Positions 1 to 64,000 of a stretch of 64,000 nucleotides of DNA are shown here, in pieces (the first letter of the stretch is position 1; every line of letters begins with the position of its first letter). Made by a program: the position numbers and the translations under genes. Source of the DNA: Acidimicrobiia bacterium. GTDB lineage: Bacteria > Actinomycetota > Acidimicrobiia > Acidimicrobiales > VFJN01. The stretch spans positions 124,001-188,000 of the forward strand of contig SHVB01000002.1 of assembly GCA_009694375.1 (NCBI GenBank). Reading direction: 5' to 3'. A model generated the notes under the pieces. That model saw only the letters and a list, made by a program, of their open reading frames with translations. It searched no databases and was not told the origin of the DNA.

Positions 1-830
1 AGAGACGACGAGTCGAAGGCCGCCCGCTGTTCATCGGGCAAGCGCAAGAGCCGCACGCACATGGTGGGCACGAGGTGGCTGTTACGGATCTGGCGTTCCT
101 CGATGAGACGCAGACACTGCGTCTCATCCCAACGCGGCATCAACACCAGTTCGGCTCCGTTGGCGAGGTCGATCGCCGCGAACCCAAGCGGGGCGGCGTG
201 ATAGAGCGGCCCGGTGACCAGGTGGGGGCCAGCCCCCGCGAGCCCCAGCACCATCCCGGCCCCCTCACCCTGGGCCAGGGCGAGGCCCAACGATGGAGGC
301 CGCACGCGCTTCACTCCTTTGGGCCGACCGGTGGTGCCCGACGTGTAGAGCATCGTGCCACCCCCCGGACCGTCCAGACTGAAGGGGGCATCGTTGCCGT
401 GAGCGGCTACCGCCTCCAGCGGATCACCGGTGACGATCACCACCACCGGCCCCGAGGCCAACGCCACCGCCGCCCGCGCGACCGCCTCGTGCTCCGGATC
501 GGTCACGAGCAGCAACGACCCAGAGTCGTTCAGGATATAGGCCACCTCCGCGGCGGTCAGGTGCCAGTTGATCGCCGTCACCCACGTACCGGAGTGTTGC
601 GCAGCCAGGAGCAGGTCGATCACCTCCACTCGATTTCCCAACAACATCGCCACATGACCCCCCACCGGCAGGCCACCCTCTTCCAGCAGCCAGTGGCCGA
701 TCCGGCGGGCCCGGTCGAGGAGTTCGCCGCGGGTGCGGGTGCGGGTGAGGTCGTCGACGGCCGGCGCATCCGGATCATCGGTGGCGAGTTGCAAGAAGCC
801 CATAGGCCCGATCCTGGCAAAGATCACCAC
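1..830 (-). CDS. AMP-forming acyl-CoA synthetase, C-terminal part cut off by the window edge
   Basis: About 275 residues of an ANL-superfamily acyl-CoA synthetase run off the left edge. These enzymes adenylate a carboxylic acid with ATP and pass the acyl group to CoA. The P-loop-like adenylation motif TSGTTGRPKG lies near residue 150-160, and a GPLYHAAP stretch follows as in fatty-acyl-CoA ligases. The start is uncertain: GTG at 830 follows an AGAGG sequence, while ATG at 803 gives a more compact N-terminus. The substrate cannot be told from this half. It is divergent from the CDF transporter gene at 853. Confidence 0.85.
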   Translation of the reverse strand, partial: MVIFARIGPMGFLQLATDDPDAPAVDDLTRTRTRGELLDRARRIGHWLLEEGGLPVGGHVAMLLGNRVEVIDLLLAAQHSGTWVTAINWHLTAAEVAYILNDSGSLLLVTDPEHEAVARAAVALASGPVVVIVTGDPLEAVAAHGNDAPFSLDGPGGGTMLYTSGTTGRPKGVKRVRPPSLGLALAQGEGAGMVLGLAGAGPHLVTGPLYHAAPLGFAAIDLANGAELVLMPRWDETQCLRLIEERQIRNSHLVPTMCVRLLRLPDEQRAAFDSSS

Positions 831-840
831 CCAGTGCCTC

Positions 841-846
841 TAGCCT
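841..846 (+). promoter_or_regulatory. TAGCCT -10 box for a leaderless transcript
   Basis: TAGCCT sits exactly six bases before the ATG at 853 and there is no Shine-Dalgarno sequence, so transcription probably starts at the start codon. No clear -35 is visible. Confidence 0.55.
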
Positions 847-852
847 GACGAG

Positions 853-1770
853 ATGACAACGCCGGGCAACAGCACCAAGGCGGTGGTGGCGGCGCTCCTG
901 GCCAACGCCGGGATCGCCGTAGCCAAGTTCGCCGGCTTCCTCATCACCGGGTCGGCATCGATGCTGGCCGAGTGCGTCCACTCAGTGGCGGACTCCGGCA
1001 ACCAGTGTCTCCTGCTCCTCGGGGGCAAACGAGCGCGCCGAAGCGCCGACGAAGACCACCCCTTCGGGTACGGCCGGGAGCGCTACTTCTGGGCCTTCGT
1101 GGTGGCCATGGTGCTGTTCAGTCTGGGCGGGGCCTTTGCCATCTTCGAGGGCATCACCAAGATCCAGCACCCCCACGAACTCGACTCGGCCAGGGTCGCC
1201 ATCGCCATCCTGACCACGGCGGCGGTGCTCGAAGCGTTCTCCCTACGCACCGCATTGGTTGAGTCGCGTCGCATGAAAGGACCGGCGAGCTGGTGGAGCT
1301 TCATTCGCCACTCGAAGAACCCCGAGCTACCCGTCGTGCTCCTCGAGGACCTCGGGGCCGTCGTCGGCCTGTTGATTGCCACCACGGCGGTGACGGCATC
1401 GATGGTCACCGGCAACGCGATCTACGACGGCTACGGCACACTGGCCATCGGCTTACTGCTCACCACGATTGCGATCATCCTGGCCATCGAGATGAAGAGC
1501 CTCCTCATCGGCGAAGCGGCCACCGGCAAGATGGTGAACACCATCCGCGCTGTCATCGAAGGCGATCCCGCGGTCAAGCGACTCATCCACATGCGCACCC
1601 AGCACCTTGGCCCCGAGGAAGTGCTGGTGGGCGCCAAGATCAACTTCACCGACAGCCTCACGATAGGAGACGTCTCCATCGCCGTGAATCGCATAGAAAG
1701 CTCCATCCGAGCCTCGGTGCCGGAGGCCACCCTGATCTACCTCGAACCCGACACGATGACGGTCCCGTAA
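853..1770 (+). CDS. Cation diffusion facilitator (CDF) metal transporter
   Basis: This 305-residue membrane protein belongs to the CDF family, which exports Zn2+, Mn2+ or Fe2+ from the cytoplasm in exchange for protons. Hydrophobic segments alternate with short loops. The metal-site motif HxxxD is in the second helix (ECVHSVAD, about residue 41) and an acidic pair lies in helix five (LLEDLGA). The HPFGYGRERYFW loop and the HSVADSGNQ stretch resemble the SLC30A9-like branch. A soluble C-terminal domain of about 90 residues follows, as is usual. The metal cannot be assigned. The gene appears monocistronic, with a leaderless promoter in front and a strong hairpin behind. Confidence 0.9.
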   Translation: MTTPGNSTKAVVAALLANAGIAVAKFAGFLITGSASMLAECVHSVADSGNQCLLLLGGKRARRSADEDHPFGYGRERYFWAFVVAMVLFSLGGAFAIFEGITKIQHPHELDSARVAIAILTTAAVLEAFSLRTALVESRRMKGPASWWSFIRHSKNPELPVVLLEDLGAVVGLLIATTAVTASMVTGNAIYDGYGTLAIGLLLTTIAIILAIEMKSLLIGEAATGKMVNTIRAVIEGDPAVKRLIHMRTQHLGPEEVLVGAKINFTDSLTIGDVSIAVNRIESSIRASVPEATLIYLEPDTMTVP

Positions 1771-1814
1771 TACGGGCCGGAGGACCCACGCACCCCGCCG
1801 GGAAAGCACGCGAA

Positions 1815-1843
1815 GAGCGGCGCTCCGGGGGGAAGCGCCGCTC
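1815..1843. terminator. Perfect 10-bp hairpin between convergent genes
   Basis: GAGCGGCGCT and its exact complement AGCGCCGCTC flank a nine-base loop. It lies 45 bases after the CDF gene and 50 bases after the end of the convergent small gene, so it can serve both. No long T run follows on either strand. Confidence 0.7.
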
Positions 1844-1893
1844 GATTCGCACGATGTCCCGGGGGGGACTTCGGAGGGTAAAACGAAGGGGAC

Positions 1894-2205
1894 CTAGGCG
1901 GCCTTGGTGGCCCGGGGCGCCCGGACGACCTTCTTGACGGAGTAACCGGCCACGGGGGCGAGGGTTACCAGCACACCGGTCACGATGGCGGAATTGGCGT
2001 CGATGAACTTCTTGACGAAGGCGGCCTGGGTCTCGACGATCTCGATCGGGGTGGGCAGGGCGGTGGGATAGGTCACCTCCGGGAGACGATCCTCCACCAG
2101 GGCCAGGCCCTTGACGACATAGCTCACGACGGGAGTCTTGGCGCTCTTCACGAACTCGATGATCTTGTCCTCGTAGCCGACAACGGTGTCCAGGATGGTG
2201 CTCAT
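1894..2205 (-). CDS. Small phasin-like or HBHA-like helical protein of unknown function
   Basis: The protein has 103 residues when started at the ATG at 2205, which has AAGGAG ten bases upstream; a longer frame from 2265 has no such site. It is acidic and helical in its first part (MSTILDTVVGYEDKIIEFVK), has a Pro-rich middle (PTALPTPIE), a hydrophobic patch, and a short basic Lys/Arg/Ala tail. That layout recalls phasins and the N-terminal part of mycobacterial HBHA, but no family motif is certain. It has an unusually canonical promoter with a palindrome inside the spacer, so it is probably strongly and conditionally expressed. Function unknown. Confidence 0.75.
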   Translation of the reverse strand: MSTILDTVVGYEDKIIEFVKSAKTPVVSYVVKGLALVEDRLPEVTYPTALPTPIEIVETQAAFVKKFIDANSAIVTGVLVTLAPVAGYSVKKVVRAPRATKAA

Positions 2206-2251
2206 AGTGACGAATCTCCTTGTGGGGGGGGAGGCCAGTGGGCCTGTGCTA

Positions 2252-2281
2252 ACTATAGCAAGCATTTGCTAGATACATCAA
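2252..2281 (-). promoter_or_regulatory. Sigma70-type promoter with a palindrome in the spacer
   Basis: On the minus strand TTGATG (2281-2276) and TATAGT (2257-2252) are separated by 18 bases. The perfect inverted repeat TAGCAA-GCAT-TTGCTA (2256-2271) fills the spacer, a place where a bound repressor would block polymerase. The local A+T richness stands out from the surroundings. Confidence 0.6.
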
Positions 2282-2319
2282 CATGACTCGTATACCTGGC
2301 CCGACCTAATTCTGACCCA

Positions 2320-2332
2320 AAAGGTCACCTTT
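2320..2332. promoter_or_regulatory. Palindrome AAAGGT-C-ACCTTT upstream of the peroxiredoxin gene
   Basis: A perfect 6+1+6 inverted repeat lies 65 bases before the peroxiredoxin start, in an A+T-richer stretch. It could be an operator, possibly for an oxidative-stress regulator; the regulator is unknown. Confidence 0.35.
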
Positions 2333-2397
2333 GAGAAAAGGGCGGCTAAGGTTCGTCATATTCACCACCAATGCTTGCCGGTCCTACAGGAGACACC

Positions 2398-3030
2398 ATG
2401 GCCATCCGTCTAGGAGACGACGCTCCCGACTTCAGCGCTGAGAGCACCGAAGGCACCATCAACTTCCACGAGTGGAAGGGCGACAGCTGGGCGGTGCTGT
2501 TCTCGCACCCGAAGGACTTCACCCCGGTTTGCACTACCGAGCTCGGGCGCGTAGCCGCCCTCAAGCCGGCCTTCGACCAGCGCAACGTCAAGGTGGTGGG
2601 TCTCTCGGTAGACGGCGTGGAAGAACACCACCGCTGGAGCCAGGACATCACCGACGTGACCGGGTCGTCGCTCAACTTTCCGCTGCTGGCCGACCCTGAT
2701 CGCACCGTCGCCAACCTCTACGACATGATCCATCCGAACGCCAACGACACGCTCACCGTGCGATCAGTGTTCGTGATCAGTCCCGACAACAAGGTGAAAC
2801 TCACCCTCACCTACCCGGCCTCCACCGGTCGCAACTTCGACGAACTTCTCCGGGTCATCGATTCCCTCCAACTCACCGCTAAGCACAAGGTGGCCACCCC
2901 AGCGGACTGGAAGGCCGGCGAAGACGTCGTCATCGCGGCCGCGATGTCCGACGAAGACGCCAAGGTGGCCTTCCCCGACGGGTGGAACGCCAAGAAGCCC
3001 TATCTCCGCATGGTGAAACAGCCGAACTAA
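2398..3030 (+). CDS. 1-Cys peroxiredoxin (Prx6 subfamily)
   Basis: This 210-residue cytoplasmic enzyme reduces H2O2 and organic or lipid hydroperoxides. The active site FTPVCTTE places the peroxidatic Cys at residue 45, preceded by the expected Pro and Thr. No other Cys occurs, so it is a 1-Cys enzyme needing an external thiol. The C-terminal extension ending in KPYLRMVKQPN fits the Prx6 group. The ATG at 2398 is preferred over an upstream ATG at 2371 because AGGAG lies six bases before it and the family N-terminus begins here. It is divergent from the small phasin-like gene. Confidence 0.95.
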   Translation: MAIRLGDDAPDFSAESTEGTINFHEWKGDSWAVLFSHPKDFTPVCTTELGRVAALKPAFDQRNVKVVGLSVDGVEEHHRWSQDITDVTGSSLNFPLLADPDRTVANLYDMIHPNANDTLTVRSVFVISPDNKVKLTLTYPASTGRNFDELLRVIDSLQLTAKHKVATPADWKAGEDVVIAAAMSDEDAKVAFPDGWNAKKPYLRMVKQPN

Positions 3031-3043
3031 CCCAACCTCGCCC

Positions 3044-6000
3044 TTACGCCACTGGCACGAGACCGGCGGCGAGGCGGAAGGCGGGTCGCCAGGCGGTGTC
3101 GCCCAAGCCGAGGACAGCCAAGCTCTGCGAGGCTTCCTCTGCCAGCGCGGCCTCATCGGCCAGATGCAACACCTCCGCGGAGATCGCCCTCGCCAGGCGG
3201 GCTACCGCCTGGTGTATTTTGTCTTCGGTCAGATCGATAGCGGCCACTAACTGCTCAAACACCGCCACCGCCCCGTGATCAGCGCGTTGGGTGAGCACCA
3301 TGCCCCGGGCGATGCTGGCGAGCATGTGATCGATATACGTGTCCCCAACCCCTGTCGTGCAGTAATCGGCCGCCACGAGGGCATCGTCGAGCGATCCCGC
3401 GGCGGCGCAGACCAGCGCCAGAACGCCCTGGCCCTGCAGTCGGTGAGTAGCGGTCCCCGCGCTGGCGGTCAGCAGCGACAACGCACCGGTGAGATCGCCC
3501 TCCATGAGCATCAGTAAGCCGACGGCGCCGCCGCTGACCCAGCCCAGCCCCCCATAGAACGCCTGCGAGTCAATGAAGGAGCCTCCGGCCATTAGCCCTG
3601 GCTCGACATCGCTTCCCAACATCGCCCGGGCACCCTCGGCGTCGCCGATATAAACGAACATCGCAACCCGGGCCGGGATGAGACGACTATCGCCGGCGAT
3701 GCCCTCCAACACGTCGAAGCCGTCCTGCCAGCGGCCCGACAACAACAAGGCCCTCGCCAGCAGCCAATCGGCCTGGAACCACCCTTCCTGATTCCTGATG
3801 TCGTGGAACAGCGTCTGAGCCTCCCGCGCCCGTTCGATGGCTCCATTCATGCGACCAGTCCATAGGCGCGCCGACCCCGACATGATCAGAACATTGCCGA
3901 GGGCCCAGCGATCCCCCTTGCCGATATACATCGGAACCTGTTCTTCAAAGATCGCCTCCGCCTCATCGAAATAACCCTGCATCAGGCGGTTCAGCCCCAG
4001 GACGCCTTGGGTCCAACGCAGGCCACCCTCATCACCAAGTTCTTGGAAGGTGGAAGCGGCGCGGCGGAGCATCACCTCCGCCCATTCCATCTGTCCGGAG
4101 TTGTTCGCACACCAGCCCAGGTTCTGCTGAGCCCACGCGACGCCACGCCGGTCGTTCAGTTGTTCGAAACGGGCCAGCGCTTGCTCCAGGAGCTCCGTGG
4201 CTTCTTCATAATCCTGTCGCCCAATGGACGCCAAACCTTTCAGACGCAAGACCTCCGCCTCGCCTCGGGGATCACCGAGGCTCACAAATATCTCAGCCGC
4301 CTCGGCCAGGATGGGTTCCGCGATCTCCCAATTCCTTTCCCTCTGCTCCACCTCGGCCAGTACCAGCAGGCCCAGACCCAGATCAGCCTGGGCGCCAGAA
4401 CCCGCCGCACGCGCCTCGGCGATCGCCGCGCCGACATCCACCCGAGCAGACGCGATGTCAGCCAGAGCGGCCGAGGCGCGCGCCCGCCCGCACAGAAAGG
4501 CCCGCTGGCGCTCACCCGGTTGGCCCGCCAGCAACTCGATTCCTTCCGAATAGAGCTGCTTCGCCACCACGAATATCTCGGCGTCGGCAGCTCGCGCCGC
4601 CGCCTGCTCCAACCACGAAAGCGCCCTCTCCTGCAGTTCGGAGCTGCCTCCCCCGGCGGGGCTCAGCTCACCGGCGAGCTGCGCGGCTCGCAAGTAGTGG
4701 TAAGCCAGGCGCGTAAGCGTCGAGTCGTTGTCGGAGTCCTCGTTCTGCTCGATCCACATTGCGATGCCCTTGTGAGTGCGGGCCCGGTCGGTCTTGGTGA
4801 GCATGCCGTAGGCCACCTCGCGCACCACATCACTGCGGAAGGTCCACACCGCTTCGTCGTCGAACTCGCTCAAGATGATGAGTTGGGTGGCCTGCAAAGA
4901 TTCCAGCAATGGCGCCACATCGTCGATGCCCAAATGCACTCGGGCCAGGAGTGTGAGGGCCCTCACCGAACTCCCTCGGCCAAGCACAGCGCAGTCCTCG
5001 AGGACGCGGCGTTCGTCGGGAGCCAGGGCGTCAAGACGGGCCGCCACCAGACCGCGCAGGGTGTCGGGGAGGTTGGCCATCCCTTCCGAAGAAAACGGTG
5101 CAGCGTCATCGACGCCAGCCGCCACCGAATCGCCGAGGAGGCTGACCAACTCCTCCAGAAAGAACGGATTACCGTCGCTGCGAGCGAGGAGTGCTTCGGT
5201 GAGCTCGCTACCCAACTCATCCCCGGCGAGCTCCCGGAGTAGTTGAGCCGAAGCCTCGGCGAGGAGTGGGTCGAGCGTCAGGACCACGAGGTTGTGATGA
5301 CCGCGCGGTATCTGCCAACTCTCTTCGACCACCGGCCGAGCGGTGGCCAATACCACGAAGCGATGGCTGGCCAAACGCTCCAGCAGCGTGTCCACCAAGC
5401 CGAGCACGAGATCATCGGCCCAGTGCAGGTCCGACAACATGAGGATGACCGGCCGTTGCACGGCGAAACCTTTGGCGTAGCTAACCAGCGCATCAGCGGC
5501 TTGTTCACGAGCGCGCGTCGCATCAATGTGGTGGAGTTCCGACTCGTATCCCATCAGGTACGCCAAACCGTTGAGCACTCGCTCGATGTCCTCCACCGGA
5601 GTTCCCTTGCCCAGGGCAAGAACTACCGAGGCGCGGGCCAAGGCCATGGATGTATCGCTGGAATCAGCCGCACGGATACCGCAGCCACGCCGCAGGGCAT
5701 CGGCGACCGGCCACCACACGTTGGCCTCGCCGTAGGGCACACAACGCCCCTCCAGTACGAGGGCATCGTGATCCGACTGCGTAAGCGCGGCGAGTTCCTC
5801 CGCCAGTCGCGATTTGCCCACCCCGGCTTCGCCTAGCACCAACAGCAGCGATGCCCGGGCGTTGCCCACCGCGTTGTCGACGCTGTGCCGGAGCAAGCCC
5901 ACCTCAGCCTGGCGGCCCACCAGAGGAGCGCGATTGCGGTCCGGGCGATAGCCCGGCGGCGCCACTGCATCGGTGGCTCGCCAGGCCGGCACCAGGCCTG

Positions 6001-6589
6001 CCTTGCCCTTGAGGGCAACCGGCTCAATGGCGTCGTAGCGCAACGATCGTCGGGTGGCGGCGAAGGTGGACGCTCCCACCAGCACCTCGCCGGGCGCGGC
6101 CGCCGTTTGCAGGCGACTGGCGGTGTTCACCACGTCGCCCATCGCGGTGTAGTCGCCACCGGCCCGCAAGGCGCCCACTAGTACCTCGCCGCTGTCTACC
6201 CCGATACGCATACGGATGACCGTGCCCAGTTCGCTCGACACCACCGCCAACGTTTGTTGCATTCGCAACGCCGCCCGTACCGCCCGCTCGGCGTCATCCT
6301 CATGGGCCACTGGCGCACCAAAGAGCGCCACGATCGCATCTCCGATGATCTTGTCCACTCGACCCCCGAAGGCCTCGATGTCGGCCACGAGATGCTCGAA
6401 GCACCGGTCAACAAGGTGCTTCACCTGTTCCGGGTCCATGGACTCCGCCAGCGCCGTGTAACCAACCAGGTCGGCAAACACCACCGTCACGATCCGGCGT
6501 TCGTCTCCCCGCAGGCGCATGTCTTGGCCGCAGCCCGAACAGAAACTCGCCCCCGCACTCGTCTCAGCTCGGCACGAGGGACAAATCAC
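3044..6589 (-). CDS. Class III nucleotide cyclase fused to a P-loop ATPase and TPR-like repeats
   Basis: At 1181 residues this is one of the largest genes here. A zinc-ribbon (CPSC...CSGC, residues 3-20) leads into a class III cyclase domain (about 30-205) that keeps both metal-binding aspartates (D40 and D84), K80 and the N155/R159 pair, so it should be catalytically able. A P-loop ATPase follows (Walker A GEAGVGKS at 253-260) with the large AAA/STAND-type regulatory region, and the last 500 residues are helical repeats of TPR type. The family is common in Actinobacteria and is thought to act as a signalling hub; the ligand is unknown. The GTG start at 6589 has a TAGCAT box six bases upstream. 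Confidence 0.88.
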   Translation of the reverse strand: MICPSCRAETSAGASFCSGCGQDMRLRGDERRIVTVVFADLVGYTALAESMDPEQVKHLVDRCFEHLVADIEAFGGRVDKIIGDAIVALFGAPVAHEDDAERAVRAALRMQQTLAVVSSELGTVIRMRIGVDSGEVLVGALRAGGDYTAMGDVVNTASRLQTAAAPGEVLVGASTFAATRRSLRYDAIEPVALKGKAGLVPAWRATDAVAPPGYRPDRNRAPLVGRQAEVGLLRHSVDNAVGNARASLLLVLGEAGVGKSRLAEELAALTQSDHDALVLEGRCVPYGEANVWWPVADALRRGCGIRAADSSDTSMALARASVVLALGKGTPVEDIERVLNGLAYLMGYESELHHIDATRAREQAADALVSYAKGFAVQRPVILMLSDLHWADDLVLGLVDTLLERLASHRFVVLATARPVVEESWQIPRGHHNLVVLTLDPLLAEASAQLLRELAGDELGSELTEALLARSDGNPFFLEELVSLLGDSVAAGVDDAAPFSSEGMANLPDTLRGLVAARLDALAPDERRVLEDCAVLGRGSSVRALTLLARVHLGIDDVAPLLESLQATQLIILSEFDDEAVWTFRSDVVREVAYGMLTKTDRARTHKGIAMWIEQNEDSDNDSTLTRLAYHYLRAAQLAGELSPAGGGSSELQERALSWLEQAAARAADAEIFVVAKQLYSEGIELLAGQPGERQRAFLCGRARASAALADIASARVDVGAAIAEARAAGSGAQADLGLGLLVLAEVEQRERNWEIAEPILAEAAEIFVSLGDPRGEAEVLRLKGLASIGRQDYEEATELLEQALARFEQLNDRRGVAWAQQNLGWCANNSGQMEWAEVMLRRAASTFQELGDEGGLRWTQGVLGLNRLMQGYFDEAEAIFEEQVPMYIGKGDRWALGNVLIMSGSARLWTGRMNGAIERAREAQTLFHDIRNQEGWFQADWLLARALLLSGRWQDGFDVLEGIAGDSRLIPARVAMFVYIGDAEGARAMLGSDVEPGLMAGGSFIDSQAFYGGLGWVSGGAVGLLMLMEGDLTGALSLLTASAGTATHRLQGQGVLALVCAAAGSLDDALVAADYCTTGVGDTYIDHMLASIARGMVLTQRADHGAVAVFEQLVAAIDLTEDKIHQAVARLARAISAEVLHLADEAALAEEASQSLAVLGLGDTAWRPAFRLAAGLVPVA

Positions 6590-6595
6590 CCGGTG

Positions 6596-6601
6596 ATGCT
6601 A
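6596..6601 (-). promoter_or_regulatory. TAGCAT -10 box for a leaderless transcript
   Basis: Read on the minus strand, TAGCAT lies exactly six bases before the GTG at 6589. Together with the plus-strand box at 6642 it forms a compact divergent promoter region. Confidence 0.5.
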
Positions 6602-6641
6602 GCCGGGCAGGATGTCATCGCTCTTCTGGCCAGGCTCCCGG

Positions 6642-6647
6642 TACCCT
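6642..6647 (+). promoter_or_regulatory. TACCCT -10 box deciding the start at 6654
   Basis: TACCCT lies exactly six bases before an in-frame GTG at 6654. The alternative starts at 6612 and 6681 lack such a box and have no good ribosome site. Confidence 0.5.
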
Positions 6648-6653
6648 GGCTCG

Positions 6654-7406
6654 GTGACCATTGTGCCCCCCGTGTTGGAGATGACCGCCGCCCGAGCGGA
6701 GCACGCCGTGAAGATCTACGGATCCGGCGATACGGAAGTGCGGGCCCTCGACGACGTAACCGTGAACTTCCAGAGCGGTCGCCTCACCGCCATCATGGGC
6801 CCCTCGGGATCGGGTAAGTCCACCCTGATGCACTGTGTAGCCGGCCTCGACTCCCTCACCTCGGGGAAGGTGTTCATCGGCGATACCGACCTCACCACCC
6901 TCAACGACAAAGCCCTCACCCAAACCCGCCGCGACAAAATCGGCTTCGTCTTTCAGTCCTTCAACCTGATCCCCACCCTGGACGCGTTGGAGAACATCAC
7001 ACTCCCCCTCGACCTCGCCGGCCGCCAAGCCGACGCCGGCTGGATCGATCACGTGGTGGAAACCGTCCGATTGACCGACCGTCTCCACCATCGGCCGAGT
7101 GAACTTTCTGGAGGCCAACAGCAACGGGTGGCCGTGGCCCGCGCGTTGGCGTCGAAGCCCTCCATCATTTTTGCCGATGAGCCCACCGGCAACCTCGACT
7201 CCAAGACTGGCGCCGAGATCCTCACCTTCATGCAGCAGGCGGTCACCGATCTTGGTCAGGCCATCGTCATGGTCACCCACGACCCCCTCGCCGCCGCCTA
7301 TGCCTCCCGAGTGGTGTTCCTCGCCGACGGTGGCATCGTCGAGGACATGGAGGACCCCACCGCCGAACGGGTGCTCGACCGGATCAAAGCCTTCGGCGAG
7401 GTCTGA
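6654..7406 (+). CDS. ABC transporter ATP-binding protein, MacB/LolD type
   Basis: This is the 250-residue ATPase partner of the following permease. Walker A (GPSGSGKST), the ABC signature (LSGGQQQR) and Walker B with the family hallmark [12 protein letters not shown] are all present. This family drives FtsX/MacB-type permeases that move lipoproteins, peptides or drugs across or out of the membrane by a mechanical stroke, not by conventional import. The stop codon overlaps the permease start (TGATG), so the two are translationally coupled. The start is chosen from the leaderless box; ATG at 6681 is the main alternative. Confidence 0.93.
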
Positions 7407-9988
7407 TGCTGCGCGTGACCCTCCGCTCATTCTGGGCGCACAAGCGGCGACTGATTTCAACCGTTCTCGCCGTGGTACTCGGCGTGGCCTTCCTTACCGG
7501 AACCTTCGTGCTCACCGACACCCTCGATCGGGTCTTCGACGACCTCTTCGCAGAGTCCAACGCCAAGGTCGACACCCAGATCCAGGGGGAAGTGCTCTTT
7601 AGCGACCCCATCGGGGGCGAGCAGCGAACCCTGCTCGATGCCGGCCTCACCGACAAAGTCGCCGCCGTTGACGGCGTGGCGTCCGCCGTGCCGTTCGTGA
7701 GCACCATCGGCTTCGGTAGCACCAACCGCGTCATCGGTCCCGACGGGAAACCGCTGGGTGCCGCCCAGGGTCCCCCCACCCTCATCGAGAGTTGGGTAAC
7801 CGACAGCCAACTCACCCCCTACGTGGTGCAGGACGGACGCGGCCCCGAAACTGACGGCGAGATCGCCCTCAACGTGGCCGCCGTCGAAGACGGCGGCTTC
7901 TCGATCGGCGACGAAGTGACCGTGGTGACCCAGTTCGGCAGCGAGGATTTCACGCTCGTCGGAGCCGTCACCTTCGGTACCGCCAAGAGTTCTACCGGGG
8001 CCGTGTCCGCCGAGTTCACGCTGACCCAAGCCCAACGACTGGCGGGAACCGGCGATCGAATCCAACAAATACTCGCTCGCGGCATCGACGGACTTTCGGA
8101 GCAAGAGACCACCGATCGCATCGCCCGGATACTCCCCACCGATGCCCAAGCCATCACCGGCACCCAGGCCGCCGCTCAACTCTCCGCCAATGTGCAATCC
8201 GGCTTCTCCTTCTTCAAAATTCTGCTGTCGGTGTTTGGCGCCATCGCGCTGGTGGTGGGCATCTTCGTGATCTCGAACACGTTCGCGATCCTGGTGGCCC
8301 AACGAACAAGAGAACTGGCGCTGCTGCGCGCGGTGGGCGCCTCACGCCCTCAGGTGCTGAGCTCAGTGCTCCTCGAAGCCACCCTCATCGGATTGGTAGC
8401 GGCCACCCTCGGCCTGACCGCCGGTATCGGCTTGGCCAAGGCGGTCACGTGGGGGTTGGATAAAGCCGGGTTGGAACTACCCGTCACCTCCTTGCTCGTG
8501 CGCCCCCAAATCGTGGCGATTGCCTTCGCCCTTGGGCTCGTCGTCACCCTGGTAGCCGCCCTCCTGCCCGCTATTCGGGCCACCCGCGTGCCCCCCCTGG
8601 CGGCGCTACGAGACGTAGCCATCGACCGCTCGGGGACGTCGCGCGGTCGCCAGGGACTGGGCCTCGTGACGCTGGCGACCGGTGCCTACGCCCTCTCGGC
8701 GGCCTGGACCGACGGTTCCTCCGACGCGCTGCCTCGCGTGGGGGCGGGAGCCTTGCTGATCATTGTCGGGGCCATCGTGATGGGCCCCTTAGTGGCTTCC
8801 CCGAGCGTGCGGGCCATCGGGTACCCGATTGGCCGCCTGGCCGGGATCACGGGCCGACTGGCCACCGAGAACGCCGCCCGCGCCCCGAAACGCACCTCGG
8901 CCACCGCATCCGCCCTGATCATCGGCGTGGCCCTGGTGGGCTTCATCACCGTGTTCGCCACCTCGGCCACCCGGTCGGTTACCGCAGCAGTGGAGCGAGG
9001 TTTCACCGGCGACTTTGTCGTGCAGAGTTCTGCCAATGGCTTCGGTATTCCCGCCGGATTCCCCGCCTCGGTGGCCACCACCACCGCAGCGGTCGACGGC
9101 GTGCAGGTGGTGGCCCCGCTTGGCTTCGGCCGGGCCGACGTCACCTACCCCAGTCAGGAGAAATCCACCCAGTTCGTCACCTCGGTAGACCCGCAACAAC
9201 TGTCGGAGGTGCTCGATATCCAGATGGAGGAGGGGGCGCTAGCCGAACTCACCGACGACGGGATCATCGTGGACACCAAAGTGGTGGAATCACGCGGCTT
9301 GGCGCTCGGCGATCCGATCATCATCACCGGGGCGAACGGCGCCACGCTCGCGGTTTCGGTGGAAGCGATTAGCGATGACCCACAGGTACTGGGGAACTTC
9401 ACCATCACCCGCGCCGCCTACGCCACGGTGGCACCCGAATTACTTGACGTGCAGTTGTTCGGGAAGGTCACACCGGACGCCGACATCGACACGGTGATTG
9501 CCAACGTAGAGACCGCCATCGCCGGCACTCCCTCCCTCGAGGTTCTCGACCGCGATGCATACATCGGCGCACTCGCCAGCCAGATCACCTCGTTCGTCAC
9601 CTTTATCTACGGCCTACTGATCCTGTCGATCATCATCGCCCTCATCGGCATCGCCAACACCCTGTCGCTTTCCATCAACGAGCGCACCCGCGAACTCGGA
9701 CTGCTTCGCGCCGTGGGCATGGACCGCCGCCAGTTGCGCTCCACGATTCGGTGGGAAGCCGTGGTGATCTCTTTACTCGGCACCTTCGTAGGCCTGGGCC
9801 TGGGACTCGTCCTCAGTTGGGCGCTCATCACCGCCCTGGGGAGCCAGGGCCTCACCACGTTCGCCGTACCGGTGGGTTCGCTGGCGGCCATCACGGTGCT
9901 GTCGGCGTTGCTCGGCACGATGGCGTCGATCCTCCCGGCCCGTCGGGCGGCCCGCCTAGCCATCCTCGACGCCATTTCCAGTGAGTAA
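7406..9988 (+). CDS. MacB/FtsX-type ABC transporter permease
   Basis: This 860-residue membrane subunit has an N-terminal helix, a large extracytoplasmic MacB-PCD-like domain, and an FtsX block with three helices near residues 270-400. A second extracytoplasmic domain and a second FtsX block follow near residues 730-855. The paired RTRELALLRAVGAS and RTRELGLLRAVGMD motifs mark the two FtsX blocks. This duplicated single-chain layout is common in Actinobacteria. The substrate is unknown. It is coupled to the ATPase gene upstream and overlaps the next gene by eight bases. Confidence 0.92.
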   Translation: MLRVTLRSFWAHKRRLISTVLAVVLGVAFLTGTFVLTDTLDRVFDDLFAESNAKVDTQIQGEVLFSDPIGGEQRTLLDAGLTDKVAAVDGVASAVPFVSTIGFGSTNRVIGPDGKPLGAAQGPPTLIESWVTDSQLTPYVVQDGRGPETDGEIALNVAAVEDGGFSIGDEVTVVTQFGSEDFTLVGAVTFGTAKSSTGAVSAEFTLTQAQRLAGTGDRIQQILARGIDGLSEQETTDRIARILPTDAQAITGTQAAAQLSANVQSGFSFFKILLSVFGAIALVVGIFVISNTFAILVAQRTRELALLRAVGASRPQVLSSVLLEATLIGLVAATLGLTAGIGLAKAVTWGLDKAGLELPVTSLLVRPQIVAIAFALGLVVTLVAALLPAIRATRVPPLAALRDVAIDRSGTSRGRQGLGLVTLATGAYALSAAWTDGSSDALPRVGAGALLIIVGAIVMGPLVASPSVRAIGYPIGRLAGITGRLATENAARAPKRTSATASALIIGVALVGFITVFATSATRSVTAAVERGFTGDFVVQSSANGFGIPAGFPASVATTTAAVDGVQVVAPLGFGRADVTYPSQEKSTQFVTSVDPQQLSEVLDIQMEEGALAELTDDGIIVDTKVVESRGLALGDPIIITGANGATLAVSVEAISDDPQVLGNFTITRAAYATVAPELLDVQLFGKVTPDADIDTVIANVETAIAGTPSLEVLDRDAYIGALASQITSFVTFIYGLLILSIIIALIGIANTLSLSINERTRELGLLRAVGMDRRQLRSTIRWEAVVISLLGTFVGLGLGLVLSWALITALGSQGLTTFAVPVGSLAAITVLSALLGTMASILPARRAARLAILDAISSE

Positions 9989-10394
9989 AATTCCGATGCG
10001 TCCCACCGATCCCCCCACCTTGTCCCCGGACGCACTCGCCTTCCTGGCCGAGCGCCACCTCGCCACCCTCACGACCCTGCGGCCCGATGGCTCGCCGCAC
10101 GTGGTGGCGGTGGGCTTTACCTGGGATGCCACCGCCGGGCTGGCCCGGGTGATCACCTTCGCCCCGTCCCGCAAGGCGCGCAACCTGCTCACGGCCCCCG
10201 GTAGCCGGGCGGCCGTGAGCCAAGTGGACGGAGGACGCTGGCTCACCCTCGAGGGCACCGCCACGGTCACCGACGACCCGGAGCGAGTGGCCGAAGGCGT
10301 GCGGCGTTACGCCGAGCGGTACCGCCAGCCCGGCGATCGATTGGACCGCGTGGTCATCGAGATCCGGGTCGACCGGGTGCTCGGGTTGCGCTGA
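9981..10394 (+). CDS. PPOX-class split-barrel oxidoreductase, probably F420- or FMN-dependent
   Basis: This 137-residue protein has the pyridoxamine-5'-phosphate-oxidase-like split-barrel fold used by actinobacterial F420/FMN-dependent reductases. Typical features are the N-terminal helix followed by HLATLTTLRPDGSPHVV, the SRKARNLL stretch near residue 70, and the C-terminal VVIEIRVDRVLGLR. Such proteins reduce small unsaturated substrates or bind biliverdin or heme; the substrate is not predictable. Translation probably begins at the GTG at 9981, overlapping the permease end by eight bases, with ATG 9996 as the alternative. Confidence 0.85.
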   Translation: MSKIPMRPTDPPTLSPDALAFLAERHLATLTTLRPDGSPHVVAVGFTWDATAGLARVITFAPSRKARNLLTAPGSRAAVSQVDGGRWLTLEGTATVTDDPERVAEGVRRYAERYRQPGDRLDRVVIEIRVDRVLGLR

Positions 10395-10416
10395 GCCCAC
10401 CACCCGACCCACCCAA

Positions 10417-10430
10417 CGAACAAATGTTCG
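10417..10430. promoter_or_regulatory. LexA-type SOS box
   Basis: The perfect palindrome CGAAC-AAAT-GTTCG matches the Gram-positive and actinobacterial LexA operator (CGAACnnnnGTTCG). It ends two bases before the -10 box of the AlkB-like gene, so bound LexA would block polymerase. Confidence 0.75.
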
Positions 10431-10432
10431 AC

Positions 10433-10438
10433 TAGGGT
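10433..10438 (+). promoter_or_regulatory. TAGGGT -10 box for a leaderless transcript
   Basis: TAGGGT lies exactly six bases before the GTG at 10445, immediately downstream of the LexA-type box. Confidence 0.6.
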
Positions 10439-10444
10439 GCCTCC

Positions 10445-11068
10445 GTGCGCCGAGAAATCCCTGCCGAGCGGACCCTCACCTGGCAACCATCGCTCCTCGG
10501 GGACACCGAGGCCATCTTTTCGCCCACCCTGCACGGCGTCGAACGCCGACAACTCGATCGGGGGGCCTGGGTGGACTTCATCCCCGGCTTCCTCACCGGT
10601 AGCGACACGCTCTTCGCGCAGATCCTGGCCGACGCGCCGTGGAAAGCCTTCGAGCGTCCGATGTACGACCGGGTAGTGGGTGTCCCCCGGCTCGAAACCC
10701 GTCGCTGGAACCACCGGCCCGCCGTCCTCGGCCGCATCGGTAGCGCCCTGCGGCGCCACTACGGCGTTGCCCTCCCATCGGTGTCGGCCAATCTCTACCG
10801 CGACGGCCACGACTCCGTGGCCTGGCACGGCGACCGGGTGGGTCGCCATCGAGCCGACACCACCGTGGCCATCCTCTCGCTCGGCGCCACCCGCCAGTTA
10901 CTCCTGCGCCCCGACGGCGGCGGGACCTCGCTGAGTTACTCCATGAACAGCGGCGATCTTCTCGTCCAAGGGGGCACCTGTCAGCGTACCTACGAGCATT
11001 GCGTGCCCAAGCGGGCCCGGGCGGGGCCACGTATCAGCGTGATGTTCCGCGCCGCCGGCGGGAACTGA
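10445..11068 (+). CDS. AlkB-like 2-oxoglutarate/Fe(II) dioxygenase
   Basis: This 207-residue enzyme belongs to the AlkB family, which repairs alkylated bases by oxidative demethylation. The iron triad is visible as H128 and D130 in AWHGD and H185 in RTYEHCVPK, with the 2-oxoglutarate-binding arginine in GPRISVMFR (R196). The Asn-Leu-Tyr motif SANLYRDGHDSVAWHGD is typical of the AlkB/ALKBH2-3 fold. The upstream LexA-type box suggests it belongs to the DNA-damage regulon. The GTG start is fixed by the TAGGGT box. Confidence 0.9.
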   Translation: MRREIPAERTLTWQPSLLGDTEAIFSPTLHGVERRQLDRGAWVDFIPGFLTGSDTLFAQILADAPWKAFERPMYDRVVGVPRLETRRWNHRPAVLGRIGSALRRHYGVALPSVSANLYRDGHDSVAWHGDRVGRHRADTTVAILSLGATRQLLLRPDGGGTSLSYSMNSGDLLVQGGTCQRTYEHCVPKRARAGPRISVMFRAAGGN

Positions 11069-11082
11069 CTACCGTCCCCCAG

Positions 11083-11784
11083 ATGACGAAGACCACCCGC
11101 TGGGGCGAGATCCAGGGACGCGAGATCACCTTTCCTATGGAGGTGGAGGAGATGCGATCCGCCACCCTCCTATGGTCCGTACCGGCGGCTGCGGCCACGG
11201 CCCTGCTACCCGGCGAAGCCTTCGAGGTGGTGGAGGTGGCCCCAGGGACCGCCCAACTCGTAGTGGCGGCGGTGGATTACCTCCGCAATCCCTGGGGCGA
11301 CTACGACGAACTGAATCTTGGCTTCCTCGCCCGACCCGCCGGTGCTCCCCCGGAGATCATCGGGTCCTTCGTCTACCGAATGCCCGTGAACCAGGCCTTC
11401 ACCTGCGAGGCCGGCAACCGCGTGATGGGCTTTCCCAAGACCGTCGAAGACCTCGAGGTCACCTACACCGACACGACCACCACCTTCCGCCTCGCCATGG
11501 CAGGCCACCACGTGATCACCCTTACGCTTCCGCGAGCGGCCCCCACCGGCGACCCCGAACGAGTGGAGGCCACGAGCTACTCCTACCTCGACGGCGTGCC
11601 CTACGGCACCGACCTCTCGATGGACATGGGCACCGGCTTCGTCGACCCCGCCGACGTCACCATCGAACTAGGCGACAGCCCGGTAGCCGACGAGTTGCGA
11701 TCGCTCGGTCTGCCCCGCGCCCCCGACGTCGCCATCTGGGGCGAAGGCCTCAGCGCCACGTTTCTCCTCGGGCAACCCCTCTAA
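11083..11784 (+). CDS. Acetoacetate decarboxylase-like protein
   Basis: The 233-residue protein resembles the acetoacetate decarboxylase superfamily. GNRVMGFPKTVED near residue 125 contains the Lys that in true decarboxylases forms a Schiff base. FVYRMPVNQAFT precedes it, as in actinobacterial relatives that are annotated only at superfamily level. Members include decarboxylases and aldolase or cyclase-like enzymes, so the reaction is uncertain. The ATG at 11083 lies seven bases after TACCGT, and the gene follows the AlkB-like gene by 14 bases. Confidence 0.8.
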   Translation: MTKTTRWGEIQGREITFPMEVEEMRSATLLWSVPAAAATALLPGEAFEVVEVAPGTAQLVVAAVDYLRNPWGDYDELNLGFLARPAGAPPEIIGSFVYRMPVNQAFTCEAGNRVMGFPKTVEDLEVTYTDTTTTFRLAMAGHHVITLTLPRAAPTGDPERVEATSYSYLDGVPYGTDLSMDMGTGFVDPADVTIELGDSPVADELRSLGLPRAPDVAIWGEGLSATFLLGQPL

Positions 11785-11811
11785 CCCCACCAACTCCCTG
11801 AGGGAGGTGGA

Positions 11812-12228
11812 TCAGCCAGTGGCGTTGACGCCATCCACCCAGAGGATCTCCCAGCGGTTGCCCTCTGGGTCCGCCACGTAACCGGAGCGGCCTCCCCACG
11901 GGCGGTCTACCACCTGACCCACTTTGCGGGCCCCGGCGGCGCACATAGCCGCCACCACCTCGTCCACCTCGTCCGTCCGCTCCACCGTCAGCCCGAACGC
12001 GTGGCCGCCCCAACCATGCTTCGTCAGTGGTTCGCCCGGGGCGGCATCGCCGGCCAAATCGTTGATGCCGTACAGGGCGAGCACGATGCCCTCGAGAACA
12101 AAGGCGGCAAACTCGTGACTTCCACCCGGTCGCTCAACCCAGCCCAGCCCCCCATAGAACGCCCGCATCCGGGGCATGTCGCGTACCCCGAGGGTCACGA
12201 TGTTGAGGCGGGAGGGAACCGCGCTCAC
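11812..12228 (-). CDS. Glyoxalase/bleomycin-resistance (VOC) family protein
   Basis: At 138 residues this is a single VOC unit of two beta-alpha-beta-beta-beta modules. The start LNIVTLGVRDMPRMRAFYGGLGW and the end GGRSGYVADPEGNRWEILWV are characteristic. A metal-binding Glu is present in WEILW, while the N-terminal His of true glyoxalase I is not evident. The substrate is unknown. Its GTG start overlaps the stop of the SnoaL-like gene (GTGA), so the two form an operon. Confidence 0.85.
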   Translation of the reverse strand: MSAVPSRLNIVTLGVRDMPRMRAFYGGLGWVERPGGSHEFAAFVLEGIVLALYGINDLAGDAAPGEPLTKHGWGGHAFGLTVERTDEVDEVVAAMCAAGARKVGQVVDRPWGGRSGYVADPEGNRWEILWVDGVNATG

Positions 12229-12617
12229 TCGTCGTCAGCGGGACGCATCTCGGCGGCGTCCCAGTAGGCCCGCATCGTGGTGATCAGGCCCGCGTCGTTG
12301 AAGGTCATCACGTCGATGATGTCCACCACGAAGGTCACCCCACCCATGGTGGGGCGAGCCTGCATAGGAAAGGCAGCCTCCCCACCAGCCACGCGCACCG
12401 GGCCGGTGAGGCGCAGTTCGATCGAGTCGGCCATCGAGCTCGATTGATCAAAGAACATGCCGATGGCCTCGGAGCCGTGGTGGAGCGGAGACCCAACCGG
12501 ATCCTCTATCCAGGCATCGGGCGCATACAACCCCACGTACCCGGCTCGGTCACCCCGGGAGAACACCTCGCAGTAGGCATTGACCACCGCGCGCATGGTG
12601 GAGGTGCTGGCAGCCAT
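12225..12617 (-). CDS. SnoaL-like / NTF2-fold protein
   Basis: This 130-residue protein has the cone-shaped NTF2 fold used by ketosteroid isomerases and polyketide cyclases. NAYCEVFSRGDRAGYVGLYAPDAWIEDPVGSP is the typical N-terminal helix pair and first strand, and the chain ends in an acidic tail. It could be an isomerase with the Asp near residue 40 as base, or a binding protein. The start at 12617 is chosen because TACCGT lies exactly six bases upstream and the family alignment begins here, not at the longer frame from 12767. Confidence 0.82.
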   Translation of the reverse strand: MAASTSTMRAVVNAYCEVFSRGDRAGYVGLYAPDAWIEDPVGSPLHHGSEAIGMFFDQSSSMADSIELRLTGPVRVAGGEAAFPMQARPTMGGVTFVVDIIDVMTFNDAGLITTMRAYWDAAEMRPADDE

Positions 12618-12623
12618 GTCCGC

Positions 12624-12629
12624 ACGGTA
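12624..12629 (-). promoter_or_regulatory. TACCGT -10 box for a leaderless transcript
   Basis: On the minus strand TACCGT lies exactly six bases before the ATG at 12617, which supports the short start of the SnoaL-like gene. Confidence 0.5.
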
Positions 12630-12784
12630 GCGCGCCACCGCGCCACGACCATCAGCGCCCTGGAAGGAGCCCGCCGCCCGTGGCACCCCGATACGGTCGG
12701 GTTCTCTATGAACACTCCGGCTGAGCATGGCGACGCTCCGATCTGGCGCGCTGGTGGCCGCCCCCACATCGGACAGGGCTCCTG

Positions 12785-13144
12785 ATGGACACGACCCGGG
12801 TGGATAAGTGGGTGTGGGCCGTTCGCTTGTACAAGACGCGCGCCGAGGCCACCGCCGCCTGCAAAGGCGGACACGTCAGCGTGAACGGCCAGAGTGCCAA
12901 ACCGGCCACCCCCGTGGCGGTTGGATCACGGGTAGAGGCCTACGCCCACGAGCGCCACCGCACGGTCGAGGTCACCCAGGTGATCGAAAAACGAGTGGGC
13001 GCCAGCATCGCCGTGGGCTGCTACGTCGACCACACCCCGCCCGAGCCCGAACAGGACCACACCCGAGTGGCGGAGCGGGAGCGCGGTGCCGGCCGTCCCA
13101 CCAAACGCGATCGACGCCAAATGGACCGCTGGCGCCACTCCTGA
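12785..13144 (+). CDS. S4-domain RNA-binding protein, Hsp15/HslR-like
   Basis: This 119-residue basic protein begins with an S4 RNA-binding domain (TTRVDKWVWAVRLYKTRAEA, then a GHVSVNGQ turn). Its basic C-terminal tail is KRDRRQMDRWRH. E. coli Hsp15 binds 50S subunits carrying stalled nascent chains and returns them to the ribosome cycle; a similar role is likely. It precedes the ribosome-assembly GTPase gene engB by about 70 bases, consistent with a translation-related pair. Confidence 0.88.
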   Translation: MDTTRVDKWVWAVRLYKTRAEATAACKGGHVSVNGQSAKPATPVAVGSRVEAYAHERHRTVEVTQVIEKRVGASIAVGCYVDHTPPEPEQDHTRVAERERGAGRPTKRDRRQMDRWRHS

Positions 13145-13212
13145 CCACCCTCACCGCCGGCCCGGATCGAACGGGTACGCCCCCGAAGGGGAAGTCGTGA
13201 CAACCTGCACGG

Positions 13213-13800
13213 GTGTCCTCGCCTCTGGAACTGCAGTTCGTTACCTCGGCCGACCGGCTGGGCGCGCTTCCGCCCAGCCCCGCCGAGGTGGCCGTGGTGG
13301 GGCGGTCCAACGTGGGGAAATCCTCGCTGATCAACGCGTTGGCGCACCGCAATGGGCTCGCCAACACCTCCAAGACGCCCGGACGCACGCAACTACTCAA
13401 CTGCTTCGCGCTCACCGATGGAACCACCATGGTGGACTGTCCCGGCTACGGCTACGCCAAGGTCTCGAAGGTCCAGCGGGCCTCCATGGGCGCGATGATC
13501 GAGACCTACCTCAGTGGACGCCATGAACTCGAGATGGTGATGGTGCTCGTCGACGGCGAGATCGGACCCACCCCACTCGACCAGTCGATGCTGGCCTGGC
13601 TCCGCTCCGAAGGCCTCCCCCATCAGGTCATCGCCACCAAGCACGACAAGGTGAAGGCCTCCCAGCGCGAAAAACGCAAGAAAGCCCTGGCGGCCGGCTG
13701 CGACCTCGAGCCAGGTGATGTGGTGTGGGTGAGTGCCGCCAAGAACGTCGGGATCGACCGATTACGCGACCTCGTGCGCCTTTGGCTCGCCCCTGGATAG
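13213..13800 (+). CDS. engB: Ribosome-assembly GTPase EngB (YihA/YsxC)
   Basis: The 195-residue GTPase shows G1 GRSNVGKSS, G2 KTPGRT, G3 DCPGYG, G4 TKHDK and G5 SAAK in order, and the usual EngB length. EngB is needed for maturation of the large ribosomal subunit. The GTG start at 13213 has the weaker box CAACCT six bases upstream. It follows the S4-domain gene, which also acts on ribosomes. Confidence 0.95.
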   Translation: MSSPLELQFVTSADRLGALPPSPAEVAVVGRSNVGKSSLINALAHRNGLANTSKTPGRTQLLNCFALTDGTTMVDCPGYGYAKVSKVQRASMGAMIETYLSGRHELEMVMVLVDGEIGPTPLDQSMLAWLRSEGLPHQVIATKHDKVKASQREKRKKALAAGCDLEPGDVVWVSAAKNVGIDRLRDLVRLWLAPG

Positions 13801-13890
13801 GCCCCTCGGACGGTTCCTCACGGCGCGCCCGACCCAGCCTCACAAGCATCATCCACCACTTAGTTCCAGCCGGCTGGGCAAAATGAACGC

Positions 13891-14082
13891 ATGATTCGAT
13901 CCGTGCTGGTACTTATTGTCGTATTCCTCGTAGCCACCTTCCCGGCGACCTGGCTGCTCATGCTGCTGTTTGGGAACTTGTCTATCCCCGTCGGTTACTG
14001 GGGAACCCTTCCCCTCGGCATCCTCGTATCCGCTCTCTTGAGCGGTTCCGGCAGCCACATCTACGTCACCGGGAATCGCTGA
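13891..14082 (+). CDS. Small two-helix membrane protein of unknown function
   Basis: The 63-residue protein is almost entirely hydrophobic. One membrane helix spans residues 3-25 (IRSVLVLIVVFLVATFPATWLL), and a second begins near residue 38 after a short Gly/Pro turn. It has no recognisable domain. CAAAAT lies six bases before the ATG, a weak form of the leaderless box. A strong hairpin directly follows the stop, so it is probably transcribed as a unit of its own. Confidence 0.6.
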   Translation: MIRSVLVLIVVFLVATFPATWLLMLLFGNLSIPVGYWGTLPLGILVSALLSGSGSHIYVTGNR

Positions 14083-14088
14083 CCAGCT

Positions 14089-14120
14089 GAGGGCACGCGC
14101 CTCGTTCGGCGCGCGCCCTC
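14089..14120 (+). terminator. Hairpin terminator after the small membrane protein
   Basis: GAGGGCACGCGCC pairs with GGCGCGCGCCCTC around a six-base loop (TCGTTC), 13 base pairs with one mismatch. It starts seven bases after the stop codon; no T tract follows. Confidence 0.65.
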
Positions 14121-14225
14121 ACGCAGCCCCCGGGCGACGCGGGCTGGAGGCGAATGCATCACCGCCGAGCGAGGCGCAGTGGCGGTGTGGATCGGGTCCT
14201 TCGCCGCCATCATGGCGGCCACCGG

Positions 14226-14357
14226 TTAGCGCCCGGTGCCAATGAAGATCACCTCACGACCCTCTTGTACGAGGATGTGCTCGGCCAGCATCGGCAAACG
14301 TCCACTCCGCAGGCCCGCCCCATCGTCGCTCCTCGCGGCCGGATTCACAATGAACAT
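14226..14357 (-). CDS. Possible 43-residue protein, unknown
   Basis: The stretch 14121-14391 is otherwise empty. On the minus strand an ATG at 14357 opens a 43-residue frame beginning MFIVNPAARSDDGAG and ending in a beta-strand-like REVIFIGTGR. Its codons look like the local genes (mostly G or C in third position). A TATCCT box lies eight bases before the ATG, like other genes here. I do not recognise the sequence. It could be a real microprotein or a remnant; the rest of the gap shows nothing else. Confidence 0.35.
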   Translation of the reverse strand: MFIVNPAARSDDGAGLRSGRLPMLAEHILVQEGREVIFIGTGR

Positions 14358-14391
14358 GAACCCGAAGGATACGGCGGGCCATCCTGGTCGG

Positions 14392-14619
14392 GTGACGCAG
14401 ACACCCGCTCGCCGAAGTCTCTTCGAGCCTCATGCCGACCGACTCCCCCTCGGCTACCCACAACGCGCCCAGATCCTCGCCGCCCACCGCGCCGCCGTGG
14501 AAGCCGGACGGCCCGATTACCTCGACCCCCGCACCGCCGCCGTGGTGATCACCGCGGCCGAGCACGTTCGTCGCGGGTCCTGCTGCGCCAACGACTGCCG
14601 CCACTGCCCCTACCGCTGA
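14392..14619 (+). CDS. DUF5522-like small cysteine-rich protein
   Basis: This 75-residue protein ends in the signature RRGSCCANDCRHCPYR, a cluster of four Cys and one His that could bind iron-sulfur or zinc. The part before it (YLDPRTAAVVITAAEH) is typical of DUF5522 proteins, which are sometimes fused to or adjacent to other enzymes. Function is unknown. The GTG at 14392 is favoured because CATCCT lies six bases upstream; the frame is open farther upstream, but those starts have no support. Its 3' end overlaps the convergent ECF S-component gene by ten bases. Confidence 0.75.
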   Translation: MTQTPARRSLFEPHADRLPLGYPQRAQILAAHRAAVEAGRPDYLDPRTAAVVITAAEHVRRGSCCANDCRHCPYR

Positions 14620-15455
14620 GCGGTCCTCGCCGCCCCCTCAGGAGACAGCGGGAACTCCACCGGGGCGCCGAAGGCCGCTCGGCGGGCGGCGCGACGCAAC
14701 GTGACCAGCACGGCGGGGCCCACCAACAACACTGCCGCCACGTTGGTGATGGCCCGACCGGTATCCCAACCCCAGGTGCTCGTGGCCAGGGTGTAGAACA
14801 CGAAGCGGCGCAGGTTCTCCGCCACGGCGGCCCCCGGGACGTACGACAGCGGGGTGCCGGTGCCAAGCGCAAACGGCCAGCCCCACAGGTTCACCAAGAA
14901 CCCATAGAGATAAGCCGAGCAGGCGGCGTACGCCGCCAACACAACGATCTCGGCCCGACCTCGAGCGGCGGGTAGCCAGCCCGCCCCCAACCCAACCCAC
15001 GACGCCGCCAACATCTGGAACGGGAGCCACGGTCCGATGCCACCGGTGAGCAACGCCGACGCAAACAGCGTGGTAGATCCCAGCACAAACCCGAAGGCCG
15101 GGCCGTACACCCGCCCTCCGAGCACCAGCAGGAAGAAGACGAGTTCGATGCCACCGGTGCCCGCCCCGAGCGGCCGTAGCGCAGCCCCGAGGGCCGCCAG
15201 TACGCCGAGCATGGCCAGCCCTTTCGTATCCATCCCCCGGCTCGTCATTTCCGCAAACACGATGCCCACGAGGGCCGGAAGAATGAGCGCGAAGATGTAC
15301 GGGGCGTCGCGAGTATGGGAAAACCCTTCCGGCGGGGTGAGAATGAGCGGCCAGGCGAACATGGCCAGTCCAGCGATCGATGCCAACCCCAACGCCACCA
15401 TCGTGCGGGGGGCCATCGGCACTACCGAGCGGTCGGCCCGGGGCCAGGGGGTCAT
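14610..15455 (-). CDS. ECF transporter substrate-binding (S) component, probably for cobalamin
   Basis: The 281-residue integral membrane protein has six or seven hydrophobic helices (for example MVALGLASIAGLAMFAWPLIL near residue 20 and a pair around residues 85-130), as in large ECF S components. The S component binds the vitamin and topples in the membrane to deliver it. It is the last gene of the operon, overlapping the ATPase gene by four bases. The cobalamin specificity is inferred from the riboswitch and from the DUF4430-like partner, not from the sequence itself. The extra-long C-terminal tail (after residue 260) is Ala/Arg-rich. Confidence 0.8.
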   Translation of the reverse strand: MTPWPRADRSVVPMAPRTMVALGLASIAGLAMFAWPLILTPPEGFSHTRDAPYIFALILPALVGIVFAEMTSRGMDTKGLAMLGVLAALGAALRPLGAGTGGIELVFFLLVLGGRVYGPAFGFVLGSTTLFASALLTGGIGPWLPFQMLAASWVGLGAGWLPAARGRAEIVVLAAYAACSAYLYGFLVNLWGWPFALGTGTPLSYVPGAAVAENLRRFVFYTLATSTWGWDTGRAITNVAAVLLVGPAVLVTLRRAARRAAFGAPVEFPLSPEGAARTAQR

Positions 15456-17050
15456 ACCGACACCCCGCTCAGCAACGCCCGCTCAACCTGCTCCACGGTA
15501 AGCCACGGATCGGGGTGCAACACCTTGGCGATCTGAGGGGCGAAGGCGGGGGAAGCCACCACCACCTCGGCGGTGGGTCCATCGGCCACTACCTCTCCCT
15601 CGGCCAGGACCACCACCCGGTCGGCCGTAGTGGCCACGAACTCCACATCGTGCGTGGAGACCACGATGGCACGGCCTTGGTGAGCCAGGTCCACCAGCAC
15701 CGAGGTGAGCCGGGCTTTGGCCACGGTGTCCAGGCCCCGGGTGGGCTCATCGAGCAACACCACCAACGGCGCCCGTACCAGTTGTACCGCCAGCACCAGA
15801 CCCAGTCGCTGCCCTTCCGACAGGTCCCGCGGATGAGTCGCCGCCGCCACCCCCGGCACGAGTCGATCGAGGAGCTCACGCGTGGTACCCGCCGCCGCCG
15901 GTGCCTCGCGGTCGGCCTGCTCGCACTCCTCGGCCACCGTCGCCAGGTACAGCAGATCCGATGGGGTCTGGGGCACCAGGCCAATGGCCCCCCGACGGCT
16001 GGCGGGATCCTCGCCATCGATGGTCACCGTCCCGCCCCCGCGAGGCCCAGCCGGATGCAAGGCCCACAGCAACGACGACTTCCCGGCACCGTTGCGCCCC
16101 ATGACCGCCACCAACTGACCGGGGGAAACATCCAGGTCCACCCCCCGCAGCGCCAGCGTGGTTCCGTAACGCACCGTGAGCCCACGAGCCGAGAGCACCG
16201 CGGGCCCCGCCGGCATGAGGCGGTGCTCGGGAACAAAGCCCGAGAGATCCGCCCGCAGGGTGGCGACGTGGCGACGCGCATCGCGCACCGACAGTGGCAA
16301 TGGGTCCCACGCCGCGAGCCGCCCCAGTCGTACTAGTGGCGGTGCCACCTCCGAAGTACGCAGCATCGCTTCGGGAGCGCCCGAGGTAACCGAGCCAGCG
16401 GGGCCGAGCAGCACCACCCGATCGGCATACTGCACCACCCGCTCCAGCCGGTGTTCGGCGATGACCACCGTGATGCCGAGATCGTGAACGAGCCGAGTGA
16501 TCGCCGCCAGCACCTCCTCCGCCGCGGTTGGATCCAGCGCCGAGGTTGGCTCGTCAAGCACGAGGATGCGCGGCTGGGGGGTAAGCACGGAGCCAATCGC
16601 CACTCGTTGCTGCTGGCCCCCGGAAAGACTGCGGAGCGGGCGGTGGCGCAACTCGGCGATACCGAGCAAATCGAGGGTCTCCTCCACCCGCTTGCGCATC
16701 ACTGATGCGGACAGGCCGATCTGCTCCATGGCGTAGGCCAGTTCTTCCTCCACACTGTCGGTCACGAACCCCGCCAGGGGGTCCTGCCCAACCATCCCGA
16801 CCACGTCGGCGAGTTCGCGCGGCGGATGGGTACGGGTATCGCGACCCGCCACCGTGACGCGGCCAGCCAGATGGCCGCCAGTGAAGTGCGGAACGAGTCC
16901 GTTGATGGCCCCGAGGAACGTGGACTTTCCGATTCCCGTACGACCGACCACCACGCAGAGTTCGCCCTCGGGGATCACCAGGTCCACGTCGCACAAGGTG
17001 GGCGACGACGCGTTCGGGTACCGAATCGTCACGTGCTCGAAGTGGATCAT
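15452..17050 (-). CDS. ECF transporter ATPase with two fused ABC domains (A and A')
   Basis: The 532-residue protein carries two complete ATPase halves in one chain. The first has Walker A GRTGIGKST, signature LSGGQQQR and Walker B ILVLDEPTSALDP; the second has GRNGAGKSS, LSEGQRLG and VVLLDEPTRGLD. This is the tandem form of the EcfA1/EcfA2 pair, which hydrolyses ATP to power S-component toppling. The start is the ATG at 17050, overlapping the T-component stop (ATGA). A longer open frame to 17365 would overlap the T gene and is rejected. Both signature motifs are intact, though the second is atypical. Confidence 0.9.
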   Translation of the reverse strand: MIHFEHVTIRYPNASSPTLCDVDLVIPEGELCVVVGRTGIGKSTFLGAINGLVPHFTGGHLAGRVTVAGRDTRTHPPRELADVVGMVGQDPLAGFVTDSVEEELAYAMEQIGLSASVMRKRVEETLDLLGIAELRHRPLRSLSGGQQQRVAIGSVLTPQPRILVLDEPTSALDPTAAEEVLAAITRLVHDLGITVVIAEHRLERVVQYADRVVLLGPAGSVTSGAPEAMLRTSEVAPPLVRLGRLAAWDPLPLSVRDARRHVATLRADLSGFVPEHRLMPAGPAVLSARGLTVRYGTTLALRGVDLDVSPGQLVAVMGRNGAGKSSLLWALHPAGPRGGGTVTIDGEDPASRRGAIGLVPQTPSDLLYLATVAEECEQADREAPAAAGTTRELLDRLVPGVAAATHPRDLSEGQRLGLVLAVQLVRAPLVVLLDEPTRGLDTVAKARLTSVLVDLAHQGRAIVVSTHDVEFVATTADRVVVLAEGEVVADGPTAEVVVASPAFAPQIAKVLHPDPWLTVEQVERALLSGVSV

Positions 17051-18186
17051 CGGGCCGCCTCCAGCGCAGACGGACGATGGCCCGGCGATGACACCCGCCG
17101 GGGCGAGCGCCCCTCCACTGGCGGGGCCAACCAGGCCGGGAGCACCCCCAGCAGGATCGCCAACGTGGGCCCGGCCGCCAGCGTGGGCCACTGCAGCGGG
17201 TCGATCGAGGGCAGGAGGGCGGACGGGGTAACCGAACCCACCACCACCATCAGCGCGGCCACCGTCAATCCCACGACCGTCACGCTCCATTCCTCCACCC
17301 GCCAGGGATCGGGCCGGTAGCGCGTGCGCGGCACGCGCCGACCGCTCATCATCACCCCGATCCACCCCATCGTGGTGCCCGCCACCAGCAACGGACCACC
17401 CAGGTAGCCCGGGGCGCTGCTATCGAGCAGCGAGTACGTACCGATGCAGATACCCATCAGGCCAGCCAGCAACAACCCCCCCGTGGCGACTCGGGCGCCA
17501 AAGGGCACGTCGGCGCGCCGGCCATACCCGCGCGAGTCCATGGCCGCCGCCAGCAACAACGAACGATCCAGAGCATCGGTCATCACCGGGATGGCAATCT
17601 CCCGGAACACGCGAAAGCGACGCGACTCCTCAGCGCGCAAGCGCCGAGCCCGGCGCACCCGCTGACCACTCTCGATGAGTTGCGGCGCCATCGTGAGGGC
17701 CACCGTGACGGCTACACCGATCTCGTGCAAGGCATCGGGCATGGCCTTGAGCAGTCGTTTGGGATTGGCCAGGACGTTGGCCGCTCCCACGCAGATCAGC
17801 AAGGTGGCGAGCCGAAGGCCGTCACACAGGGCGGCGAAAAGGCCTTCCGCCGACACCGGTCCGCCCAAACGAATCCCCATCGCGGCGGCGGGCAGGGGCA
17901 CCTCAGGGAGCGTGAAGAGCACGTGGGCGCCGAACTGCCCGTCGAGCAGCATTCGGAACACCACCCGGATCACGATGACGGCCAGACCGAGGTAGAGGTA
18001 GGTCCTGAACCCCAGGGCCCACGGCGCATCGGTGCGACGCGCCGCCACCACCTGGGACACCACGGCCACGATCAACAACAGCAACAACGGGTTGGTGGTG
18101 CGACTCGCCGCCGCCGCCATCCCCAGGGCCCACAGCCACCACGCGCCAGGGTGCAGTGCCCGGGGCAAGCGAGCCGAGCGGATCAT
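17047..18186 (-). CDS. ECF transporter transmembrane (T) component
   Basis: This 379-residue membrane protein matches EcfT/CbiQ-type scaffolds that link the ATPases to the S component. Multiple N-terminal helices are followed by the cytoplasmic coupling region, with the Ala-Arg-rich segments typical of the family (VRRARRLRAEESRRFRVFRE near residue 180). More helices occur near the C-terminus. GGAGGAAGG lies directly before the ATG, and the gene overlaps the DUF4430-like gene upstream by four bases. Confidence 0.85.
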   Translation of the reverse strand: MIRSARLPRALHPGAWWLWALGMAAAASRTTNPLLLLLIVAVVSQVVAARRTDAPWALGFRTYLYLGLAVIVIRVVFRMLLDGQFGAHVLFTLPEVPLPAAAMGIRLGGPVSAEGLFAALCDGLRLATLLICVGAANVLANPKRLLKAMPDALHEIGVAVTVALTMAPQLIESGQRVRRARRLRAEESRRFRVFREIAIPVMTDALDRSLLLAAAMDSRGYGRRADVPFGARVATGGLLLAGLMGICIGTYSLLDSSAPGYLGGPLLVAGTTMGWIGVMMSGRRVPRTRYRPDPWRVEEWSVTVVGLTVAALMVVVGSVTPSALLPSIDPLQWPTLAAGPTLAILLGVLPAWLAPPVEGRSPRRVSSPGHRPSALEAAR

Positions 18187-19025
18187 CCTTCCTCCGGCCC
18201 GCCATGAGTCCGTCGGTGCGCCGTCCGCCAGCCCAGCGCCGCCAGACCCGCCACCACCAGCGCGGCGGCGATGACCCCCACGGGCGAACCGGCGCCCACC
18301 TCGGGGGTGGTGGCGCTCACTCCATTCGCCGAGAGCTCCTCGGGATCAGCGGCGGGAGCATCGGTGCCGAGATCGGCGGCGTCCAGGGCCGATTCGGGGG
18401 CGGCCGCGGCGGGGACCGCCAACTCGTCGGTGGCCACGGCGGGCACCGGGGCGGCAGAGCGCGGGGCGGCGCCGACGGAAGCGGGCGGGTCGCTGACGGA
18501 GGCGGCGGAGCGAGGGGCGGGCGTGGTCGTCGACGGGCCGACGACCGGTGTCGACACTGGGCCGGGTACGGCCACCCCCGGCGGATCACCGGCCCCGAAG
18601 GACCAACCTTCGACGCTGCCCTCCGGGGGGCGCCGGGCCCCGCCCGACGTGCTGTAGATCCATGCCGCGCCCCGTTCGGCATGCCAGTAGGACCAGTAAC
18701 GCGAAGCGCTGGGAACAGCCTGACACTCGCTCACCGGCTTGGCCTCGATCTGACAGAGGAATCCCGGCTGGCTCCGCACGTTCGTGATGTCGAAGCCCGC
18801 CTTAGACAGTGCCTCAAATCCGCTGCGCACCGGAGCCGCCGCGCAGCGGATGTGCACGCCGCCACCGGCGGAACCAAAATCCACCACCACGGTGATCCCG
18901 CTGGCCTCGAGACAGGCCCCCGAACTAGCGGCGCCCGCCATCGCACCCGAACTAGCCACCCCCAAGCCCCCCGACGCGCCGACGACAACCGTGACGAAGA
19001 GACAAAGGCGGCGGGCGAAGGTCAT
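18183..19025 (-). CDS. Secreted DUF4430-like protein (transcobalamin beta-domain type), membrane anchored
   Basis: The 280-residue protein has a signal-like N-terminus (RRLCLFVTVVVGASGG...), then a domain of about 110 residues. That domain carries two Cys pairs and the pattern PSASRYWSYWHAERGAAWIYS followed by GSVEGWSFG, as in DUF4430. In vertebrate transcobalamin and intrinsic factor a DUF4430-type beta domain covers one face of cobalamin. A Pro/Ala/Ser/Thr linker (about residues 130-235) leads to a C-terminal membrane helix with a basic tail. It sits between the LPVTG barrel gene and the ECF genes, so it probably presents cobalamin to the importer. The binding role is inferred. Confidence 0.75.
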   Translation of the reverse strand: MTFARRLCLFVTVVVGASGGLGVASSGAMAGAASSGACLEASGITVVVDFGSAGGGVHIRCAAAPVRSGFEALSKAGFDITNVRSQPGFLCQIEAKPVSECQAVPSASRYWSYWHAERGAAWIYSTSGGARRPPEGSVEGWSFGAGDPPGVAVPGPVSTPVVGPSTTTPAPRSAASVSDPPASVGAAPRSAAPVPAVATDELAVPAAAAPESALDAADLGTDAPAADPEELSANGVSATTPEVGAGSPVGVIAAALVVAGLAALGWRTAHRRTHGGPEEG

Positions 19026-19026
19026 G

Positions 19027-20364
19027 TCAACGGCGCCCGTCCGGGCTATCTAGCCGCCGCCGGGAACCCAACAGCGCCGCGCCCACCAGCAACAGCAGCA
19101 GCGCCACTCCCACTTCGCTCCCCGTGTGCCGCCCGGTCACCGGCAGCGTGTTCTCCAGACCCACCTCAGAGGCGAGTACCTCCACGGGAACCACCTCGGG
19201 AACCACCTCGGGAACCACCTCGGGAACCACCACCTCCGGGCAGACCAACGGCTCCAGACCTGCCGAGACGGGAGCCACCGATCCGATCGTTCCGTAGCTC
19301 GCCAGGCCGAGCCCCATGACCCCCTGGGCACTGGCGCGAATCCACTGATCACGGTCGGCATCGAGCCCGGCCGAAAAACCGAGGGCGTCGTAGGCAATGG
19401 CACCGAGGTCGGCGCACTCCCCAATCTGCAACGACGCCACCAACGCCGCCGCCAGATCGGCGGCTCCCGTCTCACCGGCGGCCCGTAGGGCCTGGCCGGC
19501 CAACCCGGTGCTGTTGGCGTTGACCGCGCCCGAACCCAAGTAGCCGCCGGAAGGCTGCTGGGCGGCGAGAAGGAACTCCACCGCCGAAGCGGCGGCGGCC
19601 TCCGTGGCCGGAGTGGCGGGGATGGCCAACAGGGCCTGCAGCGCCAGCGCGCTGGCGTCCACGTCGGCGGTGGTGGGGTCGGTGCAGGTCAGGCTGTTCT
19701 CGGTTTCAAACGGGTCGTAACTGGTGACATAGCCGAAGTAGTAGAGGCGGAAACCGCCGTCCGAGCACTGTTGGTCGAGCAGAAAACTCACCGCCTCGGG
19801 CGGGACACCACCGCTGGTGCGGTCCAAGGCAAGCAGCGCCAACGCCTGCCCGAGCCCGTTGGAATAGTTCCCAGAGCCCTGCAGATCAGTGTCGTTGAAG
19901 CGGCCGATCTCGTCGCCCATGGTGGCCATCAGCGCCCGCAGTTCAGGCTCGAGGTCTACGGTGTCGCCAAGGTCGGTTCCGAGTACTCCTTGCAGCAGCA
20001 ACGCCTTGGCAGTGGCGTTGGCGGCGCGGTCGGCGGGGTACAGCGAGAACTGATTGACATAGTTGAACGTCTCGGCATCCACCGCCGCCACGGCCTCGGC
20101 GACAGCAGGATCATCACGATGGCCACCGGCTACCTCGGCGAGAATGGCATCGATCGTGAGCCCTGGATCGGCGTACTCGTCGTCCCCAAAGGTCACGGTA
20201 AGCATCCCGCTGCGGGCTGCGAGCTCACCCGCTAGCCACGCCAAGCCCGCATCGGCTCGGGAGCCTTCCACCGCCATTGCGGGCGAGGGGTGGACAACAA
20301 GGGAGCCCAACAGAGCGAGAACCGTGGCGCTGAAACACCAGCGAGGGAAATACCGTTTCATCAT
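19027..20364 (-). CDS. LPVTG-anchored alpha/alpha-barrel protein, transcobalamin alpha-domain type
   Basis: The 445-residue surface protein has a signal peptide (cleavage near residue 31, SPAMAVEG). A helical-repeat domain follows with squalene-cyclase-like motifs (SDGGFRLYYFGY, QQPSGGYLGSG and ADVDASALALQALL). The chain ends in a repetitive EVVP linker and a sortase motif L407-P-V-T-G411, then a hydrophobic stretch and Arg-rich tail. The alpha/alpha barrel with these repeats is the fold of the transcobalamin alpha domain. No catalytic cyclase residues were sought in detail. The start is ATG 20364, with AGAAGG six bases upstream. Being first behind the cobalamin riboswitch, it is probably the capturing half of the system. 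Confidence 0.78.
   Translation of the reverse strand: MMKRYFPRWCFSATVLALLGSLVVHPSPAMAVEGSRADAGLAWLAGELAARSGMLTVTFGDDEYADPGLTIDAILAEVAGGHRDDPAVAEAVAAVDAETFNYVNQFSLYPADRAANATAKALLLQGVLGTDLGDTVDLEPELRALMATMGDEIGRFNDTDLQGSGNYSNGLGQALALLALDRTSGGVPPEAVSFLLDQQCSDGGFRLYYFGYVTSYDPFETENSLTCTDPTTADVDASALALQALLAIPATPATEAAAASAVEFLLAAQQPSGGYLGSGAVNANSTGLAGQALRAAGETGAADLAAALVASLQIGECADLGAIAYDALGFSAGLDADRDQWIRASAQGVMGLGLASYGTIGSVAPVSAGLEPLVCPEVVVPEVVPEVVPEVVPVEVLASEVGLENTLPVTGRHTGSEVGVALLLLLVGAALLGSRRRLDSPDGRR
19186..19230. repeat. Tandem 12-bp repeat encoding the EVVP linker
   Basis: The unit GGGAACCACCTC occurs three times exactly and once in part (on the minus strand it encodes Glu-Val-Val-Pro). It sits in the linker before the LPVTG motif, a place where length variation between strains is expected. 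Confidence 0.8.
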
Positions 20365-20414
20365 GGATGACCTTCTGGGAGGCGAGGAGCGCACATCGCC
20401 CGGAGTCGGCACCA

Positions 20415-20612
20415 CAATAAAGCGAGGTCAATCCCGGGCTCCCGATACGTAGACCTCGACGTTGAGTGGAGCCAATGCGCTCGGGGCGGGCATTCCGACT
20501 TGCCCGAAGTGCGACGACGACAGGCTTACGGCTGCGGGTCAGTGCCGGAATTCAACCGGCTTCCCCCGCCCAAGAGCGATTTGTTATTGAGATGGTCACC
20601 GTAGCCGTAAAC
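20415..20612 (-). promoter_or_regulatory. Cobalamin riboswitch
   Basis: Read on the minus strand, the leader holds the conserved core GGGGAAGCCGG followed by TTCCGGCACTGACC and then GACCCGCAGCCGTAAGC. The 3' B12 box AGCCCGGGATTGACCTCGC lies at 20440-20422, and GAGGTC...GACCTC can pair around it. These elements in this order match the cobalamin riboswitch family. The leader ends about 60 bases before the first gene, so it probably controls translation or early termination of the whole five-gene operon. Confidence 0.9.
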
Positions 20613-20649
20613 TCTCGGCTCGCTGACAATGCCCCTACCCTGAGAAGCG

Positions 20650-21585
20650 ATGACCGAACTCGATCAGCCTCCCGCCGGGCCGCACGACCCCCAGTTCCGC
20701 TGCGCAGTGTGGACACAGGCCCAGGGCGTAGACCCCATCGGCTCGGCCGAGTCCTTCGATGCCATGATCCTCGTGGAGTGGCCCCTGCCCTGGCCCCACG
20801 ATGTGAGTGAGATCCCCGCCCTGGCCAAGGCGGCCAGGGCGCCCGGCGTGCGAGTCATGGCCGTGGTGCCCCACCACGATCAGAGCCGCGATGGCCTCCG
20901 GCGCGTCGTACACCGTTGGCGCGTGCGCACCAATGAGCTCGTGGGGGTGGACCATCGCGTGGCCGTGGCCGAGATTCCCGCTCTGCTCGATTCCCTTATC
21001 GAGGATCCCTTCCGCGACAGCAGCCAGTGGAGCACTGCGGTGGGTGAGGCGCCCCCGGAGGTGCTGGTGTGTGCCCACGGCCGCCGCGATACGTGCTGCG
21101 GACGCTGGGGCACGCGGCTCCACATCGAGTTGGCGGCGCGAGGTTGCGACGCTCGCGTCTGGCGGTGCAGCCACACCGGCGGCCACCGATTCGCCCCCAC
21201 CGCCATCACGCTACCGGAGGGTCGCGCCTGGGCTTCGGTGGATGCCGACCTTCTCGAGGGCGTAGTGGCGCGCACCGCCACTGTCGCCGACCTCGCCGAG
21301 CACGACCGTGGCACGACCGGCTTGGGGATGTGGGCCCAGGTGGTGGAGCGGGCGCTGTTCAACGAGTACGGCTGGGGGTGGCTCACCACCAACGTCACCC
21401 GAGCCGAAACCACCATCGCCCCGAACCAGCAGCACGCCACCGTCACCCTCGAATGGGAGGGCGGTCGGGCCACCGGCGAGGTAGAGGTAACGAGAACCCT
21501 CCCTGTGCTCGTCTGCGGATCGCCGCCCGAATTAGCCCAGAAGTCCGCCCCCGAGTTGCGGCTCTCGTCGCTGGAAATGGGCTGA
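20650..21585 (+). CDS. Sucrase/ferredoxin-like family protein (thioredoxin-like [2Fe-2S])
   Basis: The 311-residue protein matches the sucrase/ferredoxin-like family. CAHGRRDTCCGRWGTRLH and the later WRCSHTGGHRFAPT are the family's Cys/His motifs and probably hold a [2Fe-2S] cluster in a thioredoxin-like fold. The biochemical role of the family is not settled despite its name. TACCCT lies eight bases before the ATG. The promoter region is shared with the divergent cobalamin operon, but no cobalamin link can be shown. Confidence 0.85.
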   Translation: MTELDQPPAGPHDPQFRCAVWTQAQGVDPIGSAESFDAMILVEWPLPWPHDVSEIPALAKAARAPGVRVMAVVPHHDQSRDGLRRVVHRWRVRTNELVGVDHRVAVAEIPALLDSLIEDPFRDSSQWSTAVGEAPPEVLVCAHGRRDTCCGRWGTRLHIELAARGCDARVWRCSHTGGHRFAPTAITLPEGRAWASVDADLLEGVVARTATVADLAEHDRGTTGLGMWAQVVERALFNEYGWGWLTTNVTRAETTIAPNQQHATVTLEWEGGRATGEVEVTRTLPVLVCGSPPELAQKSAPELRLSSLEMG

Positions 21586-21633
21586 CGGGGACCACCCCCC
21601 GCATCCCTTGCGCCCACTAAGCGGGCCATGCCG

Positions 21634-21639
21634 TACCCT
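21634..21639 (+). promoter_or_regulatory. TACCCT -10 box for a leaderless transcript
   Basis: TACCCT lies exactly six bases before the ATG at 21646 and inside the longer frame that would begin at 21628, so it argues for the shorter start. Confidence 0.55.
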
Positions 21640-21645
21640 TTCGGT

Positions 21646-22314
21646 ATGGCCGACTACCAAACCCCGGAATTTCACCCGGCGTTCGAGGAGTACTGCGAGG
21701 CCATCTACGAGCTTCGGGAAGACGACGTCGAGGTCATCCAGGCCCGTATCGCCGAACGCCTCCTCGTGTCGCGGCCCGCCGTCTCCGAAATGATCAAACG
21801 CCTGGAGGCCGAGGGACTGGTGGCCATCGTGCACAACTCCATCAGCCTCACCCTCGATGGCCAGCGCCTAGCGGAGAAAGTGGTGCGCCGTCACCGGCTC
21901 GCCGAACGTTTTCTCACCGACATCCTCGACCTCTCCTGGGCCGAGGCCCACCAAGAGGCCGGCAAATGGGAGCACATCATCTCCGAGCCAGTCGAATCAG
22001 CCATGGTGCGCGTGCTCGGCAACCCCACTACCTGCCCCCACGGCAACCCGATCCCGGGCGCGGACTACCACGCACCGGCGGCGGTGCCGCTGAGCGATGT
22101 GCAGGTGGGGGGCAGTTTCATCGTGAGTCGCATCCCCGAGGAGTTGGAGTTCACTCCGGGTCTGCTTGAGTTCCTCGAGGATGCCGATGTCGTTCCCGGT
22201 AAGACCGGAACAATCACCGCCGCCTCCCCCGACGGCACCACCACGGTGGAAGTCAACGGTCGCCACATCGGCATTGGTGCCTTCGCCAGCCAACGCATTC
22301 TCGTGACCGTCTGA
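21646..22314 (+). CDS. DtxR/MntR-family metal-dependent transcriptional regulator
   Basis: The 222-residue regulator has a winged HTH (residues 1-65, with VIQARIAERLLVSRPAVSEMIKRLE as reader helices). A dimerisation and metal domain follows (about 66-140) and a C-terminal SH3/FeoA-like domain. Metal-ligand motifs are visible in GKWEHIISEPVE and TTCPHGNPIPG, as in DtxR and IdeR. It senses Fe2+ or Mn2+ and represses uptake genes when metal is plentiful. The targets are not visible, though the heme-synthesis operon lies 3.5 kb downstream. Confidence 0.92.
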   Translation: MADYQTPEFHPAFEEYCEAIYELREDDVEVIQARIAERLLVSRPAVSEMIKRLEAEGLVAIVHNSISLTLDGQRLAEKVVRRHRLAERFLTDILDLSWAEAHQEAGKWEHIISEPVESAMVRVLGNPTTCPHGNPIPGADYHAPAAVPLSDVQVGGSFIVSRIPEELEFTPGLLEFLEDADVVPGKTGTITAASPDGTTTVEVNGRHIGIGAFASQRILVTV

Positions 22315-22320
22315 CCGCCA

Positions 22321-24438
22321 CTAGGGGCATAGGACCTCGGGGAGGGGGGCCTCGTGCACGACCACGAGGCGCTTGGTAGCTCTCGTGAGCGCCACGTAGA
22401 GCGACCGCGCCCCCTGCACCTCCTCGGTGAGGATGGCCGCCGGTTCTACCACCACCGTGGCATCGAGTTCGAGGCCCTTCACCAGGCTCACGGGCACGAG
22501 GGTGATCTGGAGGTTGAGGCCGTTGCGGGCCGCCCGACCAACGTCCACCCCGGCCCGATCGAACGCAGTCGCCACGACCTCGACGAGCGAGTCCGGGACG
22601 ATCACCGCCACGCTGCCGGGATCCACCGCGTCGCGTTCGATGAGCGCCTGCTGCACCGCCACCTCACCGATCCGGCCGGCGTCGGCCCTCACAAAGCGAG
22701 GCTCATCGCCCGTCTCGCGCACCGCCGACGGGGGCTTCAGATCAGGGGCGGCCAGCGCCAGCACCTTGGCGGCCAACACCATGTTCGGGCCGGGCAAGCG
22801 GTAGCCGATGGTGAGTTCCCGGCGCCGGGTGGGTCGGCGCTCCGGGAGCAGTCCGAGCACCTCCCCCCAGTCCGCGTGGGCCCACGCCCCGGTGGACTGG
22901 GCGATGTCGCCCACCACGGTCATCGAGCCACTGAGGGACCGCCGGGTGAGCATCCGCAACTGCATCGGCGACAGGTCCTGAGCCTCATCCACCACGATGT
23001 GGCCGTAGGTGCGCACGTCGTCGTTGACCGCCACTCCGGGACGACGCCGCCGGGGCTTGGACCCGAGGAGGGCGCGCGCTTCGTCGAGCAGGGGTACGTC
23101 ATCCACGGTCCAGGTGGCTTCGCCCACCGACGCCGATCGATCGCGCACCAATGACGCCTTCTCCGCCTCCGACAAACGCGACCCGGCGGCGAGATGAATC
23201 AGCGCGGCGGAGCCCCACAGATCATGGAGGAGATCAGCGGGCGAGAGCACCGGCCACATACGTTCGAGAGCCTCGGTCACCTCCGGCGCGTGCTGGAGCC
23301 GGTCGCGCACCTCTTGAGCCTCGGTCGGCAGGCGGGCACTGTCGGCCAGGGTGGCGAACAGACTGGACACCACATGGCGGCGGCCCGCGTTATGGGTCTG
23401 GAAGCGGCGCTTGGCATCGGCCACGATGATCTTGCTCTGCCCCGGCGTGAGGGTGAGGGTTTGCACGCCATAGCCCACCCGCATGGTGCGCCGGAGCGGG
23501 CGCTGGCGGTCATGGACGGCCTTGGCCAGAACCTTGGCCATCCGAAGATCGCCTTTGACGCGAGCGGTCTCGGGACGATCGCGGCCCTCGATGCGCAGGT
23601 TTCCCGGGCGGTGCAGGAGGTCGGCGAGGACCGCCAACTCCACCCCGGCCTCCCCCAGGCTCGGCAACACCTGCTCGATGTACCCGAGGAACAGCCGGTT
23701 CGGCCCCACCACCAGCACCCCCTGCCCTTCGAGCGGGAAACGATGGGTGTAGAGGAGATAGGCGGCACGGTGCAGTGCCACCACCGTCTTGCCGGTTCCC
23801 GGACCGCCCTGAACCACCAGGACACCCGGGAGTTCGGCACGAATGATTTCGTCCTGCTCCCCCTGGATCGTGGCCACGATGTCGCCGAGGCGGCCCGTGC
23901 GCACCTCCTCCAACGCGGCGATGAGCGTGCTCTGACCCCGGATCTCGCGACCCTCATCGGTGATCGACAGAACACCGCCGAGCACGCCAGCCGACTCACC
24001 GAATAACTCGTCTTCGATGGCCAGGAGTTGGCGCCCCCGGGTCGAGAAATGGCGACGGCGCACGAGATCCATCGCCTCCCGCCCGGTGGCCCGGTAAAAA
24101 GGCTCGGCCACGGGGGCCCGCCAGTCCACCACTAGCGGCTCACGCTCTTCATCCGACACCGCCATCCGGCCGATGTAGAACGAATCTCCGCCCGCCGCCT
24201 GCGTGCGATCAATCCGCCCGAACACCAGGCTGGCATCGCCGAGTTGGAGGGAAGCCAGCCGCAGAGCGATGTTGCCCTCGATCATCTCGCGCTCCCACCG
24301 GGCCTGCTCGGTGCCACCTTTGCCCACTTCCACCATGGAACGCAGGCGGGTGGCGTCCACGCGCGAGCGCTCCAGACTGAGGTAGGCACGATCAATGTGG
24401 GCCTGCTCGGAAGGCAGGTCGGGGTGCGACACCAGCAT
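22321..24438 (-). CDS. HelD-like superfamily 1 helicase
   Basis: The 705-residue protein begins with an N-terminal coiled-coil arm (SLERSRVDATRLRSMVE). Then come an SF1 ATPase with the UvrD-like Walker A QGGPGTGKT, motif II VVDEAQDLSPMQLRML and a C-terminal VALTRATKRLVVVHE. This arrangement fits HelD, which binds RNA polymerase and rescues stalled or inactive complexes; actinobacterial relatives such as HelR can also protect it from rifamycins. Whether this one does cannot be told. The frame reaches the reported ATG at 24438 without a good ribosome site; GAGG lies directly before it. Confidence 0.88.
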   Translation of the reverse strand: MLVSHPDLPSEQAHIDRAYLSLERSRVDATRLRSMVEVGKGGTEQARWEREMIEGNIALRLASLQLGDASLVFGRIDRTQAAGGDSFYIGRMAVSDEEREPLVVDWRAPVAEPFYRATGREAMDLVRRRHFSTRGRQLLAIEDELFGESAGVLGGVLSITDEGREIRGQSTLIAALEEVRTGRLGDIVATIQGEQDEIIRAELPGVLVVQGGPGTGKTVVALHRAAYLLYTHRFPLEGQGVLVVGPNRLFLGYIEQVLPSLGEAGVELAVLADLLHRPGNLRIEGRDRPETARVKGDLRMAKVLAKAVHDRQRPLRRTMRVGYGVQTLTLTPGQSKIIVADAKRRFQTHNAGRRHVVSSLFATLADSARLPTEAQEVRDRLQHAPEVTEALERMWPVLSPADLLHDLWGSAALIHLAAGSRLSEAEKASLVRDRSASVGEATWTVDDVPLLDEARALLGSKPRRRRPGVAVNDDVRTYGHIVVDEAQDLSPMQLRMLTRRSLSGSMTVVGDIAQSTGAWAHADWGEVLGLLPERRPTRRRELTIGYRLPGPNMVLAAKVLALAAPDLKPPSAVRETGDEPRFVRADAGRIGEVAVQQALIERDAVDPGSVAVIVPDSLVEVVATAFDRAGVDVGRAARNGLNLQITLVPVSLVKGLELDATVVVEPAAILTEEVQGARSLYVALTRATKRLVVVHEAPLPEVLCP

Positions 24439-24490
24439 CCTCGGGTGGAATAAAGGGGACCTGTAAGCCTACCTGGGCCATGATCGGGTT

Positions 24491-25339
24491 GTGACCGATA
24501 GCACCGGATCATTCGGAACCCTCGTCGATACCCGCCTGCGGGTGCTCACCTGGAACCTGTGGTGGCGCTTTGGCCCCTGGGAAGCCCGGCGGCCCGCCAT
24601 CGCCGCAGTGCTGGCCCGCCTCGACGCCGATGTCATCTGCCTCCAGGAAGTGTGGGACGACGGGGAGGTGAACTTCGCCGCCGAACTGGCCAACGCTCTC
24701 GGCTACCACCATGTGTACGGCGCCCGCCTCGAACTCGACGGGGTGCGCTTCGGCAACGCCATCTTGTCGCGCTGGCCGATCACCGACAGCGACGTCCTTC
24801 CGCTCCCGGCCGAGGCGGACGTGGACGAACTCCGCACCTGCGTACGGGCCGACATCAGCGGACCCCGCGGGGCGCTGCAGGTGTTCAGCACGCACCTCAA
24901 CTGGCGGTTCGACCAGAGCGCCACCCGCCAGGATCAGGTACGAGCCATCTGCGCCTTTATCGAAGCGTCCAAGCCCCCGGGGGGTCGCGCGGTGGCCCCC
25001 ATCCTCTGTGGCGACTTCAACGCCGACCCCGACAGCGACGAGATCCGCATGCTGAACGGACTCGCCGCCACCGCGGTGCCCAAGTTGGTGTTCCACGACG
25101 CGTGGGTGATGGCCGGTCAGCCCTCGCCCTCGAGTACGAGCGGGGCCACCTGGAGCAACGACAACCCCTACGCCCTCCTCGATCTCGAACCCGACCGCCG
25201 AATCGACTACATCTTCGTCGGTTGGCCCAAAGCGGGCGGCGTCGGTCATGTCACCCAGGCCACCGTCGAATGCCTCGAGCCGGTGGACAACGTGGTGGCC
25301 AGCGACCATCTCGGCCTGCTCGCCGAACTCCGCTACTAG
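24491..25339 (+). CDS. Endonuclease/exonuclease/phosphatase-fold protein
   Basis: This 282-residue protein has the DNase I-like EEP fold. The catalytic motifs are visible in order: VLTWNLWW, LQEVWDDGE (metal-binding Glu), GDFNADPDSDE (Asp and Asn) and VASDHLGLLAEL (the Asp-His pair). The family includes nucleases, lipid phosphatases and phosphodiesterases, so the substrate is open. No signal peptide is evident, and the start is the GTG at 24491, with CATGAT six bases upstream. Confidence 0.88.
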   Translation: MTDSTGSFGTLVDTRLRVLTWNLWWRFGPWEARRPAIAAVLARLDADVICLQEVWDDGEVNFAAELANALGYHHVYGARLELDGVRFGNAILSRWPITDSDVLPLPAEADVDELRTCVRADISGPRGALQVFSTHLNWRFDQSATRQDQVRAICAFIEASKPPGGRAVAPILCGDFNADPDSDEIRMLNGLAATAVPKLVFHDAWVMAGQPSPSSTSGATWSNDNPYALLDLEPDRRIDYIFVGWPKAGGVGHVTQATVECLEPVDNVVASDHLGLLAELRY

Positions 25340-25343
25340 CCCC

Positions 25344-25601
25344 TCACAGCCCGGGGTCTTCGCCGATCTCCTTCAGGGCGTCGCGCAGCGCCACCCGCAA
25401 GCGACGGGCGATCGGAGCCGCCAGGTGGGCGACGAGGCCCGCCCCGGCACTGCCCACCTCCTCCAGCGTGAGCACCACCCGCGGCTCGCTGTCGTTGTAG
25501 TCGTCACTGATCGCCACCGCCCAGGACAGACGGGCTAGGTCGTCGTCACTCGGAGGGAGATCGTCGGGGGCAAAGGGATGATCATCAATGGATCGGCGCA
25601 T
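25344..25601 (-). CDS. Acidic small protein of unknown function
   Basis: This 85-residue protein is acidic at the N-terminus (DDHPFAPDDLPPSDDDLARL) and ends in an amphipathic, charged helix (RRLRVALRDALKEIG). No family is recognised. It has a Gly-rich sequence before the ATG. It is convergent with the EEP gene (stops four bases apart) and divergent from hemE. A role is not evident. Confidence 0.6.
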   Translation of the reverse strand: MRRSIDDHPFAPDDLPPSDDDLARLSWAVAISDDYNDSEPRVVLTLEEVGSAGAGLVAHLAAPIARRLRVALRDALKEIGEDPGL

Positions 25602-25659
25602 CCCCCCATCAGACCACGACTTCGCCGACAGCGAGGGCGGGTCCTAGGTTGAGAGGGTC

Positions 25660-26712
25660 ATGGCCCTCCCCCACGCCGCACTTGCCGACTCCCCGTTCCT
25701 CCTCGCCGCTCGCGGGCAGCGGGCCGATCAGGTGCCGGTATGGTTCATGCGCCAAGCCGGCCGCTCGTTGCCGGAGTACCGGGCGTTACGAGGCTCCGGC
25801 AGCATCCTCGATGCCATCCACAACCCGGCACTGGCGGCGGAGATCACCTTGCAGCCGGTGCGTCGTTACGGCGTGGATGCCGCCATCCTCTTCAGCGACA
25901 TCGTGGTGCCGGCCGCCGCCATCGGCTTCGGGGTGGACGTGACCCCCGGCGTGGGTCCGGTGGTCTCCGAGCCGTTCCGTGCCGCCGCCGACCTCAATCG
26001 CCTGCGCCCCTTCGAACCCGAGATCGACGCCCCCTACGTGGCCGAGACGGTTCGCCAGGCCGTGACCGAACTCGGCGGAACCCCTCTCATTGGCTTCGCC
26101 GGCGCCCCCTTCACGGTGGCGAGTTACCTCATCGAAGGCCGCCCGTCGCGCACCTACGGCCTGACCAAAGCGATGATGCACGGTGATCCCGGCCTTTGGC
26201 ACCAGCTCCTCGACCGGCTGGCCGACATGGCTATTGCCTCCCTCTTGGCCCAGGTGGAGGCCGGGGCCAGCGCCATCCAACTATTCGACTCTTGGGCCGG
26301 GGCCCTCTCGCCGGATGTGTACCGGGATCTCGTCATGCCCGCCAGCGCCAAGGTGCTCGCCGCCCTCGCAGCGAGCGGGGTGCCCCGCATCCACTTCGGG
26401 GTGGGCACCGGCGAACTGTTGAGCCTCATGGGCGAAGCCGGGGCCGATGTGGTGGGCGTCGACTGGCGGGTACCCCTCGACGTGGCCCGCCAACGGGTCC
26501 CCCACCACGCAGTGCAGGGGAATCTCGACCCGGCGGTGTGCCTAGCCCCCTGGGAGGTAGTGGCTGAGCGCACCCGGGACGTGTTGCGCCGCAACGCCGG
26601 TCGCCCGGGTCACATCTTCAACCTCGGGCACGGCGTGTTGCCGGAACTAGATCCCGGAGTGCTGCAGGAGGTCGTGGACCTCGTCCACGCGGAGGGTCGC
26701 ACCGATGGCTAA
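25660..26712 (+). CDS. hemE: Uroporphyrinogen decarboxylase
   Basis: The 350-residue enzyme decarboxylates uroporphyrinogen III to coproporphyrinogen III. The N-terminal signature [16 protein letters not shown] and the [19 protein letters not shown] motif with the catalytic Asp are present, and the length is standard. It opens an operon with cpfC, cgoX and a sortase gene. TAGGTT lies nine bases before the ATG with GAGAGGG between, so it may be leadered or near-leaderless. It overlaps cpfC by eight bases. Confidence 0.95.
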
Positions 26713-27622
26713 TCCTCCCGTAGGGGTGGTCGTCATGGCCTATGGCACCCCGAAAGCCCCCTCCGAGATCGAGGCGTATTACACGCACATCCGGCGGGGA
26801 AACGCCCCCACCCCGGAGCAGTTGGCCGACCTCACGAAGCGCTACGAGGCCATCGGCGGCGTATCCCCTCTCGCCGAGCGCACCGAAGCACAACGCCGAG
26901 GGATAGAGGCCGCTCTCGAGGAGCAAGCACCGGGCGCCACGCGCGTCATCCTCGGTCAAAAACACGCCGCTCCTTTCATCGAAGATGCCGTTTCCAGCCT
27001 GGCGGATGCCGGCATCAACCATGTGGTGGGCCTCGTGCTGGCCCCCCACTATTCCGGGTTTTCGGTGGGTCAATACCAACAACGACTCCGGGATGCCGCC
27101 GCCGAACACGGCATGACCACGAGCCACATCGACCGATGGCACCTCGAAGAGAGCTACGTCTCCTTTCTGACCGGCGCCGTGCAGGACGCGCTCATAGCGA
27201 TGCCTGCGAAAACCACCGTGGTCTTCACGGCCCACTCCCTCCCCGAGCGAGTGTTGGTGGACGACCCCTACCCGGAGGAACTTTCCGAGTCGGCCGCCGC
27301 GGTAGCCGACGCACTGGGACTCGCATCACGGGCGGGATGGTCCCTCGGGTGGCAGTCGGCGGGCCGCACGCCCGAACCCTGGCGCGGCCCCGACATTCTC
27401 GACATCATCCGCGACCTCGCCACCCATGACGAGGTCGATGGCGTGCTCGTGTGCCCGCAGGGCTTCGTGTCCGACCACCTTGAGGTGGTGTACGACCTCG
27501 ACATCGAGGCCCAGCAGTTGGCCGATGACCTCGGGCTGGCCTTCGCTCGCACCGAGGTGCTCAACGACCACGGGCCCGTGCTCGCGGCGCTGGCCACCCT
27601 GGTACTGAACACCATCCCATGA
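26705..27622 (+). CDS. cpfC: Coproporphyrin III ferrochelatase
   Basis: At 305 residues this is a compact ferrochelatase that inserts Fe2+ into coproporphyrin III in the coproporphyrin-dependent heme route. [32 protein letters not shown] and AHSLPERV (active-site His) are clear. The [12 protein letters not shown] motif and the [10 protein letters not shown] motif with the catalytic Glu are also present. It has a single Cys, so the C-terminal [2Fe-2S] cluster of many actinobacterial enzymes is missing. The sequence looks closer to Bacillus-type CpfC. It overlaps both neighbours in the operon. Confidence 0.93.
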
Positions 27623-28980
27623 CCCATGTCGTGGTCATCGGCGGCGGCATCACCGGATTGGTGGCCGCCCGGGAGGCCAGCGAAGCCGGAGCGACGGTCA
27701 CGTTGCTGGAACCCGGGCGACTCGGCGGCAAGGTGCAGACGAGCGCCTTTGACAACGGCATGCTCGACGAAGCCGCCGACGCGTTCCTCGCCCGCGTACC
27801 CGAGGGCATCGAACTGTGCGAGCAACTCGGCCTCGCCGGTCAGCTCGTGGCCCCCGCCGAGCGTCGCGCCCACGTGTTCAGCCACGGGGCGCTGCGACGA
27901 CTCCCCGAGGCCCACCTGCTCGGCGTCCCCACTGACCTCGACGAACTAGCCGCCTCCGGCATCGTGTCGGCCGAGGGCATCACCGCGGCCCGCCGCGACC
28001 TCGAAGAGCCCCTCGTGGCTCCGACCACTGACGTCACCATCGGCAGCCTCATGCGCCAACGCCTCGGGCACGAGGTGGCGGAGCGGCTCGTGGACCCGCT
28101 GGTGGGCGGTATCAACGCCGGGAACAGCGACGCCTTGAGCCTGGCCGCCACCGTTCCCCAACTCGACGCCGCCGCCCGCAGCGGGGCGGCATCGCTCATC
28201 GAAGCCTGTCGGGCCCAACAGGCCGCCGGCCCCAACCGGAGCGACCCGGTGTTCTTCGCGCCCCGCGATGGCATGGGAGCACTCACCGCCGCGCTGGTGG
28301 CGGACCTCTCCCGTCGCGGTGTGACGCTGAACACTTCGCCAGCCCGCAGTATCGAACCCTGTGGGCTCGGATGGAGGGTGCAAGTAGAGGGCGGCTCCCT
28401 CGACGCCGATGCCGTGGTGGTGGCCACGCCCGCCCCGATCGCGGCGGCGATCCTGCGGGCCGGGGCCGCCCGGGTAGCCACGCTCCTCGCCGCCATCCCC
28501 TACGCATCGGTGGCGATGGTGTCTATTGCCGTGGATCGTGAGGGCATCGATCGCGAACTGAACGGCAGCGGCTTTCTCGTGCCGCGGAGCGAGGGCCTCA
28601 CCGTGACGGCTTGTTCGTGGACATCGGCCAAATGGCCGCACCTCGGTGGGGACGCCACCGTGTGGCTGCGGGCATCGGTAGGGAGAGATGGCGCCATCCC
28701 CACCGGACCGCTCGAAACGCAGGTGCTCGCCGATCTCGGGCACACCATGGCCCTGCGGGGCCGCCCTCGGGAGGTGCGGGTGAGCGAGTGGCCAGCGTCA
28801 TTTCCTCAGTACCGCGTCGGGCACCTGGCCCGAGTAGCGGCGATCGACGCCGGCCTGGCGGCCACCATGCCCACCGTGGCCGTGGCCGGCGCCGCCTTAC
28901 GGGGGCTCGGAGTGCCAGCCTGCATCCGCCAGGGCCGCGCCGCCGCCCAACGAGTATTAGCCCCCTTGGGCACGGCATAA
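27619..28980 (+). CDS. cgoX: Coproporphyrinogen III oxidase (HemY/CgoX type)
   Basis: This 453-residue FAD enzyme oxidises coproporphyrinogen III to coproporphyrin III with O2. VVVIGGGITGLVAARE is the N-terminal dinucleotide-binding motif, and the GDAPCFAD-like end region is represented by VAVAGAALRGLGVPACIRQGRAAA. Between CpfC and ChdC in the pathway order, it fits the CPD route. It overlaps cpfC by four bases and the sortase gene by one (TAATG). The start ATG at 27619 is coupled translationally. Confidence 0.92.
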   Translation: MTHVVVIGGGITGLVAAREASEAGATVTLLEPGRLGGKVQTSAFDNGMLDEAADAFLARVPEGIELCEQLGLAGQLVAPAERRAHVFSHGALRRLPEAHLLGVPTDLDELAASGIVSAEGITAARRDLEEPLVAPTTDVTIGSLMRQRLGHEVAERLVDPLVGGINAGNSDALSLAATVPQLDAAARSGAASLIEACRAQQAAGPNRSDPVFFAPRDGMGALTAALVADLSRRGVTLNTSPARSIEPCGLGWRVQVEGGSLDADAVVVATPAPIAAAILRAGAARVATLLAAIPYASVAMVSIAVDREGIDRELNGSGFLVPRSEGLTVTACSWTSAKWPHLGGDATVWLRASVGRDGAIPTGPLETQVLADLGHTMALRGRPREVRVSEWPASFPQYRVGHLARVAAIDAGLAATMPTVAVAGAALRGLGVPACIRQGRAAAQRVLAPLGTA

Positions 28981-29651
28981 TGAACACAGTGCATACGGTT
29001 TCTTCCCCCCGACGTCTTTACCGGCTCGCCACCCCCCTGGCGGCTCTGGTGGTGGCGGTCGCAGTGGGCGGCATAGCCGGACGAGGGCTGAGCGAGAGTG
29101 AGGTGGCCGCCAGTACCACCCCGCCGGCGGCACCGTCGCTCGACCTCGACCGGGTGGCGCAGACGGCCGTGAGCGTTGTGAACGGGATCAGCGCCGCCCT
29201 CCCGGTGCCGGGACCTTCTCCGCTCGACGCACGGGCACCCACTCCCAAAGTTCAGTGGGGCACGCTGGAAATCCCCTCCATCGGATTGTCGCAGCCCTTT
29301 TTTGAGGGAGTGACCCTCACCGCCATCGACAACGGCCCCAGCCATTGGCCCGGTACCGCCATGCCCGGCGAACTCGGCAACGCGGTGCTGGCTGGCCACC
29401 GCACCACCCGAACCCGGCCCTTCTTTGATCTCGACCTCGTGGCGCCGGGAGACGAGTTGATCTTCACGATGCTCACCGGCGAGCGGTACGTGTACACCCT
29501 CGACAGGGTGGAGATCGTGGACGCCACCGCACTGGGCATCGTGGATCAGACCTACGGCTACCGGGCCACGCTCTTCGCCTGTCACCCCAAGGGCAGCCTC
29601 CGGCAACGGATCGTCGGCCACTTCACTTTGCAGTCCTCTACCCCCGCCTGA
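28980..29651 (+). CDS. Class E sortase
   Basis: This 223-residue transpeptidase has an N-terminal membrane anchor (residues 18-36) and a Pro-rich stretch, then the sortase barrel. Catalytic residues are visible: H140 in VLAGHRTT, C201 in TLFACHPKG and an Arg at 208 or 210. Class E sortases recognise LAXTG or LPXTG signals in Actinobacteria and anchor the protein to peptidoglycan. Its only obvious substrate in this window is the LPVTG barrel protein of the cobalamin operon. It is cotranscribed with the heme genes, starting at an ATG that overlaps the cgoX stop. Confidence 0.9.
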   Translation: MNTVHTVSSPRRLYRLATPLAALVVAVAVGGIAGRGLSESEVAASTTPPAAPSLDLDRVAQTAVSVVNGISAALPVPGPSPLDARAPTPKVQWGTLEIPSIGLSQPFFEGVTLTAIDNGPSHWPGTAMPGELGNAVLAGHRTTRTRPFFDLDLVAPGDELIFTMLTGERYVYTLDRVEIVDATALGIVDQTYGYRATLFACHPKGSLRQRIVGHFTLQSSTPA

Positions 29652-29687
29652 TTCACCCCCGCCGCCGCCCGCTGCCATCATTGCCCT

Positions 29688-31166
29688 GTGCCTCCCATCC
29701 CCCCGCGGCTCGCCACCGGTGCCACTGCGGTCGTAGCCGGGGTATTGCTGTGCCTTTCGCTGCCCCCCTTCGGGTTCTGGCCCCTGGCCTTCGTGGGCCT
29801 GGTGCTGGTGGACCGACTCATCGCCCACCAACCGCGCGGCGCCCGCTTCGCTCGCGGATGGTTGGTGGCCATGGGCTGTTTTGTCCCCGGCCTGTCCTGG
29901 ATGACCGCTCTCACCGTCCCGGGCACCGTGATCGCCTGTGTGGCCTATTCCGCCATGCTGGGGGCTGGCATCGCCGCCGCTCCACCCGGCCGAGGCCGGT
30001 GGTTGGCCCTGGCCGGCACCTGGACCGTGGCGGAATTGCTGCGCTCGTCGTGGCCCTTCGGCGGGGTTCCCCTAGCCAGTCTTCCCATCGGGCAGGTGGC
30101 AGGTCCGCTCGCCGCCGTGCTGCGCCTCGGCGGTCCGGTCCTGCTCTTGGTGTGCACGATCCTCGTGGGCCAATCCCTCGCAGCCTTGGTGCGCGGGGCC
30201 TGGCTGCCCGCCGTCGGTCTCCTCGCCATCCCCCTCGTGGTGCTCGGGGCCGCCCAGGTGGCGCCCCAGGGTCACGCGGTGGCCACCGCCGAGATCGCCC
30301 TGGTCCAAGGGGGTGGGGCCCAGGGAACACGCCAGAGCAAGGACAGCATCAAGCGGGTATTCGCCGCCCACGTGGAGGCCACCGCCCTGGTGGAGCCGCC
30401 GGTCGATCTCATGGTGTGGCCCGAGGATGTGATCGACACGCCTACCCCGCTGGTAGAAGACCCGTGGGGCATCATTGTGGGCGACCTCGCCCGGGCCAAG
30501 AACGCTCCGCTACTGGTGGGCGCCATCGAAGACGCCGGGGAGGGCTACTTTCGCAACGCCGTCGAGTTGTTCGACGCCGAGGGCCAACTGGTGGGGCGCT
30601 ACGAGAAAGTGCACCGGGTGCCCTTCGGGGAGTGGGTGCCGTTCCGACCCCTGCTGGCCAAGGTGGCCGACGGTGCACTCCCTCGCCGGGATGCGGTGAT
30701 CGGCGAGATCCCCAACTACCTCGACGTGCCCGGTCCCGTGGGGCGGGTGGTCACCCCGATCTCCTGGGAGATCTTCTTCCCTGACCGCACCCGCGAAGGC
30801 GTCGAGGCCGGGGCGCGTCTCGTAGTCAATCCCACCAACGGCTCGTCGTTCACCGGCACGATCGTGCAGACCCAACAACTGGCGTCATCGCGCATGCGAG
30901 CCATTGAGAGCGGGCGCTGGGTCGCCCAGGTAGCCCCCACCGGCTTCAGCGCCATCATCGGCGACACCGGCCGGATCATCGAGCGCAGCAGCATCAGCGA
31001 AACGCAAGTGATCCAGCGCGAGGTGCAGTTGCGAGAAGGTCTCACGATCTACACCCGCTACGGCAACCTCATCGGACTGATCCTGGCCGCCGCGTGCATT
31101 CTGAGCGGCTGGACCATCGAAGTAGTTGGTACCCGTCGGCGTCAGGCCGGGGCGTCGCTGGCCTAA
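29688..31166 (+). CDS. lnt: Apolipoprotein N-acyltransferase homologue with Ser at the catalytic Cys position
   Basis: The 492-residue protein has several N-terminal membrane helices and a C-terminal nitrilase-like domain, matching Lnt, which adds the third acyl chain to lipoproteins. E246 (VWPEDV) and K307 (YEKVHRVPFGEWVPF) align with the first two catalytic residues. The third, Cys387 in E. coli, falls on S359 in VVTPISWEIFF. It may use Ser as nucleophile, be inactive, or act on another substrate. CATCAT lies six bases before the GTG. Its stop overlaps that of the convergent ABC-F gene by four bases. Confidence 0.88.
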   Translation: MPPIPPRLATGATAVVAGVLLCLSLPPFGFWPLAFVGLVLVDRLIAHQPRGARFARGWLVAMGCFVPGLSWMTALTVPGTVIACVAYSAMLGAGIAAAPPGRGRWLALAGTWTVAELLRSSWPFGGVPLASLPIGQVAGPLAAVLRLGGPVLLLVCTILVGQSLAALVRGAWLPAVGLLAIPLVVLGAAQVAPQGHAVATAEIALVQGGGAQGTRQSKDSIKRVFAAHVEATALVEPPVDLMVWPEDVIDTPTPLVEDPWGIIVGDLARAKNAPLLVGAIEDAGEGYFRNAVELFDAEGQLVGRYEKVHRVPFGEWVPFRPLLAKVADGALPRRDAVIGEIPNYLDVPGPVGRVVTPISWEIFFPDRTREGVEAGARLVVNPTNGSSFTGTIVQTQQLASSRMRAIESGRWVAQVAPTGFSAIIGDTGRIIERSSISETQVIQREVQLREGLTIYTRYGNLIGLILAAACILSGWTIEVVGTRRRQAGASLA

Positions 31167-32767
31167 CCCAGGTCGATCGTGCGGGTCACGTCCACATTCT
31201 GGAGAAAGGCACGGTCGTGGGTGACCAGCAGCAGCGTGCCGTCGTAACTCCCGAGGGCCGCTTCGAGTTGCTCGATCGCCTGCAGATCGAGGTGGTTCGT
31301 GGGCTCGTCGAGAACCAGGCAGTTCACCCCCGCGGTGGTGAACTCCGCTAGGAGGGCCCGGGTGCGTTCCCCGGGTGAGAGGTTTCGTCCTGGCCGTTCC
31401 ATGTGATCGGCGCCCAGGCCAAACTTCGCCAGACACGACCGGGCCTCGGAGCGGTCGAGGCCGGTGGTGTGCATGAACGACCGCAGCAGCGGTTGGTCGG
31501 CGGCGTAGCGCGCCCGACGCTGGTCGAGCAGGCCCACCTGCACCCCCGGCCCCATCCACCGCTGCCCAGCGGCTAGTTCCTCCTCGCCGAGGATGGCCCG
31601 CAGGAGCGTCGTTTTCCCCGACCCATTGGGCCCGAGAATGGCGAGCCGGTCCTGCCAGGCCACCTCCAGGCTGATCGGCCCGAGGTGAAACGAACCCCTC
31701 GTCATGACCGCCCCATCCAGGCGGGCCACTACATCGCCCGAGCGGGTGGCGGCCGCCAACTCGAGCTGAAGTTCCCAGGGCTCCCAGGGCTTATCCACCA
31801 CCTCGAGCCGCTCGATCGCCTTCTCGGTGGCCTTCGCCTTCGACGCCATCTTTTCGGACCGCTGGGCGTTGTGATGCACGATGAACTTGTCGTTGTCGCG
31901 GGAACGGGCCTTGGCGTTGCGCACCCCGACCACCGCCCACTCGCGCTGGGTGCGCTGACGGTCTCGCAACCGGTCGCGCTCGGCGGTGAACTTCCCGTAG
32001 CCCTCGTACTGCTGCCGCCGGGCCAACTCGCGCGATTCCACGTAATCGCTCCATCCCCCAGCATGACTCACACCGCAGTGGTCGGGTTCGCGTAGTTCGA
32101 GGATGCGGGTCACCACCTGATCAAGGAAGGCGCGGTCATGGGACACAGTGACCACCGCGGAGGGGGTTGCCGCCACGAAGTGCTCGAGGAGATCGAGGCC
32201 GGCAAAATCCAAGTCGTTGGTGGGCTCATCGAGCAGCAGCACGTCCTGGCGCGACAACAAGATCGCCGCCAGCGCCGCCCGGGCCGCCTGGCCACCCGAG
32301 AGGTGGCCCACTTCCACCTCGGCGCGATCCGCCGACAGCCCCACCTGGGCCAACACAACACCGGTACGGGCATCAAGGTCGTTGGCGCCGATGGCCAGGA
32401 AGTGTTCGAGGGCGGTGCTGTAGGCCTCAATCGACTCGCCGTCGCCCCCCAGGGCGGCGGTGGCGGCATCAAGCGCATCGTTGGCGGCGGTTACCCCGGT
32501 GCGCCTGGCTAGATAGGCCCGCAATGTCTCCCCCGACCGGGTATCGGGTTCCTGCGGAAGCCACCCCACGGTGGTGGAGGCCGGCACCCGTTCCACGCAA
32601 CCCCCATCGGGCGATTCGAGCCCGGCCAGTATCCGCAAGAGCGTGGACTTACCAATGCCGTTGGGTCCCACGATCCCCAGGCGCGTGTCGGCGGTGACCG
32701 CCAGGGACACCCCGCCGAGCACCACCTGCGCCCCGTGGTGTCGCACGAGGTCCTTGGCCACCAACAC
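31163..32767 (-). CDS. ABC-F family ATPase
   Basis: About 534 residues with two ABC domains (GPNGIGKST with LSGGQAAR, then GPNGSGKTT with LSPGERTR) joined by a charged linker, and no membrane segment. ABC-F proteins act on the ribosome E site to help translation or give antibiotic protection. The linker (about residues 260-330) is Arg/Lys-rich and helical. The start is uncertain: a long frame continues to 33115 through the fucosidase gene and is rejected. GTG 32767 has a TATCGT box eight bases upstream and a GGGAAG sequence, so it is used here. Confidence 0.85.
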   Translation of the reverse strand: MLVAKDLVRHHGAQVVLGGVSLAVTADTRLGIVGPNGIGKSTLLRILAGLESPDGGCVERVPASTTVGWLPQEPDTRSGETLRAYLARRTGVTAANDALDAATAALGGDGESIEAYSTALEHFLAIGANDLDARTGVVLAQVGLSADRAEVEVGHLSGGQAARAALAAILLSRQDVLLLDEPTNDLDFAGLDLLEHFVAATPSAVVTVSHDRAFLDQVVTRILELREPDHCGVSHAGGWSDYVESRELARRQQYEGYGKFTAERDRLRDRQRTQREWAVVGVRNAKARSRDNDKFIVHHNAQRSEKMASKAKATEKAIERLEVVDKPWEPWELQLELAAATRSGDVVARLDGAVMTRGSFHLGPISLEVAWQDRLAILGPNGSGKTTLLRAILGEEELAAGQRWMGPGVQVGLLDQRRARYAADQPLLRSFMHTTGLDRSEARSCLAKFGLGADHMERPGRNLSPGERTRALLAEFTTAGVNCLVLDEPTNHLDLQAIEQLEAALGSYDGTLLLVTHDRAFLQNVDVTRTIDLG

Positions 32768-32814
32768 GACTTCCCACGATACCGGTTGGGACACCACCCC
32801 CGGCGGCGACCGCC

Positions 32815-34128
32815 CTAGGAGGGAACGGGGGTGATCTTGATGGTGAGGGCGGGGGCGACAGATGGGCGGGCGGGCAACGTCACCGTCGAGTCCTGCCATC
32901 GCAGGGGGGTGTCGTGGCCCAGCAGCGTGACGGTCGCCCCCGGCGGCAGCGGCACGTCGAGTTCCACCTGCGCCGTTGAGGGGGTGCCTTTCACGATGGC
33001 GTACAACGCGTCGTCCTTGGTGGTGAAGCGCACCGGATGACCTTCCCCGGTGATGCCCTCGGAGCGAGACCACCGGCGGGTCCGGTAGATGGCTTCGCCG
33101 TTGGTGCGGAGCCACCAGCCCAGCGCCAGCAGCCGCTGCGCCTGTGCCCAGGGAATCACGCCCGTGGCGGTGGGGCCCACGTTGAGGAGCAGATTGCCGC
33201 CGTGGGCGACGATGTCGATGAACATCCCCACGAGGGCATCGGCGGAGAGATAACTAGCGTCGGACTCCTGTCGGTTGTAGCCGAACGACGTACCGATCCC
33301 CCGGGTGCTCTCCCATTTCCGGCTGGGGTCGCCCTCGATGGAATACTCCGGCGTCACGAAGTCGCAGTGGACTGCCCCGGCGGACTGTCCCATCCAGTCG
33401 AACCGGTTGTTCACCACGCCGTCGGGCACGGCTTGGTAGTACCGCTCGAACAATCCCTCCAGATCGGCGGCGGCGGGATAGCCGATGTCGTTCCAGAGCA
33501 CGTCGGGTTGGTAGCGCTCAATCAACTCCGCCCAGTGGCTATTGGCGTAGGCCAGGTACTCGGGCGACTGTGGAATGGCGGCGATCATGTCCTCGAAATC
33601 CCGCATGGGCAGACCACCGAAGGTCCAGTCGAGCCCACCGGAGTAGTAGGTGCCGAAGCGCATCTTGCGGCGGCGCACGGCGGTAGCGAGATCGCCCACC
33701 AGATCGCGTTCGCTCCCCCACGCCGGCTTGTGCGGGTTGGGCGTGGCGCTGGGCCAGAGCAACACACCGTCGTGATGTTTCGTGACCAGCACCACGTACT
33801 GAGCGCCGGCCTGTTCAAACAGATCGGCCCACGGCTCGGGCTGCCATCCGGCGTGCCCGGCCAGGAACTGCGCCACAAAATCGTCGTAGGGCCGGTTACC
33901 GTGCACCTCGGCGTGGTGTTGCGCCGCGGGAGAGCCCTCGATGGCGATCGAGTTCTGGTACCACTCGACGTACGGCGAGGAGCGCATCGCCTCCGCCCAT
34001 CCCCCTTCGGCGGCGAGATCGAAGGGTGATTCGCTGATCGGGGCGAAGGCGGGAACGGCGGCGGCGGTCCAGTGCACGAAAATGCCGAGTTTGGCGTCAT
34101 CGAACCACGGAGGCAACGGCCGGTTCAT
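32815..34128 (-). CDS. Alpha-L-fucosidase (GH29)
   Basis: The 437-residue hydrolase starts without a signal peptide, so it is probably cytoplasmic. GH29 motifs are clear: KLGIFVHWTAAAVPAF, VTKHHDGVLLWPS, the RYQPDVLWNDIGYP segment with the Asp nucleophile, and the HGGNLLLNVGPTATG end of the barrel. A C-terminal beta domain of about 100 residues follows. The TAGCGT box is seven bases before the ATG. The neighbours do not form a fucose pathway, so its substrate is open. Confidence 0.9.
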   Translation of the reverse strand: MNRPLPPWFDDAKLGIFVHWTAAAVPAFAPISESPFDLAAEGGWAEAMRSSPYVEWYQNSIAIEGSPAAQHHAEVHGNRPYDDFVAQFLAGHAGWQPEPWADLFEQAGAQYVVLVTKHHDGVLLWPSATPNPHKPAWGSERDLVGDLATAVRRRKMRFGTYYSGGLDWTFGGLPMRDFEDMIAAIPQSPEYLAYANSHWAELIERYQPDVLWNDIGYPAAADLEGLFERYYQAVPDGVVNNRFDWMGQSAGAVHCDFVTPEYSIEGDPSRKWESTRGIGTSFGYNRQESDASYLSADALVGMFIDIVAHGGNLLLNVGPTATGVIPWAQAQRLLALGWWLRTNGEAIYRTRRWSRSEGITGEGHPVRFTTKDDALYAIVKGTPSTAQVELDVPLPPGATVTLLGHDTPLRWQDSTVTLPARPSVAPALTIKITPVPS

Positions 34129-34168
34129 GTCGCCAACGCTAAGCGATCAACGCCGCCAACCCGAGGCA

Positions 34169-34606
34169 TCAGACCTCCAGGATGAGGGTGACGGGACCGT
34201 CGTTCACCAGGGCCACGGCCATATCGGTGCGGAAGCGGCCGGTGGCCACGGTGGCGCCGAGGTCACGGAGGTGGGCCACCACGGCCTCTACCAGAGGTTC
34301 TGCCTGCTCGGGCCGGGCCGCGGCCAGCCACGACGGTCGTCGGCCCCGGGCTGTGTCGCCGTAGAGGGTGAACTGGGACACCACCAGCAGTGGGGCATCC
34401 TGCTGGGCCGCCGAGGTATTCATCACCCCCGCGGCGTCATCAAAGATCCGCAGGTTCCAGAGTTTTTCGGCCATCCGGGGGGCGGTCGCCTCCCCATCGG
34501 TATGCGTTACGGCCAGCAACACGCACAGCCCCGGGCCGATCGCCCCCACCACCGCATCCTCCACCGACACCGAAGCCTTAGTCACCCGCTGCACGACTGC
34601 TCGCAT
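34169..34606 (-). CDS. dtd: D-aminoacyl-tRNA deacylase
   Basis: This 145-residue DTD removes D-amino acids and glycine mischarged on tRNA. The catalytic-pocket motif [17 protein letters not shown] and the cross-subunit Gly-cisPro motif [11 protein letters not shown] at the C-terminus are both present. The start [15 protein letters not shown] is canonical. TAGCGT lies seven bases before the ATG. It is divergent from the hydrolase gene at 34654. Confidence 0.95.
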
Positions 34607-34653
34607 ACCGCCAACGCTAGGGTGCCGCCAGCCGACAGGGGAAGCGAGACGAG

Positions 34654-35490
34654 ATGACGATCCAGGACAGAATGATTCGCGTCGGTGAGATGGAACTGGC
34701 GATCACCGAGGCGGGAATGGGCGGGCGACCGCTACTGCTGGTGCACGGCCACACCGGATCGCGCACCGATTTCGACATGACCTTCGACCCCCTGGCGGCG
34801 GCGGGTTGGCACGCGGTGGCCCCCGACCTACGCGGCCATGGCAACAGCAGCCACCCGCCCCTGGAGGCCGACTACAGCTTCGAGATTTTCGCCAGCGATC
34901 TGCTGGGCCTCGCCGACGCCATCGGGTTCGGACGCTTCGTGATCCTGGGCCATTCCATGGGCGGCATGATCACCCAGTGCCTCGTGCTGCGTGCCCCTGA
35001 TCGCGTCGAGGCCCTCGTGCTCATGGACACCTCGCACGGGCCGCTGCCGATCGACCCGGAACTGGTGAAATTGGGCGTCGCCGTAGCCCGCGAGGAGGGC
35101 ATCGATGTGGTGGCCGACATCATGGGGGCTGCCAGCGACGGCCCCCTTGCCTCGGAGGTGAACCGCCGCATGATGGCCGAGGACCCCTCCTACGCCGCCC
35201 GGGGCGACCGCAACCTCCGGGCTTCGTCACCGGCCATGTTCGCCACCATGCTCGCCACCTTCCCCGTGCAACCCGACCGACTGGCGGCCTTGGCCACCCT
35301 CGATATGCCGGTGCTCGTAATCGTGGGCGAACAAGATGCCCCCTTCATTCGAGACAGCGAGCGCATGGCGGCCACCATCCCCGGCGCTGGTCTGGCGGTG
35401 ATCCCCGGCGGCGGCCACAGTCCGCAACTCGAAGCCCCCGCCGCCTGGTGGGAAGCCCTCTCCGGCTTCCTCACCTCGCTGCCGGGGTGA
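34654..35490 (+). CDS. Alpha/beta hydrolase
   Basis: The 278-residue enzyme has the alpha/beta hydrolase fold. GHSMGG near residue 107 is the nucleophile elbow (Ser), HGHTGS near residue 32 is the oxyanion region, the acidic residue lies near [10 protein letters not shown], and the His is in [10 protein letters not shown]. The family covers esterases, haloalkane dehalogenases and lactonases, so the substrate is unknown. The stop overlaps the start of the epimerase gene (GTGA). Confidence 0.9.
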
Positions 35491-36284
35491 TCACCCTCAC
35501 GGCGGGATCGGTGGCGGTGCAGGTGAACCCGGCGATCGGTGGCCGACTCACGTCCCTGCGGGTGAAGGGACACGAACTTCTCGTGGCCCCGACGGCCGAT
35601 CCCCTCCTCTCGGGCTGTTACCCGATGGTTCCCTTCGCCGGACGAGTGCGCGACGGCCGCTTCGAGTGGGGCGGCGAAGTGCACCAACTCCGTCAGAACC
35701 AGGCCTCCCACGCCATACACGGCACCGGGTTCGACCGGGCTTGGCTCGTGGAGCACTCCGGCCCGGACCACCTCCACCTGCGCGCCGATCTGCAGCCCCA
35801 CTGGCCCTTCACCGGCTGGGCCAACCAGCACATCAGCCTCACCGACGACCGCCTCGACCTGCGTCTCGAAGTGCACACCGACGGCCCCTCCTTTCCCGCC
35901 ACCGCTGGCTGGCATCCCTGGTTTCGCCGGTCCCTGGCCACCGGCGGTGACCTGGTGGTGGCCATCGACGCCACCGGCTGGTACCCCCGCGATGACCAGG
36001 GCCTGCCGCGGGGCGACATGGTTTCCCCGCCTCCGGCGGGCCCCTGGGACGACTGCTTCACGGGCCTCACCTGGCCCGCCACCTTGACCTGGCCGGGAGC
36101 ATTGGTCGTTTCGATCACCTCCACCGGCGATCACCTAGTGCTCTACGACTATCCGGCCCACGCCATCTGCGTGGAGCCACAAACCGGCCCGCCCGATGCC
36201 CTCAACCACCCAGGGTGGCCGCAGATCGTGCACCCCACCCAGCCCCTCATCACCCACATGTCCCTCGCCTGGTCCCCGCCCTGA
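35487..36284 (+). CDS. Aldose 1-epimerase (GalM-like)
   Basis: The 265-residue protein has the beta-sandwich fold of galactose mutarotases. NPAIGGRLTSL at the start, the FAGRVRDGRFEW stretch with a conserved Arg, the HGTGFDRAW motif with His, and the late Glu in ICVEPQTGPPD match the catalytic residues. It would interconvert sugar anomers. The GTG start at 35487 overlaps the previous stop, whereas the longer frame would overlap the hydrolase gene substantially. Confidence 0.87.
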   Translation: MITLTAGSVAVQVNPAIGGRLTSLRVKGHELLVAPTADPLLSGCYPMVPFAGRVRDGRFEWGGEVHQLRQNQASHAIHGTGFDRAWLVEHSGPDHLHLRADLQPHWPFTGWANQHISLTDDRLDLRLEVHTDGPSFPATAGWHPWFRRSLATGGDLVVAIDATGWYPRDDQGLPRGDMVSPPPAGPWDDCFTGLTWPATLTWPGALVVSITSTGDHLVLYDYPAHAICVEPQTGPPDALNHPGWPQIVHPTQPLITHMSLAWSPP

Positions 36285-36337
36285 TTCGGCGCCACCAGCG
36301 CCGCCCGGACGAGCCGCCGGTGGCCCGCTGGCTCGCG

Positions 36338-36343
36338 TAGGGT
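36338..36343 (+). promoter_or_regulatory. TAGGGT -10 box for a leaderless transcript
   Basis: TAGGGT lies exactly six bases before the ATG at 36350, and there is no Shine-Dalgarno sequence. Confidence 0.55.
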
Positions 36344-36349
36344 GCGGCG

Positions 36350-37111
36350 ATGGAAGACCTTGGTTTCATCGCCCAACTCTGGCGCTATCCGGTGAAATCC
36401 TTCCAGGGTGAGCCGGTGCAGTCCCTCGCCGTGGCCCCGGGTGGAGCGGCGGGCGATCGGGGATTGGCGGTGGTCGATCGGGCTGCCGGGAAAGTCCTGT
36501 CGGCCAAAGCGTGGGCCCAACTCCTCGAGGCGTCGGCGCGGCTCGATGACGATGACGGCGTGATCATCACCCTGCCCGGTGGTTCCGAACACGCCGCCGG
36601 CGATCCCGACGTCCACGCCGCGTTGTCGGCCTGGCTCGACCACGACGTGCATCTCGACGCGCCGCCGACCCACACCGTGTTGCCGATGGAGATGCACACG
36701 GGGATGTCCGACGAGGACACGCCGCTGTTCGACTGGCCCGGCCCGCCGGGCACCTGGCTGGATCTCGCCGATGCCCACTGGCTCACCACCGCCAGCCTGG
36801 CCGCCGCCGCCGCACTCCAGCCCCACGGTGTTTGGGACGTGCGCCGATTCCGGCCCACCGCCCTCATCGACGGGCCCACCCCTGGATGGGCTGAAGATAC
36901 CTGGACCACCATCGCGCTGGGCGAGGTGCATTCTGAGGTGCTCATGCCCACGATGCGCTGCAGCATGCCCAGCCGGGCTCAGCCGGGCCTGGAACGCGAC
37001 CTCACCATCGGCACCACCATCCGCGACAGCCACGCCAACAATCTGGGGGTGTACGCCTCCATCGTGCGCGCGGGCACCCTGCATATCGGCGATGAGGTAC
37101 ACGCCCGCTAG
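36350..37111 (+). CDS. MOSC-domain protein
   Basis: The 253-residue protein has an N-terminal MOSC beta-barrel (LWRYPVKSFQGEPVQSL, GDRGLAVVDRAAGKVLSAK) and a C-terminal MOSC domain. The domain's conserved Cys is in MPTMRCSMPSRAQPGLERD. MOSC proteins bind or transfer sulfur or handle the molybdenum cofactor, and some reduce N-hydroxylated substrates. The molybdoenzyme locus here is 24 kb away, so a link is not shown. A TAGGGT box fixes the start. Confidence 0.88.
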   Translation: MEDLGFIAQLWRYPVKSFQGEPVQSLAVAPGGAAGDRGLAVVDRAAGKVLSAKAWAQLLEASARLDDDDGVIITLPGGSEHAAGDPDVHAALSAWLDHDVHLDAPPTHTVLPMEMHTGMSDEDTPLFDWPGPPGTWLDLADAHWLTTASLAAAAALQPHGVWDVRRFRPTALIDGPTPGWAEDTWTTIALGEVHSEVLMPTMRCSMPSRAQPGLERDLTIGTTIRDSHANNLGVYASIVRAGTLHIGDEVHAR

Positions 37112-37163
37112 CACTTCGCTAGCCCCCGAATAACGGTGGGCGGCCCGGCGAGAGCGGCCGTGA

Positions 37164-37181
37164 GTTGACCGGCGGGTCAAC
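37164..37181. promoter_or_regulatory. Inverted repeat overlapping a -35 element
   Basis: GTTGACC and GGTCAAC flank GGCG in a perfect 7+4+7 palindrome. Its TTGACC (37165-37170) can act as a -35, with AATGCT (37189-37194) as -10 after 18 bases and the ATG at 37204 nine bases later. A bound protein would mask the -35. Confidence 0.5.
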
Positions 37182-37203
37182 AGACCGGAATGCTGGGTGT
37201 TCT

Positions 37204-38460
37204 ATGTCCAGTGACGCACCCCTTCGTATTGCCCTATTGGCCTATCGGGGCAAGCCCCACGTAGGGGGCCAAGGGGTCTATACCCGGCATCTCGCCAAGG
37301 CCCTGGTGGATCTCGGGCACCATGTTGAGGTACTCGGCGGGCAGCCCTACCCGGTGCTCGACGAGCGGATCCCGCTGATCGAACTCCCCAGCCTGGACAT
37401 CTACAACGACCACTTCCCGCTGCGGATGCCCGGCGTGTGGGAACTGAAGAACTGGAAAGACCTGGTGGAGGTCACGGCGTTTTCCCTCGGTACCTTCCCC
37501 GAGCCCCTGGCGTTCTCCCTACGCGCCTGGGACCACCTGCGGCACCGCCAGGGCGACTTCGACATCGTGCAGGACAACCAGTGTCTCGGCTACGGGCTGC
37601 TCCTTATCGAGCGCCAACTGGGCCTGCCCATCCTGGGTACCATCCACCATCCGATCACGGTAGACCGGCGCCTCGAAATGGAGGCCGCCGACGGCTGGTA
37701 CAAGCGACTTTCGCTCCGGCGCTGGTATGCCTTCGTCGACATGCAGAGCCAGGTGGCCCAGCGGCTCAAGCGGATCATCACGGTGTCGGAGAACTCCTTC
37801 AAGGACATCGTGCACGACCACAAGGTCAAGCCGGAAAACATGGCCGTCGTGCCCGTCGGAGTGGACATCGATCTCTTCCAACCCCTTCCGGCCGTGAAGC
37901 CCATCCCTGGCCGCTTGGTCACCACCGCCTCGGCTGATGTGACCATGAAAGGCCTCAAGTACCTCCTCGAGGCCGTCGCCAAGCTCCGCACCGAACGTAA
38001 CGATGTGCACCTGGTGGTCATCGGCAAGCGCAAGCCCGGTGGGGCCAGCGACGAAACAATCAAAAAGCTCGGTCTGGAAGACCACGTGGAGTTCATCACC
38101 GGCGTGCCCGAGGAGCGGATCATCGAGTTGTACTCGGAGGCCGAACTGGCCGTCGTACCGTCGCTCTACGAAGGCTTCTCGCTCCCGGCCATCGAGGCCA
38201 TGGCCTGCGGGGTACCCCTGGTCGCCACCACCGGAGGAGCCCTGCCGGAGGTTGTCGGCAGCGACGGCGACACGGCCCTCCTGGTGGAGCCAGGCGACAG
38301 CGAGGCCCTGGCGGCCAAACTGCGCTGGGCCCTGGCTGAGCCGGACCTGCGCAACACGGTGGGCGCTCGGGGGCGCCAGCGCATCGTGTCGCGCTGGTCC
38401 TGGAAGCACACCGCCGTCAAAACCGTGGAGCAGTACCGCATCCGCCTGGGCCAGGACTGA
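37204..38460 (+). CDS. GT4-family glycosyltransferase
   Basis: This 418-residue GT-B enzyme begins RIALLAYRGKPHVGGQGVYTR, which holds the loop that binds the donor sugar. It ends with the GT4 motif EGFSLPAIEAMACGVPLVATTGGALPE, including the EX7E pair. It probably transfers a nucleotide-sugar hexose to a lipid or cell-wall acceptor. It is first of a three-gene operon with a methyltransferase and a cyclase-fold protein, spaced by two and three bases. The start ATG is preferred over GTG upstream because it fits the promoter spacing. Confidence 0.93.
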   Translation: MSSDAPLRIALLAYRGKPHVGGQGVYTRHLAKALVDLGHHVEVLGGQPYPVLDERIPLIELPSLDIYNDHFPLRMPGVWELKNWKDLVEVTAFSLGTFPEPLAFSLRAWDHLRHRQGDFDIVQDNQCLGYGLLLIERQLGLPILGTIHHPITVDRRLEMEAADGWYKRLSLRRWYAFVDMQSQVAQRLKRIITVSENSFKDIVHDHKVKPENMAVVPVGVDIDLFQPLPAVKPIPGRLVTTASADVTMKGLKYLLEAVAKLRTERNDVHLVVIGKRKPGGASDETIKKLGLEDHVEFITGVPEERIIELYSEAELAVVPSLYEGFSLPAIEAMACGVPLVATTGGALPEVVGSDGDTALLVEPGDSEALAAKLRWALAEPDLRNTVGARGRQRIVSRWSWKHTAVKTVEQYRIRLGQD

Positions 38461-38462
38461 CG

Positions 38463-39206
38463 GTGCTCACCGTCCGATTCGACGATCTCGGTCTCCAGGC
38501 GGGAGACCTGCTGCTCGACATGGGCTGCGGCGCCGGTCGGCATGCGTTCGAGTCGTTTCGCCTCGGTGCCCGCACGGTGGCCTTCGACTACTCCGCGGCG
38601 GAGTTGAAGGACGTAGGCGGCCTCTTCGCCGCCATGCAGGCCGCCGGCGAGGCCGGCACGGCGCCGGGCTGGTTGGCGGTTACCGCCAACGGCGATGCCC
38701 TCTGTCTCCCCTTCGCCGACAACACCTTCGATCGCATCATCGCCTCCGAGGTGCTCGAGCATGTGTCGGACGACCAACAGGCCCTGCACGAGGTATTCCG
38801 GGTACTCAAGCCGGGTGGCACCCTGGCCGCCACGGTCCCCGCCTGGCTTCCGGAGCAGATCTGCTGGGCGCTGTCGGAGGAGTACCACGCCCCGTTCGTG
38901 GAGGGGGGCCACGTGCGGATCTACCGCGAGGCGACCTTACGGGCCCGGATGCGACAAGCCGGCCTCGAACCCAGAGGGGCCCACCACGCCCACGCCCTGC
39001 ACTCGCCGTACTGGTGGCTGAAATGCGCCGTGGGCCCCACCAACCACGGGCACCCCCTGGTGAAGGCGTACCACCAGGTTTTGCTGTGGGACATCGCCCA
39101 GATCCAGCCGATGGGCTGGCTCACCCGAGCTACCGAGCGCGTGCTCAATCCGGTGCTCGGCAAGAGCATCGTGGTCTACGCCCGCAAGCCGAACGGGGCG
39201 CACTAG
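38463..39206 (+). CDS. Class I SAM-dependent methyltransferase
   Basis: The 247-residue methyltransferase carries the SAM motif LLDMGCGAGRHAF near residue 20, the acidic motif VAFDYSAAEL, and the FDRIIASEVLEHV stretch. The C-terminal part has a longer helical extension. It starts at a GTG two bases after the glycosyltransferase stop, so the genes are coupled. It probably methylates the product of the pathway; the acceptor is unknown. Confidence 0.9.
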   Translation: MLTVRFDDLGLQAGDLLLDMGCGAGRHAFESFRLGARTVAFDYSAAELKDVGGLFAAMQAAGEAGTAPGWLAVTANGDALCLPFADNTFDRIIASEVLEHVSDDQQALHEVFRVLKPGGTLAATVPAWLPEQICWALSEEYHAPFVEGGHVRIYREATLRARMRQAGLEPRGAHHAHALHSPYWWLKCAVGPTNHGHPLVKAYHQVLLWDIAQIQPMGWLTRATERVLNPVLGKSIVVYARKPNGAH

Positions 39207-39209
39207 CCC

Positions 39210-40271
39210 ATGCCTATCGACGTTCCGGGTCTTGTTTCGGCCACCGATTTACACAGCACGGTCGACGGCATCGCGGAGTGGCAGTTGCCGTCGGGGATGA
39301 TCCCGTGGTTCCCCGGTGGGCACGCCGATCCCTGGAACCATGTGGAAGCGGCCATGGCGCTCGACATTGGCGGACGGCATGAAGCCGCCGATCGGGCCTA
39401 CCAATGGCTCGTAGACCTGCAACGCGACGATGGGTCGTGGCACCAGTACTACATCGCCGATGAAAACGGCAGCACGCAGGTGGAGCAGGACAAACTCGAT
39501 GCCAACGTCTGTGCGTACATCGCGGCGGGAGTGTGGCATCGCTGGCTCCTCACCGACGACCGCGGGTTCGTGGAAACACTCTGGCCCGTGGTCGAGAAGG
39601 CCATCGACTTCGTCCTTGACCTCCAGACGCCACGGGGCGAGATCCTCTGGGCCCGCCACGCCGATGGCACGCCGTGGAGTTTTGCCCTCCTCACCGGCTC
39701 CTCATCGATCTGCCATAGCCTGCGGTGCGCCATCGGCATCGCCGAGTTGCTCGGCCACGAGCGCCCCGACTGGGAACTGAGCGCCGCCCGATTGGCCCGC
39801 GTCATCGCCACCGAGCCCAAGGCCTTTGCCCCCAAGCACCGCTGGGCCATGGACTGGTACTACCCCGTACTGGGCAGCGTGCTGTTGGGGGAGGCCGGCC
39901 GGGCCCACCTCCAGGAGCGGAGCGACACCTTCATCATGGACGGGCGCGGCGTGCGCTGCGTCTCCGATCGGCCCTGGGTCACCGTGGCGGAAACGTGTGA
40001 ATGTGCCTTGGCCTACCTTGCCGTGGGCGATCGCCCCACCGCCGAAATCCTCTTTGGATGGGCCCAGCAGTTTCGCCACGACGACGGCCGCTACTGGACC
40101 GGCACCGTGTTCCCCGACGAGGTTCGCTTCCCCGGCGGCGAACAGTCCACCTACACGGCCGCCTCGGTGGTCCTCGCCGCCGACGCGCTGGCCGGCACGA
40201 CGCCGGCGAGCGCGCTGTTCGTGGCGTCCGCCGGCGTGCTCCCCCCCCTCATGGCTCTCGGCGGCGAGTAG
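39210..40271 (+). CDS. Cyclase-fold (prenyltransferase/squalene-cyclase-like) protein
   Basis: The 353-residue protein has an alpha/alpha-barrel with repeats such as WLVDLQRDDGSWHQYY and WAQQFRHDDGRYWTG, typical of squalene cyclase and prenyltransferase repeat proteins. It lacks the DXDD motif of cyclases in what I can see. It follows the glycosyltransferase and methyltransferase by three bases, so it may bind or modify a polyprenyl or sugar-lipid intermediate. Function is inferred only from context. Confidence 0.75.
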   Translation: MPIDVPGLVSATDLHSTVDGIAEWQLPSGMIPWFPGGHADPWNHVEAAMALDIGGRHEAADRAYQWLVDLQRDDGSWHQYYIADENGSTQVEQDKLDANVCAYIAAGVWHRWLLTDDRGFVETLWPVVEKAIDFVLDLQTPRGEILWARHADGTPWSFALLTGSSSICHSLRCAIGIAELLGHERPDWELSAARLARVIATEPKAFAPKHRWAMDWYYPVLGSVLLGEAGRAHLQERSDTFIMDGRGVRCVSDRPWVTVAETCECALAYLAVGDRPTAEILFGWAQQFRHDDGRYWTGTVFPDEVRFPGGEQSTYTAASVVLAADALAGTTPASALFVASAGVLPPLMALGGE

Positions 40272-40337
40272 CCAGCCCGGCTCACCCCGGCGAACCGGCG
40301 ATACCACCCACGTTACGGGTGACCGGGACGGCGCAAA

Positions 40338-40856
40338 CTACTGAAAATTCCTGGGGCTTCGTCGGGCGGCTGCGGCCAGGACCCGGGCCGCCACCACCAC
40401 GAACGTGAGGTCGAAGAGGATCTGGATCGTGACCGCAATCTTGGCGGTCTGGCCCAGCGCCACGATGTCGCCAAAGCCCACCGTGGACAGCGTGGTGACG
40501 GTGAAATACACCGCATCCACACGATTGGACAGACCTAAGAACTGATCGCCGTTGCGATTGATGGTGGTGTAAACGGCACTGAAGCCGAAAATGAGCATCG
40601 CCAGGAAGTCGGACAAGGACTCGACCGCTTCGAAGACCGGCCGCTCCGACACGAGCACGGATCGAACCCGACGGACGGTGAGGGGAACAATGGCTAGCAC
40701 TGTCCCCACGCCCACCAACGCGCTCACCCATCGGTGTTCGTCCTCGAGCGGGATCCAGGCGTAAAGCAGCCCCATGGTGAGCACCACCACCGTGCATCGC
40801 AGCAACGCGCGCCCCAGATCTTTCGCCGGAATGTGGACGTTTCCGACGTCATCCAC
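40338..40856 (-). CDS. Two-pore-helix potassium channel (Kch/KcsA-like)
   Basis: The 172-residue membrane protein has four hydrophobic segments and a pore signature TTLSTVGFGD, the K+ selectivity filter, between the last two. It lacks a regulator domain, so it is a simple passive channel or a partner of one. The GTG start at 40856 overlaps the end of the methyltransferase gene, the likely translational coupling; a longer frame to 40997 runs through that gene and is rejected. Confidence 0.85.
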   Translation of the reverse strand: MDDVGNVHIPAKDLGRALLRCTVVVLTMGLLYAWIPLEDEHRWVSALVGVGTVLAIVPLTVRRVRSVLVSERPVFEAVESLSDFLAMLIFGFSAVYTTINRNGDQFLGLSNRVDAVYFTVTTLSTVGFGDIVALGQTAKIAVTIQILFDLTFVVVAARVLAAAARRSPRNFQ

Positions 40857-41472
40857 GACGCAACACCCGCAGGCTCCCGACAGCTTGTTGTTCCTCGAAC
40901 ATCCCACTCTCAATGGCGGGAAGGTAGATCTGCTCGTAGGGAGGGCGTCCGCCATCGCGTACGTCGGGAAACACATCATGGATGCACAACATGCCACCGG
41001 AGACGAGATGCGGCGTCCAATTCTCGTAGTCCGCCCGCGCCGGTGCCTCCCCGTGGCCGCCGTCGATAAACAAAAACGCCAGCGGGGTCGCCCAGGCTTC
41101 TGCCACGGTCGAGGAGTCGCCCACCACGGCGATCACCGTTGACTCGAGGCCAGCATCATGCATCGTTTTACGGAACAAGGGGAGCGTGTCCATCTTGCCC
41201 ACGGCGGGGTCCACCAGGTCGGGCTCGTGCCACTCCCACCCGGCCTGGTTCTCTTCGGAACCGCGATGGTGGTCGACCGTGAAGAGCACCCGGCCGCCCC
41301 GTTGGGCCGCCGCCCCCAGGTACACCGAAGACTTTCCGCAATAGGTCCCCACCTCCAACATCGGCCCGGCCACCGCGAGAGCGACGGCGACGTCGTATAG
41401 CGCCTCCCCCTCCTCGGCGGGCATGAACCCTCGAGCCGCCTCCGCGTGGCGCCGCTGCGCCGGGTCAATCAC
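40849..41472 (-). CDS. Class I SAM methyltransferase (Methyltransferase_24 type)
   Basis: The 207-residue protein has LEVGTYCGKSSVYLG as SAM-binding motif I and LFTVDHHRGSEEN as the acidic loop. VVGDSSTVAEAW and FLFIDGGHGEAP with metal-binding Asp/His complete the picture, as in catechol- or sugar-type O-methyltransferases. Such proteins often accompany GT4/cyclase-fold clusters, like that on the opposite strand 600 bases away. The GTG start overlaps the nitroreductase stop (GTGA), so it belongs to a minus-strand unit with it and the channel. Confidence 0.85.
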   Translation of the reverse strand: MIDPAQRRHAEAARGFMPAEEGEALYDVAVALAVAGPMLEVGTYCGKSSVYLGAAAQRGGRVLFTVDHHRGSEENQAGWEWHEPDLVDPAVGKMDTLPLFRKTMHDAGLESTVIAVVGDSSTVAEAWATPLAFLFIDGGHGEAPARADYENWTPHLVSGGMLCIHDVFPDVRDGGRPPYEQIYLPAIESGMFEEQQAVGSLRVLRRG

Positions 41473-42125
41473 CAACCCTCGAAGTGGATGATGGGATCAA
41501 GGTCGCGTCGTCCCCCGGGTTGGAAATCGGTGCCGATGGTGTGAGCCACCGGAATGAGGGCACCCTGCATCACATGGTCGGGAATCCCAAGCAACTCAGC
41601 GGCCGCCGCCTCCTCGGTGAGATGCAGGGTGGTCCAGCAGGTTCCAAGACCCCGAGCCCGCGCCGCCAGCATGAAACTCCACACCGCCGGGAGCAACGAT
41701 CCCCAGATGGCCGCCTGCCACGCCACCGGGAAGGTATCGGTGCGACCCTCGATACAGGGGATCACATGGACCGGTACCTCGGCGAGGTGGTCGGCCAGAT
41801 ACTGCGCCGAAGTGATGACCTTCTTGGTGGTGGCGATGAAGGCCGGGTCGTCCTGCGGCAGGTTGGCCAGGGCGGCATCGGGGTTGCCGTACATAACCGC
41901 AAAGGCGGACGCGTACCACTCGGCCAACTGAGCGCGCTTGGCGGCATCGGTGACCACGATGAAGTGCCAGCCCTGGTTGTTGCCCCCGGTGGGAGCCTGG
42001 GTGGCCACCTCGATGCACTGGCGGACCAGTTCGGGCTCCACCGGCCGGGTCAGGTCGAGGCGCTTCCGCACCGAGCGGGTGGTGGAAAGCAGTTGATCGG
42101 GATCAAGAGGGAGTAGCAACGACAT
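41469..42125 (-). CDS. Nitroreductase-family flavoprotein
   Basis: The 218-residue FMN enzyme starts MSLLLPLDPDQLLSTTRSVRKRLD, where the SxRxxR-type segment binds FMN phosphate. It shows TQAPTGGNNQGWHFIVV, the FMN and dimer site, and ends in a basic loop (GGRRDLDPIIHFEGW). Members reduce nitroaromatics, flavins or quinones with NAD(P)H. The start ATG at 42125 is eight bases after TAACAT. A longer frame to 42284 runs into the GtrA gene and is rejected. Confidence 0.85.
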   Translation of the reverse strand: MSLLLPLDPDQLLSTTRSVRKRLDLTRPVEPELVRQCIEVATQAPTGGNNQGWHFIVVTDAAKRAQLAEWYASAFAVMYGNPDAALANLPQDDPAFIATTKKVITSAQYLADHLAEVPVHVIPCIEGRTDTFPVAWQAAIWGSLLPAVWSFMLAARARGLGTCWTTLHLTEEAAAAELLGIPDHVMQGALIPVAHTIGTDFQPGGRRDLDPIIHFEGW

Positions 42126-42150
42126 GAGGGGCGATGTTACCTGGTCCGGA

Positions 42151-42621
42151 TCAGGACGCTTTGGCCCTCTCAGCCACCGTGTCATCGGATTCGAGGTGGG
42201 CGAACATGACCTTGTCGAGGAAGACAAACTTCGCCACCCACAAGAGACCGAATCCGGCCAGGTTGGCCGACAGCACCAACACATGGGAATCCGACAGATT
42301 CTTGGCGACCGCCACCAGGCCGGTGGACAACGTCAGACCCAGCACGGTAAATATCCAAAAGGGCACGATTTCCCGCGTGAAAGAGACGGCACCGTCGCTG
42401 CCCCACACCCACCGCTTATTGAGAAGAAAAGCGGGGATGGCGGTAATCATCACGGACAACACGTTGGACAGCACGGGGTCCCAGCCCAGGAACTGGCTGT
42501 AGATGGTGAGCTGGGTGAGCCCGAGGACCACCCCCACCAGCGACACCATCGAGTACTTGATGGCCATGATGCCGCGACCACCGGTAATCCGGTCGAGCAC
42601 AGCGGTGGGCGAGAGACTCAC
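42151..42621 (-). CDS. GtrA-family small membrane protein
   Basis: This 156-residue protein with four membrane helices has the GtrA motifs: KYSMVSLVGVVLGL, then NVLSVMITAIPAFLLNKRWVW, then LVLSANLAGFGLLWVAKFVFLDK. GtrA proteins are thought to flip or help transfer lipid-linked sugars for cell-envelope glycosylation. It precedes the nitroreductase on the same strand. The GTG at 42621 is eight bases after TAGGCT. Cotranscription with the GH1 gene is possible. Confidence 0.88.
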   Translation of the reverse strand: MSLSPTAVLDRITGGRGIMAIKYSMVSLVGVVLGLTQLTIYSQFLGWDPVLSNVLSVMITAIPAFLLNKRWVWGSDGAVSFTREIVPFWIFTVLGLTLSTGLVAVAKNLSDSHVLVLSANLAGFGLLWVAKFVFLDKVMFAHLESDDTVAERAKAS

Positions 42622-42677
42622 AGCCAGGGAGCCTAGATCAGCGGCGCGCCGGGCTCGACCCCGCTCCGCTCCGGGCT

Positions 42678-43859
42678 TCAGTCGACCAGGGCGTTGGCCT
42701 GCGCCACTCGACCCAACCAGCGAGCGCTGTCTTTGGGCGTGCGCTGGAACGAGTGCCGGTCGCAATCCACAATCCCGAATCTTGGTCCGTAGCCGAAGGC
42801 CCACTCGAAGTTGTCGAGCAGGCTCCAGTAGGTGTATCCGCCCACGTCGATTCCGTCGTCGATACAGGCGAGCACCCCCGCCAGTGCGGTACGCACATAG
42901 TCGACGCGTTGGGCGTCGTCGTCGGTACCGATCCCGTTTTCGGTGACGATGATCGGAACTTCACCGCGGGTGTACTCCCAGGCCCGTCGGATGGTGGCCT
43001 CCAGCGCCTCCGGGTAGTACTCGTAGCCCATCAGCAGCACGGTCATCCCGTCCTCCGGGCCCACCACGCCCTCGGGGCCCACCCGGGTGCGCGAATACGT
43101 CTGCACGCCCACAAAGTCGTCGCCGCCGGTGGCATCCAAGAAGACGTCTTCCATCGCCTCGCGCATGTGCTCCAGGCGCGACTCGCCGCCCGGCAGGGCC
43201 TGGTAGTCGCTCATGGAGATGGTGATTCCCACGGGCACACCGGGGGCATTGGCCCGAATCGCTTCCACCCCGTAGCGATGCGCCTGCACCATCACATCGT
43301 TGACCTTGTGTCGGGCCTCTGCATCCTGCTTTCCCGGCGGGAAGACGCCCCACAGGTAGCCCACCGTCGACACGATGTTGGGCTCGTTGATCGTGCAGGC
43401 TCGCTTCATCACGCCATCGAGCCGAGCGGCGGCCACCTCGCAGTACGCCGCGAAGCGTTCGGCCATGGCATCGCTCTCCCAGCCTCCCTGATCAGCCATC
43501 CACAACGGGGTGGTGAAGTGGTGAAAGGTAACAACAGGATCAATTCCGGCGGTCAGTAGTGCTTCACACAGACGCACGTAGTGGTCGAGTGCCACGGAAG
43601 AAAACTCGCCGTCGGCGGGCTCGATCCGGCTCCACTCGAGGGAAAACCGGTAGTCGGTGAACCCCAGATCCTTGATCAGGGCCACATCTTCCCCCCAGCG
43701 GTTCCAGCTATCGCAACAATCGCCACTGGATTCCTGGCAGCCCGACCCGGGGGTGTGCTCCCAACGCCACCAGTCGTTGTTTACGTTCCCTCCCTCGATC
43801 TGGTGCGCAGCGGTCGCGGTACCCCATCGAAAATCCTCAGGAAAACTCAGTGTGGCCAT
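42678..43859 (-). CDS. GH1 beta-glucosidase
   Basis: The 393-residue glycosidase has the GH1 start LSFPEDFRWGTATAAHQIEG. The acid/base motif TINEPN (Glu) is near residue 160 and the nucleophile motif IVTENGIG near residue 300. It is somewhat shorter than typical 440-460-residue GH1 enzymes, with compact loops. It has no signal peptide and hydrolyses cytoplasmic beta-glucosides or related sugars. TACGGT lies seven bases before the ATG. It is divergent from tesB. Confidence 0.9.
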   Translation of the reverse strand: MATLSFPEDFRWGTATAAHQIEGGNVNNDWWRWEHTPGSGCQESSGDCCDSWNRWGEDVALIKDLGFTDYRFSLEWSRIEPADGEFSSVALDHYVRLCEALLTAGIDPVVTFHHFTTPLWMADQGGWESDAMAERFAAYCEVAAARLDGVMKRACTINEPNIVSTVGYLWGVFPPGKQDAEARHKVNDVMVQAHRYGVEAIRANAPGVPVGITISMSDYQALPGGESRLEHMREAMEDVFLDATGGDDFVGVQTYSRTRVGPEGVVGPEDGMTVLLMGYEYYPEALEATIRRAWEYTRGEVPIIVTENGIGTDDDAQRVDYVRTALAGVLACIDDGIDVGGYTYWSLLDNFEWAFGYGPRFGIVDCDRHSFQRTPKDSARWLGRVAQANALVD

Positions 43860-43901
43860 GACCGGGACCGTACAGCAGCTCCGGTACGCGAGAATGCATC
43901 C

Positions 43902-44756
43902 ATGTCACAGACCGCCGTCGATGCCTTGGTGAAATTACTTGACCTCGAACCGATCGAAGTGAATCTGTTTCGGGGGGTCTCGCCCGACGAGGAACGCCAG
44001 CAGGTTTTTGGAGGCCAGGTGGCCGGGCAGGCCTTGGTGGCGGCCGCCCGCACCGTGGAGTTGGGGCGACGCGTCCACTCGCTCCACGCCTATTTCCTGC
44101 GCCGTGGCGATCCCACGGTGCCGATCCTCTACGAGGTGGACCGGATACGCGATGGCCGTTCCTTCAGCACCCGGCGGGTGGTGGCGATCCAACACGGCAA
44201 GGCCATCTTCAACCTCCAGGCAAGTTTTCAGGTGCATGAGGAGGGGCTCGAACACGAAGCGCCCATGCCTGAGGTCACCGCCCCCGAGGACCTCCCCGAC
44301 TTTGCCACCCGCATGAAGCCCTACGCCGAGGCTATGGGCGGGTGGTACCTCCGGCCTCGTCCGATCGATACCCGCAACGTGGACTGGAACCCGACGGATC
44401 GCCAGCGTGCGTTGCCGCCGTACCAGCGCGTGTGGCTGCGGGCCGACGGGGTGCTCCCCGACGACCCGGTGCTGCATACCTGTGTGCTCACCTACGCCAG
44501 CGACATGACCCTGCTCGACACCGCCCTGCTGCCCCACGGCGGAGGCTGGGATGACGACGGGCTCTTCATGGCGAGCCTTGATCACGCCATGTGGTTTCAC
44601 CGGCCCTTTCGGGCCGACGAGTGGCTCCTCTACAACCAGGACACTCCCTCGGCATCTCATGGCCGCGGCCTCGGTAGGGGCGAGATCTTCACGGCCGATG
44701 GCCACCTAGCGGTCACGGTCGTGCAGGAGGGCCTCATCCGGGTGGTCCAGCAGTGA
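43902..44756 (+). CDS. tesB: Acyl-CoA thioesterase II
   Basis: The 284-residue double-hotdog thioesterase has FGGQVAGQALVAAARTV in the first hotdog and VLTYASDMTLLDTAL and SLDHAMWFHRPFRADEWLLY in the second. The catalytic Asp is in SLDHAMWF. It hydrolyses medium- and long-chain acyl-CoA. GAGAAT lies six bases before the ATG, and the stop overlaps the GTG of the lipoprotein gene (GTGA). It may partner with the acyl-CoA synthetase far upstream only in a general metabolic sense. Confidence 0.92.
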   Translation: MSQTAVDALVKLLDLEPIEVNLFRGVSPDEERQQVFGGQVAGQALVAAARTVELGRRVHSLHAYFLRRGDPTVPILYEVDRIRDGRSFSTRRVVAIQHGKAIFNLQASFQVHEEGLEHEAPMPEVTAPEDLPDFATRMKPYAEAMGGWYLRPRPIDTRNVDWNPTDRQRALPPYQRVWLRADGVLPDDPVLHTCVLTYASDMTLLDTALLPHGGGWDDDGLFMASLDHAMWFHRPFRADEWLLYNQDTPSASHGRGLGRGEIFTADGHLAVTVVQEGLIRVVQQ

Positions 44757-46126
44757 CCCCTCGTTGGAGAGCGGTGGTGGTGGCCGCCGCGGCCACTGGG
44801 CTGGTGGCCTGCTCGGGTAGCCCCGACCAGCCCGCCGTCGCCCCGCTGCCCAGCTTCACCACGGTGGCTCCCTCGGTGCCCGATAGCGAACCACCCACCC
44901 CCGAGGAGCCGCTCAGCGCCGTGGGGTTGCGCACGGAGACCATCGCCCAGGTGGAGCAACCCACGGCCCTGGCCGCTCGACCCAGTTCGCCCAACCTCTA
45001 CATCGCCGAGAAGGACGGCACGCTGCGCGTGGTGAAGGTCACCACCAAAACCGCCAGCACCAGCACCAGCACCAGCACCAGCACCAGCACCAGCACCAGC
45101 ACCAGCACCAGCACCACCGCCAGGCCCGCCGCCAAGACCATCGATGGCATCACCTACGAGCTCCAGACCACGCCGATTCTCGACATCTCCGACGATGTCA
45201 TCAACGAAGGTGAGCGGGGCCTGCTCGGTATTACCTTCTCCACCGATGGGCGACGGCTCTACGTCGACTACACCGCCGAGCCCGACGGACGCACCGTGGT
45301 GGCGGAGTATTCGCTGGGTGACGGAGATGTGGTGGACGTCGAGTCGCGTCGCGAAATCTTCACGGTGGCGCAGCCGTACCCCAACCACAATGGCGGTCAG
45401 GTGGTGTTCGGTCCGGATGGGTACCTCTACATCGGCCTCGGCGACGGCGGTTCCGGCGGCGACCCCGACCAGCAGGGCCAGAATCCCAACACGCTCTTGG
45501 GCACCATCGTCCGCATCGACCCCGAGGTTGCCCGCCCCGATGCGACCGACACCCGCCGCGACGCTGACGGACCCGCCTACGTCATTCCCCCCGGCAACCC
45601 CTTTGCCGGTGGTCGGGGGGGCCAACCCGCCGTGTGGGCGTATGGCCTTCGCAATCCGTGGCGTTTCAGTTTCGATCGCGCCAACGGCGACCTTTGGATT
45701 GGTGACGTAGGCGAGAGTGCCTGGGAAGAGGTGGACTATCTCCCCTCGGTGGGCGGCTTCGACGCGGGCCGAGGGGCCAACCTGGGCTGGAGCGAGATGG
45801 AAGGGACCCAAAGTTTCAACGGCGGTCAACCCCCCCCTGGGGCCATCCCGCCGGTCTACGAGTACGCCCACGCCGAGGGAGGCTGCTCCATCATCGGGGG
45901 CTACGTCTACCGCGGCAAAACCATCGCAGCCCTCGAAGGGGCCTATCTCTTCGCCGATTACTGCGCGGCGGGAGTGCGCGCCATCCGGGTGAAAGACGCC
46001 ACCGTGATCGACCAGCGCACCTTTCCCGTGGCCGGCGAGAACATCACCTCCTTCGGCCAGGACCGTGACGGCGAATTATTCGTGCTACTCGACGGCGGTG
46101 CCGTGGTGAAACTCGTTCCCGCATGA
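44753..46126 (+). CDS. Glucose/sorbosone dehydrogenase-family lipoprotein
   Basis: The 457-residue exported protein has a lipobox LVAC at residue 20. A low-complexity Thr/Ser linker lies near residues 100-125, then the six-bladed propeller of PQQ-dependent aldose sugar dehydrogenases (YliI type). Motifs include GERGLLGITFSTDGRRLYVDY, QPYPNHNGGQVVFGPDGYLY and YGLRNPWRFSFDRANGDLWIGDVG. It oxidises sugars at the membrane, if PQQ is available. The GTG start overlaps the tesB stop. The linker is encoded by a perfect hexanucleotide repeat, see the separate entry. Confidence 0.87.
   Translation: MTPRWRAVVVAAAATGLVACSGSPDQPAVAPLPSFTTVAPSVPDSEPPTPEEPLSAVGLRTETIAQVEQPTALAARPSSPNLYIAEKDGTLRVVKVTTKTASTSTSTSTSTSTSTSTSTSTTARPAAKTIDGITYELQTTPILDISDDVINEGERGLLGITFSTDGRRLYVDYTAEPDGRTVVAEYSLGDGDVVDVESRREIFTVAQPYPNHNGGQVVFGPDGYLYIGLGDGGSGGDPDQQGQNPNTLLGTIVRIDPEVARPDATDTRRDADGPAYVIPPGNPFAGGRGGQPAVWAYGLRNPWRFSFDRANGDLWIGDVGESAWEEVDYLPSVGGFDAGRGANLGWSEMEGTQSFNGGQPPPGAIPPVYEYAHAEGGCSIIGGYVYRGKTIAALEGAYLFADYCAAGVRAIRVKDATVIDQRTFPVAGENITSFGQDRDGELFVLLDGGAVVKLVPA
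45055..45114 (+). repeat. Hexanucleotide microsatellite (CAGCAC)10
   Basis: Ten perfect CAGCAC units encode alternating Ser and Thr in the linker of the sugar-dehydrogenase lipoprotein. Units can be lost or gained without a frameshift, so length variation is likely. Confidence 0.9.
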
Positions 46127-46449
46127 TGCAGGAGACCGCTCCGCTCATCTATCACCTCGCCACGGCCCGCCAAGTGGCCGAGGCGCACCAACGCGGATCG
46201 GTAGCGCCGCCCAGCCTGGCCGGGGAGGGGTTCATCCATTGCTCTACCGCCGCCCAACTCGCCTCCACCGTGCACCGCCACTACCCCGAGACCACTGGGC
46301 TGTTCGTGATCCACCTCGATCCCATCACCCTCGGCGATGCCCTGGTGTGGGAGGAAAGCCGCCCCGGCGAGGTGTATCCACACGTGTACCGAGAGATTTC
46401 GATGGACGAAGTAGTGGATGTCGTGGCGTGGTCGCCACCGCCGGGCTAG
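46123..46449 (+). CDS. DUF952 protein
   Basis: The 108-residue protein matches DUF952. IYHLATARQVAEA, the GFIHCSTAAQLASTVHRHY motif, and VYPHVYREISMDEVVDVVAW are typical. The fold is beta-rich and the role unknown. The ATG overlaps the dehydrogenase stop (ATGA) and the two genes form one unit. Its stop shares the tetranucleotide CTAG with the stop of the convergent prmA gene. Confidence 0.87.
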   Translation: MMQETAPLIYHLATARQVAEAHQRGSVAPPSLAGEGFIHCSTAAQLASTVHRHYPETTGLFVIHLDPITLGDALVWEESRPGEVYPHVYREISMDEVVDVVAWSPPPG

Positions 46450-47243
46450 CGCGTCAGGACACTCGCCGCCCACCCCTGGAGCCGCCGTCGCTCCACTTCC
46501 ACCAAGTCGGGAAAGGCCTTCGCCAGCAACGGATCCACCTGCGCCTCGAGCAGTCCGGAGAGCACCAACACTCCCCGCGGGGCCAAACGATCCGTCAGCC
46601 CCTGCGCCAACTCCCTCAGCACTCGCGCCCCGATGTTGGCCGTCACCAATTCGAAGATCCCTTCCACCTCCGCCAGCGGGGTATCGGTGGCCACCACGAC
46701 GGTGTGCACCCGGTTCGCCAGAGCGTTGGCCGCGGTTACCGCCGCCGCCCTCGGATCAATGTCGATAGCCCATACCTGCGCCGCCCCGAGCCGAGCCGCC
46801 ACCACCGACAGCACTCCACTGCCCCCGCCCACATCCAGCATCCGATCGCCGGGGCGCAGGTGCGCCTCGATGGCCGCTACCGCCAGTTGGGTGGAGGGGT
46901 GGGCACCGGAGCCGAAGGTGCGACCCGGGTCGAGCACCACCACGAGGTCCTCAAGAGCACTCGGCACTGCGGGTTGCCACGCCGGATGAACAACGATTCG
47001 CTGACCCACCCGCACCGGCTGGGCCCACCGCCGCCAGGCATCGAGGTGGGCCTCGTGATCGGGCTCAATGACCGTGAGAGCCCATGCCCCCGCCACGGCC
47101 GTCGTGTCGGCGACATCGGCGGTCAGTCGCACCCGGCCATCGGACATCCCTTCTTCGGTCACCGCGGAGGGTCCGGCCTGCCAAAGTGCGTCGGCAGCCA
47201 ACTCCGCCTCGGCGCGTTCGACGACAAGTTGAACCACCGGCAC
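46446..47243 (-). CDS. prmA: Ribosomal protein L11 methyltransferase-like (PrmA)
   Basis: The 265-residue SAM methyltransferase has motif I MLDVGGGSGVLSVVA and the upstream GRTFGSGAHPSTQLA motif of PrmA. VWAIDIDPRAAAVTAANA follows, then a VTANIGARVLREL motif in place of the usual NPPF-type sequence. It methylates L11 or a related protein. The N-terminal domain is shorter than usual. GTG 47243 is exactly six bases after TACGCT, which sets the start; a longer frame to 47477 is rejected. Confidence 0.85.
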   Translation of the reverse strand: MPVVQLVVERAEAELAADALWQAGPSAVTEEGMSDGRVRLTADVADTTAVAGAWALTVIEPDHEAHLDAWRRWAQPVRVGQRIVVHPAWQPAVPSALEDLVVVLDPGRTFGSGAHPSTQLAVAAIEAHLRPGDRMLDVGGGSGVLSVVAARLGAAQVWAIDIDPRAAAVTAANALANRVHTVVVATDTPLAEVEGIFELVTANIGARVLRELAQGLTDRLAPRGVLVLSGLLEAQVDPLLAKAFPDLVEVERRRLQGWAASVLTR

Positions 47244-47249
47244 CACCGC

Positions 47250-47255
47250 AGCGTA
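47250..47255 (-). promoter_or_regulatory. TACGCT -10 box for a leaderless transcript
   Basis: On the minus strand TACGCT lies exactly six bases before the GTG at 47243. It is 17 bases from a plus-strand twin at 47273, so two divergent leaderless promoters lie almost back to back. Confidence 0.55.
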
Positions 47256-47272
47256 GGTCCACCCCTGGCCCC

Positions 47273-47278
47273 TACGCT
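47273..47278 (+). promoter_or_regulatory. TACGCT -10 box for a leaderless transcript
   Basis: TACGCT lies exactly six bases before the ATG at 47285, the start of the SnoaL-like gene, divergent from the prmA box. Confidence 0.55.
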
Positions 47279-47284
47279 TGGCCC

Positions 47285-47722
47285 ATGACCCCGTTCGACG
47301 AGATCCGTAACCTGCTCGGCACCTACTGCGAGTGCATGGACCGTGGAGACTTTGAGGGCATCGGGGCCCTATTCGCCCAGGGCGCCCTCGCCGATGAGCA
47401 CGGTCACCCCCTCGCCATCGGCGCCGAAGCGGTGGCAGCCTTCTACGCTTCGGGAACAATGTTGTACGACGGATCACCCCGCACCAAACACCTGGTATCC
47501 AACAGCGTGTTCGACCTCGACGAGGCGGCGGGTGCCGCGGTGGTGCGGTCGTCCTACGTGGTCCTCCAACAACTACCCGAGGCTCCTCTGCAGCCCATTA
47601 TCGCCGGGCGCTACCGCGACAGTTTCTCCCACCAGGACGGCGCGTGGCACTTCGTGGAGCGTCGCTTCCTCGTGGACCTGCTCGGCGACCTATCGCATCA
47701 CCTCAACTACGTCGTGGGCTAG
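47285..47722 (+). CDS. SnoaL/NTF2-fold protein
   Basis: The 145-residue NTF2-fold protein begins with the helix pair FDEIRNLLGTYCECMDRGDFEGIGALF, typical of SnoaL-like polyketide or steroid isomerase relatives. A central acidic pocket and a C-terminal strand YRDSFSHQDGAWHFVERRF follow. The substrate is unknown. It has its own leaderless promoter. Confidence 0.83.
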   Translation: MTPFDEIRNLLGTYCECMDRGDFEGIGALFAQGALADEHGHPLAIGAEAVAAFYASGTMLYDGSPRTKHLVSNSVFDLDEAAGAAVVRSSYVVLQQLPEAPLQPIIAGRYRDSFSHQDGAWHFVERRFLVDLLGDLSHHLNYVVG

Positions 47723-47778
47723 CCCTCTCCCCCAGGGGCTGCCGTGTTCGGTTGGCCCAACCCCTACGCTGGGCTGTT

Positions 47779-48474
47779 GTGTCTACCCCTCGCTCATTCC
47801 GTCAGGCCCGCTTCCAGTCGCCCCCCGGGGCCACGCAACTGCTGCTGATACGCCACGGGGAATCCGAACCGGCGGTGGAAGGGCAGACCTTCCCGCTCGT
47901 GGATGGCCACGGCGACCCGGCGCTGTCACCCGAGGGTCGAGTCCAAGCGGCGCAGGTATGCGCCCGGCTACGGGGCGAGCGGATCCAAGCCATTTACGTC
48001 TCCAAACTTCGCCGAACCGCCGAAACCGCCGCCGGCCTGGTGGCGACACTCGGTATCGAGCCAGTGGTGAGTCCTGATCTTCACGAGGTCTTCCTCGGCG
48101 ACTGGGAGGGCGGCGAGTTCCGGCAAAGAGTCGCGGCCGGAGATCCCATCATCATGCAGATGATGGTCGAGCAACGCTGGGATGTGGTCCCCAACGCGGA
48201 GCCTTCCGAAGCCTTCGCCGCCCGGGCTCATCGAGCGGTAGACCACATCGCTCGCACCCACCCGGGCCAGCGCGTGGCCGTCTTCGCCCACGGCGGCATC
48301 ATCGGTCAGATCCTTTCGGAGGCCACTGGGGGTAGGTCCTTCGCCCACAGCGGGGCCGACAACGCCTCGATTTCCCACCTCGTGGTCACCGAGGATCGTT
48401 GGGTCCTGCGCTGCTTCAACGACACAAACCACCTCGACGGTGGCCTCACCACCGAAGCCACCGCCCTCACCTAA
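47779..48474 (+). CDS. Histidine phosphatase (phosphoglycerate-mutase family)
   Basis: The 231-residue enzyme has LLIRHGESEP, the RHG motif of the histidine phosphatase superfamily, with the second catalytic His in VAVFAHGGIIGQ. It dephosphorylates small phosphoesters or acts as a mutase; without cofactor-independent motifs, a broad phosphatase is the safe call. The GTG at 47779 is eight bases after TACGCT. It is preferred to a longer frame from 47644 that overlaps the upstream gene. Confidence 0.88.
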   Translation: MSTPRSFRQARFQSPPGATQLLLIRHGESEPAVEGQTFPLVDGHGDPALSPEGRVQAAQVCARLRGERIQAIYVSKLRRTAETAAGLVATLGIEPVVSPDLHEVFLGDWEGGEFRQRVAAGDPIIMQMMVEQRWDVVPNAEPSEAFAARAHRAVDHIARTHPGQRVAVFAHGGIIGQILSEATGGRSFAHSGADNASISHLVVTEDRWVLRCFNDTNHLDGGLTTEATALT

Positions 48475-48480
48475 GGCCCC

Positions 48481-49320
48481 TCAGCGGCCCGACGGTTGAT
48501 CGAAGGCCTCCGCCAATCCCGCCAAAAGCCATGTCACCGCCGGCGGCGGGGGCCACCCCGAGTGGCGAAGGCTGAGCACCTCCACGAGCACTACGGCATC
48601 GGCCTGGGCGACGGCCGCACCCATCGGGGTTGGATTGGCGTGCACGCGCACCTGATCCTCCACCACGTCCACCACGAAGCGGTGATCAGGATTGGTCACG
48701 GTGATCTCCACCGCCCCGGTTTCGGTGGAACCAGCGCAGAGTGAGACGGCTCGGCCGAGGGCGGCGACATAGTGCAACGCGTCGAGTACCTCGCCGCGGT
48801 CCACGATGGGCACCACGCCGAGGGGGAGCACAATGTCGCGCTCGTGGACCCACGCATCCCAGAGCGCGTGGTCGGCCACCTGGCGCACCGGTAGATGGCC
48901 CGGCGGTGCCTCGGCGATGACGTCCCAATCGGCCGCCGTCAGTGCTTCCACCACGCCCACCAGGGTGGCATTGCTGCGGGCGAACTCCTCGAACGTGGCG
49001 GTCACCGAACCGCCGCGTCCGCCCTCCACCATGAGCGCCGGTGAAGCCACCGGATCGAAGGTGGCCAACAGGCGGGTGGGCGCACCGGCGAGCCCCTCTT
49101 CGATGGATCGGGCCCAGAAGTGATTGGTGGAGGTGAGGTGGGTGACCACATCCTGCACGCTCCACCCCTCACACCGGCTGGGGTGGTGCCACTGCTGCTC
49201 CGATAACTCGCCCAGGATCCCTTCGAGACGTCGCCGCTGGGCGAGCAGAGGATGGGGATCAGAGGGGGGCAGAGCCACCGCGATGACCGCTGGATAGCGG
49301 TAGCGCGGAGCCAGCAGCAC
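48481..49320 (-). CDS. Mycothiol-dependent maleylpyruvate isomerase-type protein
   Basis: The 279-residue protein has the DinB-like helical N-terminal domain (LEGILGELSEQQWHHPSRCEGWSVQDVVTHL) found in mycothiol-dependent enzymes of the TIGR03083 group. The metal-binding His in DVVTHL is visible, and others are in VADHALWDAWVHERDIVLPL. The C-terminal SCP2/DUF-like part is more variable. It probably uses mycothiol or a related thiol; the substrate is unknown. GTG 49320 is six bases after TAGGGT. Confidence 0.85.
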   Translation of the reverse strand: MLLAPRYRYPAVIAVALPPSDPHPLLAQRRRLEGILGELSEQQWHHPSRCEGWSVQDVVTHLTSTNHFWARSIEEGLAGAPTRLLATFDPVASPALMVEGGRGGSVTATFEEFARSNATLVGVVEALTAADWDVIAEAPPGHLPVRQVADHALWDAWVHERDIVLPLGVVPIVDRGEVLDALHYVAALGRAVSLCAGSTETGAVEITVTNPDHRFVVDVVEDQVRVHANPTPMGAAVAQADAVVLVEVLSLRHSGWPPPPAVTWLLAGLAEAFDQPSGR

Positions 49321-49326
49321 GGTCGA

Positions 49327-49332
49327 ACCCTA
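49327..49332 (-). promoter_or_regulatory. TAGGGT -10 box for a leaderless transcript
   Basis: On the minus strand TAGGGT lies exactly six bases before the GTG at 49320. Confidence 0.55.
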
Positions 49333-49377
49333 GCCCTGCCTTCGCCCTCGTCCGGCTCTCTCCACTACCGCGGCCGG

Positions 49378-49815
49378 CTAGGGGATCCGGCGGTAGAGAT
49401 TGGTGTCGCGGGTCTCGAAACCGGCGGAACGGTAGAGGTGGTTGGCGGCTTCTCGACCGGGGCGGCTCGTGAGGTCCACGGTCTTGGCCCCCACCTCGAA
49501 GGCCCGCGCCACCATGGCCTCGAGTAGTTGCCGGCCGATCCCCTGGTTGGCACAAGCCTCATCCACGATCACGTCTTCCACCCAGGCCCGCAGGGCGGTG
49601 GTGGTCGGGAAGATGCAGAGCGTGGCCACCCCCACGATGCTTCCCTCCTCCGTCCGGGCCAGGAACTGCGTGGTGGCGTCGTGAGCCAGCAGAGATTCCA
49701 CCTGCACCAAGGCAGGGGGCGGGTTGGTGGAGGAAAGTTGCGGCACGAGGTGCTGCAGCGCCGCGTGTAGAGCGACCGCGTCGTGGCCGGTGGCGATGGT
49801 GATCGAGACAGCCAC
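49378..49815 (-). CDS. GNAT-family N-acetyltransferase
   Basis: The 145-residue GNAT shows the acetyl-CoA loop ACANQGIGRQLLEAMVARA and the strand pair WVEDVIVDE before it. The C-terminal YRSAGFETRDTNLYRRI is typical. The acceptor is unknown. The GTG at 49815 begins six bases after the end of the citrate-synthase gene on the same strand. A longer frame to 49983 runs into that gene and is rejected. Confidence 0.85.
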   Translation of the reverse strand: MAVSITIATGHDAVALHAALQHLVPQLSSTNPPPALVQVESLLAHDATTQFLARTEEGSIVGVATLCIFPTTTALRAWVEDVIVDEACANQGIGRQLLEAMVARAFEVGAKTVDLTSRPGREAANHLYRSAGFETRDTNLYRRIP

Positions 49816-49820
49816 CAGCG

Positions 49821-51362
49821 TCAGCGGGGATCCGGAACCGGCTCGGGCGGGGGCGGGCCGACATAGCGAGCCGAGGGTCGGATAATCCGATTGTCGGCCG
49901 CCTGTTCCAGGATGTTGGCACACCACCCAATCACCCGGCTCGACGCGAACGTGGGGGTGAACAACTCGGGCGGCAGGCCACAATGGTCCATCACCACTCC
50001 GGCGTAGAACTCCACATTGGCGTAGAGGTTCCGACCGGGCTTGAGCTCGGCCAGGACCTCCACCACTGTCTGTTCCACCACCTTGGCGAACTCGATCTTG
50101 TCGGCGTGAATCCGCTCCGCCACCGCACGCAAGAAGGTGGAGCGCGGGTCGTTGGTCTTGTAGACCCGATGCCCGAAGCCCATGATCTTGTCGCCCCGGG
50201 TGACGTGATCAACCAAGTAGGGACGAGCATTCTCAGCGGTCCCGATGGCTTCGAGTAACGCCAGGGCGCGCGAGGGTGCGCCGCCATGTAGCGGTCCGGA
50301 CAACGCCCCCATCCCCCCCACCACTGCGGCGGCCACATCCGCCCCGGAGGACGTGATCACCCGGGCGGTGAAGGTGGAGGCGTTGAACCCGTGGTCGATG
50401 GTGGTGATCTGATACTGCTCCACGGCGCGACCCTTATCGTGGTCGAACTCCTCGCCGGTGAGCATCCAGAGGTAGTTGGCGCCGTACCCGAGATCCTGGC
50501 GGGGCTCGATCACCGCCAGGCCCCGTTGGAGGCGGTGAATCGCCATGATCAGCGAGGGCATGACGGCACACATCTGCAGGGCGTTGCGGCGCCGCTCGGC
50601 GGCATCGATATCCAAGGTGGGCTGGTAGCCCTCGGCGGCCCCCACCATCGACATGGCCGAACGCACGGCCTCCATCACTGTTTGGCTCGACGCTGCCAGC
50701 GCTGGCAGCAGCGCGGCCACCGAAGTTGGCACCACCCGTAACGATTTCACCTCGGCGGCAAAGGACGCTCGCTCGGCCACGCTGGGCAGGTGACCGTCGA
50801 TGAGGAGATGCCACACATCCTCGAGCGGCAACTTGTCGGCCAACTCCACGGCGTTGTACTGGCGGTAGTGGTAGAAGCCTTCGAGGCCCCGCACGTCGCC
50901 CACTTCGGTCTCAGCCACGATCACACCTTCGAGCCCGGCGGGGGCCTCGATGGTTGAGGGGTGCACTACCGGCTGCACCTGGGCGAAGGCCATGAGGGAG
51001 CGCAAGGACACCACCCCCACGAGTCGGCCGTGATCCACCACGGGGAGGTGGCGGTAGCCGCCTTGGGCGAACCCGGCAAAGGCTTCCTGGACAGATAACT
51101 CCGGGGCGGCGCAGTCCACCGGTTGAGTCATCCACTCGCTGACTTTCGTGTCGGCGGCGGCCTTCCCGGTGGCGTTGAAGCGAACGAGATCGCGCTCGGT
51201 GAGGATGCCGATGGGCCGCTCACCGTCGACCACCACCACGGACCCCTTCTGGCGCTCAGCCATCCTCGCCGAGGCCACCGCGATGGTCTCGGAGGCCGAC
51301 GCGATCACAGGAGGCGAACTCATCACCTCGGCAACGGTGCGAACGACAGGGTTGGGGGCCAT
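49821..51362 (-). CDS. Citrate synthase fused to two CBS domains
   Basis: The 513-residue protein starts with a Bateman pair of CBS domains (about residues 8-130), with RPIGILTERDLVRFNATG and VGVVSLRSLMAFAQ ends. A citrate-synthase domain (about 135-500) follows. H359 (SGPLHGGA) and H398 (GFGHRVYK) fill the catalytic positions. The third residue, an Asp in most citrate synthases, is E451 in ANVEFYAG. CBS pairs bind adenylates, so the citrate or methylcitrate synthase may be controlled by energy state. Whether it makes citrate or 2-methylcitrate is unclear. TAGGCT lies eight bases before the ATG. Confidence 0.88.
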   Translation of the reverse strand: MAPNPVVRTVAEVMSSPPVIASASETIAVASARMAERQKGSVVVVDGERPIGILTERDLVRFNATGKAAADTKVSEWMTQPVDCAAPELSVQEAFAGFAQGGYRHLPVVDHGRLVGVVSLRSLMAFAQVQPVVHPSTIEAPAGLEGVIVAETEVGDVRGLEGFYHYRQYNAVELADKLPLEDVWHLLIDGHLPSVAERASFAAEVKSLRVVPTSVAALLPALAASSQTVMEAVRSAMSMVGAAEGYQPTLDIDAAERRRNALQMCAVMPSLIMAIHRLQRGLAVIEPRQDLGYGANYLWMLTGEEFDHDKGRAVEQYQITTIDHGFNASTFTARVITSSGADVAAAVVGGMGALSGPLHGGAPSRALALLEAIGTAENARPYLVDHVTRGDKIMGFGHRVYKTNDPRSTFLRAVAERIHADKIEFAKVVEQTVVEVLAELKPGRNLYANVEFYAGVVMDHCGLPPELFTPTFASSRVIGWCANILEQAADNRIIRPSARYVGPPPPEPVPDPR

Positions 51363-51410
51363 TTGTTTCGAGCCTAGCGAACGGACCAGACGGACCGCAT
51401 TCCGGCATCG

Positions 51411-52019
51411 TTACGGGTCGTTGCGCTGCTTGCGCTGCAGCAGGGTGCCGCCCACCGCAATCATGAGCACCGCCGCAATCGTGGATCCAATGATCCACGG
51501 GGCGGCGGAGGTGGTGCCATCGTCGCGCTGGGCGGCCTCGAGTGTCGTCCTCGGCAGGGGGTTCGCCCGGGCGGGCGTCAGGTTGATGCGAGGGGCGGGG
51601 TGGCCGAGCTCCCCTTTCGATTCCTGGGCCTCGCTCCAGGCGATCTCGCCGTTGCTGGTCTGCTGGAGGGTCGGGAACTGCACCTCGCCCACTGTGGCGG
51701 GGAGTTGCACCTTGACGCTGAAGCGCTCGACAGCCACCGAGGAACCGCCGGACCAGGTCAGGGTGTTGGCCGCCGCATCGACGGCGGAAACCCACGCCCC
51801 GGCCTTCACCGGCACGGAGAGGACATAAGCGCCCTCGGGTAGCTGCACGACCACTCCAGTGGTGGCAGCACCCTCAGGCTCCACCACAAACACCAGCGTC
51901 ACCACCGAGGCGGCCGCCGCCTCGGTGGGGTCGATCGCCACATGGGCCGAAGCCGGGGCGGCTAGGGCAGCCAGCCCGAGAAGGACCAACGGGGGCCAAG
52001 CCCAGCCAGGTCGAATCAC
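51411..52019 (-). CDS. YcnI/DUF1775 copper-binding membrane protein
   Basis: The 202-residue exported protein has a signal peptide (LVLLGLAALAAPASA) cleaved before H26, leaving the AHVAID start that in YcnI binds Cu(II) through the amino-terminal His. The beta-sandwich domain covers about residues 27-145, and a C-terminal membrane helix (APWIIGSTIAAVLMIAVGG) anchors it. It probably handles periplasmic or cell-surface copper. AAGGAA precedes the GTG. It is separated from the PAC2 gene by a divergent promoter region. Confidence 0.88.
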   Translation of the reverse strand: MIRPGWAWPPLVLLGLAALAAPASAHVAIDPTEAAAASVVTLVFVVEPEGAATTGVVVQLPEGAYVLSVPVKAGAWVSAVDAAANTLTWSGGSSVAVERFSVKVQLPATVGEVQFPTLQQTSNGEIAWSEAQESKGELGHPAPRINLTPARANPLPRTTLEAAQRDDGTTSAAPWIIGSTIAAVLMIAVGGTLLQRKQRNDP

Positions 52020-52072
52020 CGCTGGAGGTTCCTTGGATACGGTCCCACGGATCCCAACGTACGCTGGGCAAC

Positions 52073-52915
52073 GTGGATTACCTCCGTTGGTTCAATCGAC
52101 CCGTGTTGCGGCAACCCGCAGTCATCGCCGCCTTCGAAGGCTGGAACGACGCCGGCGATGCCGCCTCCACCGCCGCCCGGTATCTCCTCAACCGCTGGGA
52201 CCTCGACCTGGTGGGTGATATCGATCCCGAAGAGTTCTACGACTTCACCTCCACTCGGCCCGAGGTGCAACTCGATGACGACGACCGTCGCGAGATCATC
52301 TGGCCGAGCACAAAACTCTTCGCCGGCACCATCGCCGACAGTGACCACGATGTGCTGATCGTGATCGGGGCCGAGCCCCAACTCCGCTGGCGTACCTACT
52401 GTGGTGCTGTTTGTGAGGTGGCTACCGGCCAGCAGGCCCGGCTGTGCCTCACCCTCGGTGCCCTGCTGGCTGACGTCCCCCACAGCCGACCCACCTCCAT
52501 CGTCGGTACGGCCTTCAAGGCCGATGTCATCGGCGGAGTGGAACTGCGCCCGTCGAGTTATGAAGGGCCCACCGGCATCGTGGGGGTGCTCCACGACTCC
52601 TGGCGGCAAGCCGGACTGGCCTCCGCGTCGCTGTGGGCCACCGTCCCGTCGTACGTGCCGGGGGCAGCATCACCGAAAGCGGCACTGGCGCTGATTGAGC
52701 GCACCACCGCCATGCTCGAAACCTCCCTGGTAGCAACCGACCTCGAGGTTGCCTCCAGCGCCTATGAACGCCAGGTCAGTGAGTTGGTGGCTGCCGATGA
52801 GGAGACATCGAGTTATGTGGCCTCCCTTGAGGCACGTTACGACGAGGGCCTGCCGGTAGTTCCCTCTCTGGAATCCATCGCGGAGGAGGTGGAGCGCTTC
52901 CTGCGCGAGCAGTAG
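52073..52915 (+). CDS. PAC2-family protein
   Basis: The 280-residue protein matches the PAC2 (proteasome assembly chaperone 2-like) family, common in Actinobacteria next to Pup-proteasome or ATP-grasp genes. AAFEGWNDAGDAASTAARYL, DVLIVIGAEPQLRW and LRPSSYEGPTGIVGVLHD are typical motifs. It may aid proteasome or another complex's assembly, but no proteasome gene is visible. The GTG at 52073 lies seven bases after TACGCT. Confidence 0.88.
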   Translation: MDYLRWFNRPVLRQPAVIAAFEGWNDAGDAASTAARYLLNRWDLDLVGDIDPEEFYDFTSTRPEVQLDDDDRREIIWPSTKLFAGTIADSDHDVLIVIGAEPQLRWRTYCGAVCEVATGQQARLCLTLGALLADVPHSRPTSIVGTAFKADVIGGVELRPSSYEGPTGIVGVLHDSWRQAGLASASLWATVPSYVPGAASPKAALALIERTTAMLETSLVATDLEVASSAYERQVSELVAADEETSSYVASLEARYDEGLPVVPSLESIAEEVERFLREQ

Positions 52916-52929
52916 CGCTCCCCGTCGCC

Positions 52930-53616
52930 CTACGGCTGCGCCCAGGGCTGCGACCGGGGCGGGTCGAAGAGTACGGGCAGGCTCTCGCCCCGAATCGCCG
53001 CAAAGGCGTGGGCACCCCACTGCGGCAGGCCCACGGTCATCTCGGGCAGTTCATCCTCGGCAAACCACCCGACATCACGCGTCTCAAGCGGATGGGGCTT
53101 GAGGGCACCGCCAGTGGCCTCGCAGAGGAACACGGTGGAGTACAGGGGGATGCGGGTGAGCCCCATCCGCATGCCGTCCAACACCGCAATCACCCCCTTG
53201 GGCCGACAATGGATGCCCGTTTCCTCCAGTACCTCTTTTACCGCCACCTCGGCGGGCGAATACCCCACGTCGGCCCATCCCGTGGGGTAGAGCCAGATGC
53301 CCGAGTCGGCGCGCTGCACCAGCAGAATCCGGCCCTCAGCGTCGTGGACCACCGCCCCGATGGCCGATTTGGGGGTGACATAACCTGCCACCCCGTCACC
53401 CACCAACCGCATCCACTCCTCCACATAGTGCTCGGCGTCGTAGCTGGCCTCGGCTTCGATCGATGCCCGGATGTCCCCGGCGACGTGCAGTATCTCCTCG
53501 AATCGCTCCTGCTCATAGAGGCTCTGGGTGAATCCGAGCCCGGTGCGGGCGATGGCCGAAAGCGCTTCGGACCAACGAAGCAGGTCCTGACGGTTGGGCG
53601 GCGGGCGATCGACCAT
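52930..53616 (-). CDS. Nudix hydrolase with N-terminal extension
   Basis: The 228-residue protein has an N-terminal helical domain (residues 1-75, RQDLLRWSEALSAIARTGLG) of the Nudix_N type. The Nudix domain then starts at about residue 90. Its Nudix box is GWADVGYSPAEVAVKEVLEETG, with Lys in place of the canonical Arg before the EExG acidic core. It hydrolyses a nucleoside diphosphate linked to X. ATG 53616 overlaps the stop of the redoxin gene, so they are co-transcribed. Confidence 0.86.
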   Translation of the reverse strand: MVDRPPPNRQDLLRWSEALSAIARTGLGFTQSLYEQERFEEILHVAGDIRASIEAEASYDAEHYVEEWMRLVGDGVAGYVTPKSAIGAVVHDAEGRILLVQRADSGIWLYPTGWADVGYSPAEVAVKEVLEETGIHCRPKGVIAVLDGMRMGLTRIPLYSTVFLCEATGGALKPHPLETRDVGWFAEDELPEMTVGLPQWGAHAFAAIRGESLPVLFDPPRSQPWAQP

Positions 53617-53617
53617 G

Positions 53618-54667
53618 TCAGCGAGGCGCCTGGGAGATCCCATAGCCCGGGCGTCCCGCCGCCTCCCACTCATCCCAAAACTCAAAGAAGGGCTGGCCGA
53701 AGGGATCCTGGCCCCGCAGCGGCAGCAGCCCCCGCCGGATCGTCCAGTCCATCGGGGCCAACGCGGCGGCGATGTCCATGTGGCGCTCGGCGGCCTCCTG
53801 GCGCCCGTCGCGAAGGAGATGCACCGCCAACCGGCGATGCGCCAGGGCACGATGTTCATCGGGGGTGCGGCGACGGTGCTGGGCCACGACCTCATCGACG
53901 GCCATCGGCGCCTCGTCATTGTTCACCCAGGCTCGCAGGGCATCGTGGTGGGCCTCGGAGTCGATCTGGGTGAATTCCTTCCAGCGGTCATCGCCCGGTG
54001 CGATGTCCGGTGGACGGACGATCTCGTCGTGTTCGTCGATCCAAATGGTGGTGGGCACGTTGACCACGCCGTAGCGCTCAGCGAGCACGCCCTCACGATC
54101 GACCATCACCGGGTACGTCGGGTTGGCTTCCTCCACCCAGGGCCGTACCGCCTCGATGTCCTCGTCGAGAGCCACGGAGATAATGCGGATGTTTTGCTCA
54201 CCAAGTTCGTCCTGTAGGGCCTGCCATGCCCCGAGTTCGTAGCGACATCCACACCACGACGACCACGCCACCACCATCCGCTTTTGCCCGGCAAAGTCGC
54301 TGAGCTTCACTTCGGTCCCATCAAGGGTGGGAAGCGCCACGTCTGGAGCGACCCGAGTACCAGCCTCCACGTCGGTGCCCGGCGTGGCCGGACCCCCGAA
54401 CACGGCGATGGCCTCGGCAGCATCCACGGCGATGGTGAAGCCCACCCGCTCGGCCAGGGCCGCCACATCCACCACTTCGCCCTCGACCAGCCCGACGGGA
54501 TCCCGAACGGGGACGCACACATCTCCCCGGCAGAGACCTTCGGGCTTCAGCGCCCAACCGGTGGCCTTGGCCAGATCGGGTCGGGCGATGAACAACCGGT
54601 CCCCATCCCGCACGGCTCGCACCTGCACCTCATCGACCGTGATGATCACCGCATCAATTGTCTCCAT
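53618..54667 (-). CDS. Redoxin-domain protein with a CxC active-site motif
   Basis: This 349-residue cytoplasmic protein has an N-terminal segment of 90 residues of unknown type, containing a CxxxxC pair (C46, C51). A thioredoxin-fold redoxin domain (about 100-240) follows. Where TlpA/ResA relatives have WCxxC, it has [10 protein letters not shown], i.e. C139 and C141 with one residue between. A helical C-terminal segment is probably TPR-like. It is therefore a variant thiol-disulfide protein, active or not. TAGGTT lies eight bases before the ATG. Confidence 0.83.
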
Positions 54668-54729
54668 GAGCGACGAACCTACGCGAGATCGCCGCCCCCC
54701 GGCACCGCGCCCGGGCGGGAAGGCCCGCC

Positions 54730-57027
54730 TCAGAGTCGGAGTTCGTGGAGCAGGGCCCGTTCCACCTCTACCAGGGTCATGGGATCATCAAGCTTCTGCC
54801 CGTCGAGGTTGCGGACGTAGAAGGCATCCACCACGTTCTCGCCCAGGGTTTGGACCTTGGCCGAGACGATATTGAGGTCCAGTTCGGCCAGAGCTCGCGT
54901 GATCCGGTAGAGCACTCCAATGGAGTCCGCCGCGTGCACCTCCAACACGGTGGCATCCCGCGAGGCACGGTTGTCCACCACCACCCGAGGGGGCTGGGTC
55001 ATGGGCGGCGACTTCTGGTGACCGCCGTAGATGCGGGCGCGTTCGGCCAGGCGAGCCTGGAGGGCGAAACGACCCTCCAGCACCTTGTCCAGGTCGGCGA
55101 TCACGGCACCCCAGGCAATCGTCGGCTCGAAGGTGGACTCCACTCGCAACACCTCCAACGCCATGCCCTCGAGACTGGTGACGGCGGCATCGAGCACACC
55201 CAGGCCGTGCAACGCCAACACCCCGGCCACCTTGCTGAACAGCCCGGGGCGATCAGCCGCCACCACCGTGAGGCGGTCATTCGCACCCACTAAGTGTTTC
55301 CGACCCGCTCGGAGCAACACGAGGTGTTCCTCGGTGGGGAAGTCGTCGCGCGTCTCCTCGGCCCTACCCCCGCCGAGCACATGGGCAGTCCGACCCACCA
55401 GATCACTCACCAAGTCGGCTTTCCACCTGCCCCAGGCGGCAGGGCCCGTGGCCAGGCTGTCGGCTTCGGTGAGGCGGGCGAGGAGTCCCAGCGTGAGCAG
55501 ATCGCCCACCGATTCGGCCACGTGGTCGATGGTGGAGGGATCGTCGAGGTCGCGGCGGGTGGCCACATCGGGCAGCAGGAGGTGCTGCCGCACCATGGTC
55601 TGGAGAATGGCGGTGTCGGCTGACGAGAAGCCCATGCGGGGGCCCATCACCGCCACTTTTTCGATCCCCACTTCCGTGTGGTCGCCGGGGAAACCTTTCC
55701 CAATGTCGTGCAGTAACGCTCCCACCACCAGCAGGTCGGGCCGGTCGGTGCCCGCCACCAACCCGGCAGCGTTGGCGGCGGTCTCCATCAGGTGCCGGTC
55801 CACGGTGAAACGGTGGTAGGCGTTGCGCTGCGGTTTACTCCGCACGGCCTCCCACTCCGGCAGGAGGAGCGTCCACAGTCCCATCTGGTCGAGCGCCTCG
55901 ATCACGAGGATGGCCCGGTGCTCGGTAAGCAACAGGTCCACTAGGGCGGAGAGTACGTCGGGTGGCCACGGGACCGGGACGGTCGTTGCCATCGCCACCA
56001 GGCGATCGAGCGAGCCTCGGTGAATCGACATCTCCGCCGCCGCCGCCGCCGCCGCCGCCCGCAGCACCAGCGCCGGGTCCGGGGCCAGATCAGCATCGGC
56101 AGTGAGGTGGACCTCACCGTGGCGCAGCACCAACCCCGGCCCGGCAGCCCGTTCCCGGCTAGCCCACCGCCCCAGCGGACCCGCTAGAGAGGCGTCGATG
56201 CGGATCCAGGCGTCGTCGCTGTGCCAGGAAATCGTGCGCGCCGCAGCAGCTACATGCTGCATCAGCGTGTCGGCCGATGCCTCCCCGAGGGCCTCGGCCA
56301 CCGCATCTTGCTCTTCGAGCACGAGACGGTCTCCCCGGCGGCCGGTGCGGCGATGTAGTTCCACCCGAGCCGCCAGCAGCACCTCGTAGGCCTGGTCCAA
56401 CACGGGATCATCGCCGTCCCACAGCAGGTGCCGGGCCACTTCGGCCCAACGCAGGGCATGTACGTCGCGCAAGCCCCCCCGACCCTCTTTGAGATCGGGT
56501 TCCAACAGGAAAGCCACTTCTCCGGCGCTCTCGTGCCGCTGCCGGACCTGAGCGGATAACTGCGGGAGCCAATGGCCGGCGCGCTTCTCCCACGGTGTTC
56601 GTGCCCCAGAGGCCAGTGCCTCGGTGAGATGCGCCTCGCCGGCAAGGTGGCGGATCTGAAGGAACGACGTGGCGGTATGGAGGTCATCGGCCGCCAGGTC
56701 GAGCGCCTCGCGGTGCGTACGCACGGCATGGCCGAGTTTCAGACCTTCGTCCCAGATCGGATACCAGATTCGGTCGGCGAAGGTCGCTATGTCGCGGCGA
56801 CCCTCGTGAAGGAGCACCACGTCGATGTCGGATTCGAGGCTCACTTCGGCGCGGCCGTACCCGCCGACCGCCACCAGCGCCACTCCACCACTGCCGCACT
56901 CCTGTTCGGCGGCCGCCACTAAGTCCGCCAACCATCCGTCGAGGAGATCGCTGTAGGCCCGGCAGAAGGCGCCACCCCGCAGGGAAGTATCGGCCCGAAG
57001 AACCGCCCGAGCCTGTGCCAGTGCCAT
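54730..57027 (-). CDS. glnD: [Protein-PII] uridylyltransferase/uridylyl-removing enzyme
   Basis: The 765-residue bifunctional sensor of glutamine begins with the nucleotidyltransferase motif [19 protein letters not shown]. The GlnD regulatory region and the HD hydrolase motif LLHDIGKG follow, then two C-terminal ACT domains (final 150 residues) that bind glutamine. It uridylylates PII when nitrogen is low and reverses this when it is high. The longer frame to 57138 is rejected because the family's N-terminus begins near the ATG at 57027. No glnB or amtB gene is adjacent. Confidence 0.93.
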
Positions 57028-57136
57028 GCCCCAGTCTGTCAGGCTCAGGTCGTGCAACGGGCATGAGCTGGGTGGTGCTGCGATGCACGCACCCACTGAA
57101 CCCCATCGACGGTGGGTGGCGTGCCAGACTTTCACC

Positions 57137-57325
57137 ATGGCCGTGCGAGAGGACTGCCGCCACTACTCCACCCGCACCTTGCCCACCGGCGACATGGTGC
57201 AACGCTGCCGCGTGGACATGGCCGAGGTCACCCCGTTCGCCTGTCCCGCCGACTGCCTCTTTTTTGAGGCGCGCCCCATTACCGAAGTGGGCTGGCAAGG
57301 TTTCGAGACCCCCGACGCGGACTAG
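57137..57325 (+). CDS. Small conserved cysteine protein, unknown
   Basis: The 62-residue protein has five Cys spread along the chain (REDCRHYS, QRCRVD, FACPADCLFFE) and a conserved look for Actinobacteria. It may bind a metal or an iron-sulfur cluster. No function is known. The ATG at 57137 has CAGACT six bases upstream; the longer frame from 57026 lacks support. It is divergent from glnD. Confidence 0.7.
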   Translation: MAVREDCRHYSTRTLPTGDMVQRCRVDMAEVTPFACPADCLFFEARPITEVGWQGFETPDAD

Positions 57326-57338
57326 CCCCTCCGGCTGA

Positions 57339-57848
57339 TCAGGACCGGGAGGAGCGCCGACGAGCCAGCACCACATGGGCTTTGGCGGCCCCCCACACCA
57401 GCCCGGCTTCATGCACGGTGGCCCCGAGATCGGCAAAGGCGGCCGGGCCAAGGTCGTACCTATCATCGGGGAATAACCGCTCGGCCTGCGCGTCGCGCAC
57501 CACCGGCGGCACCCCAGCCGAGGCCAGCACGGCACTGGCGTGGCGGGCCGCCCGGCGCAGGATCGACAGCGGGTTGGTGTGTTGGTCCTGCACATCGGCG
57601 GCCAGCAGGGTGCGCAGCGACGCACCCGCCTCGGCTCGGGCGGCCTGAGCCGCCACCCGGGCGGCGTCGAGCAGCTCGGTAGTCGGCGGTACCGTGCTCC
57701 ATTCATTCCACCGACGAGCCACCATCTGCTCCACCCAGATCGGCAGCGCAATCTCCACTGCGGCTACCAGGGCAGCCGCATAGGCCACCAGTTCGGCAGC
57801 ATCGAGCGGATCATCGAGCGGGTTGGCATCGGCGACCATAACCACCAT
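57339..57848 (-). CDS. Helical protein of unknown function
   Basis: This 169-residue protein begins with an Ala-rich helical stretch (AAELVAYAAALVAAVEIALPIW) and continues with charged helices. A C-terminal Arg/Ser tail (LARRRSSRS) ends it. No family is recognised. Its stop is 14 bases from that of the small Cys protein on the opposite strand. ATG 57848 is used; 57839 is the alternative. A long frame to 58490 is rejected because it overlaps two genes. Confidence 0.6.
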   Translation of the reverse strand: MVVMVADANPLDDPLDAAELVAYAAALVAAVEIALPIWVEQMVARRWNEWSTVPPTTELLDAARVAAQAARAEAGASLRTLLAADVQDQHTNPLSILRRAARHASAVLASAGVPPVVRDAQAERLFPDDRYDLGPAAFADLGATVHEAGLVWGAAKAHVVLARRRSSRS

Positions 57849-57857
57849 GCTTGCCTC

Positions 57858-58349
57858 ATGACCATGCCCCGCGTCGAACCGGGTCCCGGCCAGGAGTCCG
57901 TGTGGGACTATCCCCGGCCCCCTCGCCTCGAACCCACCGTGCGACATCTCGTGGTGGCCTACCGAGGCGAGGTCGTGGCCAACTCGCGGCGGGCACAGCG
58001 TGTGTTGGAAACGAGCCAGCCTCCGGCGTATTACTTCCACCCCGCCGATGTGCGTATGGACCTGCTCCGTCCTAGCAGTCACCGCACCTTTTGCGAGTGG
58101 AAGGGCCTGGCCTCCTATTACGACGTGATCGTGGGGGACGAGATCGCCACTGATGCCGTGTGGAGCTATCCAAGCCCCCATCCCCGCTTCGCGGCCCTGC
58201 AGGATTGCCTGGCGTTCTACGCCCAAGTCCTGGACTGTTCGGTGGATGGGGAGGCGGTGGTGGGCAACGAGGGAACCTTCTACGGAGGCTGGATTACCCA
58301 AGACATTGTGGGCCCGTTCAAAGGCGGCATGGGCACCGCCCACTGGTAA
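57858..58349 (+). CDS. DUF427 protein
   Basis: The 163-residue protein matches DUF427. QESVWDYPRPPRLEPTVRHL and YYFHPADVRMDLLRPSSHRTFCEWKG are the signature. FYAQVLDCSVDGEAVVGNEGTFYGGWIT follows at the C-terminus. The family fold is beta-rich and the function unsettled. The ATG at 57858 is six bases after CATGCT; an in-frame ATG at 57864 is the alternative. The next gene begins two bases after the stop, so they are probably cotranscribed. Confidence 0.9.
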   Translation: MTMPRVEPGPGQESVWDYPRPPRLEPTVRHLVVAYRGEVVANSRRAQRVLETSQPPAYYFHPADVRMDLLRPSSHRTFCEWKGLASYYDVIVGDEIATDAVWSYPSPHPRFAALQDCLAFYAQVLDCSVDGEAVVGNEGTFYGGWITQDIVGPFKGGMGTAHW

Positions 58350-58351
58350 CC

Positions 58352-58663
58352 GTGCGCATCCGAGCCCTGTCGGTATTCGAAGGAGTGGTGTACCACTGCT
58401 GGTGCATGGACCCCACCCACCCTGAGCGCCCCGCCTTGGAGGTGGACGCCCGACTCGGTCCCGGCGACGCCGATGCCACCTCCGGGCCACTGCTGCTATC
58501 GACCGCCGACTACATCGCCATGGCCGGAGGGATGGAAACGGCTGGCCCGTGCCTGCAGCTCTTGGCGCAGCGGGGGCGCATCGTGGACCACCTTGAGGTG
58601 GCTCACATCACCTTCCCCACCTGGACCATCGTGGAGCCCGAGGACCCCCCGAGCGTCAGCTGA
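58352..58663 (+). CDS. Small protein of unknown function
   Basis: The 103-residue protein has no recognisable domain. It starts VRIRALSVFEGVVYHCWCMD and contains a stretch with GDADATSGPLLLSTADYIAMAGG. The GTG is two bases after the DUF427 stop, so the genes share a message. The last eight bases overlap the end of the convergent larE gene. Confidence 0.6.
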   Translation: MRIRALSVFEGVVYHCWCMDPTHPERPALEVDARLGPGDADATSGPLLLSTADYIAMAGGMETAGPCLQLLAQRGRIVDHLEVAHITFPTWTIVEPEDPPSVS

Positions 58664-59456
58664 GTTGCTGGTTGAATCCCCCGCTGCGCAACCCACCGAG
58701 ATCCACCGTGACCCACCGATAGCCCGCCGCTCGGACCGCCGCCACCACGGCATCTCGTTGGGCCACCAGCCCATCGAGATCGTGGTCGGGAACCTCGATG
58801 CGGGCCACGTCACCGTGGTGGCGCACCCGCATCTCCGCGAATCCCAGCGCCCGGAGGCCCGCTTCGGCCCGCTCCACTGCGCTCAGGCGCCCGAGGGTCA
58901 CCGCCGTGCCATAGGGCAAACGCGACGCCAGGCACGCCGCCGCCGGCTTGTCCCAGGTGCGCAGACCCAAGCGTTCGGACCAGGCCCGCACGTCGGCCTT
59001 CCTGAACCCGGCATCCACCAACGGGAACACCGCCCCCCGCTCCTGGGCGGCGCGCTGACCGGGACGGTGGTCCTGCAGGTCGTCGAGGTTGACCCCGAGA
59101 ACCACCGTGGTCCCCGATCCCCCCATGATCGGCTCGATGGCCGCCATGAGGGCGTCTTTGCACCAGAAACAGCGCTCGCCATCGTTCTGGCGATAGAGGG
59201 CGTTTTCCAGTTCCTGCGTTTCCACTTCCTGCCACCGCAAGCCCCACTCGGCGGCCAACGCCGCGCACTCGTGGCGCTCCGAGGCCGGCAGCGAGGGCGA
59301 CACCGCGGTGACGCACCGCGCTCGGTCGGCCCCCAGCGTGTCGTGGGCCATCCACGCGAGAAACGCGGAGTCGGCCCCTCCCGAGAACGCCACGGCCACC
59401 GACCCCAACTCCCGGAGGCGCTCCCGCAATGGCTCGAGCGCGACCTCAGGCATCAC
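58656..59456 (-). CDS. larE: ATP-dependent sacrificial sulfur transferase, LarE-like
   Basis: The 266-residue PP-loop enzyme has SGGADSAFL near residue 25. GERCFWCKDAL and AACLASRLPYG follow, the latter carrying the sacrificial Cys. LarE adenylates pyridinium bis-carboxylate mononucleotide and donates sulfur for the nickel-pincer cofactor of lactate racemase. No LarA, LarB or LarC gene is visible, so it may act elsewhere or on another precursor. The GTG start at 59456 precedes an ATG by one codon and has a G-rich upstream site. Confidence 0.85.
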   Translation of the reverse strand: MMPEVALEPLRERLRELGSVAVAFSGGADSAFLAWMAHDTLGADRARCVTAVSPSLPASERHECAALAAEWGLRWQEVETQELENALYRQNDGERCFWCKDALMAAIEPIMGGSGTTVVLGVNLDDLQDHRPGQRAAQERGAVFPLVDAGFRKADVRAWSERLGLRTWDKPAAACLASRLPYGTAVTLGRLSAVERAEAGLRALGFAEMRVRHHGDVARIEVPDHDLDGLVAQRDAVVAAVRAAGYRWVTVDLGGLRSGGFNQQLS

Positions 59457-59537
59457 AGCCCCGTCCCCCGCTGGCGCGTCGAGCGCGCCCGTTGGTCACC
59501 ATGAACCCAGCCTGCCCGTTCGGACGCACCGGCCGGT

Positions 59538-60227
59538 TCAGTCCGAGCCAAGGCCGACGGTCACCAACACCTCGGGCAGCGAGGCCACCATGCCCGTGTA
59601 AAACGCCCCAAACTCTGCGTAGATAGCCGACGCTTCGTCGAAACGCATGGTGTACACCACCTCTTTGAGGTCGTCGGGGTGCACCCCGAAGAGGGTGACG
59701 CCCCACTCGAAATCGTCGAGGCCGGTGGACCCGGTGATCACCTGGAGCACCCGGCCGGCGAACTGACGCCCGCTCGCACCGTGGGCGTACATCATTTCTT
59801 TTCGCTCGTCGTAGGGCAGCGTGAACCAGTTGCTCACATCCCCACGGCGCTTGGACATCGGATAGAAGCAGAACGCCGCTTTGCCTTCCGGAGGGAGGTT
59901 CGGATGCAGACGCGCTTCCTTCATCGCCTCCGGCACACCCTGGGCGTACTCGGAGAGTTCGGTGAGCGATACGTAACTGTCCACCACGTCTAAGCCCGCC
60001 GCCGCCAGTTCGCTTTGCAGTTGACGCAGCCGCCAGAGATCGGCTCCCACCGCCATGAAGGCCACATCGGCTTTGTGGCCCAGCATGGCCACGGGCACCA
60101 CCTGCACGTCGTCGCCCTCGGCCGCCTTCACCGCCGCGGCGATGGCCTCGGCATCGGCGAGCGGGCCCACCTTGGCGAAGAGGTGGAGCACGCCCCACCC
60201 CACGGACGGAACAAGCGGTGCGGGCAT
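59538..60227 (-). CDS. chdC: Coproheme decarboxylase
   Basis: The 229-residue HemQ/ChdC converts coproheme III to heme b with hydrogen peroxide, the last step of the coproporphyrin route. The catalytic Tyr is in CFYPMSKRR, the axial His in MMYAHGASGR, and the family's WFTLPYDERKEMM is complete. Together with HemE, CpfC and CgoX it makes the CPD branch complete in this window, but it lies 31 kb from them. The ATG is exactly six bases after TACCCT. Confidence 0.95.
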   Translation of the reverse strand: MPAPLVPSVGWGVLHLFAKVGPLADAEAIAAAVKAAEGDDVQVVPVAMLGHKADVAFMAVGADLWRLRQLQSELAAAGLDVVDSYVSLTELSEYAQGVPEAMKEARLHPNLPPEGKAAFCFYPMSKRRGDVSNWFTLPYDERKEMMYAHGASGRQFAGRVLQVITGSTGLDDFEWGVTLFGVHPDDLKEVVYTMRFDEASAIYAEFGAFYTGMVASLPEVLVTVGLGSD

Positions 60228-60233
60228 GCCATG

Positions 60234-60239
60234 AGGGTA
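60234..60239 (-). promoter_or_regulatory. TACCCT -10 box for a leaderless transcript
   Basis: On the minus strand TACCCT lies exactly six bases before the ATG of chdC at 60227. Confidence 0.55.
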
Positions 60240-60246
60240 CCGAGGA

Positions 60247-62487
60247 CTATCGGTCTTGCGCCAAGATCTCCAGGGTGACCACGGCGTTGTAATCCGGCAG
60301 CTGGCTGTGCGGTTCCCGGTGGGCAGCCCCGGCAGAGATCAACACGTTGCCCTCCGGCCAGTAGACCTGAAGCGACCGAGCCGGGAGTCGTACCACCTGG
60401 AGATGGCCATCGAAGGTGCCGGCGGCGCTGATGAGGCGCACCGGCGTGCCGGGCGCAGCACCAAGGGCATCAGCGTCAGCGGCGTCAATGAACACCGCGT
60501 GACGGCCCGCGCCGGTGAAGGGATCAACCTCAGAGTGCACCATGGAGTTGAACTGCTTACCCCGGCGCGTGGCTACTCGGAAGGCGCCGGGGGGCAACAC
60601 CGACACCGTGGGCGTGAGGGGGGTGAAACGGGCCCGGCCGCCGGGCAAGGGGAAGATCCCATCGGCACAAAGGTGGCGTCCGCCCCACTGCACCTGATCC
60701 CCGGTAGTCGCCAACCGCTCGATGCCGGCGTAGCTGGGTACCACCGTGGCGATCTCCTGGCGCAGGTCTTGATTGGTCGCCCACGAAAAGGCCGCCTGAT
60801 GCTGTGGGCACACGCGGCGAGCCACGTCGGCGAACAGTCGCCACTCGCTGCGGGCCTCCCCCACCCGCCGAGGGATCTCGGGGCTGAAGATGATCCGCCG
60901 TTCGGTGGTGGTTTCGGTGCCACCGCCTTCCTGCTCGTAGCGGGTGGTCACGGGCAACAGGATCACGTCATCGCCCTCCACCAACATCTGTGACGTGACA
61001 ACCAGATCTTGGTGGATACGCAGCGGCACCCGGCCGAGTGCCCTCGCCACCGCCGGCGGGTCGGGAAGCACGTCGAGAAAGTTCCCCCCGGAACTCCACA
61101 GCACGTCGAGCTCGCCGGCAGCGGCGGCCTCAAGCATCTCGGGGGCGGTGCGCCCCGGACTAGCCGGCACCGAGAACCCCCACTGCGTGGAGAGGGCGGC
61201 GGCGCTGGTGGCATCCACCGGCGCGCCCCCGGGGAAAGCGGTGGCGTAGGCCCCCATCTCGGCGCCCCCTTGCACCCCGGAGTGTCCTCGAATCGGCATG
61301 AGGCCCGCCCCGTCGCGTCCCACGTTTCCGCGGGCCAAGCCCAGATTCACAATGGCCTGAACGCCCGCCACCCCGTCGCGGTGTTGGGTGATTCCCATCG
61401 ACCAGATGAGCACCGCACTCGACACCGAGCTGTAGAGGTCGGCGAAAGCATCGATCTGGGCCGCCGACAGCCCGGCCTGCTCTTCCAGTTCCGCGTCCGA
61501 CTGCTCCGCCAATGCCCGCACGGCATCGTCCCATCCGGTGGTGTGGGCGGCGATGAAGTCGGTGTCGAGGGCCTCGCGGGCGATGAGGCGTTTGAGCACG
61601 GCGTTGGCGCAGGCCACATCCCCGCCGGGCCGAACGGGAACATGCAGGTCGCAGAACTTGGTGCCAAACAAAGCGGACTCCACCTGCGATGGCACCCAGT
61701 AGCGCTCCAGACCAGGTTCGAGGTACGGATTCACCACCACGATCCGGCACCCCCGCTGCTTGGCGAGGTAGAGATATTTCATGAACACGGGCTGATTGTT
61801 GGCCGGGTTCGTGCCCCACAACACCACGAGTTCGCTCTCGATCACGTCTTGCAGGGAGCAGGTGGATGCCGCCACGCCGATGGTTTGACGGAGACCCACC
61901 GACGACGAGGCGTGGCACAGCCGGGCGGCCGAGTCGATGCTGGCCACCCCCATGGCTCGGGCAGCCTTGCCCGCTACGTAGTACGTCTCGTTGGTGATAC
62001 CCCGACTGGTGAGATAGACCGCCACCCGAGCAGGAGCCGCCGCCGCGATGCTCGAGGCCACCGCATCGAGGGCCTCATCCCATCCAATCCGAGTGAACCC
62101 TGGCTCACCGCGTCGGCGACGCATCGGGTAGGCGAGACGGCCCAGTTTACGAAGTTGGGTGGAGCTCCAACCCGCGAGATCGCCCACCTCGGCCAGCCGA
62201 CGTGGGTCGAAGGGGTCGGCGGTGTTGAGTTGCAGCAGGTTCAAGCGGGTGGTGCAGAGGTGGATGCCGTCCATGGTCCAGTCGTGCAAGCCCGCCACCC
62301 CCAAGGCGCAGCCGTCGCAGGCTCCCTTGGTGAGCACATCCAGGGCGTATTTCGGGTGCGCCCGATTGGCCCAGGCCGCCTTCACCATCTCCTTGAGATG
62401 GTTGGGCTTTTGCAGCCCCACCCCGTTGGGCCGAAGGCCCACCCACCCCGAAGGCTGCCAGCCACGGAACTGATCACTCCAACTCAT
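60247..62487 (-). CDS. FdhF/YdeP-like molybdopterin oxidoreductase
   Basis: The 746-residue protein matches the FdhF/YdeP group. The N-terminal Cys motif TKGACDGCALGVAG binds a cluster, and YVAGKAARAMGVASIDSAARLCHASSS plus GMTQH-like regions bind molybdopterin. The C-terminal MopB-type domain has GRHAVFIDAADADALG. Such enzymes resemble the catalytic subunit of formate dehydrogenase but stand without electron-transfer subunits. The start overlaps the fdhD stop by four bases, so FdhD serves it. Formate, aldehyde or another substrate cannot be settled. Confidence 0.88.
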   Translation of the reverse strand: MSWSDQFRGWQPSGWVGLRPNGVGLQKPNHLKEMVKAAWANRAHPKYALDVLTKGACDGCALGVAGLHDWTMDGIHLCTTRLNLLQLNTADPFDPRRLAEVGDLAGWSSTQLRKLGRLAYPMRRRRGEPGFTRIGWDEALDAVASSIAAAAPARVAVYLTSRGITNETYYVAGKAARAMGVASIDSAARLCHASSSVGLRQTIGVAASTCSLQDVIESELVVLWGTNPANNQPVFMKYLYLAKQRGCRIVVVNPYLEPGLERYWVPSQVESALFGTKFCDLHVPVRPGGDVACANAVLKRLIAREALDTDFIAAHTTGWDDAVRALAEQSDAELEEQAGLSAAQIDAFADLYSSVSSAVLIWSMGITQHRDGVAGVQAIVNLGLARGNVGRDGAGLMPIRGHSGVQGGAEMGAYATAFPGGAPVDATSAAALSTQWGFSVPASPGRTAPEMLEAAAAGELDVLWSSGGNFLDVLPDPPAVARALGRVPLRIHQDLVVTSQMLVEGDDVILLPVTTRYEQEGGGTETTTERRIIFSPEIPRRVGEARSEWRLFADVARRVCPQHQAAFSWATNQDLRQEIATVVPSYAGIERLATTGDQVQWGGRHLCADGIFPLPGGRARFTPLTPTVSVLPPGAFRVATRRGKQFNSMVHSEVDPFTGAGRHAVFIDAADADALGAAPGTPVRLISAAGTFDGHLQVVRLPARSLQVYWPEGNVLISAGAAHREPHSQLPDYNAVVTLEILAQDR

Positions 62488-63290
62488 GGAGCGCCATCGG
62501 GGCTGTAGAGGTTGGCGGTGGGCGGATCGCCCCGCACGAATCCAACGAGGGTGAGACCGGCGAGTCGGGCGGCCTCTACCGCCAGGGCCGATGGGGCACT
62601 CACCGACACGACGGCGCTGAATCCTGCCGCCCAGGCCTTTTGCACGATCTCAAAGCCGGCCCGACCGCTGATGTAGAGACCGAGATCGGTGGCGGGGAGG
62701 TGCCCGTCGAGCAGGAGGCGGCCCACCACTTTGTCCACTGCGTTGTGTCGACCGATGTCCTCTCGCACATGCAACCAATGCCCGTGGCGGTCGAAAGCAG
62801 CGGCCGCGTGGACGGCACCGGTGCGGGCAAAGAGTCCTTGGGTTGGCTGCAGGATTCCTGGCATGGCCACCAGTTGCTCGATGGGCCACGGGTCCCCTAC
62901 CGGCAGCGGGCCGATCCGGGAGCGCAGTTCGGCGATCTCGGTGGAGCCGCACAGCCCACAGGCCGAGGTGCCGGCGCTCACACGCGGTGTCGGTGGTGGT
63001 GCTACCCCGCCGGTGTCAACGCTCACGATGTTGAACCCGCTCTCCACCGCCGAGCCGGTGGCGCAGTACCGACAGGACCGCACCGTCGCCCCCGCCAGCA
63101 GTCCGTCGCCGTGGCAAAGCCCCACCGCCAACTCGAAGTCGTGGCCGGGGGTGCGCATCGTGGTACCGACCAGGTGACCATCAAGATGCACCTCGAGGGG
63201 CTCTTCCACGATGAGTTCATCGGGCCGCCGCGCCAAGGACACCCCATCCCAGCGCTGTATCACAACCTTGGCACTGCGGCCCCTGATCAC
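62484..63290 (-). CDS. fdhD: Formate dehydrogenase accessory sulfurtransferase
   Basis: The 268-residue FdhD inserts sulfur into the molybdenum cofactor of formate dehydrogenase-type enzymes. The Cys loop TSACGLCG is its hallmark (Cys pair near residue 110), and FARTGAVHAAAAFD with EDIGRHNAVDKVVG are further motifs. It is the first gene of the pair with the FdhF-like enzyme. GTG 63290 is exactly six bases after TACGCT. Confidence 0.93.
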   Translation of the reverse strand: MIRGRSAKVVIQRWDGVSLARRPDELIVEEPLEVHLDGHLVGTTMRTPGHDFELAVGLCHGDGLLAGATVRSCRYCATGSAVESGFNIVSVDTGGVAPPPTPRVSAGTSACGLCGSTEIAELRSRIGPLPVGDPWPIEQLVAMPGILQPTQGLFARTGAVHAAAAFDRHGHWLHVREDIGRHNAVDKVVGRLLLDGHLPATDLGLYISGRAGFEIVQKAWAAGFSAVVSVSAPSALAVEAARLAGLTLVGFVRGDPPTANLYSPDGAP

Positions 63291-63296
63291 TCTGGC

Positions 63297-63302
63297 AGCG
63301 TA
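63297..63302 (-). promoter_or_regulatory. TACGCT -10 box for a leaderless transcript
   Basis: On the minus strand TACGCT lies exactly six bases before the GTG of fdhD at 63290. Confidence 0.55.
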
Positions 63303-63313
63303 TCGACCAACGC

Positions 63314-63802
63314 TCAGGCAGTTGGCCCGTCTTTGCCCTCGGGCCCCGGTGGGACTGGAGGACGACTACCAAGCCATCCGGCGTAGCCGATAAAGCCCAG
63401 CAAAGGGACCAACAAGAACAGGATGGAGAGATGCAGGGTCGAGAACATCCCCACGACAACAAGCACCAGTACCACAACGATCAGTGCCAACGAGCGCTCC
63501 GAGTTGGTGTCCTGTTCTAATTCATCTTGCAGGGTGGACCGTCGGAAACGGGTTCGGCGAGCTTTGACTAAGGCAGGCTTTACCTCGCTCGCCCAGAGGA
63601 GCGCTTCGCTCTCACGATGCTCCCGCAAACGCTCCGCCAGCGCTCGAAGTTCTTCGGGGGTGCCCGCGCCGTCAGCAATCTGCTGGCGGATTTCCACTTC
63701 ATCGCTGGCTAACGCGCCGCGCAGCACATCGGACCCCGGCAGTTGACCATCCAGAGGGGGCGGAACTGCATTAGCCGGTTTTTCCGAGCCGCTTTCTTCC
63801 AC
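63314..63802 (-). CDS. Membrane protein of unknown function
   Basis: The 162-residue protein has a charged, helical cytoplasmic part (residues 30-105, with a coiled-coil-like ELRALAERLREHRESEALLW). A double membrane anchor (ALIVVVLVLVVVGMFS and ILFLLVPLLGFIGYAGW) and a short Pro-rich tail follow. No family is recognised. GTG 63802 is exactly six bases after TATTCT, the most consensus-like -10 in the set. The gap 63803-63909 holds that promoter and little else. Confidence 0.65.
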   Translation of the reverse strand: MEESGSEKPANAVPPPLDGQLPGSDVLRGALASDEVEIRQQIADGAGTPEELRALAERLREHRESEALLWASEVKPALVKARRTRFRRSTLQDELEQDTNSERSLALIVVVLVLVVVGMFSTLHLSILFLLVPLLGFIGYAGWLGSRPPVPPGPEGKDGPTA

Positions 63803-63808
63803 AGGACG

Positions 63809-63814
63809 AGAATA
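63809..63814 (-). promoter_or_regulatory. TATTCT -10 box for a leaderless transcript
   Basis: On the minus strand TATTCT lies exactly six bases before the GTG at 63802. Confidence 0.55.
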
Positions 63815-63909
63815 CTCCTAAAACGCCAGAGACTGGAGAGAAACCTTCACCGCTCGAGAAACAGTGCCAGTGGTCATGGCTAGGACCGTGGCGTGGGATT
63901 CTGGTGGGC

Positions 63910-64000
63910 GTGGACGATCTCGTACCGTTGACTCCGTGGCGCTTGGTGTGGCGAGGTATTCGTCGCCGTTGCCCACTGTGTGGCGGATCCGCCTGTTTCG
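63910..64000 (+). CDS. DUF983-like protein, 5' end only
   Basis: The last 91 bases encode LTPWRLVWRGIRRRCPLCGG, which resembles the N-terminal zinc-ribbon motif of DUF983 membrane proteins; the rest lies beyond the window. A GTG at 63910 is seven bases after GATTCT; an in-frame GTG at 63904 is possible. The call is tentative because little sequence is present. Confidence 0.55.
   Translation, partial: MDDLVPLTPWRLVWRGIRRRCPLCGGSACF

Follow-up and report, generated by a model that had tools for sequence, protein, structure and literature searches.

It was predicted in 2007 that surface proteins with toroid and transcobalamin-C-like (SLBB) domains, encoded beside CbiO and CbiQ genes, scavenge vitamin B12 for Gram-positive bacteria that lack B12 synthesis (Burroughs, Balaji, Iyer and Aravind; PMC1796856). 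The same study listed this SLBB clade in low-GC Gram-positives, planctomycetes and euryarchaea. Import of B12 by an ECF transporter has also been established, for ECF-CbrT of Lactobacillus delbrueckii (Santos et al. 2018, PMC5997447). Here we analyze a 64,000-nucleotide stretch of DNA (the window) from an Acidimicrobiia bacterium that contains an operon related to both systems. Like the systems predicted in 2007, it pairs an exported, anchored SLBB-type domain with an alpha/alpha toroid alongside CbiO-like ATPase and CbiQ-like genes. In contrast to that clade, its surface proteins belong to a divergent actinobacterial family that is missed by Pfam DUF4430, the toroid and beta domains are on separate genes, and an explicit S component is encoded at the locus, which also has a riboswitch. 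The operon shares the ECF-type T, A/A' and S make-up of ECF-CbrT but, unlike anything we found described for that system, it is dedicated (group I style) and encodes exported proteins for capture. The general idea of capture by such proteins is already known from the 2007 prediction for other Gram-positives. New are the divergent actinobacterial family beyond the reach of Pfam and the split into two genes, with natural fusions acting as Rosetta stones, as well as riboswitch control that recurs across loci and the genomic context of an apparent auxotroph.

We conclude that this is very probably an operon for the uptake of vitamin B12 (cobamide) that is controlled by a riboswitch and that combines surface capture by two proteins with ECF import. 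The riboswitch, the operon with its gene order, the conservation, the folds and the auxotroph context are all supported computationally. The features concerned are collected in Table 1.

Table 1. The operon with its leader (minus strand, window 20588-14610) and genes in its surroundings; positions are those of the window.
Feature	Position	Strand	Details
Cobalamin riboswitch aptamer (RF00174)	20468..20588	-	cmscan 45.1 bits
Secreted alpha/alpha-toroid protein, LPVTG sortase tail (transcobalamin alpha-like half)	19027..20364	-	445 aa
Secreted, membrane-tailed beta-grasp protein (transcobalamin beta-like half)	18183..19025	-	280 aa
ECF T component (CbiQ family)	17047..18186	-	PF02361
ECF fused A-A' ATPase	15452..17050	-	two ABC_tran domains
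ECF S component	14610..15455	-	six hydrophobic segments; PF12822 weak
DUF5522 protein	14236..14619	+	convergent
Suc_Fer-like protein	20650..21585		
DtxR-type iron-dependent repressor	21628..22314	+	
Sortase	28611..29651	+	PF04203

The riboswitch is followed by five tightly packed genes, the first of which starts with ATG with AGAAGG just before it. A single base separates genes 1 and 2 and all remaining junctions are 4-base overlaps, which is the spacing that an earlier note on this DNA had described. The same note had read the leader as a cobalamin riboswitch and had proposed a search with the covariance model, and the RF00174 match does exceed the gathering score of 31.5 bits (E 4.2e-8). It is the only RF00174 copy in the genome. 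Minimum-energy folding of the leader was uninformative (z -0.6), and a scan for promoters and terminators gave nothing above chance.

The first gene product has a signal peptide and a tail in which LPVTG is followed by a hydrophobic stretch and then by RRR. The window protein matches SQHop_cyclase_C just under the Pfam cut-off; among the 59 members of its family, SQHop_cyclase_C is matched by 53, Prenyltrans by 36 and the eukaryotic Cobalamin_bind, weakly, by eight. These features agree with the proposal that the gene encodes an LPVTG-tailed alpha/alpha-barrel protein. The window protein is predicted to fold as an alpha/alpha toroid from these Pfam matches and from its homology, in a checked alignment, to the toroid of a fusion protein described below. 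The family keeps invariant polar residues (Asp204, Asn250, Asn252, Gln141 and Gln315 in mature-fragment numbering), and the DxDD motif of class II terpene cyclases occurs in none of the 59 toroids. Since the alpha/alpha toroid fold is common to many enzymes, we draw the link between this protein and transcobalamin from genomic context and from the fusions. Anchoring through the LPVTG tail is plausible because the genome has two sortase genes, one of them within the window approximately 8 kb from the operon and the other elsewhere in the genome. The window sortase could be the anchoring enzyme for the toroid protein.

The second gene product is built from a signal peptide, a globular domain of approximately 120 residues, a long linker and a C-terminal hydrophobic membrane segment, with no LPXTG motif. 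A Pfam search of this protein and 77 relatives at E <= 0.1 gave no match to DUF4430 (PF14478), nor did Pfam assign any other family to them, and a profile of the family found no match among all PDB sequences. With these sequence searches empty, the relation to transcobalamin rests on structure. The AlphaFold2 model of the protein is of high confidence (pLDDT 91, pTM 0.86). Foldseek alone returned only 3u7z (E 0.1) for this model, and the transcobalamin match comes from re-alignment of Foldseek's candidates with VIA-align 2. All of the top 15 rows are then transcobalamin, haptocorrin, intrinsic factor or 3u7z, a bacterial relative, with Z of 9.2-9.9 over 92-98 residues at 2.8-3.4 A, while the next row, an unrelated protein, has a Z of 5.7. 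As modeled, the small-domain protein belongs structurally to the transcobalamin-like SLBB clade with its beta-grasp fold. Across the 77 sequences of the family, two tryptophans are invariant and four cysteines are fully or almost fully conserved. The earlier note had called this a DUF4430-like anchored protein and had suggested structure prediction as a check; the model has the transcobalamin beta fold, and the signal peptide and membrane tail agree with the description, whereas a DUF4430 match at the sequence level does not exist.

Toroid and beta domains occur together in a single frame in eight ORFs. One of these, L037 from a Nocardioidaceae bacterium, is a single exported, membrane-tailed protein in which the toroid is followed by the beta domain without a linker, which is the order of transcobalamin. 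Its gene has its own riboswitch ahead and T-A-S directly after. The AF2 model of this fusion (pLDDT 86, pTM 0.74) contains an alpha/alpha toroid, and a Foldseek search places transcobalamins at ranks 1-11 with E down to 2.4e-9 and both domains covered. These are the best full-length Foldseek matches. Superposition on transcobalamin over both domains nevertheless gives a Foldseek rmsd of approximately 24 A, as the apo AF2 model places its two domains differently from closed transcobalamin. In VIA, no transcobalamin is among the 50 matches listed for the fusion model; all are toroid matches, the best being terpene cyclases of the squalene-hopene type and glycosidases (GH76). Thus, in the model, the folds and the domain order match transcobalamin, but the closed ligand-holding arrangement is not reproduced. 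The reverse order, beta then toroid in one ORF, is found in L036, L044, L071, L073 and L078, and on the other strand in L035. An 820-residue open frame at L033:2746-5205 is composed of a toroid, an LPxTG-like membrane tail and a beta domain; it looks like a lost stop between two adjacent genes, and a sequencing error is possible. Fusion alignments in which toroid rows were pushed onto beta columns were left out, and the checked alignment (A6) was used.

The remaining three genes, as judged from their family matches, qualify as a predicted ECF transporter, as had been claimed for them. The T component scores 38.1 bits against CbiQ PF02361 (cut-off 25) and the two ABC_tran domains of the A-A' protein, also above cut-off, score 161 bits; ECF ATPase models are the best-scoring NCBIfam matches of this protein, yet they remain below their equivalog cut-offs. 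The S component matches ECF_trnsprt (PF12822) weakly and below the curated cut-off. Among its relatives, 14 of 22 match PF12822 at E <= 0.01 and there are weak matches to the riboflavin S family as well. Neither the S protein nor its family profile has a meaningful match in the PDB, solved ECF S chains included.

Of 395 Acidimicrobiia genomes, 79 have a relative of the S gene, and genome_contigs contains such relatives at no fewer than 568 loci. The 80 best-matching of these loci belong without exception to Actinomycetota (Acidimicrobiia, Streptomyces, Micromonospora, Amycolatopsis, Nocardioides and others). Among the 62 loci with enough upstream DNA, the beta gene lies upstream of T in 60, and 45 have both toroid and beta upstream of T-A-S. 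The operon is widespread in Actinomycetota. An Rfam search of 25 long loci placed RF00174 directly before the surface-protein genes of the operon, on the coding strand, in 12, and before another toroid or beta copy in a further three. A beta gene with no toroid upstream of T is seen in 15 of the 62 loci, and several Streptomyces loci of this kind have a toroid just after S instead. The Amycolatopsis loci L076, L077, L089, L095, L096 and L111 have a beta gene before T-A-S and no recognizable toroid nearby, which suggests that there the beta protein may act alone or with a distant partner. The beta domain is also found on plasmid records (L153, NZ_CP108785.1, and four others, from Embleya, Streptomyces and Arthrobacter), and the system may therefore move horizontally.

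The genome encodes several B12-dependent enzymes: MetH, two methylmalonyl-CoA mutase-type proteins, IcmF and NrdJ (570 bits, above cut-off). The TP_methylase family is represented only by RsmI, YabN and a uroporphyrinogen methyltransferase of the CobA type with a fused HemD-like half, so that a search with this family finds no corrin-ring methyltransferase in the genome; CobS is missing from it as well. Given MetH, the mutases and NrdJ on one side and these missing synthesis genes on the other, the organism looks auxotrophic for B12. BtuF-type (Peripla_BP_2) and BtuC-type (FecCD) proteins are likewise missing from the genome, while each is present in 13 of 14 control genomes. This is consistent with the suggestion that the surface proteins replace a BtuF-type protein, and it leaves the operon as the only recognized candidate for B12 import in a genome that is 96% complete, a level at which such gene absences are not absolute.

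In the mechanism that we propose, low cellular cobalamin would relieve the riboswitch and allow the five-gene mRNA to be expressed. The toroid protein would be held at the cell surface by a probable sortase link and the beta protein by its C-terminal membrane segment. We infer that the exported pair binds B12 as a two-protein clamp, a cobamide being captured between the toroid and the beta-grasp domain, and that the captured vitamin is then handed over to the membrane S component. The ECF T/A-A' motor would complete the import. In the most specific form of this proposal, Actinomycetota possess a split transcobalamin whose surface alpha and beta halves can enclose cobalamin only as a pair, and which docks onto the ECF S component; we advance this form tentatively, at slightly less than an even chance.

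Several observations count against the B12-uptake reading as a whole, namely the fusion model that lacks a closed clamp, the empty sequence searches of the small domain against DUF4430 and solved structures, the toroid matches in VIA, which point to the general fold and not to transcobalamin in particular, the additional weak resemblance of S relatives to riboflavin S proteins, the incompleteness of the genome and the 15 of 62 loci that are toroid-less upstream. The first and last of these are also what would be expected if B12 is imported but a single one of the two surface proteins, either beta or toroid, binds it, with the other serving as a scaffold or receptor and no two-protein clamp being formed. 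Entry 5np4 is, by its title, a crystal structure of the human transcobalamin beta domain on its own with bound cyanocobalamin, which also fits a single binder. However, the two genes are side by side in 45 of the 62 loci, the two domains share one frame in eight ORFs, the toroids retain invariant polar residues yet have no cyclase motif, and several of the Streptomyces loci that are toroid-less upstream have a toroid shortly after S. We therefore consider a single binder unlikely, though it deserves to be taken seriously.

The remaining alternatives concern the cargo and the nature of the surface proteins. Since cobalt transporters typically have CbiQ/CbiO-type components and the specificity of an S component is not readable from its sequence, the cargo might be cobalt or a B12 precursor (cobinamide or a lower-ligand base) and not an intact cobamide. 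With corrin-ring methyltransferases missing, cobalt would have no B12-synthesis use here, there is no CobS to assemble a precursor, and the transcobalamin-like folds suit a large corrinoid; cobalt import was rejected on these grounds, and we regard this class of cargo as improbable. It could further be argued from the squalene-hopene-type cyclases and GH76 enzymes that head the VIA toroid matches that the toroid is an enzyme, either a terpene cyclase or a hydrolase acting on polysaccharides, that the beta protein is an unrelated adhesin and that the riboswitch is a chance association. Export of the toroid, the lack of DxDD throughout its family, the fusions to a transcobalamin-beta-type domain and the riboswitches ahead of these genes in many loci led us to reject a terpene cyclase, and they make this combination of coincidences very hard to believe.

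Returning to B12 capture and import, the operon shares with vertebrate transcobalamin, intrinsic factor and haptocorrin the beta-grasp fold, the alpha/alpha toroid and, in the L037 fusion, the domain order. It differs from these carriers in its low identity to them (10-18%), in the use of two separate surface proteins, and in a putative receptor that is an ECF importer and not CD320 or cubilin. The nearest NCBIfam relatives of the two surface proteins are the SCO2321 and SCO2322 families of Streptomyces coelicolor, whose function is unnamed. The toroid scores 62.7 bits against NF053823 (SCO2321 family; curated cut-off 300) and the small protein 28.7 bits against NF040672 (SCO2322 family; curated cut-off 85). 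As these scores are below the cut-offs, the window proteins are relatives and not members of these families, and relatives from the Streptomyces loci are likewise under the SCO2321 cut-off. A literature search for SCO2321-SCO2325 found nothing relevant.

B12 uptake by this operon would assign a function to unnamed SCO2321/SCO2322-like families, would explain the B12 supply of many B12-dependent actinobacteria without BtuFCD, and would extend ECF transport by a step of capture outside the cell. It would also offer culturable hosts such as Streptomyces, Micromonospora and Amycolatopsis for direct testing of these bacterial relatives of human transcobalamin. A split transcobalamin, if true, would give ECF importers a stage of substrate capture that is not known for them, and it would be a living equivalent of the ancestor from which the animal B12 carriers arose.

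Two features of the surroundings of the operon may be added. The convergent gene for the DUF5522 protein overlaps the final bases of the S gene. Close upstream of the operon, on the opposite strand, lies the gene for the DtxR-type iron-dependent repressor, which is adjoined by that for the Suc_Fer-like protein.
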